Positions 1-64,000 of a stretch of 64,000 bases of DNA are shown piece after piece. Position 1 is the stretch's first letter, and each line of letters begins with the position of its first letter. A program made the translations under genes and the position numbers. This DNA is from Lachnospiraceae bacterium (GTDB lineage: Bacteria > Bacillota > Clostridia > Lachnospirales > Lachnospiraceae): positions 1 through 64,000 of the forward strand of contig JAGAPO010000096.1 of the NCBI GenBank assembly GCA_017623215.1, in the 5' to 3' direction. The notes under the pieces were generated by a model that did no database searches, was not told where the DNA came from, and saw only the letters and a program-made list of their open reading frames with translations.

Positions 1-297
1 AATAATCCCGGCTGCCACCACATCGTCATCTCCGCCGAGCGGATGACCAGGGGCAAAAAGGACGAGGTCAGGGGCTCCATCCGTCATATCTTCAAGGCGG
101 GCGGCCCGGAGCATCAGTGGACGGCCGACGTCAGCATGTTCGTCCAGGGCACCAGCTCCGTCGAGCATGCCGAGACGGCGGGCCCGAACATCAACTTCTA
201 TTACCCCCAGGGGATCACGCTGGAAAACGGCACCGTCGTCACCGACGGTTACGCCATGAACGGCCGGGACTCTCCTCTGAACAATGATTTTTATTAA
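1..297 (+). CDS. C-terminal part of an unrecognised protein (5' end outside the window)
   Basis: The frame is open from the first base and ends with TAA at 295-297, giving 98 residues of a longer protein. I do not recognise the family. The segment is soluble-looking, with no membrane segment, and ends in an aromatic- and Asn-rich tail (NNDFY). Codons are strongly biased to G/C in third position (gac, ggc, gtc), clearly more than in the genes that follow, which may mean high expression or a foreign origin. It converges with the DUF4956 gene at 381-1052; the 80-base gap holds only a weak 6-bp inverted repeat (349-354 with 364-369). Confidence 0.6.
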   Translation, partial: NNPGCHHIVISAERMTRGKKDEVRGSIRHIFKAGGPEHQWTADVSMFVQGTSSVEHAETAGPNINFYYPQGITLENGTVVTDGYAMNGRDSPLNNDFY

Positions 298-380
298 CCG
301 CCAAGTTAACAATCATTATTCTATGGGTGACACTCATTTTTTGCAAATCTGTTATTTGTTACTTAACAGGAATGCTCCGT

Positions 381-1052
381 TTAATTCATATAATCTCCGT
401 TGTAGCTGACCAGGACCGCACTGGTTACGCCGTCCATCTCTGCAAGCTCGTTGATGAAATCCGTATTGTCATCCTTCAGACGAATCTCAAGATTCAGCTC
501 GACTAAGCCCTTCTGTGCCGTCTTGCTCTTTACGATGCAGCGGTCAACCTGCTTGTCAAGGAATTCCTTCGCATCCAGTTCGCTTTCGTGATCCTCGCAC
601 TGAAGCACAACGATATACGGATGAACATGGGACTTCTTATTCACAAAGACAAGAAGAATCACACCGATGATAACGCTGCCGATTACCGCTAACGGAATCA
701 TACCGGCTGCAAGCACGATACCTGCGGCGATGGACCAGAACAGGAACGCGATATCAAGGGGCTCTTTAATCGCAGTACGGAAACGAACGATGGAAAGAGC
801 GCCGACCATACCAAGCGAAAGAACGACATTGCTGGTGACTGCCAGAATAACGACGGTCGTGATCATGGTCAGGGCAACCAGGGTAACACCGAAGCTGGAA
901 GAATACATGACTCCGGAGAAGGTTTTCTTATAGACAAGAAAGATAAACATGCCGATGCCAAATGCGAGCACCAGGGCAATTACCATATCCAAAATACTTA
1001 CACTGGTAATGTTCTCGAGAAAGCTGGATTTGAAAATGTCTTGAAATGTCAT
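381..1052 (-). CDS. DUF4956 membrane protein
   Basis: 223 residues. Several hydrophobic segments fill roughly residues 20-130, with the family-typical stretch GMVGALSIVRFRTAIKEP between them, followed by a soluble C-terminal domain of about 85 residues that looks like a small ferredoxin-fold domain. The start ATG (1050-1052) has AAGGAG about 10 bases upstream. It lies 69 bases downstream of the VTC-domain gene on the same strand, and this pairing recurs in many bacteria, often with CotH-type spore-coat kinases. Biochemical function is not established; a role in polyphosphate handling or envelope assembly with the VTC partner is inference from neighbourhood. Confidence 0.85.
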   Translation of the reverse strand: MTFQDIFKSSFLENITSVSILDMVIALVLAFGIGMFIFLVYKKTFSGVMYSSSFGVTLVALTMITTVVILAVTSNVVLSLGMVGALSIVRFRTAIKEPLDIAFLFWSIAAGIVLAAGMIPLAVIGSVIIGVILLVFVNKKSHVHPYIVVLQCEDHESELDAKEFLDKQVDRCIVKSKTAQKGLVELNLEIRLKDDNTDFINELAEMDGVTSAVLVSYNGDYMN

Positions 1053-1079
1053 AATGGTATACTCCTTATTCTTAATTTG

Positions 1080-1096
1080 GGACTGCGGGGCAGTCC
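1080..1096. repeat. Small hairpin between the VTC and DUF4956 genes
   Basis: GGACTG-CGGGG-CAGTCC is a perfect 6-bp stem with a 5-base loop in the gap between the two genes. There is no T-run on the minus strand directly after it, so it is more likely an mRNA-stability or spacing element than a terminator. Confidence 0.35.
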
Positions 1097-1121
1097 GGGC
1101 GGCGAAAGCAGAGGCTGCTTT

Positions 1122-1793
1122 CTAACCGTATATACGGCAGGCTGCGTATTTGGAAAAGGCGGCGGTGCGCCTGCCGTTCAGCTGCACCGCATCCTGAATA
1201 ACGGATGGCAAAAACTCGTCCCACTTTACCTCCAGAATGATGGGGGCGTCACCGGCGGGGACAGTTACACAGTCGGGATTCAGAAAATCCGTGCAGTGCA
1301 TGCCGGTTCGAATGTTATAATCCAGGGTAATGCGTACATGACCCGGGGCGTACACAAAGGGTTCCCGCATATAATCCACAATGGTTCTGGGACGAAGCCC
1401 CTGGGAGAGCATCTTGGAATAGAGCTCTTGCACAAGCATACGATCCGAATGCAGCATCCAGTCGAGTTTCCCGTCTGCGATCATCTGTGCCTCCTTGGCG
1501 GTCAATCCTGTGGATTCCTTGCTGCACAGGCCGTTCACCTTGCTTTTCTTTTCCAGATGAATCAACGAGGTATCTCCGTTATAATACCGGATTCGAAACT
1601 TTTCTCTTTGGTTCACTCCGTCGAGCTTTTCACGCAGGGCTTTGTCGGTAAGATTGTCAAAATAGAGGCTGCGGATAAAATACTTCCCATCGATTGCATG
1701 TTCGTCCGGTTTGGCAATGGCCCGAAGCCTCTGACGAATCGCAATCATATCGGAGGCATTGATCTCGTGCTTCCATTCATGACGATAATTCAT
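1122..1793 (-). CDS. VTC-domain protein, polyphosphate polymerase type
   Basis: 223 residues matching the VTC catalytic tunnel domain, which in eukaryotic Vtc4 makes polyphosphate from ATP. Visible family features are the N-terminal RHEWKHEI, the basic beta strand FRIRYYNG followed by HLEKKSK, and the acidic EVKWDEFLP near the C-terminus; these alternating basic and acidic strands form the charged tunnel. The start is taken as the ATG at 1791-1793 because AAAGGAGTG lies about 11 bases upstream; an upstream in-frame extension has no ribosome site. It is the first gene of an operon with the DUF4956 gene. Polymerase activity is inferred from the family, and bacterial members are less well characterised. 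Confidence 0.85.
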   Translation of the reverse strand: MNYRHEWKHEINASDMIAIRQRLRAIAKPDEHAIDGKYFIRSLYFDNLTDKALREKLDGVNQREKFRIRYYNGDTSLIHLEKKSKVNGLCSKESTGLTAKEAQMIADGKLDWMLHSDRMLVQELYSKMLSQGLRPRTIVDYMREPFVYAPGHVRITLDYNIRTGMHCTDFLNPDCVTVPAGDAPIILEVKWDEFLPSVIQDAVQLNGRRTAAFSKYAACRIYG

Positions 1794-2150
1794 GGTAATG
1801 CTCACTCCTTTCAGTGTCCGTATCTTGCAGCATAAACTTCTCATAGGGAGAAAGCTTACTGGACTGTTACCTAAAGATAGCATAGAAACCTGAATATAAT
1901 CTGAAAAACGAGCGGGAAAGTGTTAAAAAAGTGTGAATCCGGCGGCAGAATCCGACAATTTGAAAAGAAAGGTAAAAAGTCGGAAAAGTATAAGCCGAGC
2001 TTCCTGGAATCTTAAGAAAAATTTCTGCTTTTGCTGTCAGGAAATTTCATTATTTCCGGGTATCATATCCTCATACGAAAAAAGGAGTAAAAAGGACTGC
2101 TATGCTGTCCGGAGGCCGGAGCTTCCGGGCGTCAGGAGAAAGGGGGCTAT
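1794..2150. other. Divergent intergenic region, no gene seen
   Basis: This 357-base region separates the VTC operon (minus) from the DedA gene (plus). It contains the ribosome site of each gene and AT-rich patches (a TATAAT at 1895-1900 on the plus strand without a convincing -35). Short open frames here have no ribosome site or protein-like composition. I cannot assign either promoter with confidence. Confidence 0.4.
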
Positions 2151-2660
2151 ATGGACATCTCGGCGTGGAACAATTATTTGATTCAATACGGGGCCATCGC
2201 GGTCTATGTGATTGTTATGCTCGAATACATGAATCTTCCGGGCTTTCCGGCTGGCATCATCATGCCGTTGGCGGGAATCTGGGCGTCGAAGGGAGAGATT
2301 AATTTCTTTGCGGCGCTGGGACTGTCGGTGCTCGGAGGGCTGACCGGAAGCCTGATTCTATATGCAATTGGACGATTTGGCGGAAGCGTGCTTCTGGAAA
2401 AATATTTGGAAAAGCATCCGAAGCAGAAGGAGGTATTTGACCGGGCACTTGAGAAAATCAGGAAGCACGGGTGCGCGGGCCTGTTCACCGCGAAGCTGAT
2501 TCCGGTGATTCGGACTGTAATCTCGATTCCGGCAGGAGTGATTCGGATGGAACTGATACGGTATATTGTATTTTCCGCACTTGGAATTACGATCTGGAAT
2601 CTGGTATTTGTCGGGGCAGGATATCTGTTCGGAGAGACGGTGTTCCAGTATCTTGGCTAA
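2151..2660 (+). CDS. DedA/SNARE-associated family membrane protein
   Basis: 169 residues with four or more hydrophobic segments. The DedA-family signatures are the early E-x-x-N-L-P-G-x-P-A-G (residues 24-35), GLTGSLILYAIGRFGG in the middle, and FTAKLIPVIRTVISIPAGV toward the C-terminus, the conserved re-entrant region. DedA proteins include lipid-carrier (undecaprenyl phosphate) flippases and proteins supporting proton motive force. AGGAGAAAGG lies close upstream of the ATG. It reads toward the two-component operon but that operon has its own promoter. Confidence 0.85.
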   Translation: MDISAWNNYLIQYGAIAVYVIVMLEYMNLPGFPAGIIMPLAGIWASKGEINFFAALGLSVLGGLTGSLILYAIGRFGGSVLLEKYLEKHPKQKEVFDRALEKIRKHGCAGLFTAKLIPVIRTVISIPAGVIRMELIRYIVFSALGITIWNLVFVGAGYLFGETVFQYLG

Positions 2661-2700
2661 ATATTGGGAGTATCTTTGGAAACTCTTTAGAAATACACGG

Positions 2701-2729
2701 CTGACAGAATGCTGCAAACCATGTATAAT
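2701..2729 (+). promoter_or_regulatory. Promoter of the OmpR-type two-component operon
   Basis: CTGACA (2701-2706) and TATAAT (2724-2729) are separated by exactly 17 bases. The operon start codon is about 120 bases downstream. Confidence 0.7.
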
Positions 2730-2847
2730 TTAAGGAGAAGCAGGAGAAGACGCGCGAATGGCGGCAGCGAAGAAATGACAATGCGCTGGATGGAACAGCG
2801 GGTTTTGGGAGACTCCGGAATATGACAAGGAAAGGTATGGACAAGAA

Positions 2848-3552
2848 GTGGACGCGTATCATATTTTAGTGGTGGAAGACGATAAGGAGATACTGGACGG
2901 AATCGGTATCTATTTGAAGAATCAGGGATATACGGTATATAAGGCGGCGAATGGTGTGGAGGGCCTTGAGATGATCGAAAGGGAGACGATTCATCTGGCG
3001 ATTGTGGATATCATGATGCCGCGGATGGACGGAATTACGATGACAATGCGTCTGCGGGAGAAGTATGATTTCCCGGTAATCATGCTTTCGGCGAAGTCAG
3101 AGGACATCGACAAGATTACGGGACTCAATATTGGAGCGGACGATTATGTAACAAAGCCATTTACGCCGATGGAGCTGCTTGCGCGGATCAATTCTCAGCT
3201 CAGGCGCTATCAGAAATATCTGGACGTGCTTGGAGAAAAGCAGGAGAAAAAGGGCGTATATGTGATCGGCGGTCTGGAGCTGAACGAGGATACGGTGGAG
3301 GTGTTCGTGGACGGAAGGCCGGTTAAGATGACGCCGATTGAATTCAAGATTCTGCATCTGCTTATGAAGAACGCGGGAAAGGTGTTCTCGGCAGAGGAGA
3401 TCTATGAAAAGGTGTGGAACGAGCGGGCAATTACGACGGATACCATTATGGTGCATGTCAGAAATATCCGGGAAAAGATAGAGATTAATCCCAGAGAACC
3501 AAAATATCTGAAGGTGGTGTGGGGCGTTGGATACAAGATTGAAAAGCAATAG
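2848..3552 (+). CDS. OmpR/PhoB-type response regulator
   Basis: 234 residues: receiver domain at about 5-118 with acidic pocket E10-D11-D12, phospho-acceptor Asp54 (VDIMMP), Thr/Ser at S81 and Lys103 (TKPF), then a winged-helix DNA-binding domain at about 135-232 (MTPIEFKILHLLMKNAGKVFS). The start is the GTG at 2848; nearby upstream ATGs are out of frame, and AAGGAAAGG lies about 12 bases before the GTG. The sensor kinase gene starts inside its last codons, so the two are translationally coupled. The signal is unknown; the partner kinase resembles envelope-stress or antimicrobial-peptide sensors of clostridia only in general layout. Confidence 0.93.
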   Translation: MDAYHILVVEDDKEILDGIGIYLKNQGYTVYKAANGVEGLEMIERETIHLAIVDIMMPRMDGITMTMRLREKYDFPVIMLSAKSEDIDKITGLNIGADDYVTKPFTPMELLARINSQLRRYQKYLDVLGEKQEKKGVYVIGGLELNEDTVEVFVDGRPVKMTPIEFKILHLLMKNAGKVFSAEEIYEKVWNERAITTDTIMVHVRNIREKIEINPREPKYLKVVWGVGYKIEKQ

Positions 3553-5890
3553 GGAAGAGGCTTGGAAGCAGGGAGGTCCGGGAGACGAGCGATCTGGCAG
3601 CAGAGCGGCAGGAATTCTGGCGGTGCTGCTGGTGCTTGCGCTTGCCGCAGGAGCAGTATATGCGTCATATCCGTTTGCGTATCGCAAGTATGAGGAGCGC
3701 GCTGCGGATTCCGAGGATGACAGATATCTGGCGAACCAGATTTACCGCGGAAATATGGTGCTTTACTGGGAACTGCAGGAGGAGCTTCATAAGGAAAATC
3801 TGGAGCCTTCCGAGGTGTTTCTTCCGGGGTATGGACAGGAGACTGAACGGACAGACAGCAGCAAGGAACAGGGGGGCGCACAGACCGACAGCGGAAAGGA
3901 ACAGGAGGGCGCACAGACGGAGGAGGCCGGCGGCCAGAAGAGTGCTCCGGCAGTGAGCACCGGCGAACAGGAGAACTTCCAGGAGGACAGCGACGAATCT
4001 TACATGAGAAGAATCATGAATGAGAGACTGTACGCATGGGAGGCGTATCTGGCAGGACAGCTTTCCAATCTGTATTACTGTATGATTGATCATGAGACGG
4101 GAAGTAAGGTCAGCAATTATGAGGATCTGGCAGAGCTGGTGTCGATAAAAACAGAAAAGGACTTAGGTGCGAAGAAGGAACAGTACCGGTACGTGGTTCG
4201 GATGAACCTTGACGAGGCGGGGAATCCTTCGATTGCCTTCCTGTACGGAGGAGCTTCCGCGGAATTCCTTTCCTTCTATAAATATAACTCATTTGAAAAT
4301 AATATCTGGAACGAGGCCGGAGTCTATCATTTCGGCCCGGATTATAAGGAAGCCTTAACGCTACCGTCCGATGTAACGGTTATCTACGCGATTCCGATGC
4401 AGTTCGCGGCATCGGATGAGTTATCCTATTATTTTGGATATAGCGGTGCAAGAGATTATGTCAACGCTTCGATAGAGACGGTTGTGGCTGCGGCGTATTT
4501 ATTCGCAGGGATCTGCGCAGTGCTGCTTCCGTTCCTTCGAAGACTCAGACTGGGAGAAGGACTTGCAGGGCGGATTCCGGGCGAGGCGGCCGGGCTGCTG
4601 CTGATCCTTGCAATCGGAATGTTCGATTCGGTTGTGTCATTAGGCTGTACAACCGCGATCGGAAGGCTGGGAGAAGAGCTGTCAGGAATCGGATTTACGG
4701 GGTTCTCTGCGGAATGGTTCGGTTTTCTGGTGAACATGGGGTTCATGATGCTGGTATTCGGCGCGGAGTTCCTCGCGGTGCTCAGCCTGCGGGAGATTCT
4801 GATCCATCCGATTCAGTATCTGAAGAAGACCCTGCTCGCTCGGTTCTTAACGCTCATTGGAAGGAAAATGAAAAAAGCGTACAGAGCCTTGCTGGACATC
4901 GATCTGACCGATCCGACCAACAAGGCCATCTTAAAGATCGTTCTGATTAATTTCTGCGCCCTGGCGCTGATGTGCAGCATCTGGGTATTTGGAATCGGTG
5001 TGCTGGCTGCATATTCGATTCTCCTGTTCCTGCTTTTGAAAAAATACGCGGGCGATATCAAGCAGAAATACGCGATTCTGTTAAAGGCGACCAGACAGAT
5101 GTCCGAGGGCAACCTGAATGTTGTGATCGAGGAAGACCTCGGCCTGTTCAACCCGCTCAAATGCGAACTCGAGGAGATTCAGACCGGATTTAAGAAGGCG
5201 GTGGACGAAGAGGTCAAGAGCCAGAACATGAAGACGGAGCTGATTACGAACGTGTCACATGATTTGAAGACGCCTCTGACCGCGATTATCACCTATATCG
5301 ATCTGATGAAGGACCCGAACCTGTCGGAGGAGGAGCGAAGGCAATATCTGGGCACCCTCGATCGGAAGGCCGCGCGCTTAAAGAACCTGATAGAAGACCT
5401 GTTCGAGGTCAGCAAGGCATCGAGCCGCAACGTGACGCTGACCCTGGTGGACGTGGATCTGTGCGCTCTGCTGAAGCAGATTGAATTCGAACTGTCCGAT
5501 AAGATGGAAGAATCCGGTGTGGAATTCCGGTTCCGTCTGCCGGAGGAAAAGGCGGTTCTGCGGCTCGACAGTCAGAAGACCTACCGGATCTTTGAAAATC
5601 TGATTATCAACATCACCAAATATGCCTTGCCCGGAACCAGAGCTTATGTGGATCTGAGCGATCTTGGGGATCGGGTCATGGTGGTGTTAAAGAATATCTC
5701 GAAAGATGAGCTGGACTTTGATACCTCCGAGATCACCGAGCGCTTCGTGCGCGGGGACAAATCCCGCAACACGGAGGGCTCCGGCCTCGGCCTTGCAATC
5801 GTCAAGAGCTTTACGGAGCTGCAGGGCGGAACGTTTGAGATACTGGCGGACGGGGATCTGTTCAAGGCGGTTGTGTGGTTTTGGAAATAG
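3527..5890 (+). CDS. Large multi-membrane-segment sensor histidine kinase
   Basis: 787 residues if started at the TTG at 3527 (AAGGTGG upstream, overlapping the regulator gene by 26 bases); a second in-frame TTG lies at 3539. After a first membrane segment (about 27-47) comes an external domain with a Gln/Glu/Ser-rich low-complexity part, then about five more membrane segments (about 300-520), a HAMP-like linker, the dimerisation helix with phospho-acceptor His578 (VSHDLKTPLTA) and an ATPase domain (N box NLIINITKYA, G box GSGLGLAIVKSF). It phosphorylates the regulator encoded just upstream. The ligand cannot be told from sequence. Confidence 0.92.
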   Translation: MDTRLKSNREEAWKQGGPGDERSGSRAAGILAVLLVLALAAGAVYASYPFAYRKYEERAADSEDDRYLANQIYRGNMVLYWELQEELHKENLEPSEVFLPGYGQETERTDSSKEQGGAQTDSGKEQEGAQTEEAGGQKSAPAVSTGEQENFQEDSDESYMRRIMNERLYAWEAYLAGQLSNLYYCMIDHETGSKVSNYEDLAELVSIKTEKDLGAKKEQYRYVVRMNLDEAGNPSIAFLYGGASAEFLSFYKYNSFENNIWNEAGVYHFGPDYKEALTLPSDVTVIYAIPMQFAASDELSYYFGYSGARDYVNASIETVVAAAYLFAGICAVLLPFLRRLRLGEGLAGRIPGEAAGLLLILAIGMFDSVVSLGCTTAIGRLGEELSGIGFTGFSAEWFGFLVNMGFMMLVFGAEFLAVLSLREILIHPIQYLKKTLLARFLTLIGRKMKKAYRALLDIDLTDPTNKAILKIVLINFCALALMCSIWVFGIGVLAAYSILLFLLLKKYAGDIKQKYAILLKATRQMSEGNLNVVIEEDLGLFNPLKCELEEIQTGFKKAVDEEVKSQNMKTELITNVSHDLKTPLTAIITYIDLMKDPNLSEEERRQYLGTLDRKAARLKNLIEDLFEVSKASSRNVTLTLVDVDLCALLKQIEFELSDKMEESGVEFRFRLPEEKAVLRLDSQKTYRIFENLIINITKYALPGTRAYVDLSDLGDRVMVVLKNISKDELDFDTSEITERFVRGDKSRNTEGSGLGLAIVKSFTELQGGTFEILADGDLFKAVVWFWK
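3851..3916 (+). repeat. Two tandem 33-bp repeats inside the sensor kinase gene
   Basis: Units 3851-3883 and 3884-3916 match at most positions and encode two copies of an 11-residue TDSxKEQxGAQ motif in the extracellular low-complexity part of the kinase. The reading frame is kept, so copy number could vary without breaking the protein. Confidence 0.8.
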
Positions 5891-5893
5891 CGG

Positions 5894-6022
5894 CTATTCC
5901 GGGATGGATGCTTCCTCTTCCTCATAGCCGAGCAGCGGGATATCGACGCTGACGCTCATGGCGCCAAGATACATGTCCTGAGGATTATATACATTCGCAA
6001 GGGAGGGATCGGAAAGGAGCAT
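5894..6022 (-). CDS. Possible short ORF or relic opposite the kinase-RidA gap
   Basis: A 42-codon frame, ATG at 6020-6022 and TAG at 5894-5896. The product has protein-like composition (SLANVYNPQDMYLGAM, then IPLLGYEEEEASIPE) and the frame is open about 11 codons further upstream before a stop, which hints at the tail of a lost gene. No ribosome site precedes the ATG and the frame runs into the RidA promoter. I do not recognise it; it may be chance. Confidence 0.2.
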   Translation of the reverse strand: MLLSDPSLANVYNPQDMYLGAMSVSVDIPLLGYEEEEASIPE

Positions 6023-6054
6023 AGCCCATGTTCCGGGGCAGGAATATGCGGGGC

Positions 6055-6083
6055 TTTACAAATGTCGGGGAATTCGGTATACT
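6055..6083 (+). promoter_or_regulatory. Promoter of the RidA gene
   Basis: TTTACA (6055-6060), a 17-base spacer and TATACT (6078-6083). A perfect palindrome sits just downstream (6094-6107), where transcription would start. Confidence 0.75.
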
Positions 6084-6093
6084 TAAGGCCAAT

Positions 6094-6107
6094 GCACGTG
6101 AACGTGC
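6094..6107. promoter_or_regulatory. Palindromic operator candidate at the RidA transcription start
   Basis: GCACGT-GA-ACGTGC, a perfect 6+6 inverted repeat with a 2-base centre, begins 10 bases after the -10 box. Its position over the start site is where a repressor would block transcription. The protein that binds is unknown. Confidence 0.45.
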
Positions 6108-6126
6108 GGAAATGGAGGATTATCTT

Positions 6127-6501
6127 ATGAAGAGAGAGACAATTACGGCGCAGAACGCGCCGGCGGCAGTTGGACCTTATGTGCATGCAGTAAAGATGGG
6201 TGAGCTCGTGTATACGTCCGGGCAGCTGGGACTTGATCCGGTTACCGGTACGCTTCCGGAGGGCGTTGAGGCGCAGACGGAGCAGGCGATTAAGAATCTT
6301 GCGGCTGTGCTTGAGGCGGCCGGATTGACGCTTCAGAATGTGGTGAAGACAACGGTATTCCTTGCCGATATCAATGATTTCGCAAAAGTGAATGCGATTT
6401 ATGCGAAGTATTTTACCGGTGAGGCTCCGGCAAGATCCTGCGTACAGGCAGCGGCGCTGCCGAAGGGAGGATTGGTGGAGATTGAGGCGATAGCGGGGTG
6501 A
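6127..6501 (+). CDS. ridA: RidA family enamine/imine deaminase
   Basis: 124 residues, full family length. RidA hydrolyses reactive enamines and imines released by PLP enzymes such as threonine dehydratase, protecting other enzymes. Visible features are NAPAAVGPYVHAV at the N-terminus, YTSGQLGLDP, and the C-terminal PARSCVQAAALPKGGLVEIEAIA holding the substrate-binding Arg and Glu. The start is the ATG at 6127, with GGAGG about 9 bases upstream; a longer in-frame start at 6028 would cover the promoter and operator. The gene is alone in its transcript. Confidence 0.92.
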   Translation: MKRETITAQNAPAAVGPYVHAVKMGELVYTSGQLGLDPVTGTLPEGVEAQTEQAIKNLAAVLEAAGLTLQNVVKTTVFLADINDFAKVNAIYAKYFTGEAPARSCVQAAALPKGGLVEIEAIAG

Positions 6502-6643
6502 TGGTATTTCGGGTTCTGCAGTGTGCATGGATGAGGAATCCGGAGACAGCGGAGAAGAGAATCCTGACAAAGCAAGATGAGAGATTACTCGCAGATCGAG
6601 GAATTAATATGATACAGGATTAAAATTTTTCTTCTTCAAAGTA

Positions 6644-6672
6644 TTGACAAATAAAAAACATGGTGCTATTAT
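6644..6672 (+). promoter_or_regulatory. Promoter of the T-box leader and cstA
   Basis: TTGACA (6644-6649), 17-base spacer, TATTAT (6667-6672), a near-consensus vegetative promoter directly ahead of the leader RNA. Confidence 0.85.
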
Positions 6673-6678
6673 CCTTTA

Positions 6679-6976
6679 ACAAGAAATCAAACACGATGAC
6701 ATGGAAGAGTAAGCAATCCCCAAACCTTTGCAGAGAGATGTCGGTTGGTGTAAGACATCAGGATGAATTGCTGAAAATCACCATGGAGTGGCTGCAATAA
6801 AATCATTTTGAGAGTAAATGCAGACGGTAACTTCCGTTACAGAGTTAAGGTGTGTTGGCACCTGAGGTGTATCCTGTATGTTCAGGATGAAAAAGAGTGG
6901 TACCGCGGAAGGCTGAATTTCAACGCTTTCGTCTCTTTGATTGTTCGTGTATAACAAAGAGGCGAAGGCGTTTTTT
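6679..6976 (+). ncRNA. T-box riboswitch leader controlling cstA
   Basis: Stem I has AGCAAT (6711-6716) pairing with ATTGCT (6767-6772), an apical hairpin GATGTC/GACATC, and a lower stem CATGG/CCATG that leaves a specifier loop with AGTA on one side and GAAAATCA (6773-6780) on the other. The T-box sequence GAGTGGTACCGCGG is at 6895-6908. The best specifier reading is ATC (Ile, 6777-6779) because a conserved A follows; AAT (Asn, 6776-6778) is the alternative. Uncharged tRNA binding would stabilise the antiterminator and allow read-through into cstA. Confidence 0.9.
6922..6976 (+). terminator. Regulated terminator of the T-box leader
   Basis: An 18-bp stem (6922-6939 with 6955-6972, two G-U pairs) followed by a T-run. 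It overlaps the 3' part of the antiterminator region, as expected for a T-box switch. Confidence 0.9.
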
Positions 6977-7094
6977 GCATCTTTGTTGTATATACATTTG
7001 GCCGCCGGCAGTGAGCAATAGCAATCAGAACGCAATATGCACAGCGTAACATTCGATTGGCCGCCGGCGCCGAAAATTTGATTAAAAGGAAGCG

Positions 7095-8792
7095 ATGAAA
7101 ATGAACACATTAGTTATTGTTCTTATTGCGGCGGTACTTTTAACAGGTGCATATGTTTTGTACGGCCGTTGGCTGGCGAAAAAGTGGGGCATCGATCCCA
7201 AGGCAAAAACACCGGCAGTGGAAATGGAGGACGGACAGGATTTCGTCCCGGCAAACGGTTGGACGGTTTTCAGCCACCAATTTTCTTCTATCGCAGGTGC
7301 CGGTCCTGTTACCGGTGCGATTCAGGCGGCGGTATTCGGTTGGGTGCCCGTGCTGCTCTGGGTACTGTTCGGCGGAATTTTCTTCGGAGCGGTTACCGAT
7401 TTCGGCGCTTTGTATGCCAGTGTAAAAAACAAAGGCAAATCGATGGGAATGTTAATCGAACAGTACATCGGAAAGTTAGGCAGAAAATTATTCCTTATAT
7501 TCTGCTGGCTGTTTACATGGCTTGTAATAGCGGCCTTTGCCGATATGGTAGCAGGAACCTTCAATGCTTTTACCGTAAATGAGGCTGGGGAAGCTGTCTT
7601 AGCGGCGGCCGCCAAATCGAACGGTGCTGCGGGCACAATTTCCCTTCTGTTTATGGCGTTTGCTGTTTTATTCGGAGTTATTATCAAAACATTCAAGGTT
7701 ACAGGCTGGAAAAGCACTGTGCTGGGACTCGTATTTACGGCTGCTGCGTTAGGCCTTGGTATGCTGCTGCCGATTACGTTAGGCAAGGACGCCTGGTCCT
7801 ACATTACGTTCCTGTATATATTCTTTGCAGCTGTTGTGCCCATGTGGATCTTAAAACAGCCGCGTGATATTATGACGACATATATGTTTGTAGGAATGAT
7901 AGCAAGTGCCGTTTTAGGTCTGATTGTGGCGCACCCGACAATGAACTTACCGGCTTTTACGGGCTTTACGAACGAAAAGCTCGGTAATCTTTTCCCGATT
8001 CTGTTTGTTACGGTTGCCTGCGGTGCGGTTTCCGGCTTCCATAGTCTGGTTTCCTCGGGTACTTCGTCGAAGACAATCAGCAGCGAAAAGGATATGCTTA
8101 AGGTTGGCTACGGTGCAATGGTGCTTGAAAGCTTGCTTGCTGTTATCGCTCTTTGCGTTGCAGGTGCTGCGGCGGCAGCGGACGGAACCCCTGCTGTGGG
8201 TACGCCTTTCCAGATCTTCTCCAACGGAGTTGCGGGCTTTTTAGAGATGTTTGGAATCCCGGTTTATGTGGCACAGTGCTTTATGACAATGTGCGTATCG
8301 GCACTCGCTCTTACCAGTCTGGATGCTGTTGCTCGAATCGGCAGAATGAGCTTCCAGGAACTCTTCAGCGTGGATGATATGGAGAATGCTCCCGTCTGGA
8401 GAAAAGTGCTCTGCAATAAATATTTTGCAACCGTCATTACGTTGGCAGCCGCATTTGTACTTACCAAGGTGGGCTATGCAAATATCTGGCCCCTCTTCGG
8501 TTCCGCCAATCAGCTGTTATCTGCACTTGTCCTTATTACTCTTTGTGTATTTTTAAAGGTTACGGGTAGAAGCAACAAGATGCTCTTCCCGCCGTTAATT
8601 ATTATGCTCGGTGTTACCAGCACCGCTCTGGTGCAGCGAACGATCGCACTTGTAAAGGCGATCCATGCAGGAAGCGCTGCCTTTCTGGTGGAAGGCTTAC
8701 AGCTTATCATTGCTGTCTTGCTGATTACTCTCGGCTTAATTATTGTTGTTCATTCGTTACGGGCCTATTTCAAAGCCAAGACCGGAAAGTAA
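7095..8792 (+). CDS. cstA: CstA family peptide/pyruvate transporter
   Basis: 565 residues, nearly all membrane-spanning (about 14-16 hydrophobic segments), with the CstA core (GWTVFSHQFSSIAGAGPVTG near residue 50, FGGIFFGAVTDFGALYASVKNKGKSMG) and the C-terminal five-segment extension. It is shorter than the roughly 700-residue E. coli protein, as is usual in Firmicutes. The family imports peptides and, in some members, pyruvate. Two starts are possible, ATG 7095 and ATG 7101; AAAAGGA is 4 bases from the first and 10 from the second, so the second may be used. T-box control implies the substrate supplies the sensed amino acid. Confidence 0.92.
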   Translation: MKMNTLVIVLIAAVLLTGAYVLYGRWLAKKWGIDPKAKTPAVEMEDGQDFVPANGWTVFSHQFSSIAGAGPVTGAIQAAVFGWVPVLLWVLFGGIFFGAVTDFGALYASVKNKGKSMGMLIEQYIGKLGRKLFLIFCWLFTWLVIAAFADMVAGTFNAFTVNEAGEAVLAAAAKSNGAAGTISLLFMAFAVLFGVIIKTFKVTGWKSTVLGLVFTAAALGLGMLLPITLGKDAWSYITFLYIFFAAVVPMWILKQPRDIMTTYMFVGMIASAVLGLIVAHPTMNLPAFTGFTNEKLGNLFPILFVTVACGAVSGFHSLVSSGTSSKTISSEKDMLKVGYGAMVLESLLAVIALCVAGAAAAADGTPAVGTPFQIFSNGVAGFLEMFGIPVYVAQCFMTMCVSALALTSLDAVARIGRMSFQELFSVDDMENAPVWRKVLCNKYFATVITLAAAFVLTKVGYANIWPLFGSANQLLSALVLITLCVFLKVTGRSNKMLFPPLIIMLGVTSTALVQRTIALVKAIHAGSAAFLVEGLQLIIAVLLITLGLIIVVHSLRAYFKAKTGK

Positions 8793-8814
8793 TCCGTGAC
8801 GGAATCGACAGGAT

Positions 8815-8866
8815 GCGCACGAGCGCGGAAAAGGAATAACATCGTGAAAGCGACCGCGCTCGGCGC
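8815..8866. repeat. Long imperfect inverted repeat after cstA
   Basis: GAGCGCGG (8821-8828) pairs perfectly with CCGCGCTC (8854-8861), extended by GCGC on each outer side. No T-run follows on either strand, so it is not a classical terminator; it could stabilise the 3' end of the cstA mRNA. The rest of the 8793-9213 gap holds no supportable gene. Confidence 0.5.
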
Positions 8867-9068
8867 AAATCCTGCGCTGTTGGAGTCTATGTTCTATGAA
8901 AGAAATATTAAAACCAGTTTTCTTTTATCGATACGGTTCTGTCTTTGAAAATCAGCTTTGCAGTCAATGCAAAAACGATATTGTCGTTCGGCCTGCCGCT
9001 CACTCCAAATAAGAGGCCGTATCAAAACGCCTGAATAAAACAACCCGTCCGCTGTCAAAAAGACAAGC

Positions 9069-9097
9069 TTGATTATTGGCTTGTTGGATTGTACAAT
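9069..9097 (+). promoter_or_regulatory. Probable promoter of the flavoprotein reductase gene
   Basis: TTGATT (9069-9074), 17-base spacer, TACAAT (9092-9097), giving a leader of about 110 bases. Confidence 0.5.
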
Positions 9098-9213
9098 ATT
9101 GTTAGCCACAGTTTTCTTACATGCTTGATTATAGACGGAGTGTGGAGGGGAGAATATGGATGGCTGTATAGAAGTCGGAAAGAGGAAATAAAGATAGAAA
9201 GGATGGTTTGGGT

Positions 9214-10155
9214 ATGACTCAGGTATATGATATGATTGTGATTGGTTCTGGTCCTGCTGGGCTGGCGGCAGGGATCTATGCGAAGAGAGCGGAGCTTTCG
9301 CTGCTGGTGTTTGAGAAGGAGCCGATGAGCGGCGGGCAGATTGTAAATACCTATGAGGTGGATAATTATCCGGGGCTTCCCGGGATGAACGGGTTTGAAC
9401 TGGGGATGAAGCTGCGGGAGCATTGTGAGAAGCTAAGCGTGGAGTTCGTGAATGCGGTTGTGAAGGAGTTCGCGGTTACGGATCAGATGGATGGGAAGAT
9501 AGCTCTTAAAAAAGTTGTGACAGAAGATGGGACAGAGTATCTGGCGAGGACCGTTGTGGCTGCATCCGGGGCGAAGAACCGGCTGCTTGGAGTGCCGGGA
9601 GAGAAGGAGTTCACCGGGAAGGGTGTGTCATATTGTGCGACCTGTGATGGGGCATTCTTCAGAAAAAAGACGGTTGCTGTGGTCGGCGGCGGGGATGTTG
9701 CGGTTGAGGATGCGATTTTTCTGGCGCGGCTTTGTGGAAAGGTGTTTGTGATCCACAGACGCGATGAGTTCCGCGCAGCTAAGGTGCTTTCTTCGACTCT
9801 GCTTGCCTTGGAGAATGTAGAGGTGCTGTGGGATTCCGTTGTGGATGAGGTGGTCGGAGACGAACAGGTAAAGGCGCTGAAGATTTCCAATAAAAAGACC
9901 GGAGAGAGCAAGGAGATTGCGGTGGATGGCGTGTTCATCGCGGTTGGCACGATGCCTGTGTCCGAACTGTTCCGCGGAAAGGTCGATATGGATGAGGGCG
10001 GTTATCTGATTGCGGACGAGTCTGGAAAGACCAGTGTTCCCGGTGTCTATGCGGCGGGCGATCTGCGTACAAAGCAGTTACGGCAGGTGGTTACCGCTGC
10101 AGCGGATGGCGCAAATGCAGTATTTTCCGCAGAAAAGTATCTGGCACTGAATTAG
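9214..10155 (+). CDS. trxB: Thioredoxin-reductase-like FAD/NAD(P)H oxidoreductase
   Basis: 313 residues. N-terminal FAD-binding GSGPAGLAAGIYAKRAEL, the redox-active CATC (Cys141, Cys144), a second nucleotide-binding fold VVGGGDVAVEDAIFLA and the C-terminal FAD motif VYAAGDLRTKQLRQVVTAAADG. This is the domain order of low-molecular-weight thioredoxin reductases, which pass electrons from NADPH through FAD to thioredoxin. In clostridia, paralogues of this type may use ferredoxin or reduce other partners, and no thioredoxin gene is adjacent, so the partner is uncertain. The ATG at 9214 is preferred over the TTG at 9208 because AAAGGATGG is better spaced from it. A terminator follows. Confidence 0.85.
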   Translation: MTQVYDMIVIGSGPAGLAAGIYAKRAELSLLVFEKEPMSGGQIVNTYEVDNYPGLPGMNGFELGMKLREHCEKLSVEFVNAVVKEFAVTDQMDGKIALKKVVTEDGTEYLARTVVAASGAKNRLLGVPGEKEFTGKGVSYCATCDGAFFRKKTVAVVGGGDVAVEDAIFLARLCGKVFVIHRRDEFRAAKVLSSTLLALENVEVLWDSVVDEVVGDEQVKALKISNKKTGESKEIAVDGVFIAVGTMPVSELFRGKVDMDEGGYLIADESGKTSVPGVYAAGDLRTKQLRQVVTAAADGANAVFSAEKYLALN

Positions 10156-10247
10156 GGAGTCTCCGGCTGAGAATTCGGAGATGAAGCGTGTAAACCTCGG
10201 CTGATACGATGGGTAGCTCGAAGCAAACTTGGAATATGGTTAGGAAC

Positions 10248-10287
10248 AGCGGCGGAGTGCGTCAGATGGACGGCTCCGCTGCTTTTT
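10248..10287 (+). terminator. Terminator after the flavoprotein reductase
   Basis: AGCGGCGGAG (10248-10257) pairs with CTCCGCTGCT (10274-10283, one G-U pair) and is followed by a T-run. Confidence 0.85.
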
Positions 10288-10365
10288 GACGCGCATTAGG
10301 CGGAGGATGGGCGGAAATAGCGAAAAATCAGCAAAGAATGAAAGGGGATCTTAAGAATTTTCGGG

Positions 10366-10394
10366 TTGACAGGCCTGAGGGCGTTTGCTATAAT
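10366..10394 (+). promoter_or_regulatory. Consensus promoter of the cell-wall hydrolase gene
   Basis: TTGACA (10366-10371), exactly 17 bases, TATAAT (10389-10394), with an extended -10 TG one base before. It is among the strongest promoters in the window. Confidence 0.9.
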
Positions 10395-10449
10395 GGACAA
10401 GAATTAGTTAACAATTTTGTAACATTTGACAGCATGGGAGGTTTTACGA

Positions 10450-11763
10450 ATGAAATGTTCTGGAGTTTTAAAGACTGCGGCCTGTTTTGCGGCGGCAATT
10501 CTTTTTTGGATACAGGCGTCTGAGGCTCAGGCTAAGGATGTTGTAGATATGAATACCGGGATTGCCGGAATGTCGGAGATGATGGATGAGTATTATGAGG
10601 CGAGATTCACTTATGACCCGGATTTGTCACCGAGTCAGGTGAATACGGATATGAGTATCGGCGGTACCAGACTGAAAGCAGTATCCCGAATCCCTTCGCC
10701 GTATGAGAATCTTGCGATTGCGAATGTTCAGGATTATGTAAATATCCGCAGCGGCCCGTCTACGGATTCCGAGAAGGTTGGTAAGCTTTATCGCGGCTGT
10801 GTTGCGGACGTGCTTGCGATTGAGGGAGACTGGGTTAAGATTAGTTCCGGCAAAGTAGAAGAGGGCTATATCAGTAAAGAGTATCTGCTGTTCGGAAGTG
10901 AGGCCGAGGAACTGATGGAGGAGGTCTGCACGAAGTACGCGGAGGTTATCTGTACGACTCTGAATGTCAGAGAGGGACAGAGCACCGATACGAAGATTGT
11001 GACACAGATTCCGCTTGGTGAGAAGTATATTATCAGAGAAGAGTTCGACGGATGGGCCAAGATCGTGCTGGGTATCGGCGATGAGACCGGTTCCGAGATC
11101 TATGGTTATGTGTCGAAGGATTATATTGAGATCAGTTATGATTTTGATTACGCGATCTCGAAACAGGAAGAGGAAGAGCAGCTTGCAAGAGAGGAGGCTG
11201 CGAGAAAGGCGGAGCAGGAGCGTCTGGCAGAGCTTGCGAGACAGCAGGCCGCGGCGCAGCAGGCGGCGAACAGTTCCTCCTCCGGCACTTCTGGCAGCAG
11301 CTCGTCGAAGAATAATAGCTCCTCGAGTTCTTCCGGTAACTCATCCTCAAGTACGGTGAGTAAGCCGAGCACATCAGCAACCGGACTTGCTCTGGGCAAG
11401 GAGATTGCGGAGTATGCGGTTAAGTTCGTCGGCAACCCGTATCAATGGGGCGGAACCAGTCTGACGAATGGTGCGGACTGCTCTGGCTTTGTGTACGCAG
11501 TATACAAGCAGTTCGGTTATACGCTTCCGAGAGTATCGCGGGATCAGTCAAAGTCCGCGGGTGTGTGCGAGGTAAAGCCTACGACGGAATACCTGCAGCC
11601 GGGTGATTTGATTTTCTACGGGAATTCCTCCGGAAGAGTGGACCATGTCGCGATGTATATCGGCAACGGCAAGGTAGTACATGCAAGTAATTACAAAGAA
11701 GGTATTAAGATATCGGCATATAATTACCGAACTCCGATTAATGCAAGACGTATTGTGGAATAA
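10450..11763 (+). CDS. Secreted SH3b-NlpC/P60 peptidoglycan endopeptidase
   Basis: 437 residues. A signal peptide (about 1-29, cleaved near ASEAQA), two bacterial SH3 domains (NVQDYVNIRSGPSTD and TTLNVREGQSTD), a charged Ala/Glu/Arg helix, a Ser-rich linker, then an NlpC/P60 domain with catalytic Cys344 (DCSGF), His399 (DHVAMYIG) and His411 (VHAS). Such enzymes cut stem peptides of peptidoglycan between D-Glu and the dibasic residue, often at division sites. The ATG at 10450 has GGGAGG 8 bases upstream; an in-frame TTG at 10426 has none. Its strong promoter suggests abundant expression. Confidence 0.93.
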   Translation: MKCSGVLKTAACFAAAILFWIQASEAQAKDVVDMNTGIAGMSEMMDEYYEARFTYDPDLSPSQVNTDMSIGGTRLKAVSRIPSPYENLAIANVQDYVNIRSGPSTDSEKVGKLYRGCVADVLAIEGDWVKISSGKVEEGYISKEYLLFGSEAEELMEEVCTKYAEVICTTLNVREGQSTDTKIVTQIPLGEKYIIREEFDGWAKIVLGIGDETGSEIYGYVSKDYIEISYDFDYAISKQEEEEQLAREEAARKAEQERLAELARQQAAAQQAANSSSSGTSGSSSSKNNSSSSSSGNSSSSTVSKPSTSATGLALGKEIAEYAVKFVGNPYQWGGTSLTNGADCSGFVYAVYKQFGYTLPRVSRDQSKSAGVCEVKPTTEYLQPGDLIFYGNSSGRVDHVAMYIGNGKVVHASNYKEGIKISAYNYRTPINARRIVE

Positions 11764-11770
11764 GAGGAAG

Positions 11771-11808
11771 AAGGCTGTCGGAGAGATCCGTCAGCCTTGT
11801 CTTTTCTT
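11771..11808 (+). terminator. Terminator after the cell-wall hydrolase
   Basis: AAGGCTGTCGG (11771-11781) and CCGTCAGCCTT (11788-11798) form a stem with one mismatch, followed by GTCTTTTCTT. Confidence 0.75.
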
Positions 11809-11849
11809 CGTCTTTCCTAAGAATAATAACACGAAAGGAACGAGAGCGA

Positions 11850-14030
11850 ATGGCTATTTATTACGATCAGAATATTCAGACCTTTTTTCTGGAAGGCAGG
11901 AATCTTTCCTATGTATTTGGAATTAACGAGACGAATTTTGTGGAGCATTATTATTTTGGGGCGCGCATCGGACGCGACGATCTGCGTTATGCGCTCGCGT
12001 GCGGAGGAGATTACGCAGAGTCGGCGGTACCGGGCCTGACGAATTCAGCGCGGAATTCGTACAATAACTATGGCGCGGAGCTTTCTACCTATGGCTCCAG
12101 CGATTATCATGAGTGCTCTCTTCAGATTATGTTCCCGAACGGAAGCAGACTGAATGAGTTCCTGTATGATTCCCATGAGATTTTGAGCGAGAAGCCGGCC
12201 ATCACCGGAATGCCGTCATTGAGCGGCGGAGAGACCCTTCGGCTTACGCTGAAGGACAAGAATTCCGAGGTTAAGGTGAATCTTTACTATACGGTGTATG
12301 AGGATGTATCGGTCATCTGCCGCCACATGGAAGTGACCAATGCAACTGCGGAGGATCTGAAGCTCCTTCGCGCTTACAGTTTTACGTTAGAGCTGCCCCG
12401 CAATAATTATGATGTGCTGACTTTAGAAGGCGCGTGGGCAAGAGAGCGCTATCCGGAGCGTATCCCGATGCATCACGGTGTGGTGTCCGTTGACAGTAAG
12501 GCGGGGGCTTCATCAGGAAGACTGAATCCTTTTATGGCGGTGCTGGATCGCAATACCGATGAATACCAGGGAAATGCAATTGGGATCAATCTTGTGTATT
12601 CCTCTTCCTACGTGCTGAAGGCAGAAGTGGGTTCCAAGGGAAGCTCCCGTGTTATGGGCGGTATTAATGATTTTGATTTCAGCTGGAAACTTGCGGCCGG
12701 TGAGACATTCGAGACGCCGGAGGTTGTTATTGCTTTCTCGGATAATGGGATTAACGCGATGTCCCAGACCTTTCACGACGCATACCGCCGGTACCTGATT
12801 CAACCGTCCTATGTAACGGCTCATCGTCCGATTGTGATCAATAACTGGGAAGCGACCTATTTTAACTTTAACAATGAGCGTCTGATGGGGATTATTGATG
12901 TTGTGAAAGACAGCGGTATTGATACGTTCGTGCTGGACGACGGCTGGTTTGGAGCACGTTCAAATGATAAGGCCGGTCTGGGTGACTGGGTCGTGAATAC
13001 AGACAAGCTGCACGGCGGTTTAAAGACGATTATTGATTATTGCCACAATGCGGGCCTTAAGTTCGGTCTGTGGTTCGAGCCGGAGATGGTGAATCCGAAC
13101 AGTGATCTGTACCGGGCGCATCCGGACTGGGCGATTCATGTTCCAGGGATCGAGCCGTGTCTGGGACGCAACCAGATGGTGCTGGATATTACCCGCGAGG
13201 AAGTTCGCGATTATATTGTAGAGGCCGTTTCAAAGATTTTGCGTGAGCATGCGATCGATTATGTAAAGTGGGATTTCAACCGCGTCCTGACCGAGAACTA
13301 TTCGCTTGGCCTTCCGGCTGACAGGCAGCAGGAGTTCCATCACCGCTACGCACTTGGACTGTATGATCTGTGCGAGCGCCTGGTAAATGGCTTCCCGGAG
13401 ATATTTTTCGAGGGCTGCGCGGGAGGCGGAGGACGTTTTGATCCTGCGATGCTGCACTATTTCCCGCAGATTTGGACCAGCGACGATACGGATGCGTACA
13501 TGAGAACACAGATTCAGTATGGTACCTCGATCTGTTATCCGCTTTCGACAATGTCGTGCCATACTTCCATTTGTCCGAATCATCAGACCGGACGTACGAC
13601 GCCGTTCGCAACCCGTTCGGATATCGCACATCTGGGTGCAACCGGCTATGAGCTGGACACCAAGAAGATGACCGGGGAAGAGATTGCGGAAGTAGCCGGG
13701 CAGGTAAAGGCATACCATGAGATGGAAGACCTGGTGCTGAACGGAGACCTGTACCGGATCGAGAATCCATGTGAGTCCAATTATTTTGCGTTCGTACTTG
13801 TAGCGAAGGATAAGAGTGAGGCACATATTACCGCATTTCGCACCCTTTGCCGGGCAAATGATGAGGTAAAGCGCATTTATCCGAAGGGACTTGCACCCAA
13901 TGCGGTGTATGAGATTCGGGAGCTTGGAATAAAGCTCACCGGTTCTACGATTATGCAGGTTGGTCTTGTGCTGCCCAATGCACCGGTGGACTTTAAGACA
14001 TTTGTCTTCCATCTGAAGAAAGCGGATTAA
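11850..14030 (+). CDS. GH36 alpha-galactosidase
   Basis: 726 residues, full length. It hydrolyses alpha-1,6-galactosides such as melibiose, raffinose and stachyose. The N-terminal beta-sandwich is followed by the barrel with FVLDDGWFGAR, nucleophile Asp475 (VKWDFNR) and acid/base Asp545 in WTSDDTD; the 70-residue spacing agrees with characterised GH36 enzymes. There is no signal peptide, so it works in the cytoplasm on imported sugars. AAAGGAACGAG precedes the ATG. No dedicated promoter is obvious in the short gap after the hydrolase terminator, so read-through is possible. A ROK sugar kinase gene converges on it. Confidence 0.94.
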   Translation: MAIYYDQNIQTFFLEGRNLSYVFGINETNFVEHYYFGARIGRDDLRYALACGGDYAESAVPGLTNSARNSYNNYGAELSTYGSSDYHECSLQIMFPNGSRLNEFLYDSHEILSEKPAITGMPSLSGGETLRLTLKDKNSEVKVNLYYTVYEDVSVICRHMEVTNATAEDLKLLRAYSFTLELPRNNYDVLTLEGAWARERYPERIPMHHGVVSVDSKAGASSGRLNPFMAVLDRNTDEYQGNAIGINLVYSSSYVLKAEVGSKGSSRVMGGINDFDFSWKLAAGETFETPEVVIAFSDNGINAMSQTFHDAYRRYLIQPSYVTAHRPIVINNWEATYFNFNNERLMGIIDVVKDSGIDTFVLDDGWFGARSNDKAGLGDWVVNTDKLHGGLKTIIDYCHNAGLKFGLWFEPEMVNPNSDLYRAHPDWAIHVPGIEPCLGRNQMVLDITREEVRDYIVEAVSKILREHAIDYVKWDFNRVLTENYSLGLPADRQQEFHHRYALGLYDLCERLVNGFPEIFFEGCAGGGGRFDPAMLHYFPQIWTSDDTDAYMRTQIQYGTSICYPLSTMSCHTSICPNHQTGRTTPFATRSDIAHLGATGYELDTKKMTGEEIAEVAGQVKAYHEMEDLVLNGDLYRIENPCESNYFAFVLVAKDKSEAHITAFRTLCRANDEVKRIYPKGLAPNAVYEIRELGIKLTGSTIMQVGLVLPNAPVDFKTFVFHLKKAD

Positions 14031-14100
14031 TCGAGCGGCGGATTAAAAAGAAGACCGTACGAAAATCACTCAATAACAATAGCAACAGAACAAATTAAAA

Positions 14101-14136
14101 GATAAGAAGAAATTACAAGATAAGAAAAAATTACAA
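14101..14136 (+). repeat. Two tandem 18-bp A-rich repeats
   Basis: Units 14101-14118 and 14119-14136 (GATAAGAAxAAATTACAA) differ at one base, between the alpha-galactosidase and the convergent kinase. Confidence 0.7.
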
Positions 14137-14190
14137 GAAAAAGCAGGCTGTGCGTTTCGGGAGTAATCGGTGGAAGCACAGCCTGTTTGA
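14136..14190 (-). terminator. Terminator of the ROK kinase gene
   Basis: CAGGCTGTGC (14144-14153) pairs perfectly with GCACAGCCTG (14176-14185). Read on the minus strand it is followed by CTTTTTCTTG; on the plus strand by a shorter TTT, so it may also act weakly for the alpha-galactosidase. Confidence 0.85.
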
Positions 14191-14223
14191 ATGCAATTCT
14201 CTGAGAAGATATTAGAGTGCACC

Positions 14224-15093
14224 TTATTTACATGCCAAAACCGCAAGCTGCAGACACCCCATAATACCCTGATCGTCATTCAGGCTTGCCGGTACGATAT
14301 AATTATCAATATCCGCAAGCTCTTTGGTCTTAATATAACCGTTCAGCAGTTCCTTTACCTTCGCGCGGATCAGCGGGAAGAGCTGCAGCTGGTGCATAAC
14401 GCCGCCGCCAAGAACAATCTTCTGCGGAGAGAGAACGAGAATGTAATCGACAAGAGCCTGTGCCAGATAGTAAGCCTCAAGCTCCCAGACCTTTTTGTCA
14501 TCCTTTAATTCAACCGCTTTCCTGCCCCAGCGCGCCTCAATTGCGGGACCTGCCGCAAGACCTTCTAGGCAGTTGGGGTGGAACGGGCATTTTCCTGCAA
14601 AGGTATCCTCCGGATGCTTGCTGAGAAGAATATGACCGGCCTCCGAGTGGAGCATACCGTGCAGCAGGTGTCCGTTTGCGATGACACCCATGCCGATGCC
14701 GGTGCCGACCGTCAGATAAATACCGCAGTCGATTCCTTTCATGCAGCCAAAGGTCTGCTCGCCAAGCGCTGACCCATTCACATCCGTATCAAATCCAATC
14801 GGAATTCGGAGCTCCTTTTCAAATGCCCCTTTCAGGTTATAATTGCCCCAGCCAGGTTTCGGAGTCGTTGTAATATAGCCGTATGTAGGGGAAGCGGGAT
14901 TCAGATCCACCGGCCCAAAGGAAGCGATACCGAGTGCCTCAATCGGATATTGCTTAAAGTAGACAATTAACTTGGGGATTGTGATCTCCGGAGTCTCTGT
15001 GGGAATGGAAATCTGATTATGGATTGCACCGGTCTCATCTCCGACTGCGCAGACCATCTTGGTGCCGCCGGCTTCTAAAGCGCCTAATAACAT
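14224..15093 (-). CDS. ROK family sugar kinase, fructokinase type
   Basis: 289 residues. Phosphate loop GALEAGGTKMVCAVG at the N-terminus, catalytic Asp in GFDTDVNGSALGE, the adenosine motif LTVGTGIGMGV, and the zinc site GHILLSKHPEDTF-x-C-x-x-H-x-x-C of the ROK family (His, three Cys/His ligands). This subgroup (YdhR/ScrK-like) phosphorylates fructose or mannose in the cytoplasm. It does not carry the helix-turn-helix of ROK repressors. The ATG has an AGGAGG-type site (GGAGGTAAC). Facing the alpha-galactosidase, it could handle fructose released from raffinose-type sugars, which is inference. Confidence 0.88.
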   Translation of the reverse strand: MLLGALEAGGTKMVCAVGDETGAIHNQISIPTETPEITIPKLIVYFKQYPIEALGIASFGPVDLNPASPTYGYITTTPKPGWGNYNLKGAFEKELRIPIGFDTDVNGSALGEQTFGCMKGIDCGIYLTVGTGIGMGVIANGHLLHGMLHSEAGHILLSKHPEDTFAGKCPFHPNCLEGLAAGPAIEARWGRKAVELKDDKKVWELEAYYLAQALVDYILVLSPQKIVLGGGVMHQLQLFPLIRAKVKELLNGYIKTKELADIDNYIVPASLNDDQGIMGCLQLAVLACK

Positions 15094-15182
15094 AAGGTTA
15101 CCTCCTGGAAAATAGTTTCAGCTTGTATATCGTTCTTACTGTCAGACCACCTTGGCAGGGCAGATCGACAGTCGTTTTCTCT

Positions 15183-15211
15183 ATCATATCCAAAACGCTC
15201 CAACAAATCAA
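15183..15211 (-). promoter_or_regulatory. Promoter of the ROK kinase gene
   Basis: On the minus strand TTGATT (15206-15211), 17 bases, TATGAT (15183-15188). Confidence 0.65.
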
Positions 15212-15261
15212 GTCCTAATCTGTAAGCCCAATTCGGTTAATTGTATGAATATTAAAAAAAT

Positions 15262-15545
15262 TGTGGAAAAAGTGAAACAATGATTTTGTGGATAAATTTT
15301 CTGAAAGTTTGGAGCAATGGACAATTTGAACAAAAACCCCCTGAAAATAGCAGCACTATGGTGAAATGCAGTGGAAAAACAATGTGGATGAGGGAAAAGT
15401 TATCCACATTTAAAAATGCTTGATTTTGAGGAAAAGAGAAGTTATACACGAAGTTATCCACATTATCCACAGTGGATGTGGGAGGATTTTCCACGGGATA
15501 ATTCTTGTCAAGCACGAATGTTTGTTTTGTAATTTGTGTGGAAAC
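15262..15545. promoter_or_regulatory. Cluster of DnaA boxes
   Basis: Five perfect matches to TTWTNCACA lie here: 15262-15270 and 15287-15295 on the minus strand, 15400-15408, 15454-15462 and 15463-15471 on the plus strand, the last two directly abutting. At least five one-mismatch sites accompany them (15370-15378, 15383-15391, 15442-15450, 15487-15495, 15537-15545). An AT-rich stretch follows at about 15590-15730. Such density is typical of replication origins or of DnaA-titrating clusters. No dnaA or dnaN is nearby, so a regulatory cluster like the B. subtilis DnaA-box clusters is more likely than oriC. No gene is supported in 15094-15793. Confidence 0.8.
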
Positions 15546-15714
15546 GACTCAAAAAAGTGGGTCGGGGCAGTACAGCAAAAAGAAAAATATTGTCGGATTA
15601 TATGGGTATATTATCTGCAAACAACGGGTAATTTTCAGAATATTAAAAATCGTTGATAAATTTTGTAAATTATGAAAGAAGTATTAAATCTGCGCGACAA
15701 TTTCATAAATTTGC

Positions 15715-15743
15715 TTGAATATATGGACAAGGTGTGCTATAAT
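15715..15743 (+). promoter_or_regulatory. Promoter of hpf
   Basis: TTGAAT (15715-15720), 17 bases, TATAAT (15738-15743) with an extended -10 TG. It lies downstream of the DnaA-box cluster. Confidence 0.75.
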
Positions 15744-15793
15744 AATATCAGCATAATCATGCATGCGAATAAGACAAGAAGGAGCTGAGGCAT

Positions 15794-16321
15794 ATGCGTT
15801 ATATTATCAGTGGCAAGAATATTGAGGTTACAGAAGGTCTTAAGTCGGCAATTTACGAGAAGATTGGGAAGCTTGAGAAGTATTTTACCCCAGAGACAGA
15901 ACTTCACATTACCTTGAGTGTAGAGAAGGACAGACAGAAAATCGAGGTAACAATCCCTGTGAAGGGCAGCATCATCCGCGCAGAGTAGGTAAGCAATGAT
16001 ATGTACGTTTCGATTGACTTAGTGGAAGAGATTATAGAGAGACAGCTGAAGAAGTATAAGAACAAATTAATCGATCAGGAGCAGGCTGTGCTGAGCTTCA
16101 ACCAGGCGTTCATAGAGGATGAGTATGCGGAGGATGATTCCGTTAATATCACGAGGGTGAAGAGATTTGCAGTTAAGCCGATGGATCCGGAAGAAGCGTG
16201 CATTCAGATGGAACTTCTCGGACACAGCTTTTATGTATTCCGCAACGCTGACACGGATGAAGTGAATGTTGTGTATAAGAGGAAAGGCAATACCTATGGT
16301 TTGATTGAGCCGGAGGTATAA
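15794..16321 (+). pseudogene. hpf: Long-form ribosome hibernation factor HPF, interrupted by an in-frame TAG
   Basis: The two halves are in the same frame: 65 codons (MRYIISGKNIEVTEGLK... to KGSIIRAE), then TAG at 15986-15988, then VSND and the rest from MYVSIDLVEEIIERQL to GLIEPEV. Family members usually read RxEQxSNDMYVSIDL here, so a single CAG-to-TAG change explains the break. Long HPF dimerises 70S ribosomes into 100S particles; its N-terminal domain binds the decoding site and its C-terminal domain dimerises. The C-terminal part could restart at ATG 16001 but has only a weak ribosome site. Sequencing error, true mutation or suppression cannot be told apart here. The start ATG has AAGAAGGAG upstream. 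Confidence 0.8.
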
Positions 16322-16346
16322 AGGTGTAATTGGAATACGTTGAGAA

Positions 16347-16404
16347 AAAGGGCTTTTGCAAAGTGGATGAACATCACCCGCGGGGCAAAAGCCCTTTCTT
16401 TTTC
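16347..16404 (+). terminator. Terminator after hpf
   Basis: AAAGGGCTTTTGC (16347-16359) pairs perfectly with GCAAAAGCCCTTT (16385-16397), followed by CTTTTTC. Confidence 0.9.
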
Positions 16405-16456
16405 AGACAATTTGTTCTGCACAAATTTTTTGAAATATTTTCGACATTTTTCCTGA

Positions 16457-16485
16457 TTGTAAAATGCGTTCTGTTCTGTTACAAT
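16457..16485 (+). promoter_or_regulatory. Promoter of the Rpn-like gene
   Basis: TTGTAA (16457-16462), 17 bases, TACAAT (16480-16485), about 165 bases before the start codon. Confidence 0.6.
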
Positions 16486-16649
16486 GAAGACAGATAAGAG
16501 CGCATTTATATTATCTGCAATTTCTAATTATGAATCTTTAGAATGTTCTATTCTAATCCGGTCAGATCTTTTTTGGAGGATTTCATGGGAATTTCATCAT
16601 CGCCTCTTGTCATTACCCGATATTTAATTTATACTGAAAGGAGAAAAGT

Positions 16650-17771
16650 ATGAAGCACGAACACAACCAAATATCTGCTCCTGAGATGCTATGTGAGGAG
16701 AAAATGCGCACTGGGGCACCTTACGCTGCGGCAGGGCGTGAAAAAATGTCGTATGCCGATGTGACATATGACATATCCTACGAGGAACTCAAGCGAAGCG
16801 CATCCAGAGAGACCCGTGAGGCATTTGAGGCGATCGAAGCGGGAAGAAAGCTCCCGGAGCTTTACTTTGATCGTCCGTTCAAAAAGATCTTTGACGCGGA
16901 TGAACATCCGGAACGTCTGGAAACTTTGTTTCGTCTGATCTTTGACCGGGAGGAAACTGTGGTCTCCTCTCTGAAGAATGAGATGACCAAGGCCTCCATC
17001 TATTCCAAGCAGACGGTTCTTGATCTGCTCTCCAGCTTAAAAAGCGGAGGAATCTTTGAATTGGAGATGCAGGTGGCGGCACAGGAGTTCCTGTCACAGA
17101 GGATTGATGTATATTCCTCGGATTTGATTCTGATGCAGTATAGCGTGAATCGTGGAGAACGCAGGGGAGAGATGGATTTCGACGGTATCAGGAAGTCTTA
17201 TATTGTTGTTCTGATGAAAGAAAGTCCACAGAAATTCAGGGAGAATCCAGCTTTCCTTCACAGGAGACCATCGCAGACTGATACGGGTATCCCGATGGAT
17301 TCGCTTATCGAAGTGGTCTATATCGAGCTGGACAAATGTCTGAAACAGTGGAAATCCGGCAGTTGCCCGAAAAAGTATCAGACGTTGGCACTCTGGCTTG
17401 GAACCATCGCGGATGTGAACGATGAGAAGGTAAAGGCCGCAGCCGACAGAGTGAATGATATAGCATCGATTAGGGAGGAGCTTGCCGTAATGGCAAAGGA
17501 TAGGAAGGAGCTTTTAACGATGTTATTTGACAAATATGAAAAGGACGTTCGGTATTCTCTGATGCAGCAGGCGAAACGGCAGGGATTTGCAGCCGGAAGA
17601 GAAGAAGGCCGGGAAGTAGGGCGCAGAGAGATTCTAAAATCGCAGATTGCCAAAAAACTGGAACGTGGTTTCAAGCCGGAAGAGATAGCGGATGCTTTGG
17701 AACAGAATAGCGAAGAGGTTCGGAATTTGATCGAAGAGATAAAAGCCGAATCTGATATAGAAGTCGTTTAA
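16650..17771 (+). CDS. Rpn/PD-(D/E)XK nuclease family protein
   Basis: 373 residues. The core resembles the PD-(D/E)XK family transposase/Rpn group: DRPFKKIFDADEHPERLETLFRLIF near residue 75, LSSLKSGGIFELEMQ (the E-x-Q of the active site, about 135-150), and the later SLIEVVYIELDKC. The C-terminus is a Glu/Arg/Lys-rich helix (GREEGREVGRREILKSQIAKKLERGFKPEEIADAL), a region also typical of the family. Rpn proteins are recombination-promoting DNases; whether this one is active is uncertain because the first acidic motif is not obvious. AAAGGAG precedes the ATG. These genes are often multicopy in Lachnospiraceae. Confidence 0.75.
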   Translation: MKHEHNQISAPEMLCEEKMRTGAPYAAAGREKMSYADVTYDISYEELKRSASRETREAFEAIEAGRKLPELYFDRPFKKIFDADEHPERLETLFRLIFDREETVVSSLKNEMTKASIYSKQTVLDLLSSLKSGGIFELEMQVAAQEFLSQRIDVYSSDLILMQYSVNRGERRGEMDFDGIRKSYIVVLMKESPQKFRENPAFLHRRPSQTDTGIPMDSLIEVVYIELDKCLKQWKSGSCPKKYQTLALWLGTIADVNDEKVKAAADRVNDIASIREELAVMAKDRKELLTMLFDKYEKDVRYSLMQQAKRQGFAAGREEGREVGRREILKSQIAKKLERGFKPEEIADALEQNSEEVRNLIEEIKAESDIEVV

Positions 17772-17835
17772 GCTGCGATACGATAAGTCTGACAGAGAAA
17801 AAATAAAGATTTTATGCATGTATCGAAAAAATAAG

Positions 17836-17864
17836 TTGAATAGTCAGGCATGAAATGTTACAAT
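17836..17864 (+). promoter_or_regulatory. Promoter of secA
   Basis: TTGAAT (17836-17841), 17 bases, TACAAT (17859-17864). The resulting leader is about 250 bases. Confidence 0.65.
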
Positions 17865-17878
17865 ATAGAGTACGGGAA

Positions 17879-17914
17879 CCGTCTTTATGCGCTGCTGTGC
17901 GCTTACAAGACGGA
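17879..17914 (+). ncRNA. Strong hairpin at the 5' end of the secA leader
   Basis: CCGTCTT (17879-17885) pairs with AAGACGG (17908-17914), with an inner GCGC/GCGC helix. It would be the first structure of the long secA leader. No T-run follows. Its role is unknown; it might protect the mRNA or take part in secretion-linked control. Confidence 0.5.
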
Positions 17915-18118
17915 TGGTGAGAGGAAAAAAGAGATATAACGATGCGTCCGCGGCAATCTTCGGGCGCTGTTGTCATAGCAGAAAAAGAAGTTCTAAGGCG
18001 CCATAAGATATCTCATAATAATGTCTGTGGCGCAGAGCTTTTCGTATACGTATTTGTGCCTTGCAGTACAAATGCGCGGTTTAACCTTTATTAAGAAGTA
18101 GTCAGGAGTGAGAAAGAC

Positions 18119-20689
18119 ATGGGACTAATTAAAAAGATATTTGGAACACACAGTGAGCGGGAATTAAAGCTAATCTATCCGATCGTTGACAGGATTGAGG
18201 CTCTGGAGCCAGAGATGATAAAGCTGACGGACGCAGAGCTGCGCGCCAAGACCGACGAGTTCAAGGGCCGTCTCGCGATGGGCGAGACGCTGGATGATCT
18301 GATGGTAGAGGCATACGCAGTTGTGCGTGAGGCGGCAAAGCGTGTGCTGGGGCAGAGACATTTCCGAGTACAGCTGGTCGGCGGCGTCATTCTGCACCAG
18401 GGCCGTATCAGTGAGATGCGTACCGGTGAAGGTAAGACGCTGGTATCGACGCTCCCGGCTTATTTGAACGCGCTGGAGGGAAAGGGCGTCCATATCGTTA
18501 CGGTCAACGACTACCTGGCGAAGCGTGACTCGGAGTGGATGGGTAAGATTCATGAATTCCTTGGACTGAGTGTCGGCTGTATTTTGAACAGCATGGATAA
18601 TGACCAGAGAAGAGAGGCTTACGCGTGCGATATCACATATGGTACGAATAATGAGTTCGGTTTTGACTATCTGCGTGACAACATGGTGATTTACAAGGAA
18701 CAGCTCGTTATGAGGGGCCTGCACTTCGCAGTGATCGATGAGGTTGACTCGGTATTAATTGATGAGGCGAGAACGCCGTTAATTATATCGGGGCAGAGCG
18801 GCAAGTCGACCAGATTGTATGAGGCCTGCGATATTCTCGCAAAGCAGATGAAGCGAGGTACTGCGACTGAGCTGACCAAGATGTCCGCGATTATGGGTGA
18901 GGATACCGAGGAGACCGGTGAGTTCGTTGTGAATGAGAAGGACAAGAACGTCAACCTGACCGAAGAAGGTGTCAAGAGAGTGGAGCAGTTCTTCCGCATT
19001 GAGAATCTTGCGGATCCGGAGAACCTTGAGATTCAGCACAATATTATCCTTGCACTGCGTGCGAATTATCTGATGGCGAAGGATAAGGATTACGTGGTAA
19101 AGGATGACGAGATATTAATTGTTGATGATTTTACCGGACGTATTATGCCGGGAAGACGCTATTCGGACGGTCTGCATCAGGCGATTGAGGCGAAGGAGCA
19201 TGTAAAGGTCAAGAGAGAGAGCAAGACTCTTGCGACAATCACGTTCCAGAACTTCTTCAATAAATATGATAAGAAATGCGGTATGACCGGTACGGCTCTG
19301 ACTGAGGAGAAGGAGTTCCGTGAGATTTACGGAATGGATGTTATCGAGGTTCCGACGAACCTGCCGGTTCAGAGAAAAGATCTGGATGACGCAGTATACC
19401 GTACCAAGAGAGAGAAGCTGAACGCGGTTGTGAATGCGATTATTGAGGCACACGCGAAGGGACAGCCTGTTCTGGTTGGTACTATTACAATTGAGGCATC
19501 CGAGGAACTGAGCATGCTCTTGAAGAAGAGAAATGTTCCGCATAAGGTACTTAACGCGAAGTTCCACGAGCTGGAGGCAGAGATCGTTGCGGATGCCGGC
19601 CAGATGGGTGCGGTTACGATTGCGACGAATATGGCCGGCCGTGGTACGGATATTAAGCTCGGCGAAGGCGTGAAGGAGCTTGGAGGCTTAAAGATTATCG
19701 GTACGGAGCGACATGAGTCGAGACGTATCGACAACCAGCTGCGCGGACGTGCCGGACGTCAGGGAGATCCGGGTGAGTCCCGTTTCTACATTTCGCTGGA
19801 AGACGACCTGATGCGTCTGTTTGGTTCTGAGAAGCTGATGGATATGTTCAAGACCCTGGGGCTGGAAGAGGGTGAGCAGATTGAGCACAAGATGCTCAGC
19901 GGCGCAATCGAGAAGGCGCAGAAGAAGATTGAGAACAACAACTTTGGAATCCGTAAGAACCTGCTGGAATATGACCAGGTGAACAATGAGCAGAGAGAGG
20001 TCATTTACGCCGAAAGAAGAAAGGTACTGGACGGCGAGAATATGCGCGATTCCATCTTCAAGATGATTACAGAGACTGTTGAGGGCTGTGTAAACGGTTG
20101 CATCAGCGACGAACAGCTCCCGGAGGAGTGGGATCTGGACGAACTGAATAATCTGCTGATTCCGATTATTCCGATAAAGCCTGTGGAGCTTTCGGACGAT
20201 CAGAAGAAGCATATGAAGAAGAACGAGCTGATTCAGAATCTGAAGGAAGAGGCTGTGAAGTTCTACGAGGAGAAGGAAGCCGAGTTCCCGGAGAAGGAGC
20301 ATCTGCGCGAGGTTGAGCGCGTGATTCTGCTTCGTGTGATTGACAGAAAGTGGATGGACCACATTGACGACATGGATCAGCTGCGCCAGGGTATCGGCCT
20401 GCAGGCGTATGGCCAGAGAGATCCGCTGACCGAGTACAAGTTCATGGGATTTGAGATGTTCGACGCCATGATTGCCTCGATCCGCGAGGATACCGTTCGT
20501 GCTCTCATGCATGTCCGCATTGAGCAGAAGGTAGAGAGAGAAGAGGTTGCGAAGGTAACCGGTACGAACAAGGATGATACCGTAGCCAAGGCGCCGGTCA
20601 AGAGAACGGCGAAGAAGGTTCTGCCCAACGATCCCTGCCCGTGCGGAAGCGGTAAAAAGTATAAGTTCTGCTGCGGAAGGAATGCGTAG
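18119..20689 (+). CDS. secA: Preprotein translocase ATPase SecA
   Basis: 856 residues, full length for Firmicutes. SecA drives secretory proteins through SecYEG using ATP. The Walker A motif is MRTGEGKT, the DEAD-type box [15 protein letters not shown], the second motor domain has [12 protein letters not shown] and [13 protein letters not shown], and the C-terminal zinc and SecB-type tail is [19 protein letters not shown] (three Cys plus Cys/His). AGGAG precedes the ATG. It sits between hpf and prfB, the usual order in Firmicutes, and probably forms one transcript with prfB. Confidence 0.97.
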
Positions 20690-20786
20690 TGGAAAACGGT
20701 TGAACGGCTTCTGTGCCGGCAGACGGCGGCAGGAGCGTTCAGATATAGTTATCTAATCATTATAACGCTATGAAAGAGGTGATTTT

Positions 20787-21915
20787 GTGGTTGAGTTAGA
20801 CCAGTTCAAGTACACACTTGGAACATACGAGAAACCATTAATCGAAGTGGGGGATTCACTTTGACCTCGCTAATAAGCAGGCAAGGGTAGAAGAATTAGA
20901 GCGCATCATGGAGGAGCCCGGTTTTTGGGACTCCGCAGAGAAATCGCAGAATGATGTGAAGGAATTAAAACGATTAAAGGACATTATTGCAGAATACAAT
21001 GGTCTGAAGCAGGAGTATGAGGACATCGGAACCCTGATTGAGATGGGTTACGAGGAGAATGATGCTTCGCTGATACCGGAGATTCAGGAAGAGCTGGATC
21101 ATTTCGTTGAGGATTTCGAAAGGCTGAGGCTGGATACGCTTCTGTCCGGTGAGTATGATGGTGAGAACGCGATCGTAACGCTGCACGCGGGTGCAGGTGG
21201 AACAGAGAGCTGTGACTGGGCCGGAATGCTCTGCCGTATGTACCAGAGATGGGCAGACAAAAAGGGATTTACGGTTGAGACGCTTGACTATCTGGAAGGT
21301 GACGAGGCGGGAATCAAGTCCGTTACGCTCCAGATCAATGGGGTCAACGCCTACGGTTATCTGAAATCCGAGCGCGGCGTACACCGTCTGGTTCGTATTT
21401 CTCCGTTCAACGCGGCGGGCAAGCGTCAGACCTCGTTCGTATCCTGCGATGTGATGCCGGATATCGAGGAGGATCTCGATGTCGAGATCGCGGATGAGGA
21501 CATCCGAATCGACGTATTCCGTTCGAGCGGTGCGGGCGGTCAGAAGGTTAACAAGACCTCCTCGGCGATTCGTATCACGCACCTTCCGACCGGAATCGTG
21601 GTGCAGTGTCAGAACGAGCGTTCACAGTACCAGAACAAGGATAAGGCAATGCAGATGTTAAAGGCAAAGCTGTATCTGATTAAGCAGCAGGAGAATCAGG
21701 AGAAGGAGTCGGGTCTCCGCGGTGAGGTAAGAGATATTAACTTTGGCAACCAGATTCGTTCCTATGTGCTGCAGCCTTATACGATGGTAAAGGATCACAG
21801 AACCGGATGTGAAGTCGGCAACGCGCAGAGCGTGCTTGACGGCAATCTGGATCCGTTCATTAACGCTTATCTGAAGTGGCAGAGCATTGGCGGAAAGCCG
21901 GCTGAGGAAGTGTAG
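20787..21915 (+). CDS. prfB: Peptide chain release factor 2, with programmed +1 frameshift
   Basis: 375 residues after the shift. Frame 1 starts at GTG 20787 (GAGGTGA just upstream) and encodes 25 residues ending ...EVGDSL before TGA (20862-20864). After a +1 shift, translation continues as DLANKQARVEELERIM to the TAG at 21913-21915. RF2 releases peptides at UGA and UAA. The peptidyl-hydrolase motif GGQ is in RSSGAGGQKVNKTS and the UGA-reading SPF is in RISPFNAAGK. The shift makes RF2 control its own level: when RF2 is scarce the ribosome pauses at UGA and slips. Confidence 0.96.
20849..20865 (+). promoter_or_regulatory. prfB programmed frameshift site
   Basis: GGGGG (20849-20853), acting as the internal ribosome-site-like stimulator, then CTT-TGA-C (20859-20865), the classic RF2 slippery codon, UGA stop and following C. 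Reading frames on either side match the RF2 sequence only if one base is skipped. Confidence 0.93.
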
Positions 21916-22108
21916 AACGCGAGAAGATCAGGTATTGCAGCTGCAGAACATTTTCGATGAGACAATACAATAGGTGGATAGAAGACGGTGCGGATCATTT
22001 GGTGAACGCCGATAAGGAAGTATTGAGAACAAACTTGAATAAACTATTTCAAACCGCCGTTTGTATCTGTTCGCACAAGATCGTCATTGCATGGTAGTTT
22101 TGTGCGTC

Positions 22109-22159
22109 AATAAAAATAAAAAGCCGATAATCCACGCTCAATGGCTGTGGGTTATCGGC
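22109..22159 (-). terminator. Terminator of the DUF4180/TetR operon
   Basis: GCCGATAATCCAC (22123-22135) and GTGGGTTATCGGC (22147-22159) form a 13-bp stem with one G-U pair. On the minus strand it is followed by TTTTTATTTTTATT. Between prfB and this element (21916-22108) I see no gene. Confidence 0.85.
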
Positions 22160-22278
22160 CCTGCATCTTTGCGGCTGGATCTGTGATGAATGGTATCATC
22201 CCGAATTTTATTTTGTGTTTTGCTTCTACGGATTGGACACAATATCCACTGAGTATTTTCAACGCAATGTCCGTATCG

Positions 22279-22563
22279 TCACACTCCGCTTAACTTGAAA
22301 ACTGCCTGCTCACAATTTGGCTGAAAAAATATATCCTTGCCGTGATTGTTTTCATAGATAAAATCATTCAAAGGTTTACTGGTGTATTTTGAAAAATCTC
22401 CATAAATCGCAAATCGAACACCATAGTTAATAAATTTTTGGAGAATTTCTCCAGCCAAGCAAGTGCTTAAAACGAAAAAGTCATTGATAATAGCTTCTTT
22501 ATTTAGGGAGATATTGCTGCAACCTGCCGTTACATTGTTATGCTCTCTTATTTCAATTTTCAT
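22279..22563 (-). pseudogene. DUF4180 protein, shortened and probably decayed
   Basis: 94 residues. The C-terminal half matches the family well (LAGEILQKFINYGVRFAIYGDFSKYTSKPLNDFIYENN), but the N-terminal half is some 25 residues shorter than usual and the middle (GCSNISLNKEAIINDFF) lacks the normal sequence, which suggests an internal deletion. It follows the broken tetR gene by 13 bases with a good AGGAGG site, so the two formed an operon. The function of DUF4180 is not known; it is commonly paired with a TetR regulator. Base composition is AT-rich compared with the housekeeping genes around. Confidence 0.6.
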
Positions 22564-22576
22564 ACTTTCCTCCTAA

Positions 22577-23157
22577 TCATTCGTATATATCCTCAACTAA
22601 GCAGTCAACCATATAGTCAAAAACAGCGATATGGTCATAGGGCAACGTATCCTTGTTTTTAATATTCATTATTAAGGCATAGATAATCGAAATTGCCATA
22701 TTCTTATCAACCTTAAATTGTAGGTGCGGTTGGTTCAAAAACAACAGTTGATTTCTATTGTTCGACTGTTGAATTTTTTTGCAACTGCTGGTCTGATATG
22801 TTGTTTGTAAGAAATGTAAAATCCGCACTATCTGATTGATACAGAAAATTATTCTTGTCGTATTCCCGATATACTAATTTTAGTCCTTCAGCAACACCGT
22901 CTTTGTTGTTATGCTTTTCCATAATCTGCGAAGCGGCAGCATATAATTTCTTCTTGTGCGGAACATAGGACCTCGCACAAGAAATCTTCCTTTGACTCAA
23001 AGAAAAGATAAAGAGCACCTTTGGATATGGCTGCCTGCTGACACAATTCATCTATGCTCGTTTTCTTATATCCATATTTCGTCCAACTTTGTTTACAGGA
23101 TTCTATTAGTTTGCTCCTAATTCGTTCCCGTTCCTATTCCGAAAAACTTCTTGCCAT
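22577..23157 (-). pseudogene. TetR family regulator, broken by one stop and two frameshifts
   Basis: Pieces in three frames join into one TetR protein: MARSFSE, then TAG at the eighth codon, ERERIRSKLIESCKQSWTK, YGYKKTSIDELCQQAAISKG and ALYLFFESKEDFLCEV (the helix-turn-helix), a shift near 22930, then IMEKHNNKDGVAEGLKLVYREYDK, another shift near 22785, and IQQSNNRNQLLFLNQPHLQ to the end DYMVDCLVEDIYE. In kin the stop position usually holds Gln, so CAG-to-TAG is likely. It would have regulated the DUF4180 gene. Nothing suggests it still works. Confidence 0.75.
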
Positions 23158-23256
23158 AATGTCCTCATACTCTATGACTGAAAACATTTTAAGTCATAGC
23201 TATTGTAAATTTTTCTCTCGCAATGTCAATAGAAATTGAAAATCGTATAAAAGAAA

Positions 23257-23715
23257 TTGAAAAAATTTCACGCAGCCTTTGGCAAAACCGTCCTTTACAT
23301 GGTTGTAGGCAGTGAACGAAAAAGAGGGTTTGAGACACTTCCAAACAAGCAAAATGCGCAGGAGAATTACCGTATCTTTCCAAATACACAGCCTGCAGTT
23401 ATTGAAGAACAAGTATTTAAGCGAGCACAGGAATTAGGGGTAAACAAACGTCGCCACGCCAAACAAGCGGAACGGCAGGGATTATTCTCTGGACTATTGT
23501 GCTGTGCCAATTGTGGAAGTAAACTGCACTATGCACTTCATCAGAGAAGAAATCTTAAAATTGTTTGTCCGACCGAGAATTTTTGATGTAACGGCAATGC
23601 TTTCTGATGATACACAGGGTTTTCAGAGCATGGTATATCAGCAGAGATTTGTGGGAGCGGAAAAACCAGTAAAACAGGGGAAAAAGAATTGGAACAGGCA
23701 AGAAAACGGAGTGAC
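23257..23715 (+). pseudogene. Large serine recombinase remnant (zinc-ribbon and coiled-coil part)
   Basis: The frame from 23257 to about 23580 encodes NTQPAVIEEQVFKRAQELGVNKRR...LFSGLLCCANCGSKLHYAL, the recombinase domain end and zinc ribbon (CxxC) of large serine recombinases from Tn-type and phage elements. After a frame change, the stretch FIREEILK and then SDDTQGFQSMVYQQRF continues the C-terminal part, and a further shift gives KELEQARKR. The catalytic N-terminal domain is absent. It marks an old integration of a mobile element next to the TetR/DUF4180 relics. Confidence 0.7.
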
Positions 23716-23859
23716 GGTCCGGGAATCCGCGGCGGCAGATGCGTCGCAGTCTGCCCTAAGCATCATATTGCCTCCTGCAGCGATATGATCTTTACGCGAG
23801 AAGGCTGCACCCGCGGCGGCAAATGTGCTGAGGTCTCCTCCAATGCAGGAAAGAGATAA
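23716..23859 (+). pseudogene. Ferredoxin-like piece of a glycyl-radical-enzyme activase
   Basis: In the frame ending at TAA 23857-23859 the sequence GIRGGRCVAVCPKHHIASC...TREGCTRGGKCAEVSSN matches the twin iron-sulfur cluster insert of pyruvate-formate-lyase-type activating enzymes. Two or three cluster cysteines appear changed (CxxC now RxxG and TRGG, CP now SS). It runs on directly from the recombinase coiled-coil segment, so the junction is a rearrangement scar. A separate activase relic lies at 36379-36951. Confidence 0.5.
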
Positions 23860-24013
23860 CAAATTAAAATCAGCAAAATGGGTCGGTGGTTCCCTGTGAG
23901 TGGGATGCGTGTTACGTGTCTGACTTGCTTGGGACTATTTGTATGTTAGGGATGGCTGCGGGGCGTCTAAGCTCTGTTAATCAGGAAAAATGACAGTTGT
24001 GGAAAGAATTATA

Positions 24014-24027
24014 AAAACATATGTTCG
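24014..24027 (+). promoter_or_regulatory. LexA (SOS) box upstream of uvrB
   Basis: AAAACATATGTTCG matches the Firmicutes LexA consensus CGAAC-N4-GTTCG in 12 of 14 positions. It lies just upstream of the uvrB -35 box, and uvrBA is a known LexA target in B. subtilis. Confidence 0.65.
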
Positions 24028-24034
24028 AAAATAC

Positions 24035-24063
24035 TTGCGTTTGGATGGGGAATGTGATATACT
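24035..24063 (+). promoter_or_regulatory. Promoter of uvrB-uvrA
   Basis: TTGCGT (24035-24040), 17 bases, TATACT (24058-24063), giving a leader of about 145 bases. Confidence 0.7.
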
Positions 24064-24213
24064 GGAGAGCGAAAAAGGAAGAGCGGGGGCATGAGCTTGC
24101 AACACCCTGTGCGGTGAATTGAGAATTAGCTGTTTGCAGAACAATATTTTATTGAACCAATAAAGAATTGGAGAAACTGGAATAGTAGATGCAGTCATAA
24201 AGGAGGAGCTTTC

Positions 24214-26205
24214 ATGGATCATTTTGAATTAGTATCGGAATACTCTCCTACCGGCGATCAGCCCGAGGCAATTGAGGCTCTGGTCAAGGGATTTAAAGAA
24301 GGGAATCAATTTCAGACATTACTTGGAGTTACCGGTTCCGGTAAGACCTTTACAATGGCGAATGTGATCCAGAGACTGAACAAGCCGACTCTGGTGATTG
24401 CCCATAATAAGACCCTGGCGGCGCAGCTGTACGGGGAATTCAAGGAATTCTTTCCGAATAACGCGGTAGAATATTTTGTCAGCTATTACGATTATTACCA
24501 ACCAGAGGCCTACGTCCCTTCAACGGACACTTATATTGAGAAGGATTCCGCCATCAATGATGAGATTGATAAGCTGCGCCATTCCGCGACCGCGGCGTTA
24601 ACGGAGCGGAAGGATGTTATCATTGTAGCCAGCGTTTCCTGCATCTATGGATTAGGAAGCCCTATTGATTACCAGAATATGACGGTTTCCCTGCGGCCCG
24701 GGATGCAGAAGGACAGGGATGATGTGCTGCGTCAGCTGATCAGCCTGCAGTATACGAGGAACGAGATGGATTTTAAGCGCGGTACCTTCCGGGTTCACGG
24801 GGATGTACTTGAGATTTTCCCGGTTGCGTCCGCTGACCGTGCGGTTCGTGTGGAATTCTTCGGGGACGAGGTAGATCGAATCACGGAGATCGATGTGCTG
24901 ACCGGCGAAGTGAAGTGTACGCTGGAACATACCGTTATCTTCCCGGCGTCTCACTATGTGGTGTCGCAGGAGCGGATGAATACGGCGCTGCGCGACATTG
25001 AAGACGAGATGATCGAACGGGTGAAGTATTTTAAGTCGGAAGGCAAGCTGATTGAGGCGCAGAGAATATCAGAGCGAACGAATTTTGATATTGAGATGCT
25101 GCGGGAGACGGGATTTTGCTCGGGGATTGAGAACTACTCCATGCATTTGTCGGGGCTGAAGCCGGGAGCGACGCCGCATACGCTGTTAGACTATTTCCCG
25201 GATGATTTCCTGATTATCGTGGACGAGTCCCATATTACGATTCCGCAGGTGCGCGGAATGTACGCGGGCGATCAGTCCAGAAAGACGACGTTAGTGGACT
25301 ACGGATTTCGCCTTCCGTCGGCGAAGGATAATCGGCCGCTGAACTTTGAAGAATTTGAGAGTAAGATTGATCAGATGCTCTTTGTATCCGCGACTCCGAA
25401 TGTGTATGAGAAGGAGCATGAGCTGCTGCGGGTGGAACAGATTATCCGTCCGACCGGACTTTTGGATCCGCTGATTGATGTGCGTCCGGTTGAGGGACAG
25501 GTCGATGACCTGGTCGGAGAGGTGAATAAGGAGACTGCGAAGAAGAATAAGGTGCTGGTCACGACGTTAACGAAGCGAATGGCCGAGGATCTGACGGATT
25601 ACATGCGGGAAGTCGGCATCCGGGTCAAGTACCTCCACTCCGACATTGACACGCTGGAGCGAGCCGAGATTATCCGGGATATGCGAATGGATGTATTTGA
25701 CGTGCTGGTCGGAATTAACCTTCTGCGAGAAGGACTGGATATCCCGGAGATCAGTCTGGTTGCGATCCTGGATGCAGACAAGGAAGGCTTTCTGCGTTCC
25801 GAGACCTCGCTGATTCAGACGGTCGGCCGTGCGGCGCGTAACGCAGAGGGACATGTTATCATGTATGCGGATACGATTACGGATTCGATGGAGCGCGCAA
25901 TCTATGAGACGAACCGAAGAAGACAGATCCAGAATCAGTATAACGAAGCACATGGAATCACGCCGACGACGATTAAGAAGAAGGTCAGAGAACTGATCAG
26001 TATCTCGAAGAAGGCCGAGGCGGACGCTTACCGCATGGACAAGAAGGATATGGAGTCCATGACGAGGAAAGAGCTGGAGGCCGAGAGCAGGAAGCTGACC
26101 AAGCAGATGCAGCAGGCGGCTGCGGAACTGAATTTCGAGCTTGCGGCAGAGCTGCGAGACCGATTGATTGAGCTGAAGAAGCATTTGAATGAATTAAAAG
26201 AATGA
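24214..26205 (+). CDS. uvrB: Excinuclease ABC subunit B
   Basis: 663 residues, full length. UvrB verifies damage delivered by UvrA and recruits UvrC for incision. The Walker A motif is [11 protein letters not shown], the damage-probing beta-hairpin region is [20 protein letters not shown], the DEAD-type box is IIVDESH, motif VI is QTVGRAARN, and the C-terminal UVR domain ([20 protein letters not shown]) contacts UvrC. AAAGGAGGAG precedes the ATG. It is the first gene of an operon with uvrA, 15 bases apart, under the LexA-like box. Confidence 0.97.
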
Positions 26206-26220
26206 AAGAGGATAACAGAC

Positions 26221-29079
26221 ATGAGTGAACGAATCAGAATGGCAGAAAGCGAGGATGCGAAGCGCAAATACATCCGGATCCGCGGTGCCAGAGTGCATAA
26301 TTTGAAGGGTGTGGATGTGGATATTCCGAGGGACGAGTTTGTTGTACTGACCGGGTTAAGCGGATCGGGCAAATCCTCCCTTGCCTTTGACACAATTTAT
26401 GCGGAGGGGCAGCGCCGATATATGGAGTCACTTTCCTCGTATGCGAGGCAGTTCCTTGGAATGATGGAGAAGCCGGATGTGGACAGCATTGATGGACTTC
26501 CTCCGGCGATATCAATTGATCAGAAGTCCACGAACCGCAATCCGCGTTCGACAGTTGGAACTGTAACGGAGATCTACGATTACTATAGATTACTATACGC
26601 AAGAGTCGGAATCCCACATTGTCCGAAGTGCGGCAAGGAGATTAAGAAGCAGACGGTCGATCAGATGGTGGACGAGCTGATGCGGCTGCCCGAGAGAACC
26701 AGGATTCAGCTGCTTGCACCGGTGGTAAGAGGGCGTAAGGGTGAGCACGTGAAGATATTTGAGCAGGCGAAGAGAAGCGGCTACGTGCGCGTCAGAGTGG
26801 ACGGGAACCTGTATGAGCTTTCAGAAGAGATTAAGCTTGAGAAGAACAAGAAGCATAATATTGAGATTATTATTGACCGCCTGGTTATTAAAGAAGGAAT
26901 CGAGAAGCGGCTGTCCGACTCAATTGAGAGCGTGATGAAGCTGACGGACGGACTGCTTGTCGTGGATGTAATAGACGGGGAGCAGCTGACGTTCAGCCAG
27001 AGCTTTTCCTGTCCGGACTGTGGCGTCAGCATCGAAGAGCTGGAGCCGCGTTCGTTCTCCTTTAATAATCCGTTCGGTGCCTGCCCGGAATGTCACGGCT
27101 TAGGCTTCCGCATGGAATTCGCGCAGGAGCTGCTGATACCGGATACGTCCCTCAGCATTGCGGACGGCGCGATCGCGGTAACGGGCTGGCAGTCCGTTGT
27201 GGATAAGACAAGCTATACGAGATGCACGATGGAAGCGCTGGCAGCGGAGTACGGCTTTGATCTGCATACTCCGTTCCAGGATTATCCGGAGCATATCCAG
27301 AACCTGATATGGCACGGAACGGGCGGAAAGAGCGTGAAGGTACGATATAAGGGCCAGAGAGGCGAGGGCGTATACGATGTTGCATTTGATGGCCTGATTC
27401 GGAACGTAGAGCGGAGATATCGTGAGACTGCCTCGGACATCTCGAAGCAGGAATACGAGACCTTTATGAAGACGACTCCCTGTACGGAATGCGGCGGAAG
27501 AAGGCTGAAGCCGGAGGCATTGGCTGTGACGGTGGGCGGTAAGAATATTGCCGAGCTGACCGAGCTTCCGATTCGGGAGCTTGCGGACTTTATGAACAAT
27601 CTGACTCTGACACCGATTCAGCTTCAGATTGGCGCATTAATCTTAAAAGAGATTCGGGCAAGGCTTGGGTTCCTCGTGGATGTCGGTCTGGAATACCTGA
27701 CGCTGGCACGTGCGACCGGCTCCCTTTCAGGCGGCGAGGCCCAGCGAATCCGCCTTGCAACCCAGATTGGATCCGGCCTGGTAGGCGTTGCCTATATTCT
27801 GGACGAGCCCAGCATCGGTCTGCACCAGCGGGATAACGATAAGTTATTGAAGACCCTCAAGAACCTGCGCGACCTTGGGAATACCCTGATTGTGGTCGAG
27901 CATGATGAGGACACAATGCTTGCAGCCGATATGGTAGTGGACATCGGACCGGGAGCGGGCGAGCACGGCGGAAAGCTTGTAGCGCAGGGAACTGCGGAAG
28001 AGATTATGAAGGTGCCGGAATCCATTACAGGCGCGTATCTGAGCGGACGAAAGCGAATTCCGGTACCGAAGGAGCGCAAGAAGCCGACGGCCTATCTGAC
28101 CGTAAAAGGTGCAAAAGAGAATAACCTCAAGAACATTGATGTGGATATCCCGCTTGGCGTGATGACATGCGTCACCGGTGTGTCCGGATCCGGCAAGAGC
28201 TCCCTGATTACTGAGGTGTTATATAAGCGCCTTGCGAGAGATTTGAACCGCGCAAGATGTATCCCCGGCAAGCATGACGACATCCTGGGAATGGAGAATC
28301 TGGACAAGGTAATTGATATCGACCAGTCTCCGATTGGAAGAACCCCACGTTCGAATCCGGCGACTTATACCGGGGTGTTCGATCAGATTCGTGACCTGTT
28401 CGCAACCACACAGGACGCGAAGATGAAGGGGTATTCCAAGGGCCGCTTTAGCTTTAATGTGAAGGGCGGCCGATGTGAGGCCTGCGGCGGTGACGGAATC
28501 CTGAAGATAGAGATGAACTTCCTGCCGGACATCTACGTACCCTGCGAGGTCTGCGGCGGCAAGCGCTACAACCGTGACACCCTTGATGTGAAATACAAGG
28601 GCAAGAGTATTTACGATGTCCTTGAGATGACCGTCGAAGAGGCACTTGGCTTCTTCGAAAATGTACCTTCGATTCGCAGAAAGATCGAGACCCTGAACGA
28701 TGTCGGACTGTCCTACCTGAAATTAGGTCACCCGTCCACCTCGCTGTCCGGCGGTGAGGCGCAGCGCATTAAGCTTGCAACCGAGCTCAGCAGACGCAGC
28801 ACAGGCAAGACGATCTATATTCTGGATGAGCCGACAACCGGCCTGCATTTCGCAGATGTACACAAATTGATTGATATTCTGCACCGTCTGGCTGAGGGCG
28901 GCAATACGGTGGTAGTCATCGAGCATAACCTGGATGTCATCAAGACGGCGGATTATATTATCGACATCGGACCGGAAGGCGGCGACAGAGGAGGTACTGT
29001 TATTGCACAGGGAACTCCGGAAGAAGTGGCGGTGTGCCCGCAGTCTTATACAGGGCAGTACGTGAAGAGATATTTATAG
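26221..29079 (+). CDS. uvrA: Excinuclease ABC subunit A
   Basis: 952 residues, full length. UvrA is the dimeric ATPase that finds bulky DNA lesions and loads UvrB. It has two ABC ATPase halves (Walker [15 protein letters not shown] and [14 protein letters not shown], signatures [12 protein letters not shown] and [12 protein letters not shown]) with three zinc modules: CPKC...(CGK) near residue 137, CPDCG/CPECHG near 265, and [18 protein letters not shown] near 750. GAAAGAGG lies upstream of the ATG. It is co-transcribed with uvrB and probably with the HD-domain gene 21 bases downstream. Confidence 0.97.
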
Positions 29080-29100
29080 ATATGCAGAAAGGGCATTTGG

Positions 29101-29712
29101 ATGAGCGAGAATTTTTTTGCAATGATGTCAAGAATGAAATATATTGAGCGCTGGGCGCTGATGCGGAACTCGTATGCGGAGAATATCAGCGAGCATTCCC
29201 TCGAGACCGCTATGCTTGCGCATGCTCTCGCAGTCATCGGCAACCGGCGGCTCGGCAAGCACTACGATGCCGAGAAGGCTGCGCTGATCGCAATATACCA
29301 CGATTCGACTGAGATCATAACCGGCGATATGCCGACCCCGGTCAAATATTGCAACCGCAGACTCCAGGGAGCATTCAAGGAGGTGGAGGAGCACGCTGCA
29401 CGGCAGCTCCTTGCCATGATTCCGGAAGATCTGCGGGAGGATTATGAGAGCATTTTCTTTGCAAAGGAGGGCGAGGAGGATGTATGGAAGCTGGTGAAAG
29501 CCGCAGATAAGCTTTCTGCTTTAATCAAATGCATTGAAGAAGCAAAGGCAGGGAATACCGAATTCACCAGCGCAAAAGAATCCATTGGAAATGCGCTGAT
29601 GAGCATGAATTTGGAAGAGGTACGCATCTTCCGAGATACCTTTATGGCGGGGTATTATAAGACCCTGGATGAGCTGCAGAGAAGGGATAACGAGTCATCT
29701 TATAAGGATTGA
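29101..29712 (+). CDS. yfbR: HD-domain 5'-deoxynucleotidase, YfbR type
   Basis: 203 residues. The HD metal site is visible as His32 (SEHS), His67-Asp68 (YHDSTEIITGD) and a later Asp (VKAADKLSALIKC). The long YHDSTEIITGDMPTP segment is typical of YfbR, which removes phosphate from deoxynucleoside 5'-monophosphates and helps balance dNTP pools. The upstream AAAGGGC is a modest ribosome site. Position behind uvrBA suggests shared transcription; a link of nucleotide salvage to repair is inference. Confidence 0.88.
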   Translation: MSENFFAMMSRMKYIERWALMRNSYAENISEHSLETAMLAHALAVIGNRRLGKHYDAEKAALIAIYHDSTEIITGDMPTPVKYCNRRLQGAFKEVEEHAARQLLAMIPEDLREDYESIFFAKEGEEDVWKLVKAADKLSALIKCIEEAKAGNTEFTSAKESIGNALMSMNLEEVRIFRDTFMAGYYKTLDELQRRDNESSYKD

Positions 29713-30021
29713 TAGGAAAAAACGTAAATATTCTGTCGTTTAGTGTGCAGAATGCTGAAAGTGAAAAAAAGTAACGATTAGATACTGGAAAACTGGGGCA
29801 AAATAGTGTAGAATAGGGAAATATTATAGAACGCACCTGGCCGGGACCTTCAGCCGGTTCCACGTTTTATCAAATACATTCAGAAAAAGTGCGGGGAACG
29901 GAGCCGTTTCCGCACAGCGAATCCGGAGGAAATGGAAGGCGGAATTGCTTTGGAATCCAAAGCCGATTTTAATCCAGCTCTGTGCTTTCGCAGAATTTCA
30001 TAAGAATGGAGGATTACTATC
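29713..30021 (+). other. guaA leader region with two hairpins
   Basis: The 309-base gap contains GTGCGG...CCGCAC with an inner AACGG/CCGTT helix (29889-29915) and GCTTTGG-AAT-CCAAAGC (29947-29963) followed by CGATTTT. I do not see the conserved core of a purine riboswitch. A -10-like TAGAAT lies at 29809-29814 but its -35 is poor. The second hairpin could be a weak attenuator. Confidence 0.4.
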
Positions 30022-31557
30022 GTGAACAAGGAAATTGTAATTGTACTCGACTTTGGCGGACAGTACAATCAGCTGATTGCAAGACGTGTCAGAGAATGCA
30101 ATGTGTATTGTGAAGTTCTTCCCTACAACACCAGTCTGGAAAGAATCAAAGAAATCGCGCCGAAGGGCATCATTTTCACCGGCGGCCCCGCAAGTGTATA
30201 CGCCGAAGATTCGCCGAAGTGCCCGAAGGAGATATTCGACCTCGGTATCCCGGTACTCGGAATCTGTTACGGCGCTCAGCTCATGAATCATCTGCTCGGC
30301 GGAGTTGTATCCAAAGCGCCGGTCAGAGAATACGGCAAGACCGAAGTTACCGTGAACCGTGACTCCAAGTTATTCAAAGATGTGAACGAGACAACCATAT
30401 GCTGGATGAGCCACACGGACTACATCTCCAAGCCCGCGGACGGCTTCAGGATTATTGCACATACCGACTCCTGCCCGGTTGCAGCAGTTGAGAAGCCGGA
30501 GCAGAACCTGTATGCAGTACAGTTCCATCCGGAGGTTATGCACACTCAGGAGGGAACCAAGATGCTGCGCAACTTCCTCTATGAGGTCTGCAGCTGCACA
30601 GGTGACTGGAAGATGGCTTCCTTCACTGAGGAATCTATCAAGAAGCTCCGCGAAAAGATCGGAGACAAGAAGGTACTGTGTGCATTATCCGGCGGTGTTG
30701 ATTCCTCTGTTGCGGCAGTTATGATTAGTAAGGCAGTCGGCAAGCAGCTAACCTGTATCTTCGTTGACCATGGCCTGCTCAGAAAGAACGAGGGCGATGA
30801 GGTTGAGGAAGTCTTTACAACCCAGTTTGACTTGAACTTCATCCGCGTTAACGCACAGCAGCGCTTCTATGATAAGTTAAAGGGCGTAGAAGAGCCGGAG
30901 AAGAAGAGAAAGATTATCGGAGAGGAATTCATCCGCGTCTTCGAAGAAGAGGCGAAGAAGATTGGCGCCGTTGACTATTTTGTACAGGGAACCATATACC
31001 CTGATGTGATCGAGAGCGGCCTCGGCAAGTCAGCCGTTATCAAGAGCCACCATAACGTAGGCGGTCTGCCGGACTATGTTGATTTTAAGGAGATTATCGA
31101 ACCACTTCGCATGCTTTTCAAGGATGAGGTACGCAGAGCCGGATTAGAGCTTGGCATCCCGGAGAGACTGGTATTCCGTCAGCCCTTCCCCGGTCCCGGA
31201 CTTGCAATCCGTATCATCGGCGAAGTAACGCCTGAGAAGGTCGTTATGGTTCAGGACGCAGACGCGATCTACCGCGAGGAGATTGCAAAGGCTGGCCTTG
31301 ACAGACAGATTGGCCAGTATTTCGCAGCGCTGACGAACATGAGATCCGTTGGTGTCATGGGTGATGAGAGAACCTATGATTACGCAGTTGCACTGCGCGC
31401 GGTTACAACAACGGACTTTATGACCGCAGAGGCCGCAGAGATTCCGTGGGAGATACTTGGTAAGTGTGCGAGCCGAATTGTGAATGAGGTGAAACATGTG
31501 AATCGTGTGCTGTTCGACTGTACGGGGAAGCCGCCGGCTACGATCGAATTCGAATAA
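30022..31557 (+). CDS. guaA: GMP synthase (glutamine-hydrolysing)
   Basis: 511 residues, full length. It converts XMP, glutamine and ATP to GMP. The class I amidotransferase domain (1-190) has nucleophile Cys82 (GICYGAQL) and the His/Glu pair (FHPEV); the ATP pyrophosphatase domain has the P-loop SGGVDSS (residues 223-229), and the C-terminal dimerisation domain ends ATIEFE as in the family. The start is GTG at 30022 with GGAGG 6 bases upstream. It stands alone, after a leader with two hairpins. Confidence 0.97.
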
Positions 31558-31679
31558 AAATCGATTTAAAAAAATCCAGTATTTATATGCTTCTCAAACA
31601 AATATTATGAGATAATCAAGTAGGGATAGACAAGAAGAATATGAATATCATGGAAAATATCGTGGATATATTTCAAAAA

Positions 31680-31729
31680 GACCCGACTTTTTTTTAGCCG
31701 GGTTGGGGGTGGTTCAACCACCCCTGGCT
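31680..31729. repeat. Nested inverted repeats after guaA
   Basis: ACCCGAC-TTTTTTTTA-GCCGGGT (31681-31703, one G-U pair) overlaps a second hairpin GGGGTGG-TTCAA-CCACCCC (31706-31724), itself extended by AGCC (31696-31699) and GGCT (31726-31729). Read on the minus strand the first stem is followed by CTTTTTGAAA, a terminator shape although no minus gene is close. On the plus strand no T-run follows, but the structure probably still ends or stabilises the guaA transcript. Confidence 0.55.
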
Positions 31730-31768
31730 GAATAGTTACAAAAAAACGATAAAAATTAATGTTTTATC

Positions 31769-31797
31769 TGTACATTACAGCAAAATTCTGTTATAAT
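31769..31797 (+). promoter_or_regulatory. Promoter of the small lipoprotein gene
   Basis: TGTACA (31769-31774), 17 bases, TATAAT (31792-31797). Confidence 0.55.
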
Positions 31798-31843
31798 AAA
31801 AAACCGAAAAAAGCTAATCCAAAAAGTTTATAAGGAGAATTTT

Positions 31844-32338
31844 ATGAAAAAGAAAAATATTATTTTATGTGCAGGAATTTTATCGATGGCAATCTTAGGT
31901 GGATGTGGAGGCACAACTCCGGAAGAGAATAGCACAGCCATTACACAAGAAAAAACAACAGACACAGAAGCAACAACAGAAGCAACAACAACACAGGAAA
32001 CAACTGAAACAGGCGTTGATTCTAATGCAGAATTTTCATCACTTATGACAGAAATCTATGGAGTAAGTACTGATGCTGCAAGTGCAGAGACGGTTGCAGA
32101 AAAATTCAAAGATTTCGCATTTACCAATGGTGCACAGAGTTCTTCTACTACTTTTGAAACTATGGCAAACGATTGGTTTCAGACGATGGAAGAAACAGAA
32201 GGTAAAGATATCCGTTCTGAATTTAGTGGAAGTTTTGAAACAGTAACTTCAGCCGCACAAAAAATGGACGAGACTTTGGAATTTGATGTGACTTATTTAA
32301 ATGTAGTTAATGGTATTCTTGCGGCTATTGGGGAATAA
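31844..32338 (+). CDS. Small secreted lipoprotein of unknown function
   Basis: 164 residues. The signal peptide ends in a lipobox ILGGC with Cys21 as the lipid anchor. A Thr/Glu-rich linker (TTDTEATTEATTTQETTET) follows, then a helical domain of about 110 residues with no cysteine and no family I recognise (SSLMTEIYGVSTDAASAETV...). AAGGAG precedes the ATG. It has its own promoter, is followed by IS relics on the opposite strand, and is AT-rich, so it may belong to the accessory stretch. It would sit on the outer face of the cell membrane. Confidence 0.75.
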   Translation: MKKKNIILCAGILSMAILGGCGGTTPEENSTAITQEKTTDTEATTEATTTQETTETGVDSNAEFSSLMTEIYGVSTDAASAETVAEKFKDFAFTNGAQSSSTTFETMANDWFQTMEETEGKDIRSEFSGSFETVTSAAQKMDETLEFDVTYLNVVNGILAAIGE

Positions 32339-32387
32339 CATTGTTTTAGGTAATAGAGTTGGGAGTGCGGACGATTTCTTGGACTAA

Positions 32388-33010
32388 CTAAGCAGCTGGC
32401 CTTAGGCTTCGTCTGTACTCCATAGGACTCCTATATCCTAATGATTTTTTTATTCTTGATTCATTATGCCAAGCATGCAGAACTGTTTGGTGAACAGCCT
32501 CATCTAACACTGTATTTACAAGGGTAGCCTCCAGCGATAAGCCAATTTCCCATGCAGTCGGCAATCCATCAAAACAATCCACTATCGGTGATAAGTATAC
32601 TTTCCCTGCCGGGATCGCAAATTCAGTGATATCAGTCAACCATTTACGATTAGGTTTTTCGGCGGAAACATCATGTTCTATCTCATTCGGGACTGCCGGT
32701 GTTATTTCACCTCCGTATGAATGATATTTGGTGTTTTTCTTTATTTTTACCACCTAATTTTCTTCCCACATTATTCTGCAGACGATCTTTTCAGAAACAA
32801 TAATTCCTTCACGCTTGAGCCATGCATGTATTTTGCGATATCCATATCTGTTCTTTGTTTTGATTCATAGTTCCTTGATCTGTATTCGTAAGGAAAAATA
32901 GTTTTCTTGCTGAGACAGGACTTTTTCCTGATAGTAATAACTACTTTTTGGTGACTGTAGCTTCTTTAGCAAATGCGGCAATGAATATTTAGTCTTTAGG
33001 GCATCGATTA
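32388..33010 (-). pseudogene. IS3-family transposase OrfB, inactivated
   Basis: One frame can be followed from SREKAVIIDALKTKYSLPHLLKKL through RYGYRKIHAWLKREGI to the integrase core KPNRKWLTDITEFAIP, and ends NESRIKKSLGYRSPMEYRRSL. It is broken by TGA (32865-32867) and TAG (32754-32756), and between EATLVNTVLDEAV and HQTVLHAWHN about 80-100 residues of the DDE domain are missing, including part of the catalytic triad. It is the second frame of an IS150-like element and cannot be active. Confidence 0.8.
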
Positions 33011-33436
33011 TCACTGCCTTTTCTCTGCTGCTGAGAGTTGGCTGATCGATGCCGGGAGCTTTTTTAACACATTAATTGTTTCTCTAAGGATATCTATTTC
33101 CATTTGCCTCTCAAGCATCTGAGACTTAAGTTCAGCCACTTCATGCGATGGTGCGACGGTTGTTTCTGTTGGTGTCGTTCCTTCTTTTGATTTTCCGGAT
33201 GAAATATTTTTGTTATTCATCAGACCTAATGTACCTTCCTTCAGATACCGCTTTCGCCATTGATAAATGCTGGATCTGCTGTAACCAATCTCTTCTGATA
33301 CATATTTTATACTCGCACCATATGCAAAGTAACGCTTAATTGCATCAAGTTTAATCTCTAACAAGGGATTTGTTGGATGTTCCGGAGGATTTGCGTTTCG
33401 CTTCTTTCTTTTCTTCTTTTTCTGTTTTCTTGGCAC
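33011..33436 (-). CDS. IS3-family transposase OrfA (helix-turn-helix protein)
   Basis: 141 residues. A Lys/Arg-rich N-terminus is followed by the helix-turn-helix EIKLDAIKRYFAYGASIKYVSEEIGYSRSSIYQWRKRYLKEG and a leucine-rich coiled coil (VAELKSQMLERQMEIDILRETINVLKK), the usual OrfA layout. OrfB normally follows by a -1 ribosomal shift near the end of this frame; here OrfB is destroyed. The gene's 5' end overlaps the tail of an XRE regulator relic, marking one side of the insertion. Terminal inverted repeats could not be identified with confidence. Confidence 0.75.
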   Translation of the reverse strand: MPRKQKKKKRKKRNANPPEHPTNPLLEIKLDAIKRYFAYGASIKYVSEEIGYSRSSIYQWRKRYLKEGTLGLMNNKNISSGKSKEGTTPTETTVAPSHEVAELKSQMLERQMEIDILRETINVLKKLPASISQLSAAEKRQ

Positions 33437-33826
33437 ATTCGTCTAAGTAATCAAAAGGCTCCTGTGGATAAACCTTTGCCCAGATTTAGTGGGTATCAAG
33501 CTCCGGATATTGGTAACGCCAATCATCATATTCCTCTTTGGTGCTTTCGCCGCTCTCCAGCTTCTTAGCTTCGGCGAGCCATGCACGGAGCATCTTATCC
33601 AGAAAGGAATAGGTGGAATGGTCGGACTTGTCCAAGCGCAGATACACTTCCCCATCCACTTCACTTATTTTCAGTCCATACATATCTTCCAATGCGAAAA
33701 AGGTGTGCATAAGGCCAATATAGGTATCGATATCTGGCACGGTAAGCGCATGGGTGCTGACATCAAGGAAATGAGCTATGTTTTTTACAAGCTCCTGCTT
33801 TGGTACTACTGCTTCAGACTCATACT
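33437..33826 (-). pseudogene. XRE family regulator relic without its DNA-binding domain
   Basis: The frame reads YESEAVVPKQELVKNIAHFLDVSTHAL, then IDTYIGLMHTFFALEDMYGL and ESTKEEYDDWRYQYPELDTH, the C-terminal part of clostridial helix-turn-helix regulators. A TAA interrupts it after DTH (33486-33488); the frame continues as IWAKVYPQEPFDYLDECAKK into the IS element. The N-terminal helix-turn-helix is missing and upstream sequence has stops in all frames. It is a dead fragment cut by the insertion. Confidence 0.65.
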
Positions 33827-34191
33827 TTGCTTAACTCAAAATGTTTGGTGTCATATAAAACAGAAAACTAAAACAAATAAAGTAGTACGGAGTGAAATGA
33901 TCTGCATTTTTAAAATTATCTAATGCAAAATAATTGTTGTTATGATATAATTAAGTCGGAATAGACAAATTGGAAACCTTGAATAAACGCAGAAAGGACG
34001 TGACAGCTATGTACAGAAAAATAGACGTAGCATGGCACAGGCTGTTTTGTTAGTATGTCTTACTGTAAGGTCTGCAAATTATACAAGTATATCCGACAAA
34101 CTCTGTTGATAGAAGGGGGTTTTTTGTTTGTCTGCATGTAAACAATACTGATATTTATATGAAAACTATTATGATTTGGAGGTTTATATTT
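33827..34191 (+). other. Region upstream of the branching enzyme
   Basis: AT-rich. It holds a -10-like TATAAT at 33946-33951 without a good -35, and a 14-codon frame at 34009-34053 (MYRKIDVAWHRLFC) preceded by AAAGGACG, which could be a leader peptide or chance. A run GGGGGTTTTTTG at 34117-34128 has no matching stem. Confidence 0.35.
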
Positions 34192-36198
34192 ATGAAAAAG
34201 AATTACTTAAGAATTCTGGATATTGACCCATATCTGCATTCTTACGAAAAGGATTTAATTCTTCGAATGGATAACTATACTCGGAAGAAAGAGGAGTTGA
34301 TTGGAAAAAAAGGTAGACTATCAGCTTTCGCTAATGGTTATAAGTATTTTGGTTTTCATAGAACCAGAACTGGCTGGGTCTACAGAGAGTGGGCACCTGC
34401 TGCAGAAGCTATATACCTCACCGGTGATTTCAATGAATGGAATAGCCGGAGTCACGCTATGACAGCTCTGGACAACGGTGTATGGGAGATAGAGATAAAG
34501 GGCAAGGATACATTAAAGCCTGGACAAAAGATACAGGCTTTAATCATCCATAATGGTAAAGAGCTTCGCCGTATTCCAACCTACGCTACTCGTGTAGTGC
34601 AGGATCCTGACACTATCTTGTGGTGTGCCGAGATTGAGGACACTATGAAGTCATACCCTTGGACGGATAAAGATTTCGTACCAGAGAAGACTCCGTTTAT
34701 ATATGAATGTCACATCGGTATGGCTCAGGAAAAGTATGGAATAGGCACCTATGAGGAGTTTAAGAATAATACACTTCCTCGTATCAAGGAACTGGGTTAT
34801 AACACGATCCAGATAATGGCTATCATGGAGCATCCTTACTATGGTTCATTCGGATATCAGGTATCTAACTTCTTTGCTGCGTCTTCAAAATATGGCCGTA
34901 GCGAGGAACTTAAGGCACTGATAAATACAGCACACGAGATGGGGATTGCAGTACTCTTAGATGTCGTCCATTCGCACGCAGTTAAGAATACGAATGAGGG
35001 AATCAATGAATTCGACGGCACTGTATATCAATTTTTCCATGATGGTGAAAAAGGCAACCATAGCGCATGGGGGACTAAGCTATTCAACTACGGCAAGAAT
35101 GAAGTTCTTCACTTCTTGCTGTCTAACCTAAAATATTGGATGGAGGTATTTCATTTTGATGGTTTCCGCTTTGATGGCGTTACATCCATGATCTACCATG
35201 ACCACGGACTTGGCAGTGCATTCTGCAACTACGATATGTACTTCTCCATGAATACAGATACAGAGGCAGTTACATATCTGCAGCTTGCCAACGAGTTAAT
35301 CCACCAGATTAATCCCAATGCCATAACAGTAGCAGAAGATATGTCAGGTATGCCGGGTATGTGTATCCCAATAAAGGATGGCGGGATAGGCTTCGACTAT
35401 AGATTATCTATGGGGGTTCCGGACCTGTGGATAAAGATAATAAAAGAGTATAAGGATGAGGAATGGGATATGAATAAGCTCTGGAATGAGCTTACCAGTC
35501 GCAGACCAATGGAGAAGAATATTGGCTACTGCGAGTCTCACGATCAGGCTCTCGTAGGAGACAAGACAATCATGTTTCGCCTATGCGACGCAGAGATGTA
35601 CACAGCTATGAATAAGTTTGGGGCCAGTATGACTATAGATCGTGGTATCGCTCTCCACAAGATGATACGATTGCTCACCGCCTCATTGGCCGGAGAGGGT
35701 TATCTTAACTTCATGGGTAATGAGTTTGGACACCCAGAGTGGATAGACTTTCCAAGAGAAGGCAATGGTTGGAGTTACCACTACTGCCGCAGACAGTGGA
35801 GTCTCGTTGATAATGATGGACTGCGTTATGTAGAACTAAACGACTTCGACAAAGCGATGGTAAAGCTGCTAAAAGAAAACGAGCTCTTAACCCAGCATCC
35901 GGTAAATAGGTGGATACATCAAAATGATAAGATTATTATCTACACCAAGCAGGATTACGTGTTCGCATTTAACTTCCATCCTTACAAGTCCTTTGAGGGA
36001 TATTTTATCCCAGTGGGTAATGAGAACGCTGGCAGATATCAGATGGTGCTCTCAACGGATGATGGTGCATTCGGGGGCTTCCAGCGTACAGATGCCAGCG
36101 TTCAGTATGATGCATATACTACGGATGCAAATTGGACAGGATTTAACTGTTATTTGCCCTCTAGAAGTGCAGTAGTATTTAAGAGAATTGATAAGTAA
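34192..36198 (+). CDS. glgB: 1,4-alpha-glucan branching enzyme, GH13_8 (eukaryote/Bacteroides-like) type
   Basis: 668 residues. An N-terminal CBM48 domain (YREWAPAAEAIYLTGDFNEW), the GH13 barrel with nucleophile Asp328 (GFRFDGVTSMIY), acid/base Glu382 (VAEDMSGMPG) and Asp451 (CESHDQALVGDKT), and a C-terminal beta domain. The phrases DGVTSMIYHDHG and ESHDQALVGDKT are closest to eukaryotic and Bacteroides enzymes (subfamily GH13_8), not the usual bacterial GlgB (GH13_9). ATTTGGAGG precedes the ATG 34192; an upstream in-frame start at 34159 has no site. Codon use (aaa/aag mix, ata, cgt) is more AT-rich than the housekeeping genes, and relics flank it, suggesting transfer. Confidence 0.9.
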   Translation: MKKNYLRILDIDPYLHSYEKDLILRMDNYTRKKEELIGKKGRLSAFANGYKYFGFHRTRTGWVYREWAPAAEAIYLTGDFNEWNSRSHAMTALDNGVWEIEIKGKDTLKPGQKIQALIIHNGKELRRIPTYATRVVQDPDTILWCAEIEDTMKSYPWTDKDFVPEKTPFIYECHIGMAQEKYGIGTYEEFKNNTLPRIKELGYNTIQIMAIMEHPYYGSFGYQVSNFFAASSKYGRSEELKALINTAHEMGIAVLLDVVHSHAVKNTNEGINEFDGTVYQFFHDGEKGNHSAWGTKLFNYGKNEVLHFLLSNLKYWMEVFHFDGFRFDGVTSMIYHDHGLGSAFCNYDMYFSMNTDTEAVTYLQLANELIHQINPNAITVAEDMSGMPGMCIPIKDGGIGFDYRLSMGVPDLWIKIIKEYKDEEWDMNKLWNELTSRRPMEKNIGYCESHDQALVGDKTIMFRLCDAEMYTAMNKFGASMTIDRGIALHKMIRLLTASLAGEGYLNFMGNEFGHPEWIDFPREGNGWSYHYCRRQWSLVDNDGLRYVELNDFDKAMVKLLKENELLTQHPVNRWIHQNDKIIIYTKQDYVFAFNFHPYKSFEGYFIPVGNENAGRYQMVLSTDDGAFGGFQRTDASVQYDAYTTDANWTGFNCYLPSRSAVVFKRIDK

Positions 36199-36234
36199 AT
36201 AGGGTACATGCATAAAAGTATTTTTAGAGGTTTG

Positions 36235-36260
36235 AAGGGGCGATTTCTCGCCCCTTTATC
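36235..36260 (+). terminator. Terminator after the branching enzyme
   Basis: AAGGGGCGA (36235-36243) and TCGCCCCTT (36248-36256) with a 4-base loop, then TTATCC. Confidence 0.8.
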
Positions 36261-36378
36261 CTTCCTCCCGTAAGTCCATTCTGTATGCTGTCTGTCAGTT
36301 CCTTTTTGATACCTATGCCAGTACGGACAGACGGTGTTGCTTTAAGACTGTTTTTCGGACCACGTATGTTTTCTTATA

Positions 36379-36951
36379 TGCCTTAGGCGAGAAAGAGAAT
36401 TATGTATTGCTTGCAGGAAGTACGCGGAGAAATGCTTAGGTGCCGCTTTAACCTTTTATGGAAGAGAGGTATCTGTGGAGGACTTATTGCCAATGCCATT
36501 GGAGGATAAAGACTTCTATGAAACAAGCGGCGGTGGAGTGACTCTATCGGGAGGCGAGTGTCTCTGTCAAGCAGATTTTTGCGCAGAAATTAAAAAAAGG
36601 CTGAAGGAAGAAGGAATCAGAACTGCAATTGACACCTGCGGTTTTGTGCCGAAAGAAAGTATTGATAAGGTTATTCCCTATACAGATATTTTTCTTTACG
36701 ACATTAAGGCCATAGAGGAAGAGATACATATTAAATGTACAGGCCGGTCAAACAAGCTAATCATCGAGAATCTTAAGTATATTGATGATTGTGGAAAAAG
36801 TATCCAAATTCGCATTCCTTATGTCCCTGGATACAACTCGGATCAGATTGACAAAATGATAGAGAGTATGGAGGGACTTAAAAACCTTACTAAGGTGCGG
36901 GTTCTAACTTACCATAAGCATGCAGGGTTAAAATATTTAACTGGGCGGCAG
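36379..36951 (+). pseudogene. Glycyl-radical-enzyme activating protein, truncated relic
   Basis: The frame reads RERELCIACRKYAEKCLGAALTFYGREVS (second iron-sulfur cluster with one Cys changed to Tyr), then LSGGECLCQADFCAEI, AIDTCGFVPKE, DIFLYDIKAI and VRVLTYHKHAG, the C-terminal radical-SAM barrel of PFL-type activases. The N-terminal part with the radical-SAM CxxxCxxC is missing; upstream sequence has stops. After about 36951 the sequence no longer resembles the family, though the frame stays open to 37128. No glycyl radical enzyme gene is near. Confidence 0.7.
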
Positions 36952-37362
36952 CCTTCTTTTTGTATGTTTCATTGTTATGATAATTATAAATCCAGAATAG
37001 ACTGCATTTGCGTTAATGACTCCGAAAATTACATTAAATATCGATTCTGCAAGAGATTTCAGACTTTGAAGCCTGAATTATTGTCACAGGGTGGTGAAAT
37101 GTTTATTTTTCAAAGCAGAATAAGTTGAAAATTTTACTACTATTTTTTTAAGGGCGCGTCTAAAAAACATCTATCCCCATTTCGGATTGCTGCTCAGCAC
37201 GTGGCCAGAATCAGTGAGAAATGGATTAAGAAATATATGCAAAAAATTTCCAACAAGTATTGAAGATGGATATATATTGTGGTATCCTTAATAAAATAGA
37301 GTTTGCAAATAGCAGAACGGACAAGAAAACGTATGGGGGTTAAACGATACCGATTGGAAACA

Positions 37363-37806
37363 ATGAAAGCGACGATTAGGAAAGCAAGGGTAGAAGACGC
37401 AGGAAAAATTGCAAGTTTGGCAATTCAGATGTGGGAATCACATACGATTGAAGAATTAACACAGGAATTTTGTGATTATATGAATAAGGAGAGTGGCATA
37501 ATTTTTCTTGCCATATCAGATGGATGTGCGGTCGGATTTGCGCAATGTGGTTTAAGATATGATTATGTAGAAGGGACAGACAGCAGTCCGGTGGGATATT
37601 TGGAAGGTATTTTTGTAGTGGGAGAATACAGAAAAAGAGGATTGGGAAAGGATATGTTGGAAACTTGCCAGAAATGGGCAAAGGAACAGGGGTGTACGGA
37701 ATTTGCCAGCGATTGTGAGCTGTTCAATGAAGATAGCTTGAAATTTCATTTAAAGCTGGGATTTACAGAAGCAAATAGAATTATTTGCTTTACGAAGAAA
37801 TTATAG
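37363..37806 (+). CDS. GNAT acetyltransferase, aminoglycoside 6'-N-acetyltransferase type
   Basis: 147 residues, the usual AAC(6') length. Features are GFAQCGLRYDYVEG, SPVGYLEGIFVVGEYRKRGLGKDML (acetyl-CoA binding R/Q-x-x-G-x-G/A region) and CTEFASDCELFNEDSLKFHLKLGFTEANRIICFTK, a pattern shared by chromosomal AAC(6') enzymes. It would transfer acetyl from acetyl-CoA to the 6'-amine of aminoglycosides; true substrate is unproven. The ATG 37363 has only a modest site (TTGGAAA); an upstream in-frame start exists. A possible promoter is TTGAAG (37260-37265)-17-TATCCT (37283-37288). The genes behind it are broken. Confidence 0.8.
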   Translation: MKATIRKARVEDAGKIASLAIQMWESHTIEELTQEFCDYMNKESGIIFLAISDGCAVGFAQCGLRYDYVEGTDSSPVGYLEGIFVVGEYRKRGLGKDMLETCQKWAKEQGCTEFASDCELFNEDSLKFHLKLGFTEANRIICFTKKL

Positions 37807-37928
37807 GGGATGATTTCTGGTTAACGGCTAACCCACAATATATTATAAGGAGAAGCCTGGGACGTCCATTGTATGCGAAATATGGATTTGTGAAACCGGA
37901 AGCTGAAATGGAACTAAGAAAGGAATAG
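37803..37928 (+). pseudogene. C-terminal relic of an N-acetyltransferase
   Basis: The frame ends ...RSLGRPLYAKYGFVKPEAEMELRKE at TAG 37926-37928. GRPLYxKYGF...EMEL is the usual C-terminal strand of GNAT enzymes. Only about 40 codons remain and no start or acetyl-CoA motif is present. Confidence 0.55.
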
Positions 37929-37929
37929 T

Positions 37930-38098
37930 ATGATGCAATATGTAAGAAAACTAAGAAAAGGTGACAAAATAGAAATTGTAAGTGCTTCAAGTGGTAGGTT
38001 AGGCGAAGAAGTTTGCAGTCACAATATAGAGATTGGTGTCAAGAGATGAAAAGAGTATGGGCTGGAGCCTGTATTTATGTCAAAAAATTTTGATATAT
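37930..38098 (+). pseudogene. N-terminal relic of an LD-carboxypeptidase (S66/MccF family)
   Basis: MMQYVRKLRKGDKIEIVSASSGRLGEEVCSHN is the typical start of S66 LD-carboxypeptidases. The frame meets TGA after IGVKR, continues as KEYGLEPVFMS and ends after NFDI. The catalytic Ser/Glu/His region is absent. The family recycles murein or gives self-immunity to microcin C-like peptides; here only the first 50 or so codons survive. Confidence 0.6.
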
Positions 38099-38128
38099 AA
38101 GTTTGATATATAAGCTTTGATATATAAG
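38089..38128 (+). repeat. Three tandem copies of a 13-bp repeat
   Basis: TTTGATATATAAG occurs at 38089-38101, 38102-38114 and 38116-38128, directly after the carboxypeptidase relic and before the promoter of the T-box-like leader. Confidence 0.8.
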
Positions 38129-38141
38129 CTATATAAAAAGC

Positions 38142-38170
38142 TTGACAAGGATATATATTTGTAATATACT
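38142..38170 (+). promoter_or_regulatory. Strong promoter of the T-box-like leader
   Basis: TTGACA (38142-38147), 17 bases, TATACT (38165-38170). Confidence 0.8.
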
Positions 38171-38176
38171 ATCCTA

Positions 38177-38424
38177 AATTTATAATTCGAAATCATAAAG
38201 ACGATGACGGAGACAGTATATTTATTTCAAAAGTCACAGAGAGCCGTGTTTGCTGAGAAACGGTACCAGTAGAGTAAAGATATAATCCCTCCTGAGTTGC
38301 AGCACGAAAGCAGGAGCAAGTAGATGCTGACGGGTTTCTCCCGTAACAGAGAACGCATATGTTGGTATGTCGTAAATGGAGAAAGAGCATTCGAGGTTCC
38401 TGCCGTTTACGGTAGGAATTTTTT
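38177..38424 (+). ncRNA. T-box-like leader RNA lacking a recognisable T-box sequence
   Basis: The 5' part follows T-box leaders: GGAGACAGTA, an apical AGAGAGCCGT...AACGG loop, a specifier-side strand TATAATCCCTCC, and the stem II and pseudoknot block GAGTTGCAGCACGAAA...AGTAGATGCTGACGGG...CCCGT. It ends in a terminator TTCCTGCCG-TTTA-CGGTAGGAA plus T-run (38397-38424). The invariant GGTGGTACCGCGG antiterminator is missing; the nearest sequence is GAGGTTCCTGCCG. It may be decayed or an unusual variant. The next gene, a nucleoside phosphorylase, starts 145 bases later after a second terminator. Confidence 0.6.
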
Positions 38425-38444
38425 ATTCGCAGGGTATAGTTAGG

Positions 38445-38481
38445 CAGCCGGCATATTATTGTATATTATGCCGGCTGTTTT
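38445..38481 (+). terminator. Second terminator before the nucleoside phosphorylase
   Basis: CAGCCGGCATA (38445-38455) and TATGCCGGCTG (38467-38477) followed by TTTTG. Confidence 0.8.
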
Positions 38482-38568
38482 GTATATCAATCCAGGAAAG
38501 AGTCAGCCGCGGACAGTGTGATATGGATTCGAAAATTATAAATAATCTTATAATTTGGAGGAAGAACT

Positions 38569-39333
38569 ATGATAACTAACACATTTGACAATCAATCAAA
38601 GGCAATCATCAATCCGCGCGACAAGGAGAATGCGCCGCGAGTGGATGCATGTATTCTCACGTTCTCCCATGAGATTGAAGCATTTGTTCTGGCAAATTAC
38701 GATTGCAAAGAGATAGGTGCATTTTGGTTTGCCACGGGAAAGACGCCGATTTATGGATTTGATTACAAGGGGAAACAATTTGCATTTTATAAAACATATG
38801 TGGGTGCTCCTGCCTGCGTTGCGACGGTGGAGGATTCCTTGTCGGAGATAAAAACGGACAAATACGTCGTATTCGGGGCGGCCGGATGTCTGAATAAGGA
38901 GATTGCACGAGGAAAAGTTATGGTACCGACGGAAGCCTATCGCGATGAAGGAACGTCCTATCATTATGCACCTGCATCGGACTATGTAAGAGTGAGAAAT
39001 GCAGATGCGGTAGCGAAGTTTATGGAACAAAACGGTCTTCCGTATGTAAAAGGGAAAACCTGGACAACGGATGCTTTTTACAGAGAAACAGTCAATAATT
39101 TTGAAAAGCGCAAGGCCGATGGCTGTATCTCTGTAGAAATGGAATGTGCCGCACTGCAGGCAATGTGTGATTTCAGAGGATTGAATCTCTACGTATTCTT
39201 TACAAGCGGTGATTTGCTGGATGCACCGAAATGGGATTTGCGCCTCAAGGAGGACAAAAAGAAAGGAACGCAGAATGATGTCGGACACTTCCGTATTGCA
39301 TTGGAACTTGCGCGATATGTGGCGGAAGAATAG
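38569..39333 (+). CDS. Nucleoside phosphorylase family protein (uridine-phosphorylase-like)
   Basis: 254 residues. The fold is recognised from YVVFGAAGCLNKEIARGKVMVPTEAYRDEGTSYHY (phosphate and nucleoside site), WTTDAFYRET and CISVEMECAALQAMCDFRGL, the conserved E-M-E ribose-binding motif. These enzymes split purine or pyrimidine nucleosides with phosphate. Base specificity is not evident. TTGGAGG precedes the ATG. It lies behind two terminators, so expression depends on read-through or an unseen promoter. Confidence 0.85.
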   Translation: MITNTFDNQSKAIINPRDKENAPRVDACILTFSHEIEAFVLANYDCKEIGAFWFATGKTPIYGFDYKGKQFAFYKTYVGAPACVATVEDSLSEIKTDKYVVFGAAGCLNKEIARGKVMVPTEAYRDEGTSYHYAPASDYVRVRNADAVAKFMEQNGLPYVKGKTWTTDAFYRETVNNFEKRKADGCISVEMECAALQAMCDFRGLNLYVFFTSGDLLDAPKWDLRLKEDKKKGTQNDVGHFRIALELARYVAEE

Positions 39334-39404
39334 GCGGAATCGATAATGTCCACAGCATATGACAAACAAAACAGAGGAATTCTGCAAAAAATATCATGAT
39401 ATGA

Positions 39405-39432
39405 TTGACTTTTTACAAATTTATGGTATACT
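39405..39432 (+). promoter_or_regulatory. Promoter of the attenuator-like leader
   Basis: TTGACT (39405-39410), 16 bases, TATACT (39427-39432). Confidence 0.6.
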
Positions 39433-39513
39433 AATAAAGTAAACATTTACCAACAAACACGCATTGTAATCTATTCCGTCGATCACGGGGTCAGTGCGTC
39501 ATAACAAGCTTAT

Positions 39514-39560
39514 AACACTGGGTCTGACTGATAGGGGCTCAGTGTTTTTATTTTGGCCCC
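39514..39560 (+). terminator. Leader hairpin with alternative pairing (attenuator candidate)
   Basis: AACACTG (39514-39520) pairs with CAGTGTT (39540-39546), followed by TTTATTTT. GGGGC inside this loop (39535-39539) can instead pair with GCCCC just after the T-run (39556-39560). The two foldings exclude each other, as in an attenuator. No known riboswitch core was recognised in 39440-39700. Confidence 0.5.
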
Positions 39561-39700
39561 GATTGGATTGATCACAATGCGGGGTTGGAACTGCGTAGAG
39601 TTTTCCAACAGAGACGCAGTGCTGCTGAACACACTGTGGGACTGCAACCGACAGCTGAAAGAAAGCAAACATACATAACACAAATTGGAGGTAAATGTTT

Positions 39701-40075
39701 ATGAAAATGAATTATGGATCCAGAGTCTGCGAGTTTTCCGTAGCACACGATTTCACCTTTAGCTCCTGCGTCCGCTGTTATTATGAGAAGGACACGATCT
39801 GCTACGCAGTGCGGCGTTTTTTCAGGAAAAGCGGCCGGATTCGCCGAGACTGCACATATGAAAGCTGGCAGATTCGTCTTGCGAAGGGAAAATCCCGCAG
39901 ACAGCATAGATTCTCCTATCTCATCCCAGCCATTCTTATGGAACTGCCGGGAGCATGGATTCGGTTGAGCGGTACGATTGATGCCAGGGGAGTCACAGTA
40001 CAAAGGCTGGAAATCCTGTCCCGGTATCCCGGCTTTGAAGCAGAACACAGCCACATTTCCGGGAAGAACAGATGA
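39701..40075 (+). CDS. Unrecognised 124-residue basic protein
   Basis: MKMNYGSRVCEFSVAHDF... has no family I recognise. It is Arg-, Tyr- and Cys-rich in its first half (SSCVRCYYEKDTICYAVRRFF) and has one moderately hydrophobic stretch (YLIPAILMELPGAWIRL). The ATG 39701 has TTGGAGG 9 bases upstream, an excellent site, and a leader with a possible attenuator precedes it, which favours a real gene. Charge and length would fit a small nucleic-acid-binding protein, but that is guesswork. Confidence 0.5.
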   Translation: MKMNYGSRVCEFSVAHDFTFSSCVRCYYEKDTICYAVRRFFRKSGRIRRDCTYESWQIRLAKGKSRRQHRFSYLIPAILMELPGAWIRLSGTIDARGVTVQRLEILSRYPGFEAEHSHISGKNR

Positions 40076-40159
40076 TTTCGAATTCGACGGGGAATAACGT
40101 GTTCTTCCGTTCGAATAGTTTGGCACAGCTCCAAGCCATCTGCCTCCGGCCCATAATGA

Positions 40160-40188
40160 TTGACAATCACAAGAGCGAAACGTATAAT
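40160..40188 (+). promoter_or_regulatory. Perfect consensus promoter of the RlmM-like methyltransferase
   Basis: TTGACA (40160-40165), exactly 17 bases, TATAAT (40183-40188). Confidence 0.9.
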
Positions 40189-40248
40189 AGCCTTAACATC
40201 AGTTTATCCGTTATAGTCGGCTGCAAGCCGGGATTTTATACAATTATT

Positions 40249-40308
40249 TGAAGGAGAGAGAATTGAAGAAGAGAGAACTGAAGGAGAGAGAACTGAAGGA
40301 GAGAGGAT
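40249..40308 (+). repeat. Four tandem 15-bp repeats ending at the start codon, each with a ribosome-site-like core
   Basis: Units at 40249, 40264, 40279 and 40294 follow TGAAGGAGAGAGAAC with one to three changes. Each holds a GGAGAG or GAAGAG core, and the last unit ends directly before the ATG at 40309. The array therefore places several Shine-Dalgarno-like sites in front of one gene. Confidence 0.85.
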
Positions 40309-41358
40309 ATGAACAGAGAAAACTATAGTGAGGCTCAGGGATTCATTGTGACGTATAAATCCCTCAATGAACCTTTGCTTTTTAATGAGTTAAACGGGAG
40401 GTGTCCCGGCCTCAAATTGTTGGACAGGGGAGAAGATTCCGCTGCATTTACCGTCCCAGATTATGCGGCCGTTGTCTCCGAGATCCGGAGAGAGGATTTT
40501 ATTTTTCTGCAGCACATTCACCCGTTCATGTGCAAATGTGAAATCACAGGAAGCGCATCTGATTTTTCTGAGTTTGCTAAAATGCTCGAAGGGATTCGGC
40601 CGTATGTCGCAAAGGAGGATACGCTTACCTGCCAGTGCAGGATTGCGGCGAGACGCATGATGGAGTATTCCAATGGGGAATTAACAAATCTTCTGACTTC
40701 ATTGTTAGAAAAGGAGAATTACACAGTATCGCTGCAGGATGCGGATACGGCTGTTTCCTTAACGATATTTGATCATTTCGCATATCTGGGTATCTCATGT
40801 CTGGCAGATAATTGCAGCGATCGCGCGGGAGGCGTTCTGTTCTACTCGAAGACGGATGATATTATATGCAGAGCGGAATTCAAGATTGAGGAAGCGTTTA
40901 AAGTATTTGATGTTAACGTAACCAAGGGAATGAAAGCGTTGGATTTGGGCGCTGCTCCGGGAGGCTGGACACATTATTTAAGTAAGAGAGGGATTTTTGT
41001 CGATGCTGTTGACCCTGCGGAATTGAACGAATCTGTTGTAAGACGTGAGAATGTTGCACATTATAAGATGACGGCGCAGGAGTTCGCGGAGAAGTATGTT
41101 GAGAACGCGTATGATATTATTGTAAATGATATGAAGATGGATACCAACGAATCCATTGATATTTTGTGTGACATGAGCCGCCATTTAAAGACTAATGGAA
41201 TCTGCCTGCTGACGTTAAAGCTCCCGAAGCAGGGGGTTCAGAAACGAATTAATGTGGCAAGAAAAGTATTGAGCAGTAAGTTTGAGATTGTGAGAGTAAG
41301 ACAGCTTTATTATAATCGTTCCGAAGTCACTGTCTTTGTAAAAAATAAGCTGTCTTGA
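40309..41358 (+). CDS. SAM-dependent RNA 2'-O-methyltransferase, RlmM/FtsJ-like
   Basis: 349 residues. The N-terminal half (about 1-190) looks like a THUMP-type RNA-binding module with a Cys-rich patch (FMCKCEITG); the C-terminal half has the Rossmann SAM-binding motif ALDLGAAPGGWTHYLSKRG, then AVDPAEL and DIIVNDMKMD and the K-D-K-E-like residues of FtsJ enzymes (LTLKLPKQGVQ). RlmM methylates C2498 of 23S rRNA in E. coli; the target here is inferred. It is transcribed from a consensus promoter and preceded by the four 15-bp repeats, then ended by a strong terminator. Confidence 0.82.
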   Translation: MNRENYSEAQGFIVTYKSLNEPLLFNELNGRCPGLKLLDRGEDSAAFTVPDYAAVVSEIRREDFIFLQHIHPFMCKCEITGSASDFSEFAKMLEGIRPYVAKEDTLTCQCRIAARRMMEYSNGELTNLLTSLLEKENYTVSLQDADTAVSLTIFDHFAYLGISCLADNCSDRAGGVLFYSKTDDIICRAEFKIEEAFKVFDVNVTKGMKALDLGAAPGGWTHYLSKRGIFVDAVDPAELNESVVRRENVAHYKMTAQEFAEKYVENAYDIIVNDMKMDTNESIDILCDMSRHLKTNGICLLTLKLPKQGVQKRINVARKVLSSKFEIVRVRQLYYNRSEVTVFVKNKLS

Positions 41359-41384
41359 TACAAGGAACGTATATGAAAGGTGAT

Positions 41385-41416
41385 AAAACCCTCAGCTCCG
41401 GTGAGCTGAGGGTTTT
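41385..41416 (+). terminator. Terminator after the methyltransferase
   Basis: AAAACCCTCAGCTC (41385-41398), loop CGGT, GAGCTGAGGGTTTT (41403-41416): a perfect 14-bp stem with built-in T-run. Confidence 0.92.
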
Positions 41417-41510
41417 GCGGTCAGTGGAACGATGTTGGAAATACGTTCAGGGAATTCGTGGAAATCAGGGAAAATACGAGTAAAACCGACAGAATTGGAA
41501 TAAATATGGA

Positions 41511-41540
41511 TTGCATGGCCTGGTATTTACCTGCTATAAT
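41511..41540 (+). promoter_or_regulatory. Promoter of the acyltransferase gene
   Basis: TTGCAT (41511-41516), 18 bases, TATAAT (41535-41540) with an extended -10 TG. Confidence 0.7.
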
Positions 41541-41581
41541 AGTGATATAAGTAATGATTTCTTAATCAGAGGAGGCGGAAG

Positions 41582-42874
41582 ATGAAGATTAAAACAAAGA
41601 CGCTGTCTTATGATCAGGTGCTTAAGGAAGAACCTTATGTCCATCATCCACCAAGGAAGCAGAGCCTATTATTTCGATGGCTGATATTTGGGCTCTCGTA
41701 TGTGGATCTATTTCGGGTAAAGTTCCGGTTTCGGGAGATTGGGATGGAAAAGCTAAATCCGAAGCAGCCGTGTCTGATATTGATGAATCATTCGAGCTTT
41801 ATTGATTTGAAGATTATTGCGAGAATCTTTTTTCGCAGACCGTACCAGATTGTGTGTACACTGGACGGCTTTGTAGGGAAGAATTGGCTGATGAAGATGC
41901 TCGGATGTATTCCGACCAAGAAGTTCATTACAGATACCGCTCTGGTGCGGGATATGGTGTATTCGGTTAAGGAACTGAAGAGTTCCATCGTGATGTATCC
42001 GGAGGCAAGCTACAGTTTTGACGGAACGGCGACCGCGCTGCCGGAGAGTATCGGAAAGTGCCTGAAGCTTTTGAAGGTACCGGTTGTTATGGTGCGCTCT
42101 TATGGGGCATTTTTAAGAGATCCGCTGTATAACGGCCTGCAGATTCGAAAGATGAAGGTATCGGCGGACGTGGAATACATATTGTCGCCGGAGGATATTA
42201 AGGAGAAATCGGCGGAGGAGTTAAAGGCGATTCTGGATGAGCATTTTACCTTTGATCATTTCCGCTGGCAGCAGGAGAATCAGATTCGAATTCCGGAGAA
42301 GTTCCGTGCGGATCATCTGAATCGTGTGCTGTATAAATGTCCGCATTGTCAGGCGGAAGGGAAGATGTCAGGCAAGGGAATCCATCTGACCTGTATGAGC
42401 TGCGGAAAGGTATATGAGCTTACGGAATACGGCTTTATGAAGGCGGCAGAAGGAGAGACGGAGATCGATCATATTCCCGCTTGGTATCAGTGGGAGCGTG
42501 AGAGCGTAAGAAAAGAGCTTTTGACCGATACCTATGTGCTGGATGTTCCGGTTGATATTTATATTATGATTAAGCCGGACTGTGTCTATCGCGTCGGAGA
42601 GGGCAGGCTTCGCCATACGAAGGAGGGCTTTCATCTGACCGGCTGCAGCGGAAGACTGGATTATCATCAGGTTCCGGAACGTTCATATAGCCTTTATTCC
42701 GATTTTTACTGGTATGAGATTGGCGATGTGATCTGTATCGGCGATACGGACAGACAGTATTATTGCTTCCCGAAGGAGACCGGAGATATTGTCGCGAAGA
42801 CAAGGCTGGCGGCGGAGGAGCTGTATAAGATTACGAAAGAGAAGGCGGCACGCGGGAAGGTTCAGGCCGGGTAA
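41582..42874 (+). CDS. PlsC-like acyltransferase with a C-terminal zinc ribbon
   Basis: 430 residues. The PlsC acyltransferase domain has the catalytic H-x4-D (His70, Asp75 in MNHSSFID), the second block near FVGKNWLMKMLGCIPTKKF, and the third block MYPEASYSFDG. It normally acylates lysophosphatidic acid. The C-terminal half is unusual: a zinc ribbon (YKCPHCQAEGKM...TCMSCGKVYELTEYGF) followed by about 130 residues of beta-rich sequence. GGAGGCGG precedes the ATG. What the extension binds is unknown. A long shared hairpin separates it from the convergent lipoprotein gene. Confidence 0.85.
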   Translation: MKIKTKTLSYDQVLKEEPYVHHPPRKQSLLFRWLIFGLSYVDLFRVKFRFREIGMEKLNPKQPCLILMNHSSFIDLKIIARIFFRRPYQIVCTLDGFVGKNWLMKMLGCIPTKKFITDTALVRDMVYSVKELKSSIVMYPEASYSFDGTATALPESIGKCLKLLKVPVVMVRSYGAFLRDPLYNGLQIRKMKVSADVEYILSPEDIKEKSAEELKAILDEHFTFDHFRWQQENQIRIPEKFRADHLNRVLYKCPHCQAEGKMSGKGIHLTCMSCGKVYELTEYGFMKAAEGETEIDHIPAWYQWERESVRKELLTDTYVLDVPVDIYIMIKPDCVYRVGEGRLRHTKEGFHLTGCSGRLDYHQVPERSYSLYSDFYWYEIGDVICIGDTDRQYYCFPKETGDIVAKTRLAAEELYKITKEKAARGKVQAG

Positions 42875-42879
42875 GAAGA

Positions 42880-42939
42880 CAGGGACTGGTCGAAGAATCG
42901 CATCCGGAGAAATGGATTCGATTCTTCAGCCAGTCCCTG
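42880..42939. terminator. Bidirectional hairpin terminator between convergent genes
   Basis: CAGGGACTGG (42880-42889) pairs with CCAGTCCCTG (42930-42939), with an inner CGAAGAATCG/CGATTCTTC helix. On the minus strand TCTTCTT follows; on the plus strand there is no T-run. Confidence 0.75.
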
Positions 42940-42945
42940 TAAGCG

Positions 42946-44667
42946 TCAGTCCTTTAATTCCTGTCTGACTTCCTCCGTGATGACTCTGCCGCCCTGTTCG
43001 TACCAGTCCTCAACAAAGGTGTCAAAGTCCTCAAGGTCAAGCTTGCCGGTAACAATCTGCAGATAAGTCTTACTTTCCAGTTCCTGCAGCTTCCACCATT
43101 CATTCTTCATGGAGCCCGTCTCTCCAAAGAAGAGGGAGGATACCCGGTTCAGCCGTTCTTCCGTAAATAGCGAGCAGGCAGTAACACGCGAGGTGTAAGC
43201 GGCCCATTCTTCCGGCGTCGCGGTATCCTGATGCTCCAGATAGGCCTGACAGATATCATAATACGATCGTTCCAGAATCTTTAAGTCATCGGCCTGCTTC
43301 CTTCCGTCAAGTACAGCCGATATTTCTTCGAAGCACCGAAACAGTGCATCGTTGTAATCGACATTGATGGCGAGCGGGCGCGCGGTGGGGTCAACGTTAT
43401 TCTGATAGTATTCGATTAATTCTTCATTATCATTATCCTCGTATCGCGCGTAGTCGAACAGAATGCTGACGATCTTGCAGGCAATCTCAGGATATTCAAA
43501 TCCCTTTCGGACAACCACATATTTGTAGACCGGATTCTTGGAGTAGAAGCTTGTGGTTCCGTCGTCCTCGGTCTGTAGGAGATAGAGCATCCAACAGGCA
43601 TCCGGGTCGGCCTGCAGCGCTTCCATTAAAGGATTATTGGGAGCCCACCAGGGACCGAAGAAGGAACCGCACTGACCGCTCACGACCTCATCAATAATAT
43701 TGCTGGTGGTGCGCAGCAGGAAATCATGATCCAGAAGCTTGCTTTCATACATGTCCCGGATGTGGGCAAGGGCATCTATGCATTCGGGCTGCACGGAGCC
43801 GTAGACAATCTCCCCATTCTCGTTATAGATCCATTGCTTCGGATAAGCGTCATAGGAGGCAAATACAATGTCTAACAGGTATTCGCTGCTGTAGCCGCAT
43901 TCGCCGCAGAGCATCGGATCGCAGACCAGACCGATTGTGTTGCCGGGGCCGTTCCCGCCGGGATCCTTTTCAATGAACTGGCGGATGATCTCTTCCGCGT
44001 CAGCTAAGGTCTCAGGTGCTTCCAATCCTAACTGATCCATCCAGTCCTTCCGAAGCCAGAGGAGGTTGGGGCCGTCGTCGATATTGGTCTCCGGGATTGC
44101 CATGATCTTATCATCGAAGGATATAATATCCAGAATCTGCTGGCCGTAGCTTGCATAGATCTCTTTGATGGTATCACTCATGCAGTTCTCAAAGCTTTCG
44201 GTCAGGTCTTCCACCATGTCATATTCCACCAAAAGCTTCAGATCTTCGAGATTGCTGACCACCATGATATCCGGAATCTTGCCGGAGGTAATGGCCATGG
44301 AGACATTGGCATCGTATTGTTCGTCTTCGTTTTCAAATACGTCCTCATTCTGGACATTTATCAGCTCGCGAATCAGGCGGGTATATGCGTTGTCTTCATA
44401 CGTATCGTCCTCCGGCATGTTGGAACGGTTCGCACCGGTAAGCTTGCCGAGCGTGTAGGTGATGAGGGACGGATATTTGCCGTAGGGAGTAGTGCGTGCG
44501 GTAAGCAGCTGTTCTTCATAGGTGGACTGTTCGGTACCGGAGGCAGAGTCGCCGGAGGGTGACTGGGAACCGGAAGGGGAACAGGCGGTCAGAACGCTGA
44601 GATTCAGAGTCAGTAATGTGGAGATTATGCCGAGTATGAGCCATGTTCTGATAGAATTCTTTTTCAT
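42946..44667 (-). CDS. Large extracellular solute-binding lipoprotein (ABC, LplA-like)
   Basis: 573 residues. The signal peptide ends in a lipobox VLTAC with Cys29 lipidated, followed by a Ser-rich linker. The mature protein has the two-lobed fold of family 1 binding proteins, with NMPEDDTYEDNAYTRLI, ISGKIPDIMVVSNLEDL, LLWLRKDWMDQLGLEAPETLADAEEIIRQF and SGQCGSFFGPWWAPNNPL, closest in style to the LplA/YtcQ group for complex oligosaccharides. AAAGGATG precedes the ATG 44667. It lies after the MalG-like gene behind a strong terminator, so it is a separate or reduced-expression last gene that may share the permeases. Confidence 0.87.
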   Translation of the reverse strand: MKKNSIRTWLILGIISTLLTLNLSVLTACSPSGSQSPSGDSASGTEQSTYEEQLLTARTTPYGKYPSLITYTLGKLTGANRSNMPEDDTYEDNAYTRLIRELINVQNEDVFENEDEQYDANVSMAITSGKIPDIMVVSNLEDLKLLVEYDMVEDLTESFENCMSDTIKEIYASYGQQILDIISFDDKIMAIPETNIDDGPNLLWLRKDWMDQLGLEAPETLADAEEIIRQFIEKDPGGNGPGNTIGLVCDPMLCGECGYSSEYLLDIVFASYDAYPKQWIYNENGEIVYGSVQPECIDALAHIRDMYESKLLDHDFLLRTTSNIIDEVVSGQCGSFFGPWWAPNNPLMEALQADPDACWMLYLLQTEDDGTTSFYSKNPVYKYVVVRKGFEYPEIACKIVSILFDYARYEDNDNEELIEYYQNNVDPTARPLAINVDYNDALFRCFEEISAVLDGRKQADDLKILERSYYDICQAYLEHQDTATPEEWAAYTSRVTACSLFTEERLNRVSSLFFGETGSMKNEWWKLQELESKTYLQIVTGKLDLEDFDTFVEDWYEQGGRVITEEVRQELKD

Positions 44668-44734
44668 AGACCGACATCCTTTCGGGAATATATTGTTTTG
44701 GACAGCCATTGCCGGGAAAGGAAGAGCTTATAAC

Positions 44735-44774
44735 AAAAAGACTTCTGACAAGCGAGCTTGTCAGAAGTCTTTTT
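44735..44774 (-). terminator. Terminator between the permease genes and the second binding protein
   Basis: AAAAAGACTTCTGACAAGC (44735-44753), loop GA, then its exact complement (44756-44774): a 19-bp perfect palindrome with T-runs on both strands. Confidence 0.92.
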
Positions 44775-44881
44775 AAGAGGTGATTCTGTCTCTGGCGGGG
44801 GATACAGGATAGATTCGACTGTATGCCATAATAGCTGCTTATTGCCATTATACCAGAAACCTCAGCATTTGGGAAGGGGGA

Positions 44882-45754
44882 TCATCCCTTAACTGCGCCG
44901 GATACTCCTTCACGATAGAAGTTCTGTGTAATCATGAAGAGAATCGAAATCGGAATGGAGATAATAACCGCGCCGGCCGTAAAGCAGTTGAACCACTGGT
45001 GAACATATTCCTTCTCCAGCATGTTCCACAGGCCGATGGATACGGTGTAATATCTCGCGTCCGCACGGCAGATAACCTTGGCGAATACGAAGTCCAGCCA
45101 GGGAGACATAAATGCCTGCAGGAGAGTGTATACAATAATCGGACGGCTTAACGGGATGGTAATCCGGGTAAATACCTGGAAACGAGTTGCGCCGTCGATA
45201 TATGCGGCCTCGTCGATCGTCTTCGGGATCGTATCGAAGAAGCCCTTTGCGATGTAGAAGCCAAGCCCCGCGCCGCCGGAGTATACTAAGACCAGAGCGA
45301 CACGAATAAGGCTGCCCTCCGACAGACCGATTGCCTTCAAGATGTAGTATACGGCAACCATGGACATGAAGGAAGGGAACATTCCGAGAATCAGTGCGAT
45401 GTTCATCATCGGCTTTCTCATGCGGAAACGCATTCTTGACATACAGTAGGATACTGCGAGTACGAAGAAAGCGGAGATGATACAGGTAAAGATTGAGATA
45501 ATCAGGGTGTTCATGAACATTCTCGGGAAGTTCAGAACTCCGGTATCGGTGAACAGCTTCACATAGTTGTCTATGGTGAATTCAGCCGGAATTAAGGTGT
45601 CCATGTAAGGGCCGTCCTTGGCCTTAAAGCTGATCAGGACGATCCAGGCAATCGGAAGAACCCAGATAGTACATAATACGGCGAGCAGGATGTGAATCAG
45701 GACATTCACCGTGTTCTTCCTGGCGCGATATAAGGTAGTGTTCGATTTCTTCAT
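44882..45754 (-). CDS. MalG-like ABC sugar permease
   Basis: 290 residues with six membrane segments and the cytoplasmic EAA loop EAAYIDGATRFQVFTRITIPLSRP, which docks to the ATPase. The N-terminal basic stretch and the long periplasm-facing segment fit the MalG family. It overlaps the end of the MalF-like gene by one base (TAATG), so translation is coupled. No ATPase gene (MalK/MsmK) is in the operon; Firmicutes often use one shared MsmX-type ATPase encoded elsewhere. It likely imports maltodextrins with the MalF partner and MalE-like protein. Confidence 0.92.
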   Translation of the reverse strand: MKKSNTTLYRARKNTVNVLIHILLAVLCTIWVLPIAWIVLISFKAKDGPYMDTLIPAEFTIDNYVKLFTDTGVLNFPRMFMNTLIISIFTCIISAFFVLAVSYCMSRMRFRMRKPMMNIALILGMFPSFMSMVAVYYILKAIGLSEGSLIRVALVLVYSGGAGLGFYIAKGFFDTIPKTIDEAAYIDGATRFQVFTRITIPLSRPIIVYTLLQAFMSPWLDFVFAKVICRADARYYTVSIGLWNMLEKEYVHQWFNCFTAGAVIISIPISILFMITQNFYREGVSGAVKG

Positions 45755-47121
45755 TATTGGAATCCCTCCTCGTTCTTATAGGAGCCCGTGCGGTGATAGG
45801 TAATCAGAGATACGACAGCCAGGACTGCGAATGTCATAATACCGATAACAGCACCCACATTATAATACTGATTATCAATCGTCAGCTTATACAGCCAGGT
45901 AACAAGCAGGTCGGTCTTTCCGGCTGTCGATCCAACCGGAGTCGGAGCGCCGCCGCTTAACAGGTAGATTACGTTGAAGTTGTTTACGTTGTTTGTGAAA
46001 GTAGTAATCAGGTAAGGAGAAGTTACAAACAGCATATACGGCAGAGTAATCTTGAAAAAGATGGTAACCGGGCCGGCACCGTCTACACGGGCAGCTTCAT
46101 ACAGGTCAGCCGGGATGTTCTGCAGGATACCGGTGATCTGAAGAATCGTGAACGGAATACCGATCCAGAGGTTGATGATAATGACCATTACGCGCGCCCA
46201 GGAGGCATCGGACCAGAAGGGGAGTGCGTTCTCGATCAGACCGTATTTTATGAGCAGGTTATTCACGATACCGTTCTGGCTGAACATCGTACGCATTAAG
46301 AGCAGCGATACGAACTGGGGAACTGCAACGGATAACATGAACATAAACCGCCACAGAGACTTTAACTTCGTGCCCTTACGGTTGATAATCATAGCCAGGA
46401 TCATACCGAGAAAATAGTTACTGAACGTAGCAGCGACCGCCCAGACAAGCGTCCAGCCAAGAACCGACCAGAAGGTTCCTCCGATCGAATCCTTAAAGTT
46501 CAGAACGGTTGCAAAGTTCTTAAGGCCCACCCAGTCGAACAGCGTGAGATGATTGTCGATCTTGCTGTAGTTGGTAAATGCCATGGCAATCATGAATACC
46601 AGGGGCAGGATGGTGAAGATCAGAATTCCGGCTAACGGAAGCGATAACAGCAGCTGGTGCAGATTCTGATCGAACAGACCGCGGATATCGTCGCGGAAGG
46701 AAAGAGGCTTTTTGCCTTTTTCAATGTAGCACTGTGTCTTGTAGGCACTCTTAATGCTGGCTCTCCATACAACGACAAATCCAATCGTAACAAAAATCGC
46801 GACAACACCGTATAAGAGCATTAATAGGGAATTGTCGCCGGGCTGATACTGATAGATGCCAAGAGATTCGTTATATATTTCGATTTCTTCTTCTCCTCCA
46901 AGGCGGATAAAGTCAAGCAGCAGCTCGATACCCTTTGTAGCCATGAATACGATGTAAGCGATTTCAATGGCAAGGAAGATAAGACCCTTTATAATCTGCT
47001 TATGTGCGAGATTTCCAAGTCCCATGATTACCGCGGAGAGACGGGTGAGGGTATCACCGTTACGGAATGCATTGGACACAGAATAGGGATTTGCAAATTC
47101 TTTTGATTTCTTGCGTTTCAT
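45754..47121 (-). CDS. MalF-like ABC sugar permease
   Basis: 455 residues. It has an extra N-terminal pair of membrane segments and an extracytoplasmic domain, then the core permease with the EAA loop EAARVDGAGPVTIFFKITLPYM. The N-terminal extension (NAFRNGDTLTRLSAVIMGLGNLAHKQIIKGLIFLAIEI) is typical of Firmicutes MalF. The ATG 47121 has GGAGAA upstream; the longer frame to 47151 lacks a site. It follows the MalE-like gene after an intercistronic terminator-like hairpin that probably lowers permease output relative to the binding protein. Confidence 0.92.
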   Translation of the reverse strand: MKRKKSKEFANPYSVSNAFRNGDTLTRLSAVIMGLGNLAHKQIIKGLIFLAIEIAYIVFMATKGIELLLDFIRLGGEEEIEIYNESLGIYQYQPGDNSLLMLLYGVVAIFVTIGFVVVWRASIKSAYKTQCYIEKGKKPLSFRDDIRGLFDQNLHQLLLSLPLAGILIFTILPLVFMIAMAFTNYSKIDNHLTLFDWVGLKNFATVLNFKDSIGGTFWSVLGWTLVWAVAATFSNYFLGMILAMIINRKGTKLKSLWRFMFMLSVAVPQFVSLLLMRTMFSQNGIVNNLLIKYGLIENALPFWSDASWARVMVIIINLWIGIPFTILQITGILQNIPADLYEAARVDGAGPVTIFFKITLPYMLFVTSPYLITTFTNNVNNFNVIYLLSGGAPTPVGSTAGKTDLLVTWLYKLTIDNQYYNVGAVIGIMTFAVLAVVSLITYHRTGSYKNEEGFQ

Positions 47122-47152
47122 CTGCAATGTTCTCCATCTAATTTGTATCAAA

Positions 47153-47190
47153 AAATCCCTGGCGATTCCTGAAAAATCGCCAGGGGATTA
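47153..47190 (-). terminator. Intercistronic partial terminator between MalE-like and MalF-like genes
   Basis: CCCTGGCGATT-loop-AATCGCCAGGG on the minus strand, followed by ATTTTTTG. A terminator at this place reduces transcription into the permease genes, as is common for binding-protein operons. Confidence 0.8.
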
Positions 47191-47204
47191 GACTTTGCAG
47201 GAAT

Positions 47205-48461
47205 TTATTTTACAATGTCCGTATTCAAAGCGGTATTGAATGCTTCTGTCTTCTCTGCTGCGTTGGCCTTGGTCACTTCGCCATTCACGATGGACTTAGC
47301 GAAGTTCTCAGTTGTTGTCCAATACTGGCTCATGTTGCTTACAGTGGGCTGTAAGATAGAGGTGGAATCGAAGGTTGCGTTCTGAGCGATTACCAGCTCA
47401 TCGGACTTGATCTCATCCTTTGCTAACAGCTCGGTGTTGCAGGGAACGATGTTTCTTGCCGTGTAGTGAGACATCTGGGAGTCTGCGTTTCCAAGGAACA
47501 GTGCCAGAGCAACTGCAATCTCAGGATACTTGCTGTTCGGGTTAACGCCGATAGCCTTGGAACCTGCGAAGGACTTCAGCTGCTTTGCTTCACCATTGAT
47601 ATTGATGGTAGGCAGAGCTGCGATACCGAGGTTGTCACCAAGAGCTTCCTTTGCGTTTGTGTAATCCCAGGAACCGGAGAAGACAGCACTTACACCGCTG
47701 CCAAGAGCTGCCATACCGCTGCCGCCCTCATCATTCATGAAGTTCGCGTTTGCTACCAGGTCAATCAGATACTCTGTTACAGCAACCGCCTTGTCGCCGC
47801 CGAAATCAAAACCGGCTTCGTTATCGGTGCCGTTAGGCCCAAATAAGGTACAGTCATTCGCTACGAAGAAGGAACCGGTATACCAAGCGGTAGTCAGAGG
47901 GAAGGAAACCTTGCCCTTCTCTAACATTGCATCGAGGCTCTTGATATCCTCCTCGGTGAATACGCTCTTATCATAGAACATGTACCAGGTGTTATGAGTG
48001 AACGGAACGCCGTAGATAGCGCCGTCAACAGTTACGGAGTCAACCAGTGCCTGAGAGTTGGTGGACTTGATGTAGTCAGCAGTAGAGCCGCCGAGCTTGG
48101 AAATACCCTTTGCGTCGATGAGCTTACCTAACTGGTCATTTGCAAAGAAATATACGTCAGCGGATGCGGAAGGATCCTGGGATACGGTGTCACCAGCCTT
48201 ATCCTCACCGCAGGTACCGTACTCAAATGTAATATCCCACTCGGGATGTGCCTCGTTGAATGCGTTACAACGAGTCTGCAGCCACTCGCCGTAGTCTGCG
48301 CTCTGGTCCTCTGCGTTGCCCCATACCTTGATAGTAGCAGTAACCTTCTGAGCGTCTGTGCTGTTTGTGGTGCCTGTGTTGTCAGTCTTGCCGCAGCCGG
48401 CGAGTGCCGATGCACACATAGCGCCTGCTAAGAATAATGCAGTTAACTTTTTGAGTTTCAT
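47205..48461 (-). CDS. MalE-like maltodextrin-binding lipoprotein
   Basis: 418 residues. Lipobox ALAGC with Cys23. The mature protein follows MalE: ATIKVWGNAEDQSADYGEWLQTRCNAFNEAHPEW, DVYFFANDQLGKLIDAKGISKLGG, YGVPFTHNTWYMFYDKSVFTEEDIKSLD and the late PCNTELLAKDEIKSDELVIAQ. It captures maltodextrins outside the cell for the MalF/MalG-like permeases. AAGGAGGAG precedes the ATG 48461. The gene has its own promoter, with a cre-like palindrome upstream, and follows the YesM sensor gene. Confidence 0.93.
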   Translation of the reverse strand: MKLKKLTALFLAGAMCASALAGCGKTDNTGTTNSTDAQKVTATIKVWGNAEDQSADYGEWLQTRCNAFNEAHPEWDITFEYGTCGEDKAGDTVSQDPSASADVYFFANDQLGKLIDAKGISKLGGSTADYIKSTNSQALVDSVTVDGAIYGVPFTHNTWYMFYDKSVFTEEDIKSLDAMLEKGKVSFPLTTAWYTGSFFVANDCTLFGPNGTDNEAGFDFGGDKAVAVTEYLIDLVANANFMNDEGGSGMAALGSGVSAVFSGSWDYTNAKEALGDNLGIAALPTININGEAKQLKSFAGSKAIGVNPNSKYPEIAVALALFLGNADSQMSHYTARNIVPCNTELLAKDEIKSDELVIAQNATFDSTSILQPTVSNMSQYWTTTENFAKSIVNGEVTKANAAEKTEAFNTALNTDIVK

Positions 48462-48526
48462 AAACTTCTCCTCCTTTAATTTTGCGGTGCCGCCGAATCG
48501 GTTTCGCTCACCGCTTTCATAACTCC

Positions 48527-48555
48527 AGTATAAAGAAAGCAAAGGTTTTTGTATA
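48527..48555 (-). promoter_or_regulatory. Promoter of the MalE-like operon
   Basis: On the minus strand TATACA (48550-48555), 17 bases, TATACT (48527-48532). Confidence 0.65.
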
Positions 48556-48566
48556 TATCAATAATC

Positions 48567-48581
48567 TTGGAAACGTGTTGA
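48567..48581 (-). promoter_or_regulatory. cre/LacI-type operator candidate upstream of the MalE-like promoter
   Basis: TTGGAAACGTGTTGA has the central ACG(T) and flanking AT-rich halves of catabolite (CcpA) or LacI-family sites. It lies just upstream of the -35 box. The match is imperfect. Confidence 0.35.
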
Positions 48582-48622
48582 TATTTTATTATGTTCATTT
48601 TGTATAATTTTAAACATACGAT

Positions 48623-50356
48623 TTAAAATTGTTTTGGAAAATGAATGAAAGCCCGGGTTCCGATTCCCGGTGTGCTTTTGATCGTGAGAGCATAGGGCTC
48701 TCCGTAGTACAGGCGGATTCGTTCGTTGACATTGCGGACGCCGTACCCTTTAGAATCCTCGGTCAGGATCTTTTGCGCCTGTGCTTCCTCCATACCGACG
48801 CCGTTATCTTCAACAATCAGCTCGATCTCCTCGCCGTTCTCACGGCCGGTAATGGTAATGACACCGCGGCGATCCGTCAGCATGTCGATGCCGTGGACAA
48901 TTGCATTCTCGATCAGGGGCTGAAGAATCAGGTTGAGGGTCTTGTAGCGCAGAATGGACTCTTCGATCTGAATATTGGTATCGAATTCGTAATCGTGCAT
49001 AACTAACTGGATATCCAGGTACGACTTCATATTATTAATCTCGTCTGCGACGGTCAGAATATTACTGCCCCTGTTCAGTGCGGTGCGGTAAAAGGTGGAG
49101 AGCGAGAGCGTAATCTGGCTGATGTCCTGCGCACCCGCCTCGAGCGCCTTCCAGTTGATCAGCGAGAGGGAATTATACAGGAAATGTGGATTGATCTGCG
49201 CCTGAAGGGCGCGCATCTCATATTCTTTCTCTTTAATTCTGCTGTCCGAGACCTCCGTGATAAGCGTATTGAGGCGCTGCCGCATGTGATCGAACCCCTC
49301 CATCAGGTCACCGATCTCGTCGTGGCCGCCGGGCTGAACGGTACTGAGAAAGTTGCCCTGTTCTACCTCCTCCATATGATTCCGGAGCCGGGTGATTCTT
49401 CTGGTGATAAACCAGGAAATCATAAAAATACACAAAGCCGCGCCCAGAGTGCTTACGCACAGAGCAACAGCAGCAACCAACTGGATGGGGGTAATGGAGG
49501 AGATCAGAAGCGTTTCCGGCTTATACAGCCAGATCCTCCAGCCGGTAGAAGAAGAATCACAGGAAAACAGTCGGTATTTCCCGTCCGAACTGTGACCGGT
49601 CGCAGCTGCGCTGGTATTCAGTTCCTTAAATGTCTCGAAAGTCAGGCAGAAGTCTTCGTTCTCCGGGTCAAAAGAAGCATGTTCGTAGACAAGATTATCG
49701 GATTCGTCCGTGACAAAAATACCGAAATTATGCAGAATTGTCTGATCAAAAGGCTTAAAGACACTCTCATAGTCGACCCTCGTATACAGGACGCCGATCG
49801 CGTTGTAGCGATTCAGCATAACCATCTTGCCAATTGCGAACAAAGAAGTATTCTCCGGATCCGCATACCAGTGAAGATTATTGCTCAGCATAACCTCCGC
49901 ATACCAGGGTTCCCCTGTGATCTCGGACAGAGGAGCCAGAGTGGTGCCATGCTTGACCAGAGCCTTATCAAGATAAATCGTAATGCGTTCCACCTTATCA
50001 TGAAAATATAACAGGGAGGTGATCGTGGGATCCAGAACCGTAGTCAGCTGCTCGTACATATCATAGGAGGAGGTGTACTGATAGCCCAGCGCCTGAGCAA
50101 GTTCCTGGTCAAAGGAAATATAACTGGCCAGGTTGTTATAAATTGCAATCTCATTGTCCATGGAGCTGGAGGCCTGGTACAGATAGGAAGAAAGCGCTTC
50201 CTCCTCCCGTTCGCGCAGGATATCCCGCATCTGGTAAAAGGTAAATACCAGTAAAATGCACATGGGAATCGCACCTGCGATGATATAGATCATCGCAAGC
50301 TTATATTTTAATTTCATATTTCGAAATAGATTGTTGAGCCGTAAGGGCGCCTTCAT
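48623..50356 (-). CDS. YesM-family sensor histidine kinase
   Basis: 577 residues: one membrane segment (about 17-37), an extracellular sensing domain of about 250 residues, a second membrane segment (about 290-315), a HAMP linker, the His_kinase motif with the phospho-acceptor in QINPHFLYNSLSLINWK, and an HATPase domain with GVGMEEAQ and GYGVRNVNERIRL. It is the partner of the YesN-type regulator encoded 50 bases upstream. The pair likely senses external alpha-glucans and controls the neighbouring transporter, as in many gut clostridia. A weak GGAGAG precedes the ATG 50356. Confidence 0.9.
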   Translation of the reverse strand: MKAPLRLNNLFRNMKLKYKLAMIYIIAGAIPMCILLVFTFYQMRDILREREEEALSSYLYQASSSMDNEIAIYNNLASYISFDQELAQALGYQYTSSYDMYEQLTTVLDPTITSLLYFHDKVERITIYLDKALVKHGTTLAPLSEITGEPWYAEVMLSNNLHWYADPENTSLFAIGKMVMLNRYNAIGVLYTRVDYESVFKPFDQTILHNFGIFVTDESDNLVYEHASFDPENEDFCLTFETFKELNTSAAATGHSSDGKYRLFSCDSSSTGWRIWLYKPETLLISSITPIQLVAAVALCVSTLGAALCIFMISWFITRRITRLRNHMEEVEQGNFLSTVQPGGHDEIGDLMEGFDHMRQRLNTLITEVSDSRIKEKEYEMRALQAQINPHFLYNSLSLINWKALEAGAQDISQITLSLSTFYRTALNRGSNILTVADEINNMKSYLDIQLVMHDYEFDTNIQIEESILRYKTLNLILQPLIENAIVHGIDMLTDRRGVITITGRENGEEIELIVEDNGVGMEEAQAQKILTEDSKGYGVRNVNERIRLYYGEPYALTIKSTPGIGTRAFIHFPKQF

Positions 50357-50406
50357 AATTGATTCTACTCTCCGTTCCCATATAGTTGCAGCGTGAATAA
50401 CAGCGG

Positions 50407-51924
50407 TTATAGGATATCGTCACCGGTCTCGCGGTAGCGCTGCGGGCTGCTTCCGTAATACTCGCGAAAGCTGGAGCAGAAGTAGGAGACATTTGGGTAG
50501 CCGCACATCGCGCTGATATCCACGATTTTGATCATCGTATGTTCCAAAAGGTTCTTCGCCTTTTCCATTCGGCAGGCCTTGATATATTTGCTGAGATTCT
50601 GACCGGTCTCCTTTTTGAAGAGCGAGCTTAGATAACTCGGCGTCAGATAGACCATATCAGCGAGCTTATCAACGCTGAGCTCTTCTCCGCAGTGATTCGA
50701 GATATACTGCTTGACCAGATCGATCTCCCGGTGAGAGGTCTGGGAATTCTGAGAAAATGTCTCTTTCAGACGCTCAATGTTCCGGGTCAGCTGCTCACGG
50801 ATCGCGTGAAAATGTTCCGCCTTGTACAGAATCTCAATCTCCCGGTTCAGCTCCTTTTCATCCGCGTCAGGAAGGCTCAGGAAGAAATCCTTGAGCAGAT
50901 TGGAGAAAAGAAACTTGATATAAATATGTGAGAACGCGGTCTTGCCGTCGTATTTCTCACAGAAGCAGTCAAAATGCTCCTGAAGGCCCGCGCCATCCTG
51001 CATCTTGATGTCCTGTCTCATCTGCTTGAGCAGCGTATCGTCATCGATCTGAATCATGGAATCCGTATCGTGCTTCATGCCGGAATAGTAGACACGGCAG
51101 GAAGGGTGATAAAAGCGCCGTTCCATTAAGGTCTCCGTCTCCTCCAGCGCCTGCTCAAGAGTACCGGTGATGTCGGAGGAAATGGCAAGGTAGCAGTCGG
51201 AGGAGTACTGGCGTTTTACAAAGTCACAGATCTGTTCGCCGATTGATACAAAGTCGAGGCTCCCATCGCAGAAAAACAGCAGGGACTGCGAGACATTCAG
51301 ATTCAGATACTGGCTGATCTGGGGAATCTGAGCACAGATGGCGCCTTTAAAATCGAGACCCTTTTTGCCGAAGAAATCTCCGGAGAACTCAAGGAGCATC
51401 AGACGGCGGTACTCCTTAGAGAAGGAGACGGGCAGCAGGTTTCGGTTGATCTCTTCCAGTTCCCTCCCCTGAATGCCGTTCACCAGAAGATACAGAAGAT
51501 GCTCTTTTAAATATTCCATACTTTTATCGCGGAGATTCTGCTCTTCCCTGGACTGTTCCAGCGTCTGAATCACCTGGGTCATCGTGCGCTCGAATTCCTT
51601 GGGATCCACGGGTTTTAAGATATAATTGCTCACACCGAGGCGAATCGCCTGGCGGGCATATTCGAATTCGCTGCAGCCGCTGAAGATAACGGTCTGGATC
51701 GACTTCTTTTCTTCCATGATATGCTCAATTAATTCAAGCCCGTCCATGAACGGCATGCGGACATCGGTCAGAAGAATATCGACCTCATGCTCCTTCAGGT
51801 ATTCTAAGGCAGCTTTTCCGTTCGGCGCTTCCGCAGTCTCACACTGGATGCCAAGCTGCTTAAGTAAGAACTTGATTCCGCTGCGTTCTATTTTCTCATC
51901 ATCTACAATTAATATGCGATACAT
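50407..51924 (-). CDS. YesN-type response regulator with AraC DNA-binding domain
   Basis: 505 residues. The receiver domain (3-120) has D8-D9, phospho-acceptor Asp54 (LTDVRMPFMDG) and Lys in ILKPVDPKE. A middle region of about 250 residues is poorly conserved. The C-terminal AraC domain has two helix-turn-helix motifs (LSVDKLADMVYLTPSYLSSLFKKETGQ and IKIVDISAMCGYPNVSYFCSSFREYYGSSPQRYR). It forms an operon with the YesM kinase and probably activates the MalE-MalF-MalG-like genes that follow. Confidence 0.92.
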   Translation of the reverse strand: MYRILIVDDEKIERSGIKFLLKQLGIQCETAEAPNGKAALEYLKEHEVDILLTDVRMPFMDGLELIEHIMEEKKSIQTVIFSGCSEFEYARQAIRLGVSNYILKPVDPKEFERTMTQVIQTLEQSREEQNLRDKSMEYLKEHLLYLLVNGIQGRELEEINRNLLPVSFSKEYRRLMLLEFSGDFFGKKGLDFKGAICAQIPQISQYLNLNVSQSLLFFCDGSLDFVSIGEQICDFVKRQYSSDCYLAISSDITGTLEQALEETETLMERRFYHPSCRVYYSGMKHDTDSMIQIDDDTLLKQMRQDIKMQDGAGLQEHFDCFCEKYDGKTAFSHIYIKFLFSNLLKDFFLSLPDADEKELNREIEILYKAEHFHAIREQLTRNIERLKETFSQNSQTSHREIDLVKQYISNHCGEELSVDKLADMVYLTPSYLSSLFKKETGQNLSKYIKACRMEKAKNLLEHTMIKIVDISAMCGYPNVSYFCSSFREYYGSSPQRYRETGDDIL

Positions 51925-52015
51925 TCGTTACCCCGTTTCTGCGCGCGGCGCATGATGGAATGTTTTAATTTGTCAGCAAAAGTAACCTGCCAATTTGTCG
52001 ATATATTATATAAAT

Positions 52016-52044
52016 ATGATAAACCGAATTCATCGTGATGTCAA
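52016..52044 (-). promoter_or_regulatory. Promoter of the YesN-YesM operon
   Basis: On the minus strand TTGACA (52039-52044), 17 bases, TATCAT (52016-52021). The rest of the 51925-52310 gap holds no supportable gene; a cre-like palindrome lies just upstream of the promoter. Confidence 0.7.
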
Positions 52045-52050
52045 TATTTT

Positions 52051-52066
52051 GTAAACGTTTTGCAAA
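52051..52066 (-). promoter_or_regulatory. cre/LacI-type operator candidate upstream of the YesN promoter
   Basis: TGTAAACGTTTTGCA (plus-strand reading) resembles catabolite and LacI-family operators (TGTAAACGTTTACA) with one extra base in the right half. Position is a few bases above the -35 box. Confidence 0.4.
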
Positions 52067-52310
52067 GAGATGGAAGAGAAGGGGAGAAGGGAGGAGTCGC
52101 TGAAGCCGGAACGAGCAAAGGAACAAAAAAAGGATGCCCCAAAATCCGCAAAATGATTCGGACGAATACCGGATAGGCTTCGGGAAGACGTTCCCGGTCA
52201 TACCAGGTAATTGTCCGATTCAAAGGCGGGGGACACCCTGTTGAGAAAAATGGTTATAAACAAATTCAAGGCTGCAGCGCGCGAGCCGCCGATATGACAG
52301 AACGGCTCAC

Positions 52311-54563
52311 TTACAGCTTCCAGATATCGCGGTTATACTCGGCGATGGTTCGGTCGGAGGAGAAGAAGCCGGCCTTGCTGATATTAATCAGCATCTTTTC
52401 CGCCCATGCCGCTCTGTCCTCATAGTCACGCAGGACGATTTCCTTTGTGCGGATATAATCGCGGACATCGAGCAGCGTCATAAACCAGTCCTTTTTAATT
52501 AACTCGGCGTGGAGGCGCAGCAGCGTCTCGGCGTCGCCGGCCTTCATAACAGGAGCGCTGATGATGAAATCGACGAGTTCCTTAATAACCGGATCGTCTA
52601 CATAATAACTCTTTGCACAGTAATCGCCCTTTGCGTAATGAGCGATGACCTGTTCGCTGCTTTCTCCGAAGAAATACAGGTTCTCTTCTCCAATTAGCTC
52701 TCCGATCTCGACATTGGCTCCGTCGCGGGTGCCTAAGGTGATTGCGCCGTTTAACATGAATTTCATATTGCCGGTTCCGGAGGCTTCCTTGGAAGCAAGG
52801 GAAATCTGTTCGGAGATGTCGCAGGCCGGAATAATATGGGAGGCCTTTGTTACATTATAGTTCTCCACCATAACAACCTTCAGGTAGGGGCTGGCCTCCG
52901 GATCGTTGTTAATCACCTGCTGCAGGCAGAGAATCAGGTGAATAATATCCTTTGCAATTACATAGGCCGGAGCTGCCTTTGCACCGAATATAACCGTAAT
53001 CGGAGTTGTCGGAATATGGCCGCGCTTAATCTCAAGGTATTTGTAGATAATCCACAGCGCGTTCATCTGCTGACGCTTGTATTCGTGCAGGCGTTTTACC
53101 TGGATATCGTAAATCGAGTTCTCATCGATATCAACGCCCTGCGTCGCTTTCAGGTAATTCTTCAGCGCGAGCTTATTTTCCTGCTTGATTGCAAGCAGAC
53201 GATTCCGTACCTCGGCGGAATCGCGGTAGGAAAGGAGCTTCTCTAACTGTGCGGCGTCCTTTTTGAATTCCGGGCCGATCAGGGACTCAAGGTATGCGGT
53301 CAGCGGCTGATTGCAGTGCAGAAGCCATCTGCGGAAGGTGATTCCGTTGGTCTTGTTATTGAACTTCTCCGGGTATATCCGGTAGAAGCTGTTCAGCTCG
53401 GAATTCTTCAGAATCTCGGTATGCAGGTAGGCAACACCGTTCACGCTGTGGCCGTAGTGCATGTCCATGTGAGCCATGTGCACGCGGCCGCTGTCATCAA
53501 TGATTCGGACAGCCGGATCGCTGTAACGGGAGCGGACGCGCTCATCCAGTTCGCGGATAATGGGAATGAGCTGCGGAACGACCTCTTCCAGATAGGAGAG
53601 GGGCCATTTCTCAAGAGCCTCCGCAAGAATCGTGTGATTGGTATATGCACAGGTATTGGTCACAATAGTAACGGCTTCATCCATTCCGATGCCCTCGGCT
53701 GTCAGCAGGCGAATCAGCTCCGGGATAATCATGGACGGGTGAGTATCGTTGATCTGGATGGCGGCATAGTCCGCAAGGTCGTGGAGATTCGAGCCCTTCT
53801 TTCTGCATTCATCAAGAATAAAGCGGGCAGCGTTGGCAACCATGAAATACTGCTGATAGATTCGCAGCAGATTGCCGGCCTTGTCACTGTCGTCCGGATA
53901 GAGGAACAGCGTCAGATTCTCCGGGATATTCGTCTTGTCGAAATGAATGGAATCCCCGTGAATAATCGCTTCGTTCACGGATTCGATATCGAACAGGTGC
54001 AGCTTGTTCGTGCGGTTCTCATAGCCGGTTACGGCAATATCATAAAGGCGGGATGTTACGGTCAGATGTCCAAAGGAAATCTCGTAGGTAACATCCGTCT
54101 TAGTCAGCCAGCCGGGGGTCTGAATCCAGGGATTTGCGGTCTCCTTCTGGAAATTATGCTCAAATACCTGCTTGAACAATCCCATGTGGTAGTTCAGACC
54201 GATACCATCTCCGTTCAGACCAAGCGTAGCGATAGAATCCAGAAAGCAGGCCGCAAGGCGTCCAAGGCCGCCGTTGCCAAGAGAAGGCTCCGGCTCAAGC
54301 TCCTCTAATTCCGTCAGATCTTTGCCGCTCCCTGCCAGCTCTTCCTTCACCGCATCGTAGATGCCGAGATTAATTAAATTATTTGATAACAGCTTGCCGA
54401 TCAGGAATTCGGCAGAGATATAGTAGACTTTTTTCTTGCCCTCAGCGGATACCTTATCCTCAGCCATAGACTGGGTTAATTCGAGCAAAGCGGTATAGAG
54501 CTCTTCGTTCGAGCACTCCGAGACAGATTTGTCGTAATTCTTCTTACAGATTTCAGCTAACAT
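52311..54563 (-). CDS. glgP: Glycogen/maltodextrin phosphorylase
   Basis: 750 residues, the short form found in Firmicutes. It splits alpha-1,4-glucans with phosphate to glucose 1-phosphate using PLP. Visible features are [19 protein letters not shown] in the N-terminal half, [18 protein letters not shown], and the PLP-binding block [28 protein letters not shown] containing the cofactor Lys. It is cytoplasmic. Located beside a maltodextrin importer and its two-component system, it probably also degrades imported maltodextrins. It is transcribed divergently from the AraC regulator; a possible -10 TATACT lies at 54606-54611 on the minus strand. Confidence 0.95.
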
Positions 54564-54674
54564 AGTAATCCTCCATTCTTATCGGCGGCATGCCCTGCGT
54601 GCCGTAGTATAAAGTCGTGAACTGTGATGTTTACTGTAGTTATTCGTAGTTTACTATCTTTTTATTAGTATTTC

Positions 54675-54704
54675 TTGTAAAATACCATTCAAATGTGGTA
54701 CAAT
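54675..54704 (+). promoter_or_regulatory. Promoter of the AraC regulator gene
   Basis: TTGTAA (54675-54680), 18 bases, TACAAT (54699-54704). Confidence 0.6.
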
Positions 54705-54757
54705 CCTATCATGCCGCGATGCGGAAATGAGATCGAACAAAAAGGGGCGTAAGAGTT

Positions 54758-55624
54758 ATGAATATTCTGGAATACGAGAATTATCAGGAAAGAAAGCAGC
54801 ATACGGACTCGGGGTTCCCTTATAATACCTATCTGTGCTCCATTCCGCTGGATTTCAGAGAGGTTCCGGTTCATTGGCATAATGAGATGGAGCTGATATA
54901 TATTAAAAAGGGAGTCGGAACGGTCAGCCTGGATTTTGAGGCGATGCGGGTACAGGCGGGAGATATTATTGTGGTGGCACCGGGCCGGCTCCATGGAATC
55001 GTACAATGGGAGCAGGAGAAGATGGAGTACGAAAATATCATATTTTCCATGGAATTGCTTCTGCCGCGCCGCGCGGATCGAGTCAGTACGGACTATCTTG
55101 AGCCGTTTCTTGCGGAGAATGTGCAGCTTCCGAAGCGGATTGCTGCGAAAGATTCCTGGTATCCACAGGCGGCGTCGTGCATTGACCGGGCGGATACCAT
55201 CTGCAGGACCTTTCCGAGGGGATATGAGCTGGCGCTGAAGGGATATCTGTTCGAGTTCTTTTATGTGCTGTTCACGCATGCGAAGCAGAGCAGGACAGGA
55301 GAAAAGAAGAGCCTGGAACGGCTGAAAAAAGTAATCAAATATGTGGAGACGAATTATCAGAAGCGAATTACGATTGCAGAGATTGCTTCGGTCTGCGGCT
55401 TTTCGGAATCGCATTTTATGAAGTATTTTAAACAGACGGTCGGCGTGTCGTTCCTGGATTATCTGAACGATTACCGGATGACGATGGCTTCCCGGATGCT
55501 GCTGGCATCGGAGGATAAGATTATTGATATCGCAGGGGACTGCGGGTTCGAGAATCTGTCGTATTTTAACCGGTGCTTTAAGAAGAAATATGGGGTGACG
55601 CCGAGCGGTTATCGGAGGCGGTAA
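54758..55624 (+). CDS. AraC family regulator with cupin sensing domain
   Basis: 288 residues. The N-terminal cupin (VPVHWHNEMELIYIKKGVGTVSLDFEAMRVQAGDIIVVAPGRLHG) binds a small ligand, usually a sugar. The C-terminal domain carries two helix-turn-helix motifs (ITIAEIASVCGFSESHFMKYFKQTVGVSF and KIIDIAGDCGFENLSYFNRCFKKKYGVTPSGYRR). It is transcribed away from the phosphorylase gene, and divergent pairs like this often mean the regulator controls its neighbour, here an alpha-glucan gene. No ribosome site stronger than AAAGGGGCG is seen. Confidence 0.9.
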   Translation: MNILEYENYQERKQHTDSGFPYNTYLCSIPLDFREVPVHWHNEMELIYIKKGVGTVSLDFEAMRVQAGDIIVVAPGRLHGIVQWEQEKMEYENIIFSMELLLPRRADRVSTDYLEPFLAENVQLPKRIAAKDSWYPQAASCIDRADTICRTFPRGYELALKGYLFEFFYVLFTHAKQSRTGEKKSLERLKKVIKYVETNYQKRITIAEIASVCGFSESHFMKYFKQTVGVSFLDYLNDYRMTMASRMLLASEDKIIDIAGDCGFENLSYFNRCFKKKYGVTPSGYRRR

Positions 55625-55638
55625 GAGGAAAAAAGAAC

Positions 55639-55680
55639 TGCTGCATCATGGATGCGTGACCATCCATAGTGCAGCAGCTG
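55639..55680. terminator. Hairpin between the convergent AraC and DUF1292 genes
   Basis: CTGCTGCA...TGCAGCAG with an inner ATGGATG/CATCCAT helix. There is no T-run on either strand, so termination would be modest; it lies where both transcripts end. Confidence 0.5.
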
Positions 55681-55715
55681 ATACCTGTCGGGCAAATACG
55701 ATTCCTGACGGATGA

Positions 55716-56051
55716 TTATTCTTCGTCCTCGGTATACCCTTCCTCTTCGAGCATATCATTCAGTTCTTCGTCATCCAGCAGTTCGTCGAATGCGTCGGAT
55801 ACTGCTTCGAATTCTTCATCATCTTCAATGTTGATAAGCTCGATATCCTCGTCCCCGTTTTGAACGAAGCGATACAGGTAGACCTCGCCGTCGCTCTCAT
55901 CATTCTGGGGAAGCAGAGCAATATAATCGTTGTCTCCTACCGGGAATACTGCAAGTACATCGCAGTCGATCTCCGAACCATCCTCCAGAGTCAGGGTAAT
56001 TACATCATTGTCATCTTCATAAACGTCCAGATTGTCCTTATTCTCAGCCAT
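55716..56051 (-). CDS. DUF1292 acidic protein
   Basis: 111 residues. The conserved core is ITLTLEDGSEIDCDVLAVFPVGDNDYIALLP and EVYLYRFVQ, and the C-terminal third is almost all Glu/Asp. This is the DUF1292 (YrzB) family, which in Firmicutes lies next to ruvX and alaS, but not here. Function is unknown. The start is the ATG at 56051, with GGAGG 10 bases upstream; a longer frame to 56066 would overlap that site. On the minus strand TTGCAT (56143-56148)-17-TAGATT (56120-56125) is a fair promoter. Confidence 0.88.
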   Translation of the reverse strand: MAENKDNLDVYEDDNDVITLTLEDGSEIDCDVLAVFPVGDNDYIALLPQNDESDGEVYLYRFVQNGDEDIELINIEDDEEFEAVSDAFDELLDDEELNDMLEEEGYTEDEE

Positions 56052-56160
56052 TGTGAAAACCTCCATTACTTAAAATACTCCGAATCCTTTGGACACGGGC
56101 ACAGCATGGTGCTACCTCTAATCTATCAGATTACAGGTTAAAATGCAAGCAGAACAGATG

Positions 56161-56189
56161 TTTACAAAACGAACCACAAGAGGTATAAT
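56161..56189 (+). promoter_or_regulatory. Promoter of the nuclease-helicase gene
   Basis: TTTACA (56161-56166), 17 bases, TATAAT (56184-56189). Confidence 0.75.
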
Positions 56190-56249
56190 TTTAATAAAGG
56201 ACGGCAGCGTGAAAAGGGTGTCAGTATGTAAGAGAAAGGCGGTCTTTCG

Positions 56250-58625
56250 TTGGAACCAAATACACGACAGGTAAAAGTATCAGTCCGGAATCTGGTAGAA
56301 TTCATTCTGCGTTCCGGCAGTTTAGATAATAGACAGGGAAAAAGGGAGCCGGAGGCGATGCAGGAAGGGAGCCGTCTGCATCGAAAGCTCCAGAAGCAGG
56401 CGGGGCCGGGATATCAGGCGGAGGTTGCGATGTCGGAGGTAACGGCGGTGTCCTACGAGGGCAGGGAGTACGAGATCTGCGTGGAAGGCCGGGCAGACGG
56501 GGTGATTACAGAAGAGGACGGAAGCGTTACGATTGATGAGATCAAGTGTGTCTACCGGGAACTGTCCGGAATTGAGGAGCCGGTGGGCGTACATCGGGCA
56601 CAGGCGATGTGCTACGCCTATATGATTTCGGTAAAACAGGCGCTTGCCGCGGTTGGACTCCGCATAACCTATTGCAATATCGAGAGCGAGAACGTGAAAT
56701 ATTTTGAAGAACAATACACAGCACAGCAGCTCTATGACTGGTATCAGGAGCTGTTAAAGCAATACTGCAAATGGGCGGACTGGCAGTACGAATGGCGCCT
56801 TAAGCGCGATGCGTCGATTCGGAATATCGAGTTCCCCTTTCCTTACAGAGAAGGACAAAAAGAGCTTGCCGCGGGTGTATACCGTACGATTCTGCGCTCA
56901 AAGAAGCTTTTCTTGGAGGCGCCGACCGGAGTCGGGAAGACGATCTCGACGGTATTTCCGGCAGTAAAGGCGATGGGGGAAGGGCTTGCGGAGAAGATCT
57001 TTTATCTGACGGCCAAGACGATTACGAGAACGGTTGCGGAGGAAGCATTCCGGCTGCTACTTTCAAGGGGGCTCGCGTTTAAGCTGGTGACGCTGACGGC
57101 AAAGGAGAAGATCTGCGTTCTGGAAAAGCCGGAGTGCAATCCGTCGGCCTGTGAACGGGCGAACGGGCATTTTGACCGGGTGAATGACGCGGTATTTGAT
57201 ATGCTTTTGCACGAGGAGGGGATTACGAGGGAGCTCATCCTTCAGTACGCCGAAAAGCATAAGGTGTGTCCGTTCGAGATGTGTCTGGATGTGACGACCT
57301 GGGCGGATGGGATTATCTGCGATTATAATTATGTATTTGACCCGAATGTGTATCTGCGCAGATTCTTTACGGCGGAGAAGAAGCAGGATTATGTATTCCT
57401 GGTGGATGAGGCGCATAATCTGGTGGATCGGGCCAGAGAGATGTACAGCGCGGTGCTGAATAAGCAGGATTTTCTGACGGTGAAACGTCTGGTAAAGGCG
57501 GCGGGCGGCACGCATTCGGGCACGCTGATAAAACGGCTTGACGCATGCAATGCGCTGCTGCTTGCAATGAAACGCGAGTGTGAGAATTATGTGATTCGGG
57601 AGAGCGCCGGGGATCTGGCATTGAAGCTTCTGCATCTGATGTCGGAGTATGAGGAATATCTGGAGGAGATGCGGGAGCCGGAGGGGAAGGAAGAGATTCT
57701 GAACCTGTATTTCGCAGTGCGGCAGTTCCTTATGATTCATGAGCTTCTGGATGAGAAATATCTTATCTATACCGATTATAACGAGCAGGATGAGTTTCGG
57801 ATTACGCTCGCCAGCATGGACCCATCCACGAATCTGAAGAGATGCCTGGACAAGGGTCGGAGCGCGGTCTTTTTCTCTGCGACGCTGCTTCCGATTCAGT
57901 ATTACAGAGAGCAGCTTGGCGGGGAAGAGGAGGATTACGCGGTGTATGCGCCGACTCCGTTTAAGACGGAGAACCGGCTTTTGATGATCGGAAAGGATGT
58001 CAGCACCCGGTATACGAGGAGGAATTCATCCGAGTACGATAAGATTCTGGACTATATTGTGAGGTTTACCGGGATGCGCACGGGAAACTATCTGGTGTTC
58101 TTTCCGTCGTATCAGATGATGAACCAGCTGGCGGAGCTTGCCGGGGAAAGGCTTTCCGGACTTCGGATGCAGAAGAGCAGTATGACGGAGAGCGAGCGGG
58201 AGGAATTCCTTGCGTATTTTTGTGAGGAGCCGGACAAGACGAGGATTGGCTTCTGTGTGATGGGCGGCATCTTCGGCGAGGGAATCGATCTGAAGGATGA
58301 TCGGTTAATTGGCGCGGTGATTGTGGGAACGGGGCTTCCGATGGTCTGTACGGAGCGCGAGATATACCGGGGTTACTATGAGGAACATAAGGGAAAGGGG
58401 TTTGAGTACGCGTACCTGTATCAGGGGATGAATAAGGTGCTGCAGTCCGCCGGACGGGTGATTCGAACCGTGACAGACCGAGGGGCGATTCTGCTGCTGG
58501 ATGAGCGCTTTCTGCAGCCGCAGTATCAGAATATATTCCCAAGAGAGTGGTTCCCGCATTATGTGGTGAACCGGGACAGCATGGAGACCCGGCTCTCAAG
58601 ATTCTGGGGAGGAACGGAAGAGTAA
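56250..58625 (+). CDS. XPD/DinG-type helicase fused to a RecB/Cas4-like nuclease domain
   Basis: 791 residues. The N-terminus (about 1-175) has the PD-(D/E)XK core GRADGVITEEDGSVTIDEIKC and a later VGVHRAQAMCYAYM, as in Cas4/RecB nucleases. From about residue 195 follows a superfamily 2 helicase: Walker A APTGVGKTISTVFP, an iron-sulfur cluster region (KICVLEKPECNPSAC...KVCPFEMC), DEAH box (VFLVDEAHNL), and C-terminal SCVMGGIFGEGIDL and QSAGRVIRTVTDRG. Such proteins unwind DNA 5' to 3' in repair. The start is TTG 56250, supported by the conserved SVRNLVEFILRSG that follows closely; the ribosome site is weak. Confidence 0.85.
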   Translation: MEPNTRQVKVSVRNLVEFILRSGSLDNRQGKREPEAMQEGSRLHRKLQKQAGPGYQAEVAMSEVTAVSYEGREYEICVEGRADGVITEEDGSVTIDEIKCVYRELSGIEEPVGVHRAQAMCYAYMISVKQALAAVGLRITYCNIESENVKYFEEQYTAQQLYDWYQELLKQYCKWADWQYEWRLKRDASIRNIEFPFPYREGQKELAAGVYRTILRSKKLFLEAPTGVGKTISTVFPAVKAMGEGLAEKIFYLTAKTITRTVAEEAFRLLLSRGLAFKLVTLTAKEKICVLEKPECNPSACERANGHFDRVNDAVFDMLLHEEGITRELILQYAEKHKVCPFEMCLDVTTWADGIICDYNYVFDPNVYLRRFFTAEKKQDYVFLVDEAHNLVDRAREMYSAVLNKQDFLTVKRLVKAAGGTHSGTLIKRLDACNALLLAMKRECENYVIRESAGDLALKLLHLMSEYEEYLEEMREPEGKEEILNLYFAVRQFLMIHELLDEKYLIYTDYNEQDEFRITLASMDPSTNLKRCLDKGRSAVFFSATLLPIQYYREQLGGEEEDYAVYAPTPFKTENRLLMIGKDVSTRYTRRNSSEYDKILDYIVRFTGMRTGNYLVFFPSYQMMNQLAELAGERLSGLRMQKSSMTESEREEFLAYFCEEPDKTRIGFCVMGGIFGEGIDLKDDRLIGAVIVGTGLPMVCTEREIYRGYYEEHKGKGFEYAYLYQGMNKVLQSAGRVIRTVTDRGAILLLDERFLQPQYQNIFPREWFPHYVVNRDSMETRLSRFWGGTEE

Positions 58626-58676
58626 GGTACCGGGAATCCGGAATTATGAGAGAAAGATTAAGATTTTATAAAGGGT

Positions 58677-58705
58677 TTGAAGTTGCCTGTGGATTGCGCT
58701 ATAAT
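58677..58705 (+). promoter_or_regulatory. Promoter of the CBS-domain gene
   Basis: TTGAAG (58677-58682), 17 bases, TATAAT (58700-58705). The leader would be about 150 bases and purine-rich, without clear structure. Confidence 0.7.
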
Positions 58706-58860
58706 GGAGACAAAGGATTAAGATCCTGAGAAGAGAAGGAAGATGAGAACAGGTGCAGGTGCAGACCGGAAGCGGAGAAGAGCCGGAAGCAGATGAGGGA
58801 AGCGAAGGGCACTGAGACCTGCTTTAAAGCTGCAAAAGCAGAAGGATTGGAGTTTGAACA

Positions 58861-59277
58861 ATGAATATATTATTTTTTTTGACGCCGAAGAGCGAAGTGG
58901 AGTATATCTATGATGACTTCACGGTCCGACAGGCGCTGGAGAAGATGGAGTACCATAAGTATTCCGCGATTCCGATGATCAACCGCAGGGGAGAATATGT
59001 CGGAACGATAACCGAGGGGGATTTCCTGTGGGCGTTCAAAGAACAGTATGCCCTGAATATGAAGTCAGCGGAACAGCTTCCGGTCAGGAGCATCAGCCGC
59101 AGAATGGATAACCGTCCGGTAAGCGTGAACGCGAATATTGAGGATCTGATATCAAAGGCGATGAGCCAGAATTTTGTGCCGGTGATTGATGATAATAAGA
59201 TATTTATCGGAATTGTGCGAAGGAAAGAGATCATTCAGGTATGTTACGATAAGTACAAAGAAAAGGTCGGGATTTAG
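58861..59277 (+). CDS. Two-CBS-domain protein
   Basis: 138 residues made up almost wholly of a CBS pair: DDFTVRQALEKMEYHKYSAIPMINRRGEYVGTITEGDFLWAF and NRPVSVNANIEDLISKAMSQNFVPVIDDNKIFIGIVRRKEIIQ. CBS pairs bind adenosine nucleotides and usually switch a partner protein or domain. No catalytic domain is attached. TTGGAGTT precedes the ATG. Partner unknown. Confidence 0.9.
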   Translation: MNILFFLTPKSEVEYIYDDFTVRQALEKMEYHKYSAIPMINRRGEYVGTITEGDFLWAFKEQYALNMKSAEQLPVRSISRRMDNRPVSVNANIEDLISKAMSQNFVPVIDDNKIFIGIVRRKEIIQVCYDKYKEKVGI

Positions 59278-59326
59278 TAGGAAAAGGAGTGAATCCCCGA
59301 TGTCTCATTGAGTAAAATGGTGGGGG

Positions 59327-59387
59327 AAACGGTACCCTGGCAGCTAAACACAGCCTCTTTTGGTGTCTGACTGTTAGGGTACCGTTT
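59327..59387. repeat. 12-bp perfect inverted repeat after the CBS gene
   Basis: AAACGGTACCCT (59327-59338) pairs with AGGGTACCGTTT (59376-59387) across a 37-base loop. No T-run follows. It could be a stable 3' hairpin or a tiny mobile-element relic. The remaining gap to 59654 holds a protein-like but unrecognised frame on the plus strand (59456-59640, IPQLMAQRRTEILHDKLIPW) with no ribosome site. Confidence 0.6.
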
Positions 59388-59654
59388 ATGATTTCAGGTC
59401 ATTTGGCATCAAACGGAAGGTCTCTGTTGTATCCACAATCCAAATTGGCACCGTTTTGCAGGGCAAATACATAAGGATAAATGACATTCCACAGCTCATG
59501 GCTCAACGGCGGACAGAGATCCTCCACGATAAACTCATCCCCTGGCTTGAAGTACCCGCATTGATGATCTCAGTCAAATGCAATCGCGAAACCATCCCTC
59601 CGGCGCAGAAATCGGGACCCGCCGGGAGGTTAGTCTTTCGTTTCTATCCGGCGC

Positions 59655-60506
59655 CTATATCTGAGAAGGCGCTTTTCCGTATATCTTTTTGTAAGCGCGA
59701 AAGAACGAGGAATAATCCTGGAATCCGGCGGCTTCCGATGCTCTCGCGGGAGAAGTCCCCTGCAGCATCATCTGTTTGGCAAGGGCGACGCGTTTATGAA
59801 TCACATAATTCATAACCGTGGTGCCGGTTGCTTTCTTGAACAGGGTATTCAGATAGTATTTGCTGATATAAAACTGCCGGGAGAGATTGTCCAGATTAAG
59901 GTCCTCCGTCAGATGCTGATTGAGATACTGAATCATCTGCTTGACGGCGGCGTTATCATATCCGGCTGTGCTTCCCTGCCGTTTTCGGCTCAGGCGGACG
60001 ATCTCAACAAGCAGATTCTGGGTGCGCAGATGCACCGCAGCATTCCTCAGGTCCTCGTCCATGGAAGCGCAGGCGCAGATATCCTCAAAATATCGATCCA
60101 GCCCAAAGGAATCCACATTCTCAAAGTAAATATCATTGGAACCCCCGGAGAACGGAGCCAGCAAAAGAGAGGCGTTCTCGTTCAGAACCGTGGAGGAGTC
60201 GAAATGAACGGACATCCGCTCGTAGCCGCTGTCGGATTCGATCCGAACGCCATGAAAGACATTCGGAGCAAGCAGCAGAACGCTGTGCGGGGTCGGGACG
60301 TATTTTCTGCCTTCGACCAGATAGCTGACCTGTCCGTCGATGAAATAATAGATCTCATAGCGGCTGTGGCAGTGCAGGGCGTAAGAATTCGTCTGTAGGT
60401 AGGAGCGTTCTTTATGGAAGCCCACAAAATCTCCTCCGGATGCAATTTTTTCTCCTTTTTTATGCGAAATCTCGCTCCATTCTTTTTTCTCATTTATAAT
60501 ATCCAT
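59655..60506 (-). CDS. AraC family regulator with cupin domain
   Basis: 283 residues. The N-terminal cupin has HCHSRYEIYYFIDGQVSYLVEGRKYVPTPHSVLLLAPNVFHG; the C-terminal AraC domain has LNLDNLSRQFYISKYYLNTLFKKATGT and TSPARASEAAGFQDYSSFFRAYKKIYGKAPSQ. The start is uncertain: ATG 60506 has GGTGA close upstream, while the in-frame ATG 60518 has no site. It is divergent from the isomerase-dehydrogenase operon and is its likely sugar-responsive regulator (inference from position). Confidence 0.9.
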   Translation of the reverse strand: MDIINEKKEWSEISHKKGEKIASGGDFVGFHKERSYLQTNSYALHCHSRYEIYYFIDGQVSYLVEGRKYVPTPHSVLLLAPNVFHGVRIESDSGYERMSVHFDSSTVLNENASLLLAPFSGGSNDIYFENVDSFGLDRYFEDICACASMDEDLRNAAVHLRTQNLLVEIVRLSRKRQGSTAGYDNAAVKQMIQYLNQHLTEDLNLDNLSRQFYISKYYLNTLFKKATGTTVMNYVIHKRVALAKQMMLQGTSPARASEAAGFQDYSSFFRAYKKIYGKAPSQI

Positions 60507-60623
60507 TGTAGTCACCATATCCGGCGGTAAGCCGTATCCTGATTTGTATAAATCTTATAAAATCCGTCGCATTTATTATAATAGAAGATCACTATTTTTA
60601 CAATAGGAATATGCTGATTTGCA

Positions 60624-60652
60624 ATGACATTTTAAAGGGAACATGGTATTCT
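60624..60652 (+). promoter_or_regulatory. Promoter of the isomerase-dehydrogenase operon
   Basis: ATGACA (60624-60629), 17 bases, TATTCT (60647-60652) with an extended -10 TG. Confidence 0.55.
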
Positions 60653-60710
60653 AACTATATTAAAGCAGTTGTAAAAGAACTGAAAGAATAGAGAAGGAGA
60701 GGAATTTACT

Positions 60711-61472
60711 ATGATACTTGGTGCACAGTTATACACAGTAAGAGATTATATTCAGAACGAAAAGGACATCCGTTTCACCCTTGCGGAAATTGCGAAAATG
60801 GGCTACACGACCGTTCAGGTTTCCGGCATGGGCAAGATCGATCCGCATGTTCTGCGCGGAATCTGCGATGAGCTCGGATTGAAGATTGTTCTGACACATA
60901 ACGGTATTGACCGTTTCATCAATGATACCGATGAGCTGATTAAGGAGAATGAGATTCTGGGAAGCGACCATATCGGCCTTGGTGCAATGCCGTCCAGATA
61001 TCAGAATGCATGGTGGATTCATCATCTTAAGAGCGACTTAGAAGAGCCGATTAAGAAGATTGCGGCTGCGGGAAAGCGTTTTATGTATCATAACCATCAT
61101 TTTGAATTCACGAGGGTGGAGGAGAAGAAGAGACTCATCGACATTCTGTTAGAGGATTTCACTCCGGAGGAGATGGGTATTACCTTAGATACTTTCTGGG
61201 TTCAGGCAGCCGGTGCAAGCCCGTTAGAATGGGTTGAGATTCTGAAGAACAGAATCCCCTGCATCCATCTGAAGGATATGACAGTCAAGGGCGGCCAGCG
61301 CATCATGGCTCCGGTTATGGAGGGAAATATTAACTTTAAGCCGATTCTGGATAAGTTAGAGGAACTGAAATGCACGAAGTATCTGTTGGTTGAGCAGGAT
61401 GACTGTGAGGGAAGCCCGCTTGCCTGCCTGAAGACGAGCTATGACAATCTTGCTTCGTTAGGATACAGATAG
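60711..61472 (+). CDS. Sugar phosphate isomerase/epimerase (TIM barrel)
   Basis: 253 residues of the xylose-isomerase-like barrel family. Metal and substrate residues are suggested by MYHNHHFEF (His pair), ITLDTFWVQAAGASPLEW (Asp), CIHLKDM (His/Asp) and LLVEQDDCEG (Glu). These enzymes isomerise or epimerise sugars or inositol derivatives in the cytoplasm. GGAGAGG precedes the ATG. It is followed 78 bases later by a Gfo/Idh dehydrogenase, a pairing common in catabolism of uronates, inositols and other sugars. Confidence 0.88.
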   Translation: MILGAQLYTVRDYIQNEKDIRFTLAEIAKMGYTTVQVSGMGKIDPHVLRGICDELGLKIVLTHNGIDRFINDTDELIKENEILGSDHIGLGAMPSRYQNAWWIHHLKSDLEEPIKKIAAAGKRFMYHNHHFEFTRVEEKKRLIDILLEDFTPEEMGITLDTFWVQAAGASPLEWVEILKNRIPCIHLKDMTVKGGQRIMAPVMEGNINFKPILDKLEELKCTKYLLVEQDDCEGSPLACLKTSYDNLASLGYR

Positions 61473-61550
61473 GCGGCTGCGGTACCTTACCATTCGGACG
61501 GAAGAGTGGGGTTTCGTGGAATGGATGAGGGCAGCAGGAAGGAGACAGCT

Positions 61551-62558
61551 ATGGTATATCGAGTTGGTGTCGTTGGATGCGGCGCGGTTGCGAAGGCCCA
61601 TGCGAAGAGCCTTGCAAAGTTGGATAATGTAACAGTTGTTGGATTTGCGGATATCAGACCGGAGAGAAGTGCCGAGTTTGCGGCCGAATATGGCGGCAAT
61701 GCTTACGCGAGTCTCAACGAGCTGCTGGAGAAGGAAGAACTGGATGTGCTTCACATCTGCACGCCTCACGCGCTTCATGTTCCGATGGCTTTGAAGGCGG
61801 CGGAAAAAGGAATCAACGTATTTACGGAGAAGCCCGCGGCGGTGAATGAAGAGCAGATGGATGCGCTTTTGGAGGCGGCAAAGAAGGTAAAGGTAGGCGT
61901 ATGCTTCCAGAATCATTATAATGACAATTCGCGTTATGTTGAACAGGAGCTGAAGTCAGGCCGGGCCGGAAAGATCCTCGGTGCGCGCGCATTTGTGACG
62001 TGGAAGCGCCTTGCACCGTATTATACGGAGAGCGGCTGGAGGGGCACGCGGGAGCTGGAATGCGGCGGGGTTCTGATCAATCAGGCGATTCATACCCTGG
62101 ATCTGCTGCGGTCATTCATAGGCGACCCGAAAGCGGTCGAAGCAAAGACATCGAACCATCATCTGAAGTCAGTCATCGAGGTTGAGGATACGGTGGAAGC
62201 CTATATTCAGTTCGAGGACTGCGCGGCAAGCTTTTACGCGACGACGGCTTATTGCCAGGACGCTCCCATTATGCTCGAACTGATCTGTGAGAATAAGAGC
62301 TACCGAATCGAGGGCGCCGACCTGTACATAAAAGAAAAAGATGCCCCCCGCTTTACCGCAATCAATTTCGCGGAAAAAGAGGCCTTCGGAAAAGGCTACT
62401 GGGGCACCGGCCACCTGGCCTGCATCCGCAACTATTACGCGTCCTTATCCGGAGAAGAAGAGTACCTTGTCACCCTTCCGGAGGTAGACAAGACAATGCG
62501 CCTGATGTTCGCCATCTACCGCTCTGCCGAGGAAAACCGTCCGATTGAACTTTGCTAA
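61551..62558 (+). CDS. Gfo/Idh/MocA family oxidoreductase
   Basis: 335 residues. The N-terminal Rossmann fold has YRVGVVGCGAVAKAHAKSLAKL, with HICTPHALHVPMALKAAEKGINVFTEKPAAVN containing the conserved Lys of the E-K-P motif. The C-terminal domain has GGVLINQAIHTLDLLRSF with the catalytic-type His. It oxidises or reduces a sugar-like substrate with NAD(P). AAGGAG lies 6 bases before the ATG 61551, favoured over the in-frame start at 61506. The last 200 bases show a higher GC third-position bias than the start. Confidence 0.92.
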   Translation: MVYRVGVVGCGAVAKAHAKSLAKLDNVTVVGFADIRPERSAEFAAEYGGNAYASLNELLEKEELDVLHICTPHALHVPMALKAAEKGINVFTEKPAAVNEEQMDALLEAAKKVKVGVCFQNHYNDNSRYVEQELKSGRAGKILGARAFVTWKRLAPYYTESGWRGTRELECGGVLINQAIHTLDLLRSFIGDPKAVEAKTSNHHLKSVIEVEDTVEAYIQFEDCAASFYATTAYCQDAPIMLELICENKSYRIEGADLYIKEKDAPRFTAINFAEKEAFGKGYWGTGHLACIRNYYASLSGEEEYLVTLPEVDKTMRLMFAIYRSAEENRPIELC

Positions 62559-62618
62559 AACGCATGAAAGACATGTGAGATATTAGCGATAAAACAGCTG
62601 ATATCCCGCCTTATGCAC

Positions 62619-62978
62619 CTACTGCAGATTTCGTACCGCTCCAAACAGGCATAAGGCAATCGCATAGACAATGATCAGCCCGTTATTCCAGGAGGGAAGC
62701 TTCCTTCCCTTATAACGCAGCCAGGCATAATAGAGTAATTCCGCGGCAAGCAAAGGCCCCGTTACGAACAGGAACGGATTCGCCTGATACGCCGCTGCAA
62801 AATTACATTCAGTTAGATTCATAATCAGGGTGGTTATCCCGCAGCCGGGACATAACCACCCTGTTACGATCCGAAACATACAGGGGATTGCAAGCCCGGT
62901 GACCTTTAGCCACACGAAATAGGCGAAGCCCGTTCCGAGCAGAATCAGAATTCCTGTAAATCGGTTCCTGTTCTTCAT
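62619..62978 (-). CDS. DUF2752 small membrane protein
   Basis: 119 residues with three membrane segments. The family signature CPGCGITT is in the loop after the first (WLCPGCGITTLIMNL), with basic residues at the C-terminal side. Function is unknown. Its start overlaps the stop of the upstream DUF4234 gene by one base (TAATG), so the two are translationally coupled and probably work together in the membrane. Confidence 0.85.
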   Translation of the reverse strand: MKNRNRFTGILILLGTGFAYFVWLKVTGLAIPCMFRIVTGWLCPGCGITTLIMNLTECNFAAAYQANPFLFVTGPLLAAELLYYAWLRYKGRKLPSWNNGLIIVYAIALCLFGAVRNLQ

Positions 62979-63487
62979 TATGATACCGCCTTGTTCAAAG
63001 TATCCTGAATCAGGCAGTAACTGACGATCGAAAGCCCTACGATGGAAAGAATCAGATAAAGAATCGCGGAGTTCCCGTTCTCGCCCTTGATACGGTCACA
63101 GCGCTCGCCCATCTTGTACAGCCAGTAGATTCCGTAGATACCGCAGGTAAGCAGGGAGAATAAGAATACCATGCCGCCGGATGTCGCGTTCGTCTCTCCG
63201 GACAGCAGATTCACCTCGTCGTTCAGCTTAATCATCCAGTAAATATCATAGATTCCGCACGTAACGAAGCTTAAGATAACCGCTACAACAATATTGCGCG
63301 GCTGAATGCCGGAGCTGTACGCGGCATTGTTGTAAGAGCTGTTATAAGAGCTCTGATACCCGTCCTGCGCGCCATAAGAATTCTCGGTCTGGTCGGACCG
63401 GGTATCCTGGGTCAGCGGACTTCCGCACTGGGTACAGAATTTGGCATTGTCTTCGCATTGAGATCCGCATTGTGTGCAATATTTCAT
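62978..63487 (-). CDS. Zinc-ribbon DUF4234 membrane protein
   Basis: 169 residues: an N-terminal zinc ribbon (CTQCG...CTQCG), a Gln/Ser/Asn/Tyr-rich linker (about 30-60), then the DUF4234 domain with repeated membrane segments of the pattern LSFVTCGIYDIYWMIKLNDEVN and LLTCGIYGIYWLYKMGERCD. The function is unknown. GGAGGGTG lies upstream of the ATG. It is the first gene of a two-gene operon with the DUF2752 gene. Confidence 0.87.
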   Translation of the reverse strand: MKYCTQCGSQCEDNAKFCTQCGSPLTQDTRSDQTENSYGAQDGYQSSYNSSYNNAAYSSGIQPRNIVVAVILSFVTCGIYDIYWMIKLNDEVNLLSGETNATSGGMVFLFSLLTCGIYGIYWLYKMGERCDRIKGENGNSAILYLILSIVGLSIVSYCLIQDTLNKAVS

Positions 63488-63665
63488 CTTATATCACCCT
63501 CCTGTGATTAGATTTAGTATGCACTTATATTACCATAGAATGGGCGGGATGACTATATGTATTTTGAAGTTCTTAGCTTTTTTTAATGATTCTTTATTTA
63601 TTTTTCGGGAATATCTTTCTTAACTTTTTAATAAAAGACGAGGCGCAGACGGATTATGCAGAAGC

Positions 63666-63691
63666 GGGGCGGCAGATAATATCGCCGCCCC
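63666..63691. terminator. Hairpin after cotJC
   Basis: GGGGCGGC-AGATAATATC-GCCGCCCC, perfect 8-bp stem just past the cotJC stop codon. No T-run follows on the minus strand. Confidence 0.55.
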
Positions 63692-63703
63692 AATCGTTGA
63701 CCA

Positions 63704-64000
63704 TCATGCACAGCCGTCGCTCTTCGGGCAGTTCTTCTCAAATGACGGATTGCAGGCGTAGAAATTCCGGGAGTCCAGATTATCCTGGACGATCCGGAGA
63801 CCTTCGCCGAAGCGCTGAAAATGCACGATTTCGCGTTCACGCAGGAAACGGATCGGATCGCAGACCTCGGGATCCTTTACAAGGCGAAGGATGTTGTCGT
63901 AGGTCGTGCGGGCCTTTTGTTCCGCAGCCATGTCTTCATGCAGGTCGGTAATGGGATCGCCCTTCGACTGAAATACGGTGGCCGAGAACGGAGTTCCGCC
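63704..64000 (-). CDS. cotJC: Manganese-catalase-type spore coat protein CotJC (5' end outside the window)
   Basis: 99 C-terminal residues, open to the window edge. Typical segments are ATVFQSKGDPITDLHEDMAAEQKARTTYDNILRL (Glu-rich metal helix), RFLREREIVHFQRFGEGL (E-x-x-H ligands) and the tail DNLDSRNFYACNPSFEKNCPKSDGCA. CotJC forms part of the inner spore coat in Bacillus and clostridia and can break down hydrogen peroxide with a di-manganese centre. Its presence supports a spore-forming organism. Confidence 0.92.
   Translation of the reverse strand, partial: GGTPFSATVFQSKGDPITDLHEDMAAEQKARTTYDNILRLVKDPEVCDPIRFLREREIVHFQRFGEGLRIVQDNLDSRNFYACNPSFEKNCPKSDGCA

Follow-up and report, generated by a model that had tools for sequence, protein, structure and literature searches.

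A rigidly spaced DnaA-box array outside oriC, often upstream of hpf, as a candidate DnaA-control element in Lachnospiraceae

The closest described systems are found in Escherichia coli and Bacillus subtilis. The E. coli loci datA, DARS1 and DARS2 are short intergenic arrays of DnaA boxes with fixed spacing and an IHF/Fis site, and they act on the availability or nucleotide state of DnaA (PMC10950094, PMC13220808). Two articles state that B. subtilis has six DnaA-box clusters outside oriC, the loss of which leads to early initiation (Okumura et al. 2012, cited in PMC13220808, PMC5295017), and describe the six as redundant titrators. B. subtilis is stated to lack datA and DARS, and the regulators of its DnaA nucleotide state are given as unknown in a 2026 review (PMC13220808). 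Our literature search found no paper pairing DnaA boxes with Lachnospiraceae, or DnaA with hpf-mediated hibernation, and none describing an element like the one presented below.

The locus described here lies in a Lachnospiraceae genome (GCA_017623215.1), at positions 15262-15545 of a 64,000-nucleotide stretch of contig JAGAPO010000096.1, which we call the window. A first-pass annotation, made from the letters of the window, had reported a dense cluster of DnaA boxes here and proposed that DnaA might link replication to hpf. The cluster is real, outside oriC and conserved; the link to hpf is not supported as a core function, and the annotation missed both the fixed geometry of the boxes and the GTTTTGT motif paired with them. 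We infer, with moderate confidence, that a conserved DnaA-control element, mostly present in one copy and located outside oriC, is embedded in the cluster; it would bind DnaA and act in the control of replication.

Within 15262-15545, five sites match TTWTNCACA exactly, at 15262 (-), 15287 (-), 15400 (+), 15454 (+) and 15463 (+), the last two abutting each other as the annotation had said; where it had counted at least five one-mismatch boxes, we count six, at 15370 (-), 15383 (-), 15427 (-), 15442 (+), 15487 (+) and 15537 (-). Its expectation that chance density would be far lower is borne out: shuffled sequence gives 4.2 +/- 2.0 exact sites where the whole window has 14, and no 284-bp interval lying more than 400 bp away from the cluster contains more than two. 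The neighbouring AT-rich stretch is also present, downstream of the boxes (15546-15760, 70% AT vs 52% for the window). Pattern searches of the genome found 80 TTATCCACA sites in 3.31 Mb and 7 matches to the reversed-pattern control. The densest group of TTATCCACA sites in the genome is this cluster, with four in 185 bp (expectation at the genome's own rate about 1e-6 per genome); the next densest, with three each in 161-207 bp, are the dnaA region, with which the annotation had suggested comparing it, a site between murC and dnaD, and a site near pgi. Four further exact TTWTNCACA sites occur at window positions 33463-36798, in a low-GC stretch (about 39-42% GC).

Two of these other groups lie outside oriC. 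One (L038 5482-5704; G000:C72:27481-27703) is situated between murC and helicase-loader genes (dnaD-like and dnaI/IstB-like). Many relatives carry it at this place too, often in the form of two pairs of abutting boxes with 140-190 bp between the pairs; this recurrence suggests that the DnaA sites outside oriC form a small conserved set in Lachnospiraceae. The other (L037 4649-4888; G000:C36:72648-72887) lies inside a 372-aa open reading frame without a Pfam match, upstream of pgi, and several relatives also have a part of it (TTATCCACAAAGATATCCACATTATTNACA).

An alignment of 131 hpf upstream regions from relatives reduces the cluster to a conserved core of four same-strand boxes, starting at 0, +42, +54 and +63, flanked by accessory boxes and followed by a second motif:

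15262-15270, reverse strand: accessory DnaA box TTTTCCACA, an exact TTWTNCACA match outside the conserved array
15287-15295, reverse strand: accessory DnaA box TTATCCACA, an exact match, conserved, within the sample, in this genome only
15383-15391, reverse strand: accessory box TCATCCACA, with one mismatch, 17 bp before box 1
15400-15408, forward strand: DnaA box 1, TTATCCACA, an exact match; 69 of the 131 hpf loci have this box 51-54 bp ahead of box 3
15442-15450, forward strand: DnaA box 2, degenerate TTATACACG, at +42 from box 1; consensus of the aligned relatives TTATACAC
15454-15462, forward strand: DnaA box 3, TTATCCACA, an exact match, conserved, at +54 from box 1
15463-15471, forward strand: DnaA box 4, TTATCCACA, an exact match, conserved, abutting box 3
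15505-15533, forward strand: possible promoter, TTGTCA-17-TGTAAT, overlapping the motif below; a weak candidate read from the sequence
15515-15530, forward strand: conserved half-palindrome CGAATGTTTGTTTTGT, whose GTTTTG begins 52 bp past box 4 and to which a second protein probably binds

The consensus of the array is AGTTATCCACA-N30-AGTTATACACnnAGTTATCCACATTATCCACA, that is, AGTTATCCACA, about 30 bp, and then AGTTATACACnnAG-TTATCCACA-TTATCCACA. With up to four mismatches allowed, the three-box geometry was present in 69 of the 131 hpf loci, whereas the best control matches had nine mismatches (reversed sequence) and six (opposite strand). In 47 of these loci boxes 1 and 3 are 53 bp apart, and in the remainder 51-54 bp; across species the box starts fall at 0/41-42/53-54/62-63. 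The four boxes keep a fixed, helically phased spacing. In f68, another family of the class, box 1 and box 3 are 42 bp apart, about one helical turn less. Measured over the 74 species loci that offered enough sequence, the density of exact boxes is about 118-fold higher in the 600 bp upstream of hpf than in the DNA on either side. In G001 and G002, the other members of the genus, each a separate species, an exact TTATCCACA box occupies the place of the accessory box at 15383.

The motif 3' of box 4 reads (C/A)(G/A)AAnRnnYGTTTTGT, also written CGAAnRnnYGTTTTGT. Of 100 distinct arrays, 76 have GTTTTG beginning 49-53 bp after box 4 or, in a few cases, about one turn closer, at 38-41 bp. Of the 23 arrays that have no hpf downstream, 17 have it at those distances; the motif is missing from about a quarter of arrays. 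In two other families, f68 and f45, it stands at 23 bp and takes the form of a perfect palindrome, ACAAAACAnnTGTTTTGT; in 8 of 8 genomes of these families the palindrome occurs exactly once, adjoining the array. This implies a protein with essentially a single such site per genome. We found no paper on ACAAAACAnnTGTTTTGT in our literature search. Judged by sequence, the fixed geometry and the paired GTTTTGT motif set the array apart from an ordinary DnaA-box cluster.

Compared with the LexA operator core, GAAC-N4-GTTC/T, the motif does not conserve the fifth base (C). A canonical LexA-like box, GAACATATGTTT, occurs at window positions 24015-24026 on the reverse strand, upstream of uvrB (start 24214). 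The stretch between prfB and uvrB (22000-24000), which has low GC, no skew and recombinase-like fragments, is probably a decayed mobile element. The half-palindrome form GAAYNNNNGTTTTGT was uninformative as a regulon marker in this genome (6 matches vs 2 for the control). The TGTCA of the possible promoter at 15505-15533 is conserved in about half of the sample.

Of 248 Lachnospiraceae genomes, 179 contain a looser three-box core pattern (3 control matches in all), as do 101 of 293 genomes sampled from the class as a whole (0 control matches). About 28% of the family's genomes gave no match at this stringency, and the element is therefore dispensable, diverged or unassembled in some of them. 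Some extra matches per genome fall in other clusters, so a single copy is usual but not an established rule. In nine well-assembled genomes the array lies between 86 kb and about 1.06 Mb from dnaA, with neither a fixed distance nor a fixed arm; its boxes are on the leading-strand side in eight of the nine, the exception being G070.

In this genome, the array is followed by hpf:

15715-15743, forward strand: likely sigma-A promoter of hpf, TTGAAT-17-TATAAT, read from the sequence, 244 bp after box 4
15794-15988, forward strand: N-terminal part of hpf, cut at codon 65 by TAG; the remainder is the open reading frame 16001-16321

The annotation was right to place the cluster in front of the hpf promoter and to suggest looking for it upstream of hpf in relatives, where the array is present in 69 of 131 sampled loci, as well as in other families of the class; the hpf neighbourhood is therefore probably the ancestral address. 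Between the array and the promoter, at window positions 15630-15644, lies AATTTTCAGAATATT, a CodY-box-like sequence with one mismatch to the CodY box. An Rfam search for structured RNA gave nothing over threshold, and a conserved leader RNA downstream of the array is unlikely because the DNA there differs between contexts.

The separated state, INDEPENDENCE from hpf, was found in at least 11 genomes (G007, G012, G015, G017, G028, G029, G030, G032, G034, G037 and G059), each of which has an hpf gene without an array and one copy of the same geometry elsewhere. The motif is kept at 49-52 bp in the separated arrays except those of G037 and G059. Their neighbours include trmB, a DUF1858-like gene, an alpha-galactosidase gene and ABC-transporter genes. 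In G032, G017 and G023 the array is followed by a gene convergent to it. The nearly closed genomes G229 and G263 also have the core pattern far from hpf. On a tree of HPF, the separated state requires about five changes, of which at least three are forced by well-supported (starred) branches, so separation has occurred at least three times independently. An array close to a contig end was not counted as separated if hpf might lie past that end and none was found elsewhere (L211 and L218); L204 (G029, near a contig end) was counted because its hpf sits on another contig without an array.

These observations bear on the annotation's own explanation, in which DnaA bound to the array would act as an activator or repressor of hpf and thereby tie ribosome hibernation to the state of replication. 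About half of the sampled genomes, and other families of the class, do have the array ahead of hpf, nearly always facing the gene, and a separate hpf promoter stands 244 bp downstream, but the element persists with its spacing and motif where hpf is elsewhere, and the hpf genes in question have no array. The array can also be inverted relative to hpf, pointing away from it (G202), or have only convergent genes downstream, and the boxes lie at a variable 160-510 bp from the start codon. Moreover, the array is perfect in the present genome although hpf carries a premature stop: relatives have an intact hpf of 174-184 aa, with CAG (Q) in the genus where this genome has the in-frame TAG (15986-15988), and the C-terminal domain PF16321 falls in the open reading frame 16001-16321; hpf here looks truncated, unless the stop at 15986-15988 is a base error. 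We consider this explanation unlikely. Since the array survives at other places, mostly with its motif and spacing intact and sometimes with no gene downstream, comparative evidence indicates that hpf regulation is not its conserved job; a role in hpf regulation is possible where the gene adjoins the array, because many genomes, other families included, have hpf downstream of it.

Far less probable is a backup or ancestral origin, or a helicase-loading or restart site, at which the array would open DNA or load helicase as oriC does. The boxes are as good as those of oriC, AT-rich DNA lies downstream, and the array is helically phased, but GC skew changes sign across dnaA (-0.187 to +0.177) and not across the array (+0.152/+0.127), a check that the annotation had recommended. 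No DnaA-trio run of three follows box 4, and one is present in the dnaN-dnaA gap. As the annotation had noted, the cluster lies away from any dnaA gene: dnaA is on another contig, C65, and encodes a standard DnaA that aligns over almost its full length, DNA-binding domain included, with a solved bacterial DnaA (8btg). The oriC of the same genome (dnaA region, C65:8693-8955) resembles the array in having several TTATCCACA boxes at comparable density, but its boxes are in mixed orientations, with no abutting exact pair and no GTTTTGT motif, and it alone of the two has a GC-skew switch. Having neither skew switch nor trios, the array was rejected as oriC or a secondary origin; the geometry was likewise missing from the scanned dnaA-region loci (best match 4 or more mismatches), and it was rejected as a copy of oriC.

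A chromosome-organization or sporulation-checkpoint site, marked by DnaA together with Spo0A or another regulator, is just as improbable. In its favor, putative 0A-box-like sites (TTCGACA/TGTCGAA) downstream of the motif are enriched (10 of 76 arrays vs 0.5 expected) and the boxes have a leading-strand bias; against it, these sites are in a minority of arrays and the locus has no fixed chromosomal position.

We favor a reading in which the array is probably devoted to the control of DnaA, as a type of site undescribed for these bacteria. DnaA would load on box 1 and on the block of boxes 2, 3 and 4 as an ordered, cooperative oligomer; a predicted dimeric partner protein at the GTTTTGT motif would set when this complex forms or what it does; and the complex would adjust the amount or nucleotide state of the DnaA available to oriC, in parallel with datA and DARS of E. 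coli or with titration by the B. subtilis clusters. Any effect on hpf would be secondary. More tentatively, and with less than even confidence, the array may be a DnaA-remodelling locus of the DARS/datA type in Firmicutes: a usually single-copy ordered array that would set initiation timing across Lachnospiraceae and other Clostridia, working together with a dedicated protein that binds the palindrome and has essentially a single target in each genome. Compact, deeply conserved and furnished with a predicted partner site, the element would offer a handle on DnaA tuning in dominant gut bacteria; the array could be used as bait, deleted or moved, and the motif should help to isolate a new regulator of replication.

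The annotation's comparison with the B. subtilis clusters was apt: several boxes stand close together outside oriC in a Firmicute, and may bind DnaA away from the origin. Unlike those clusters, the locus is one element, mostly single copy, with fixed spacing, strand and partner motif, conserved both within the family and outside it, and it retains its form where it has moved. Like datA and DARS, it is a short intergenic DnaA-box array whose spacing is fixed across species, accompanied by a candidate site for a second protein, here recognized from sequence alone; unlike them, with their IHF and Fis sites, its conserved partner motif is the GTTTTGT palindrome.
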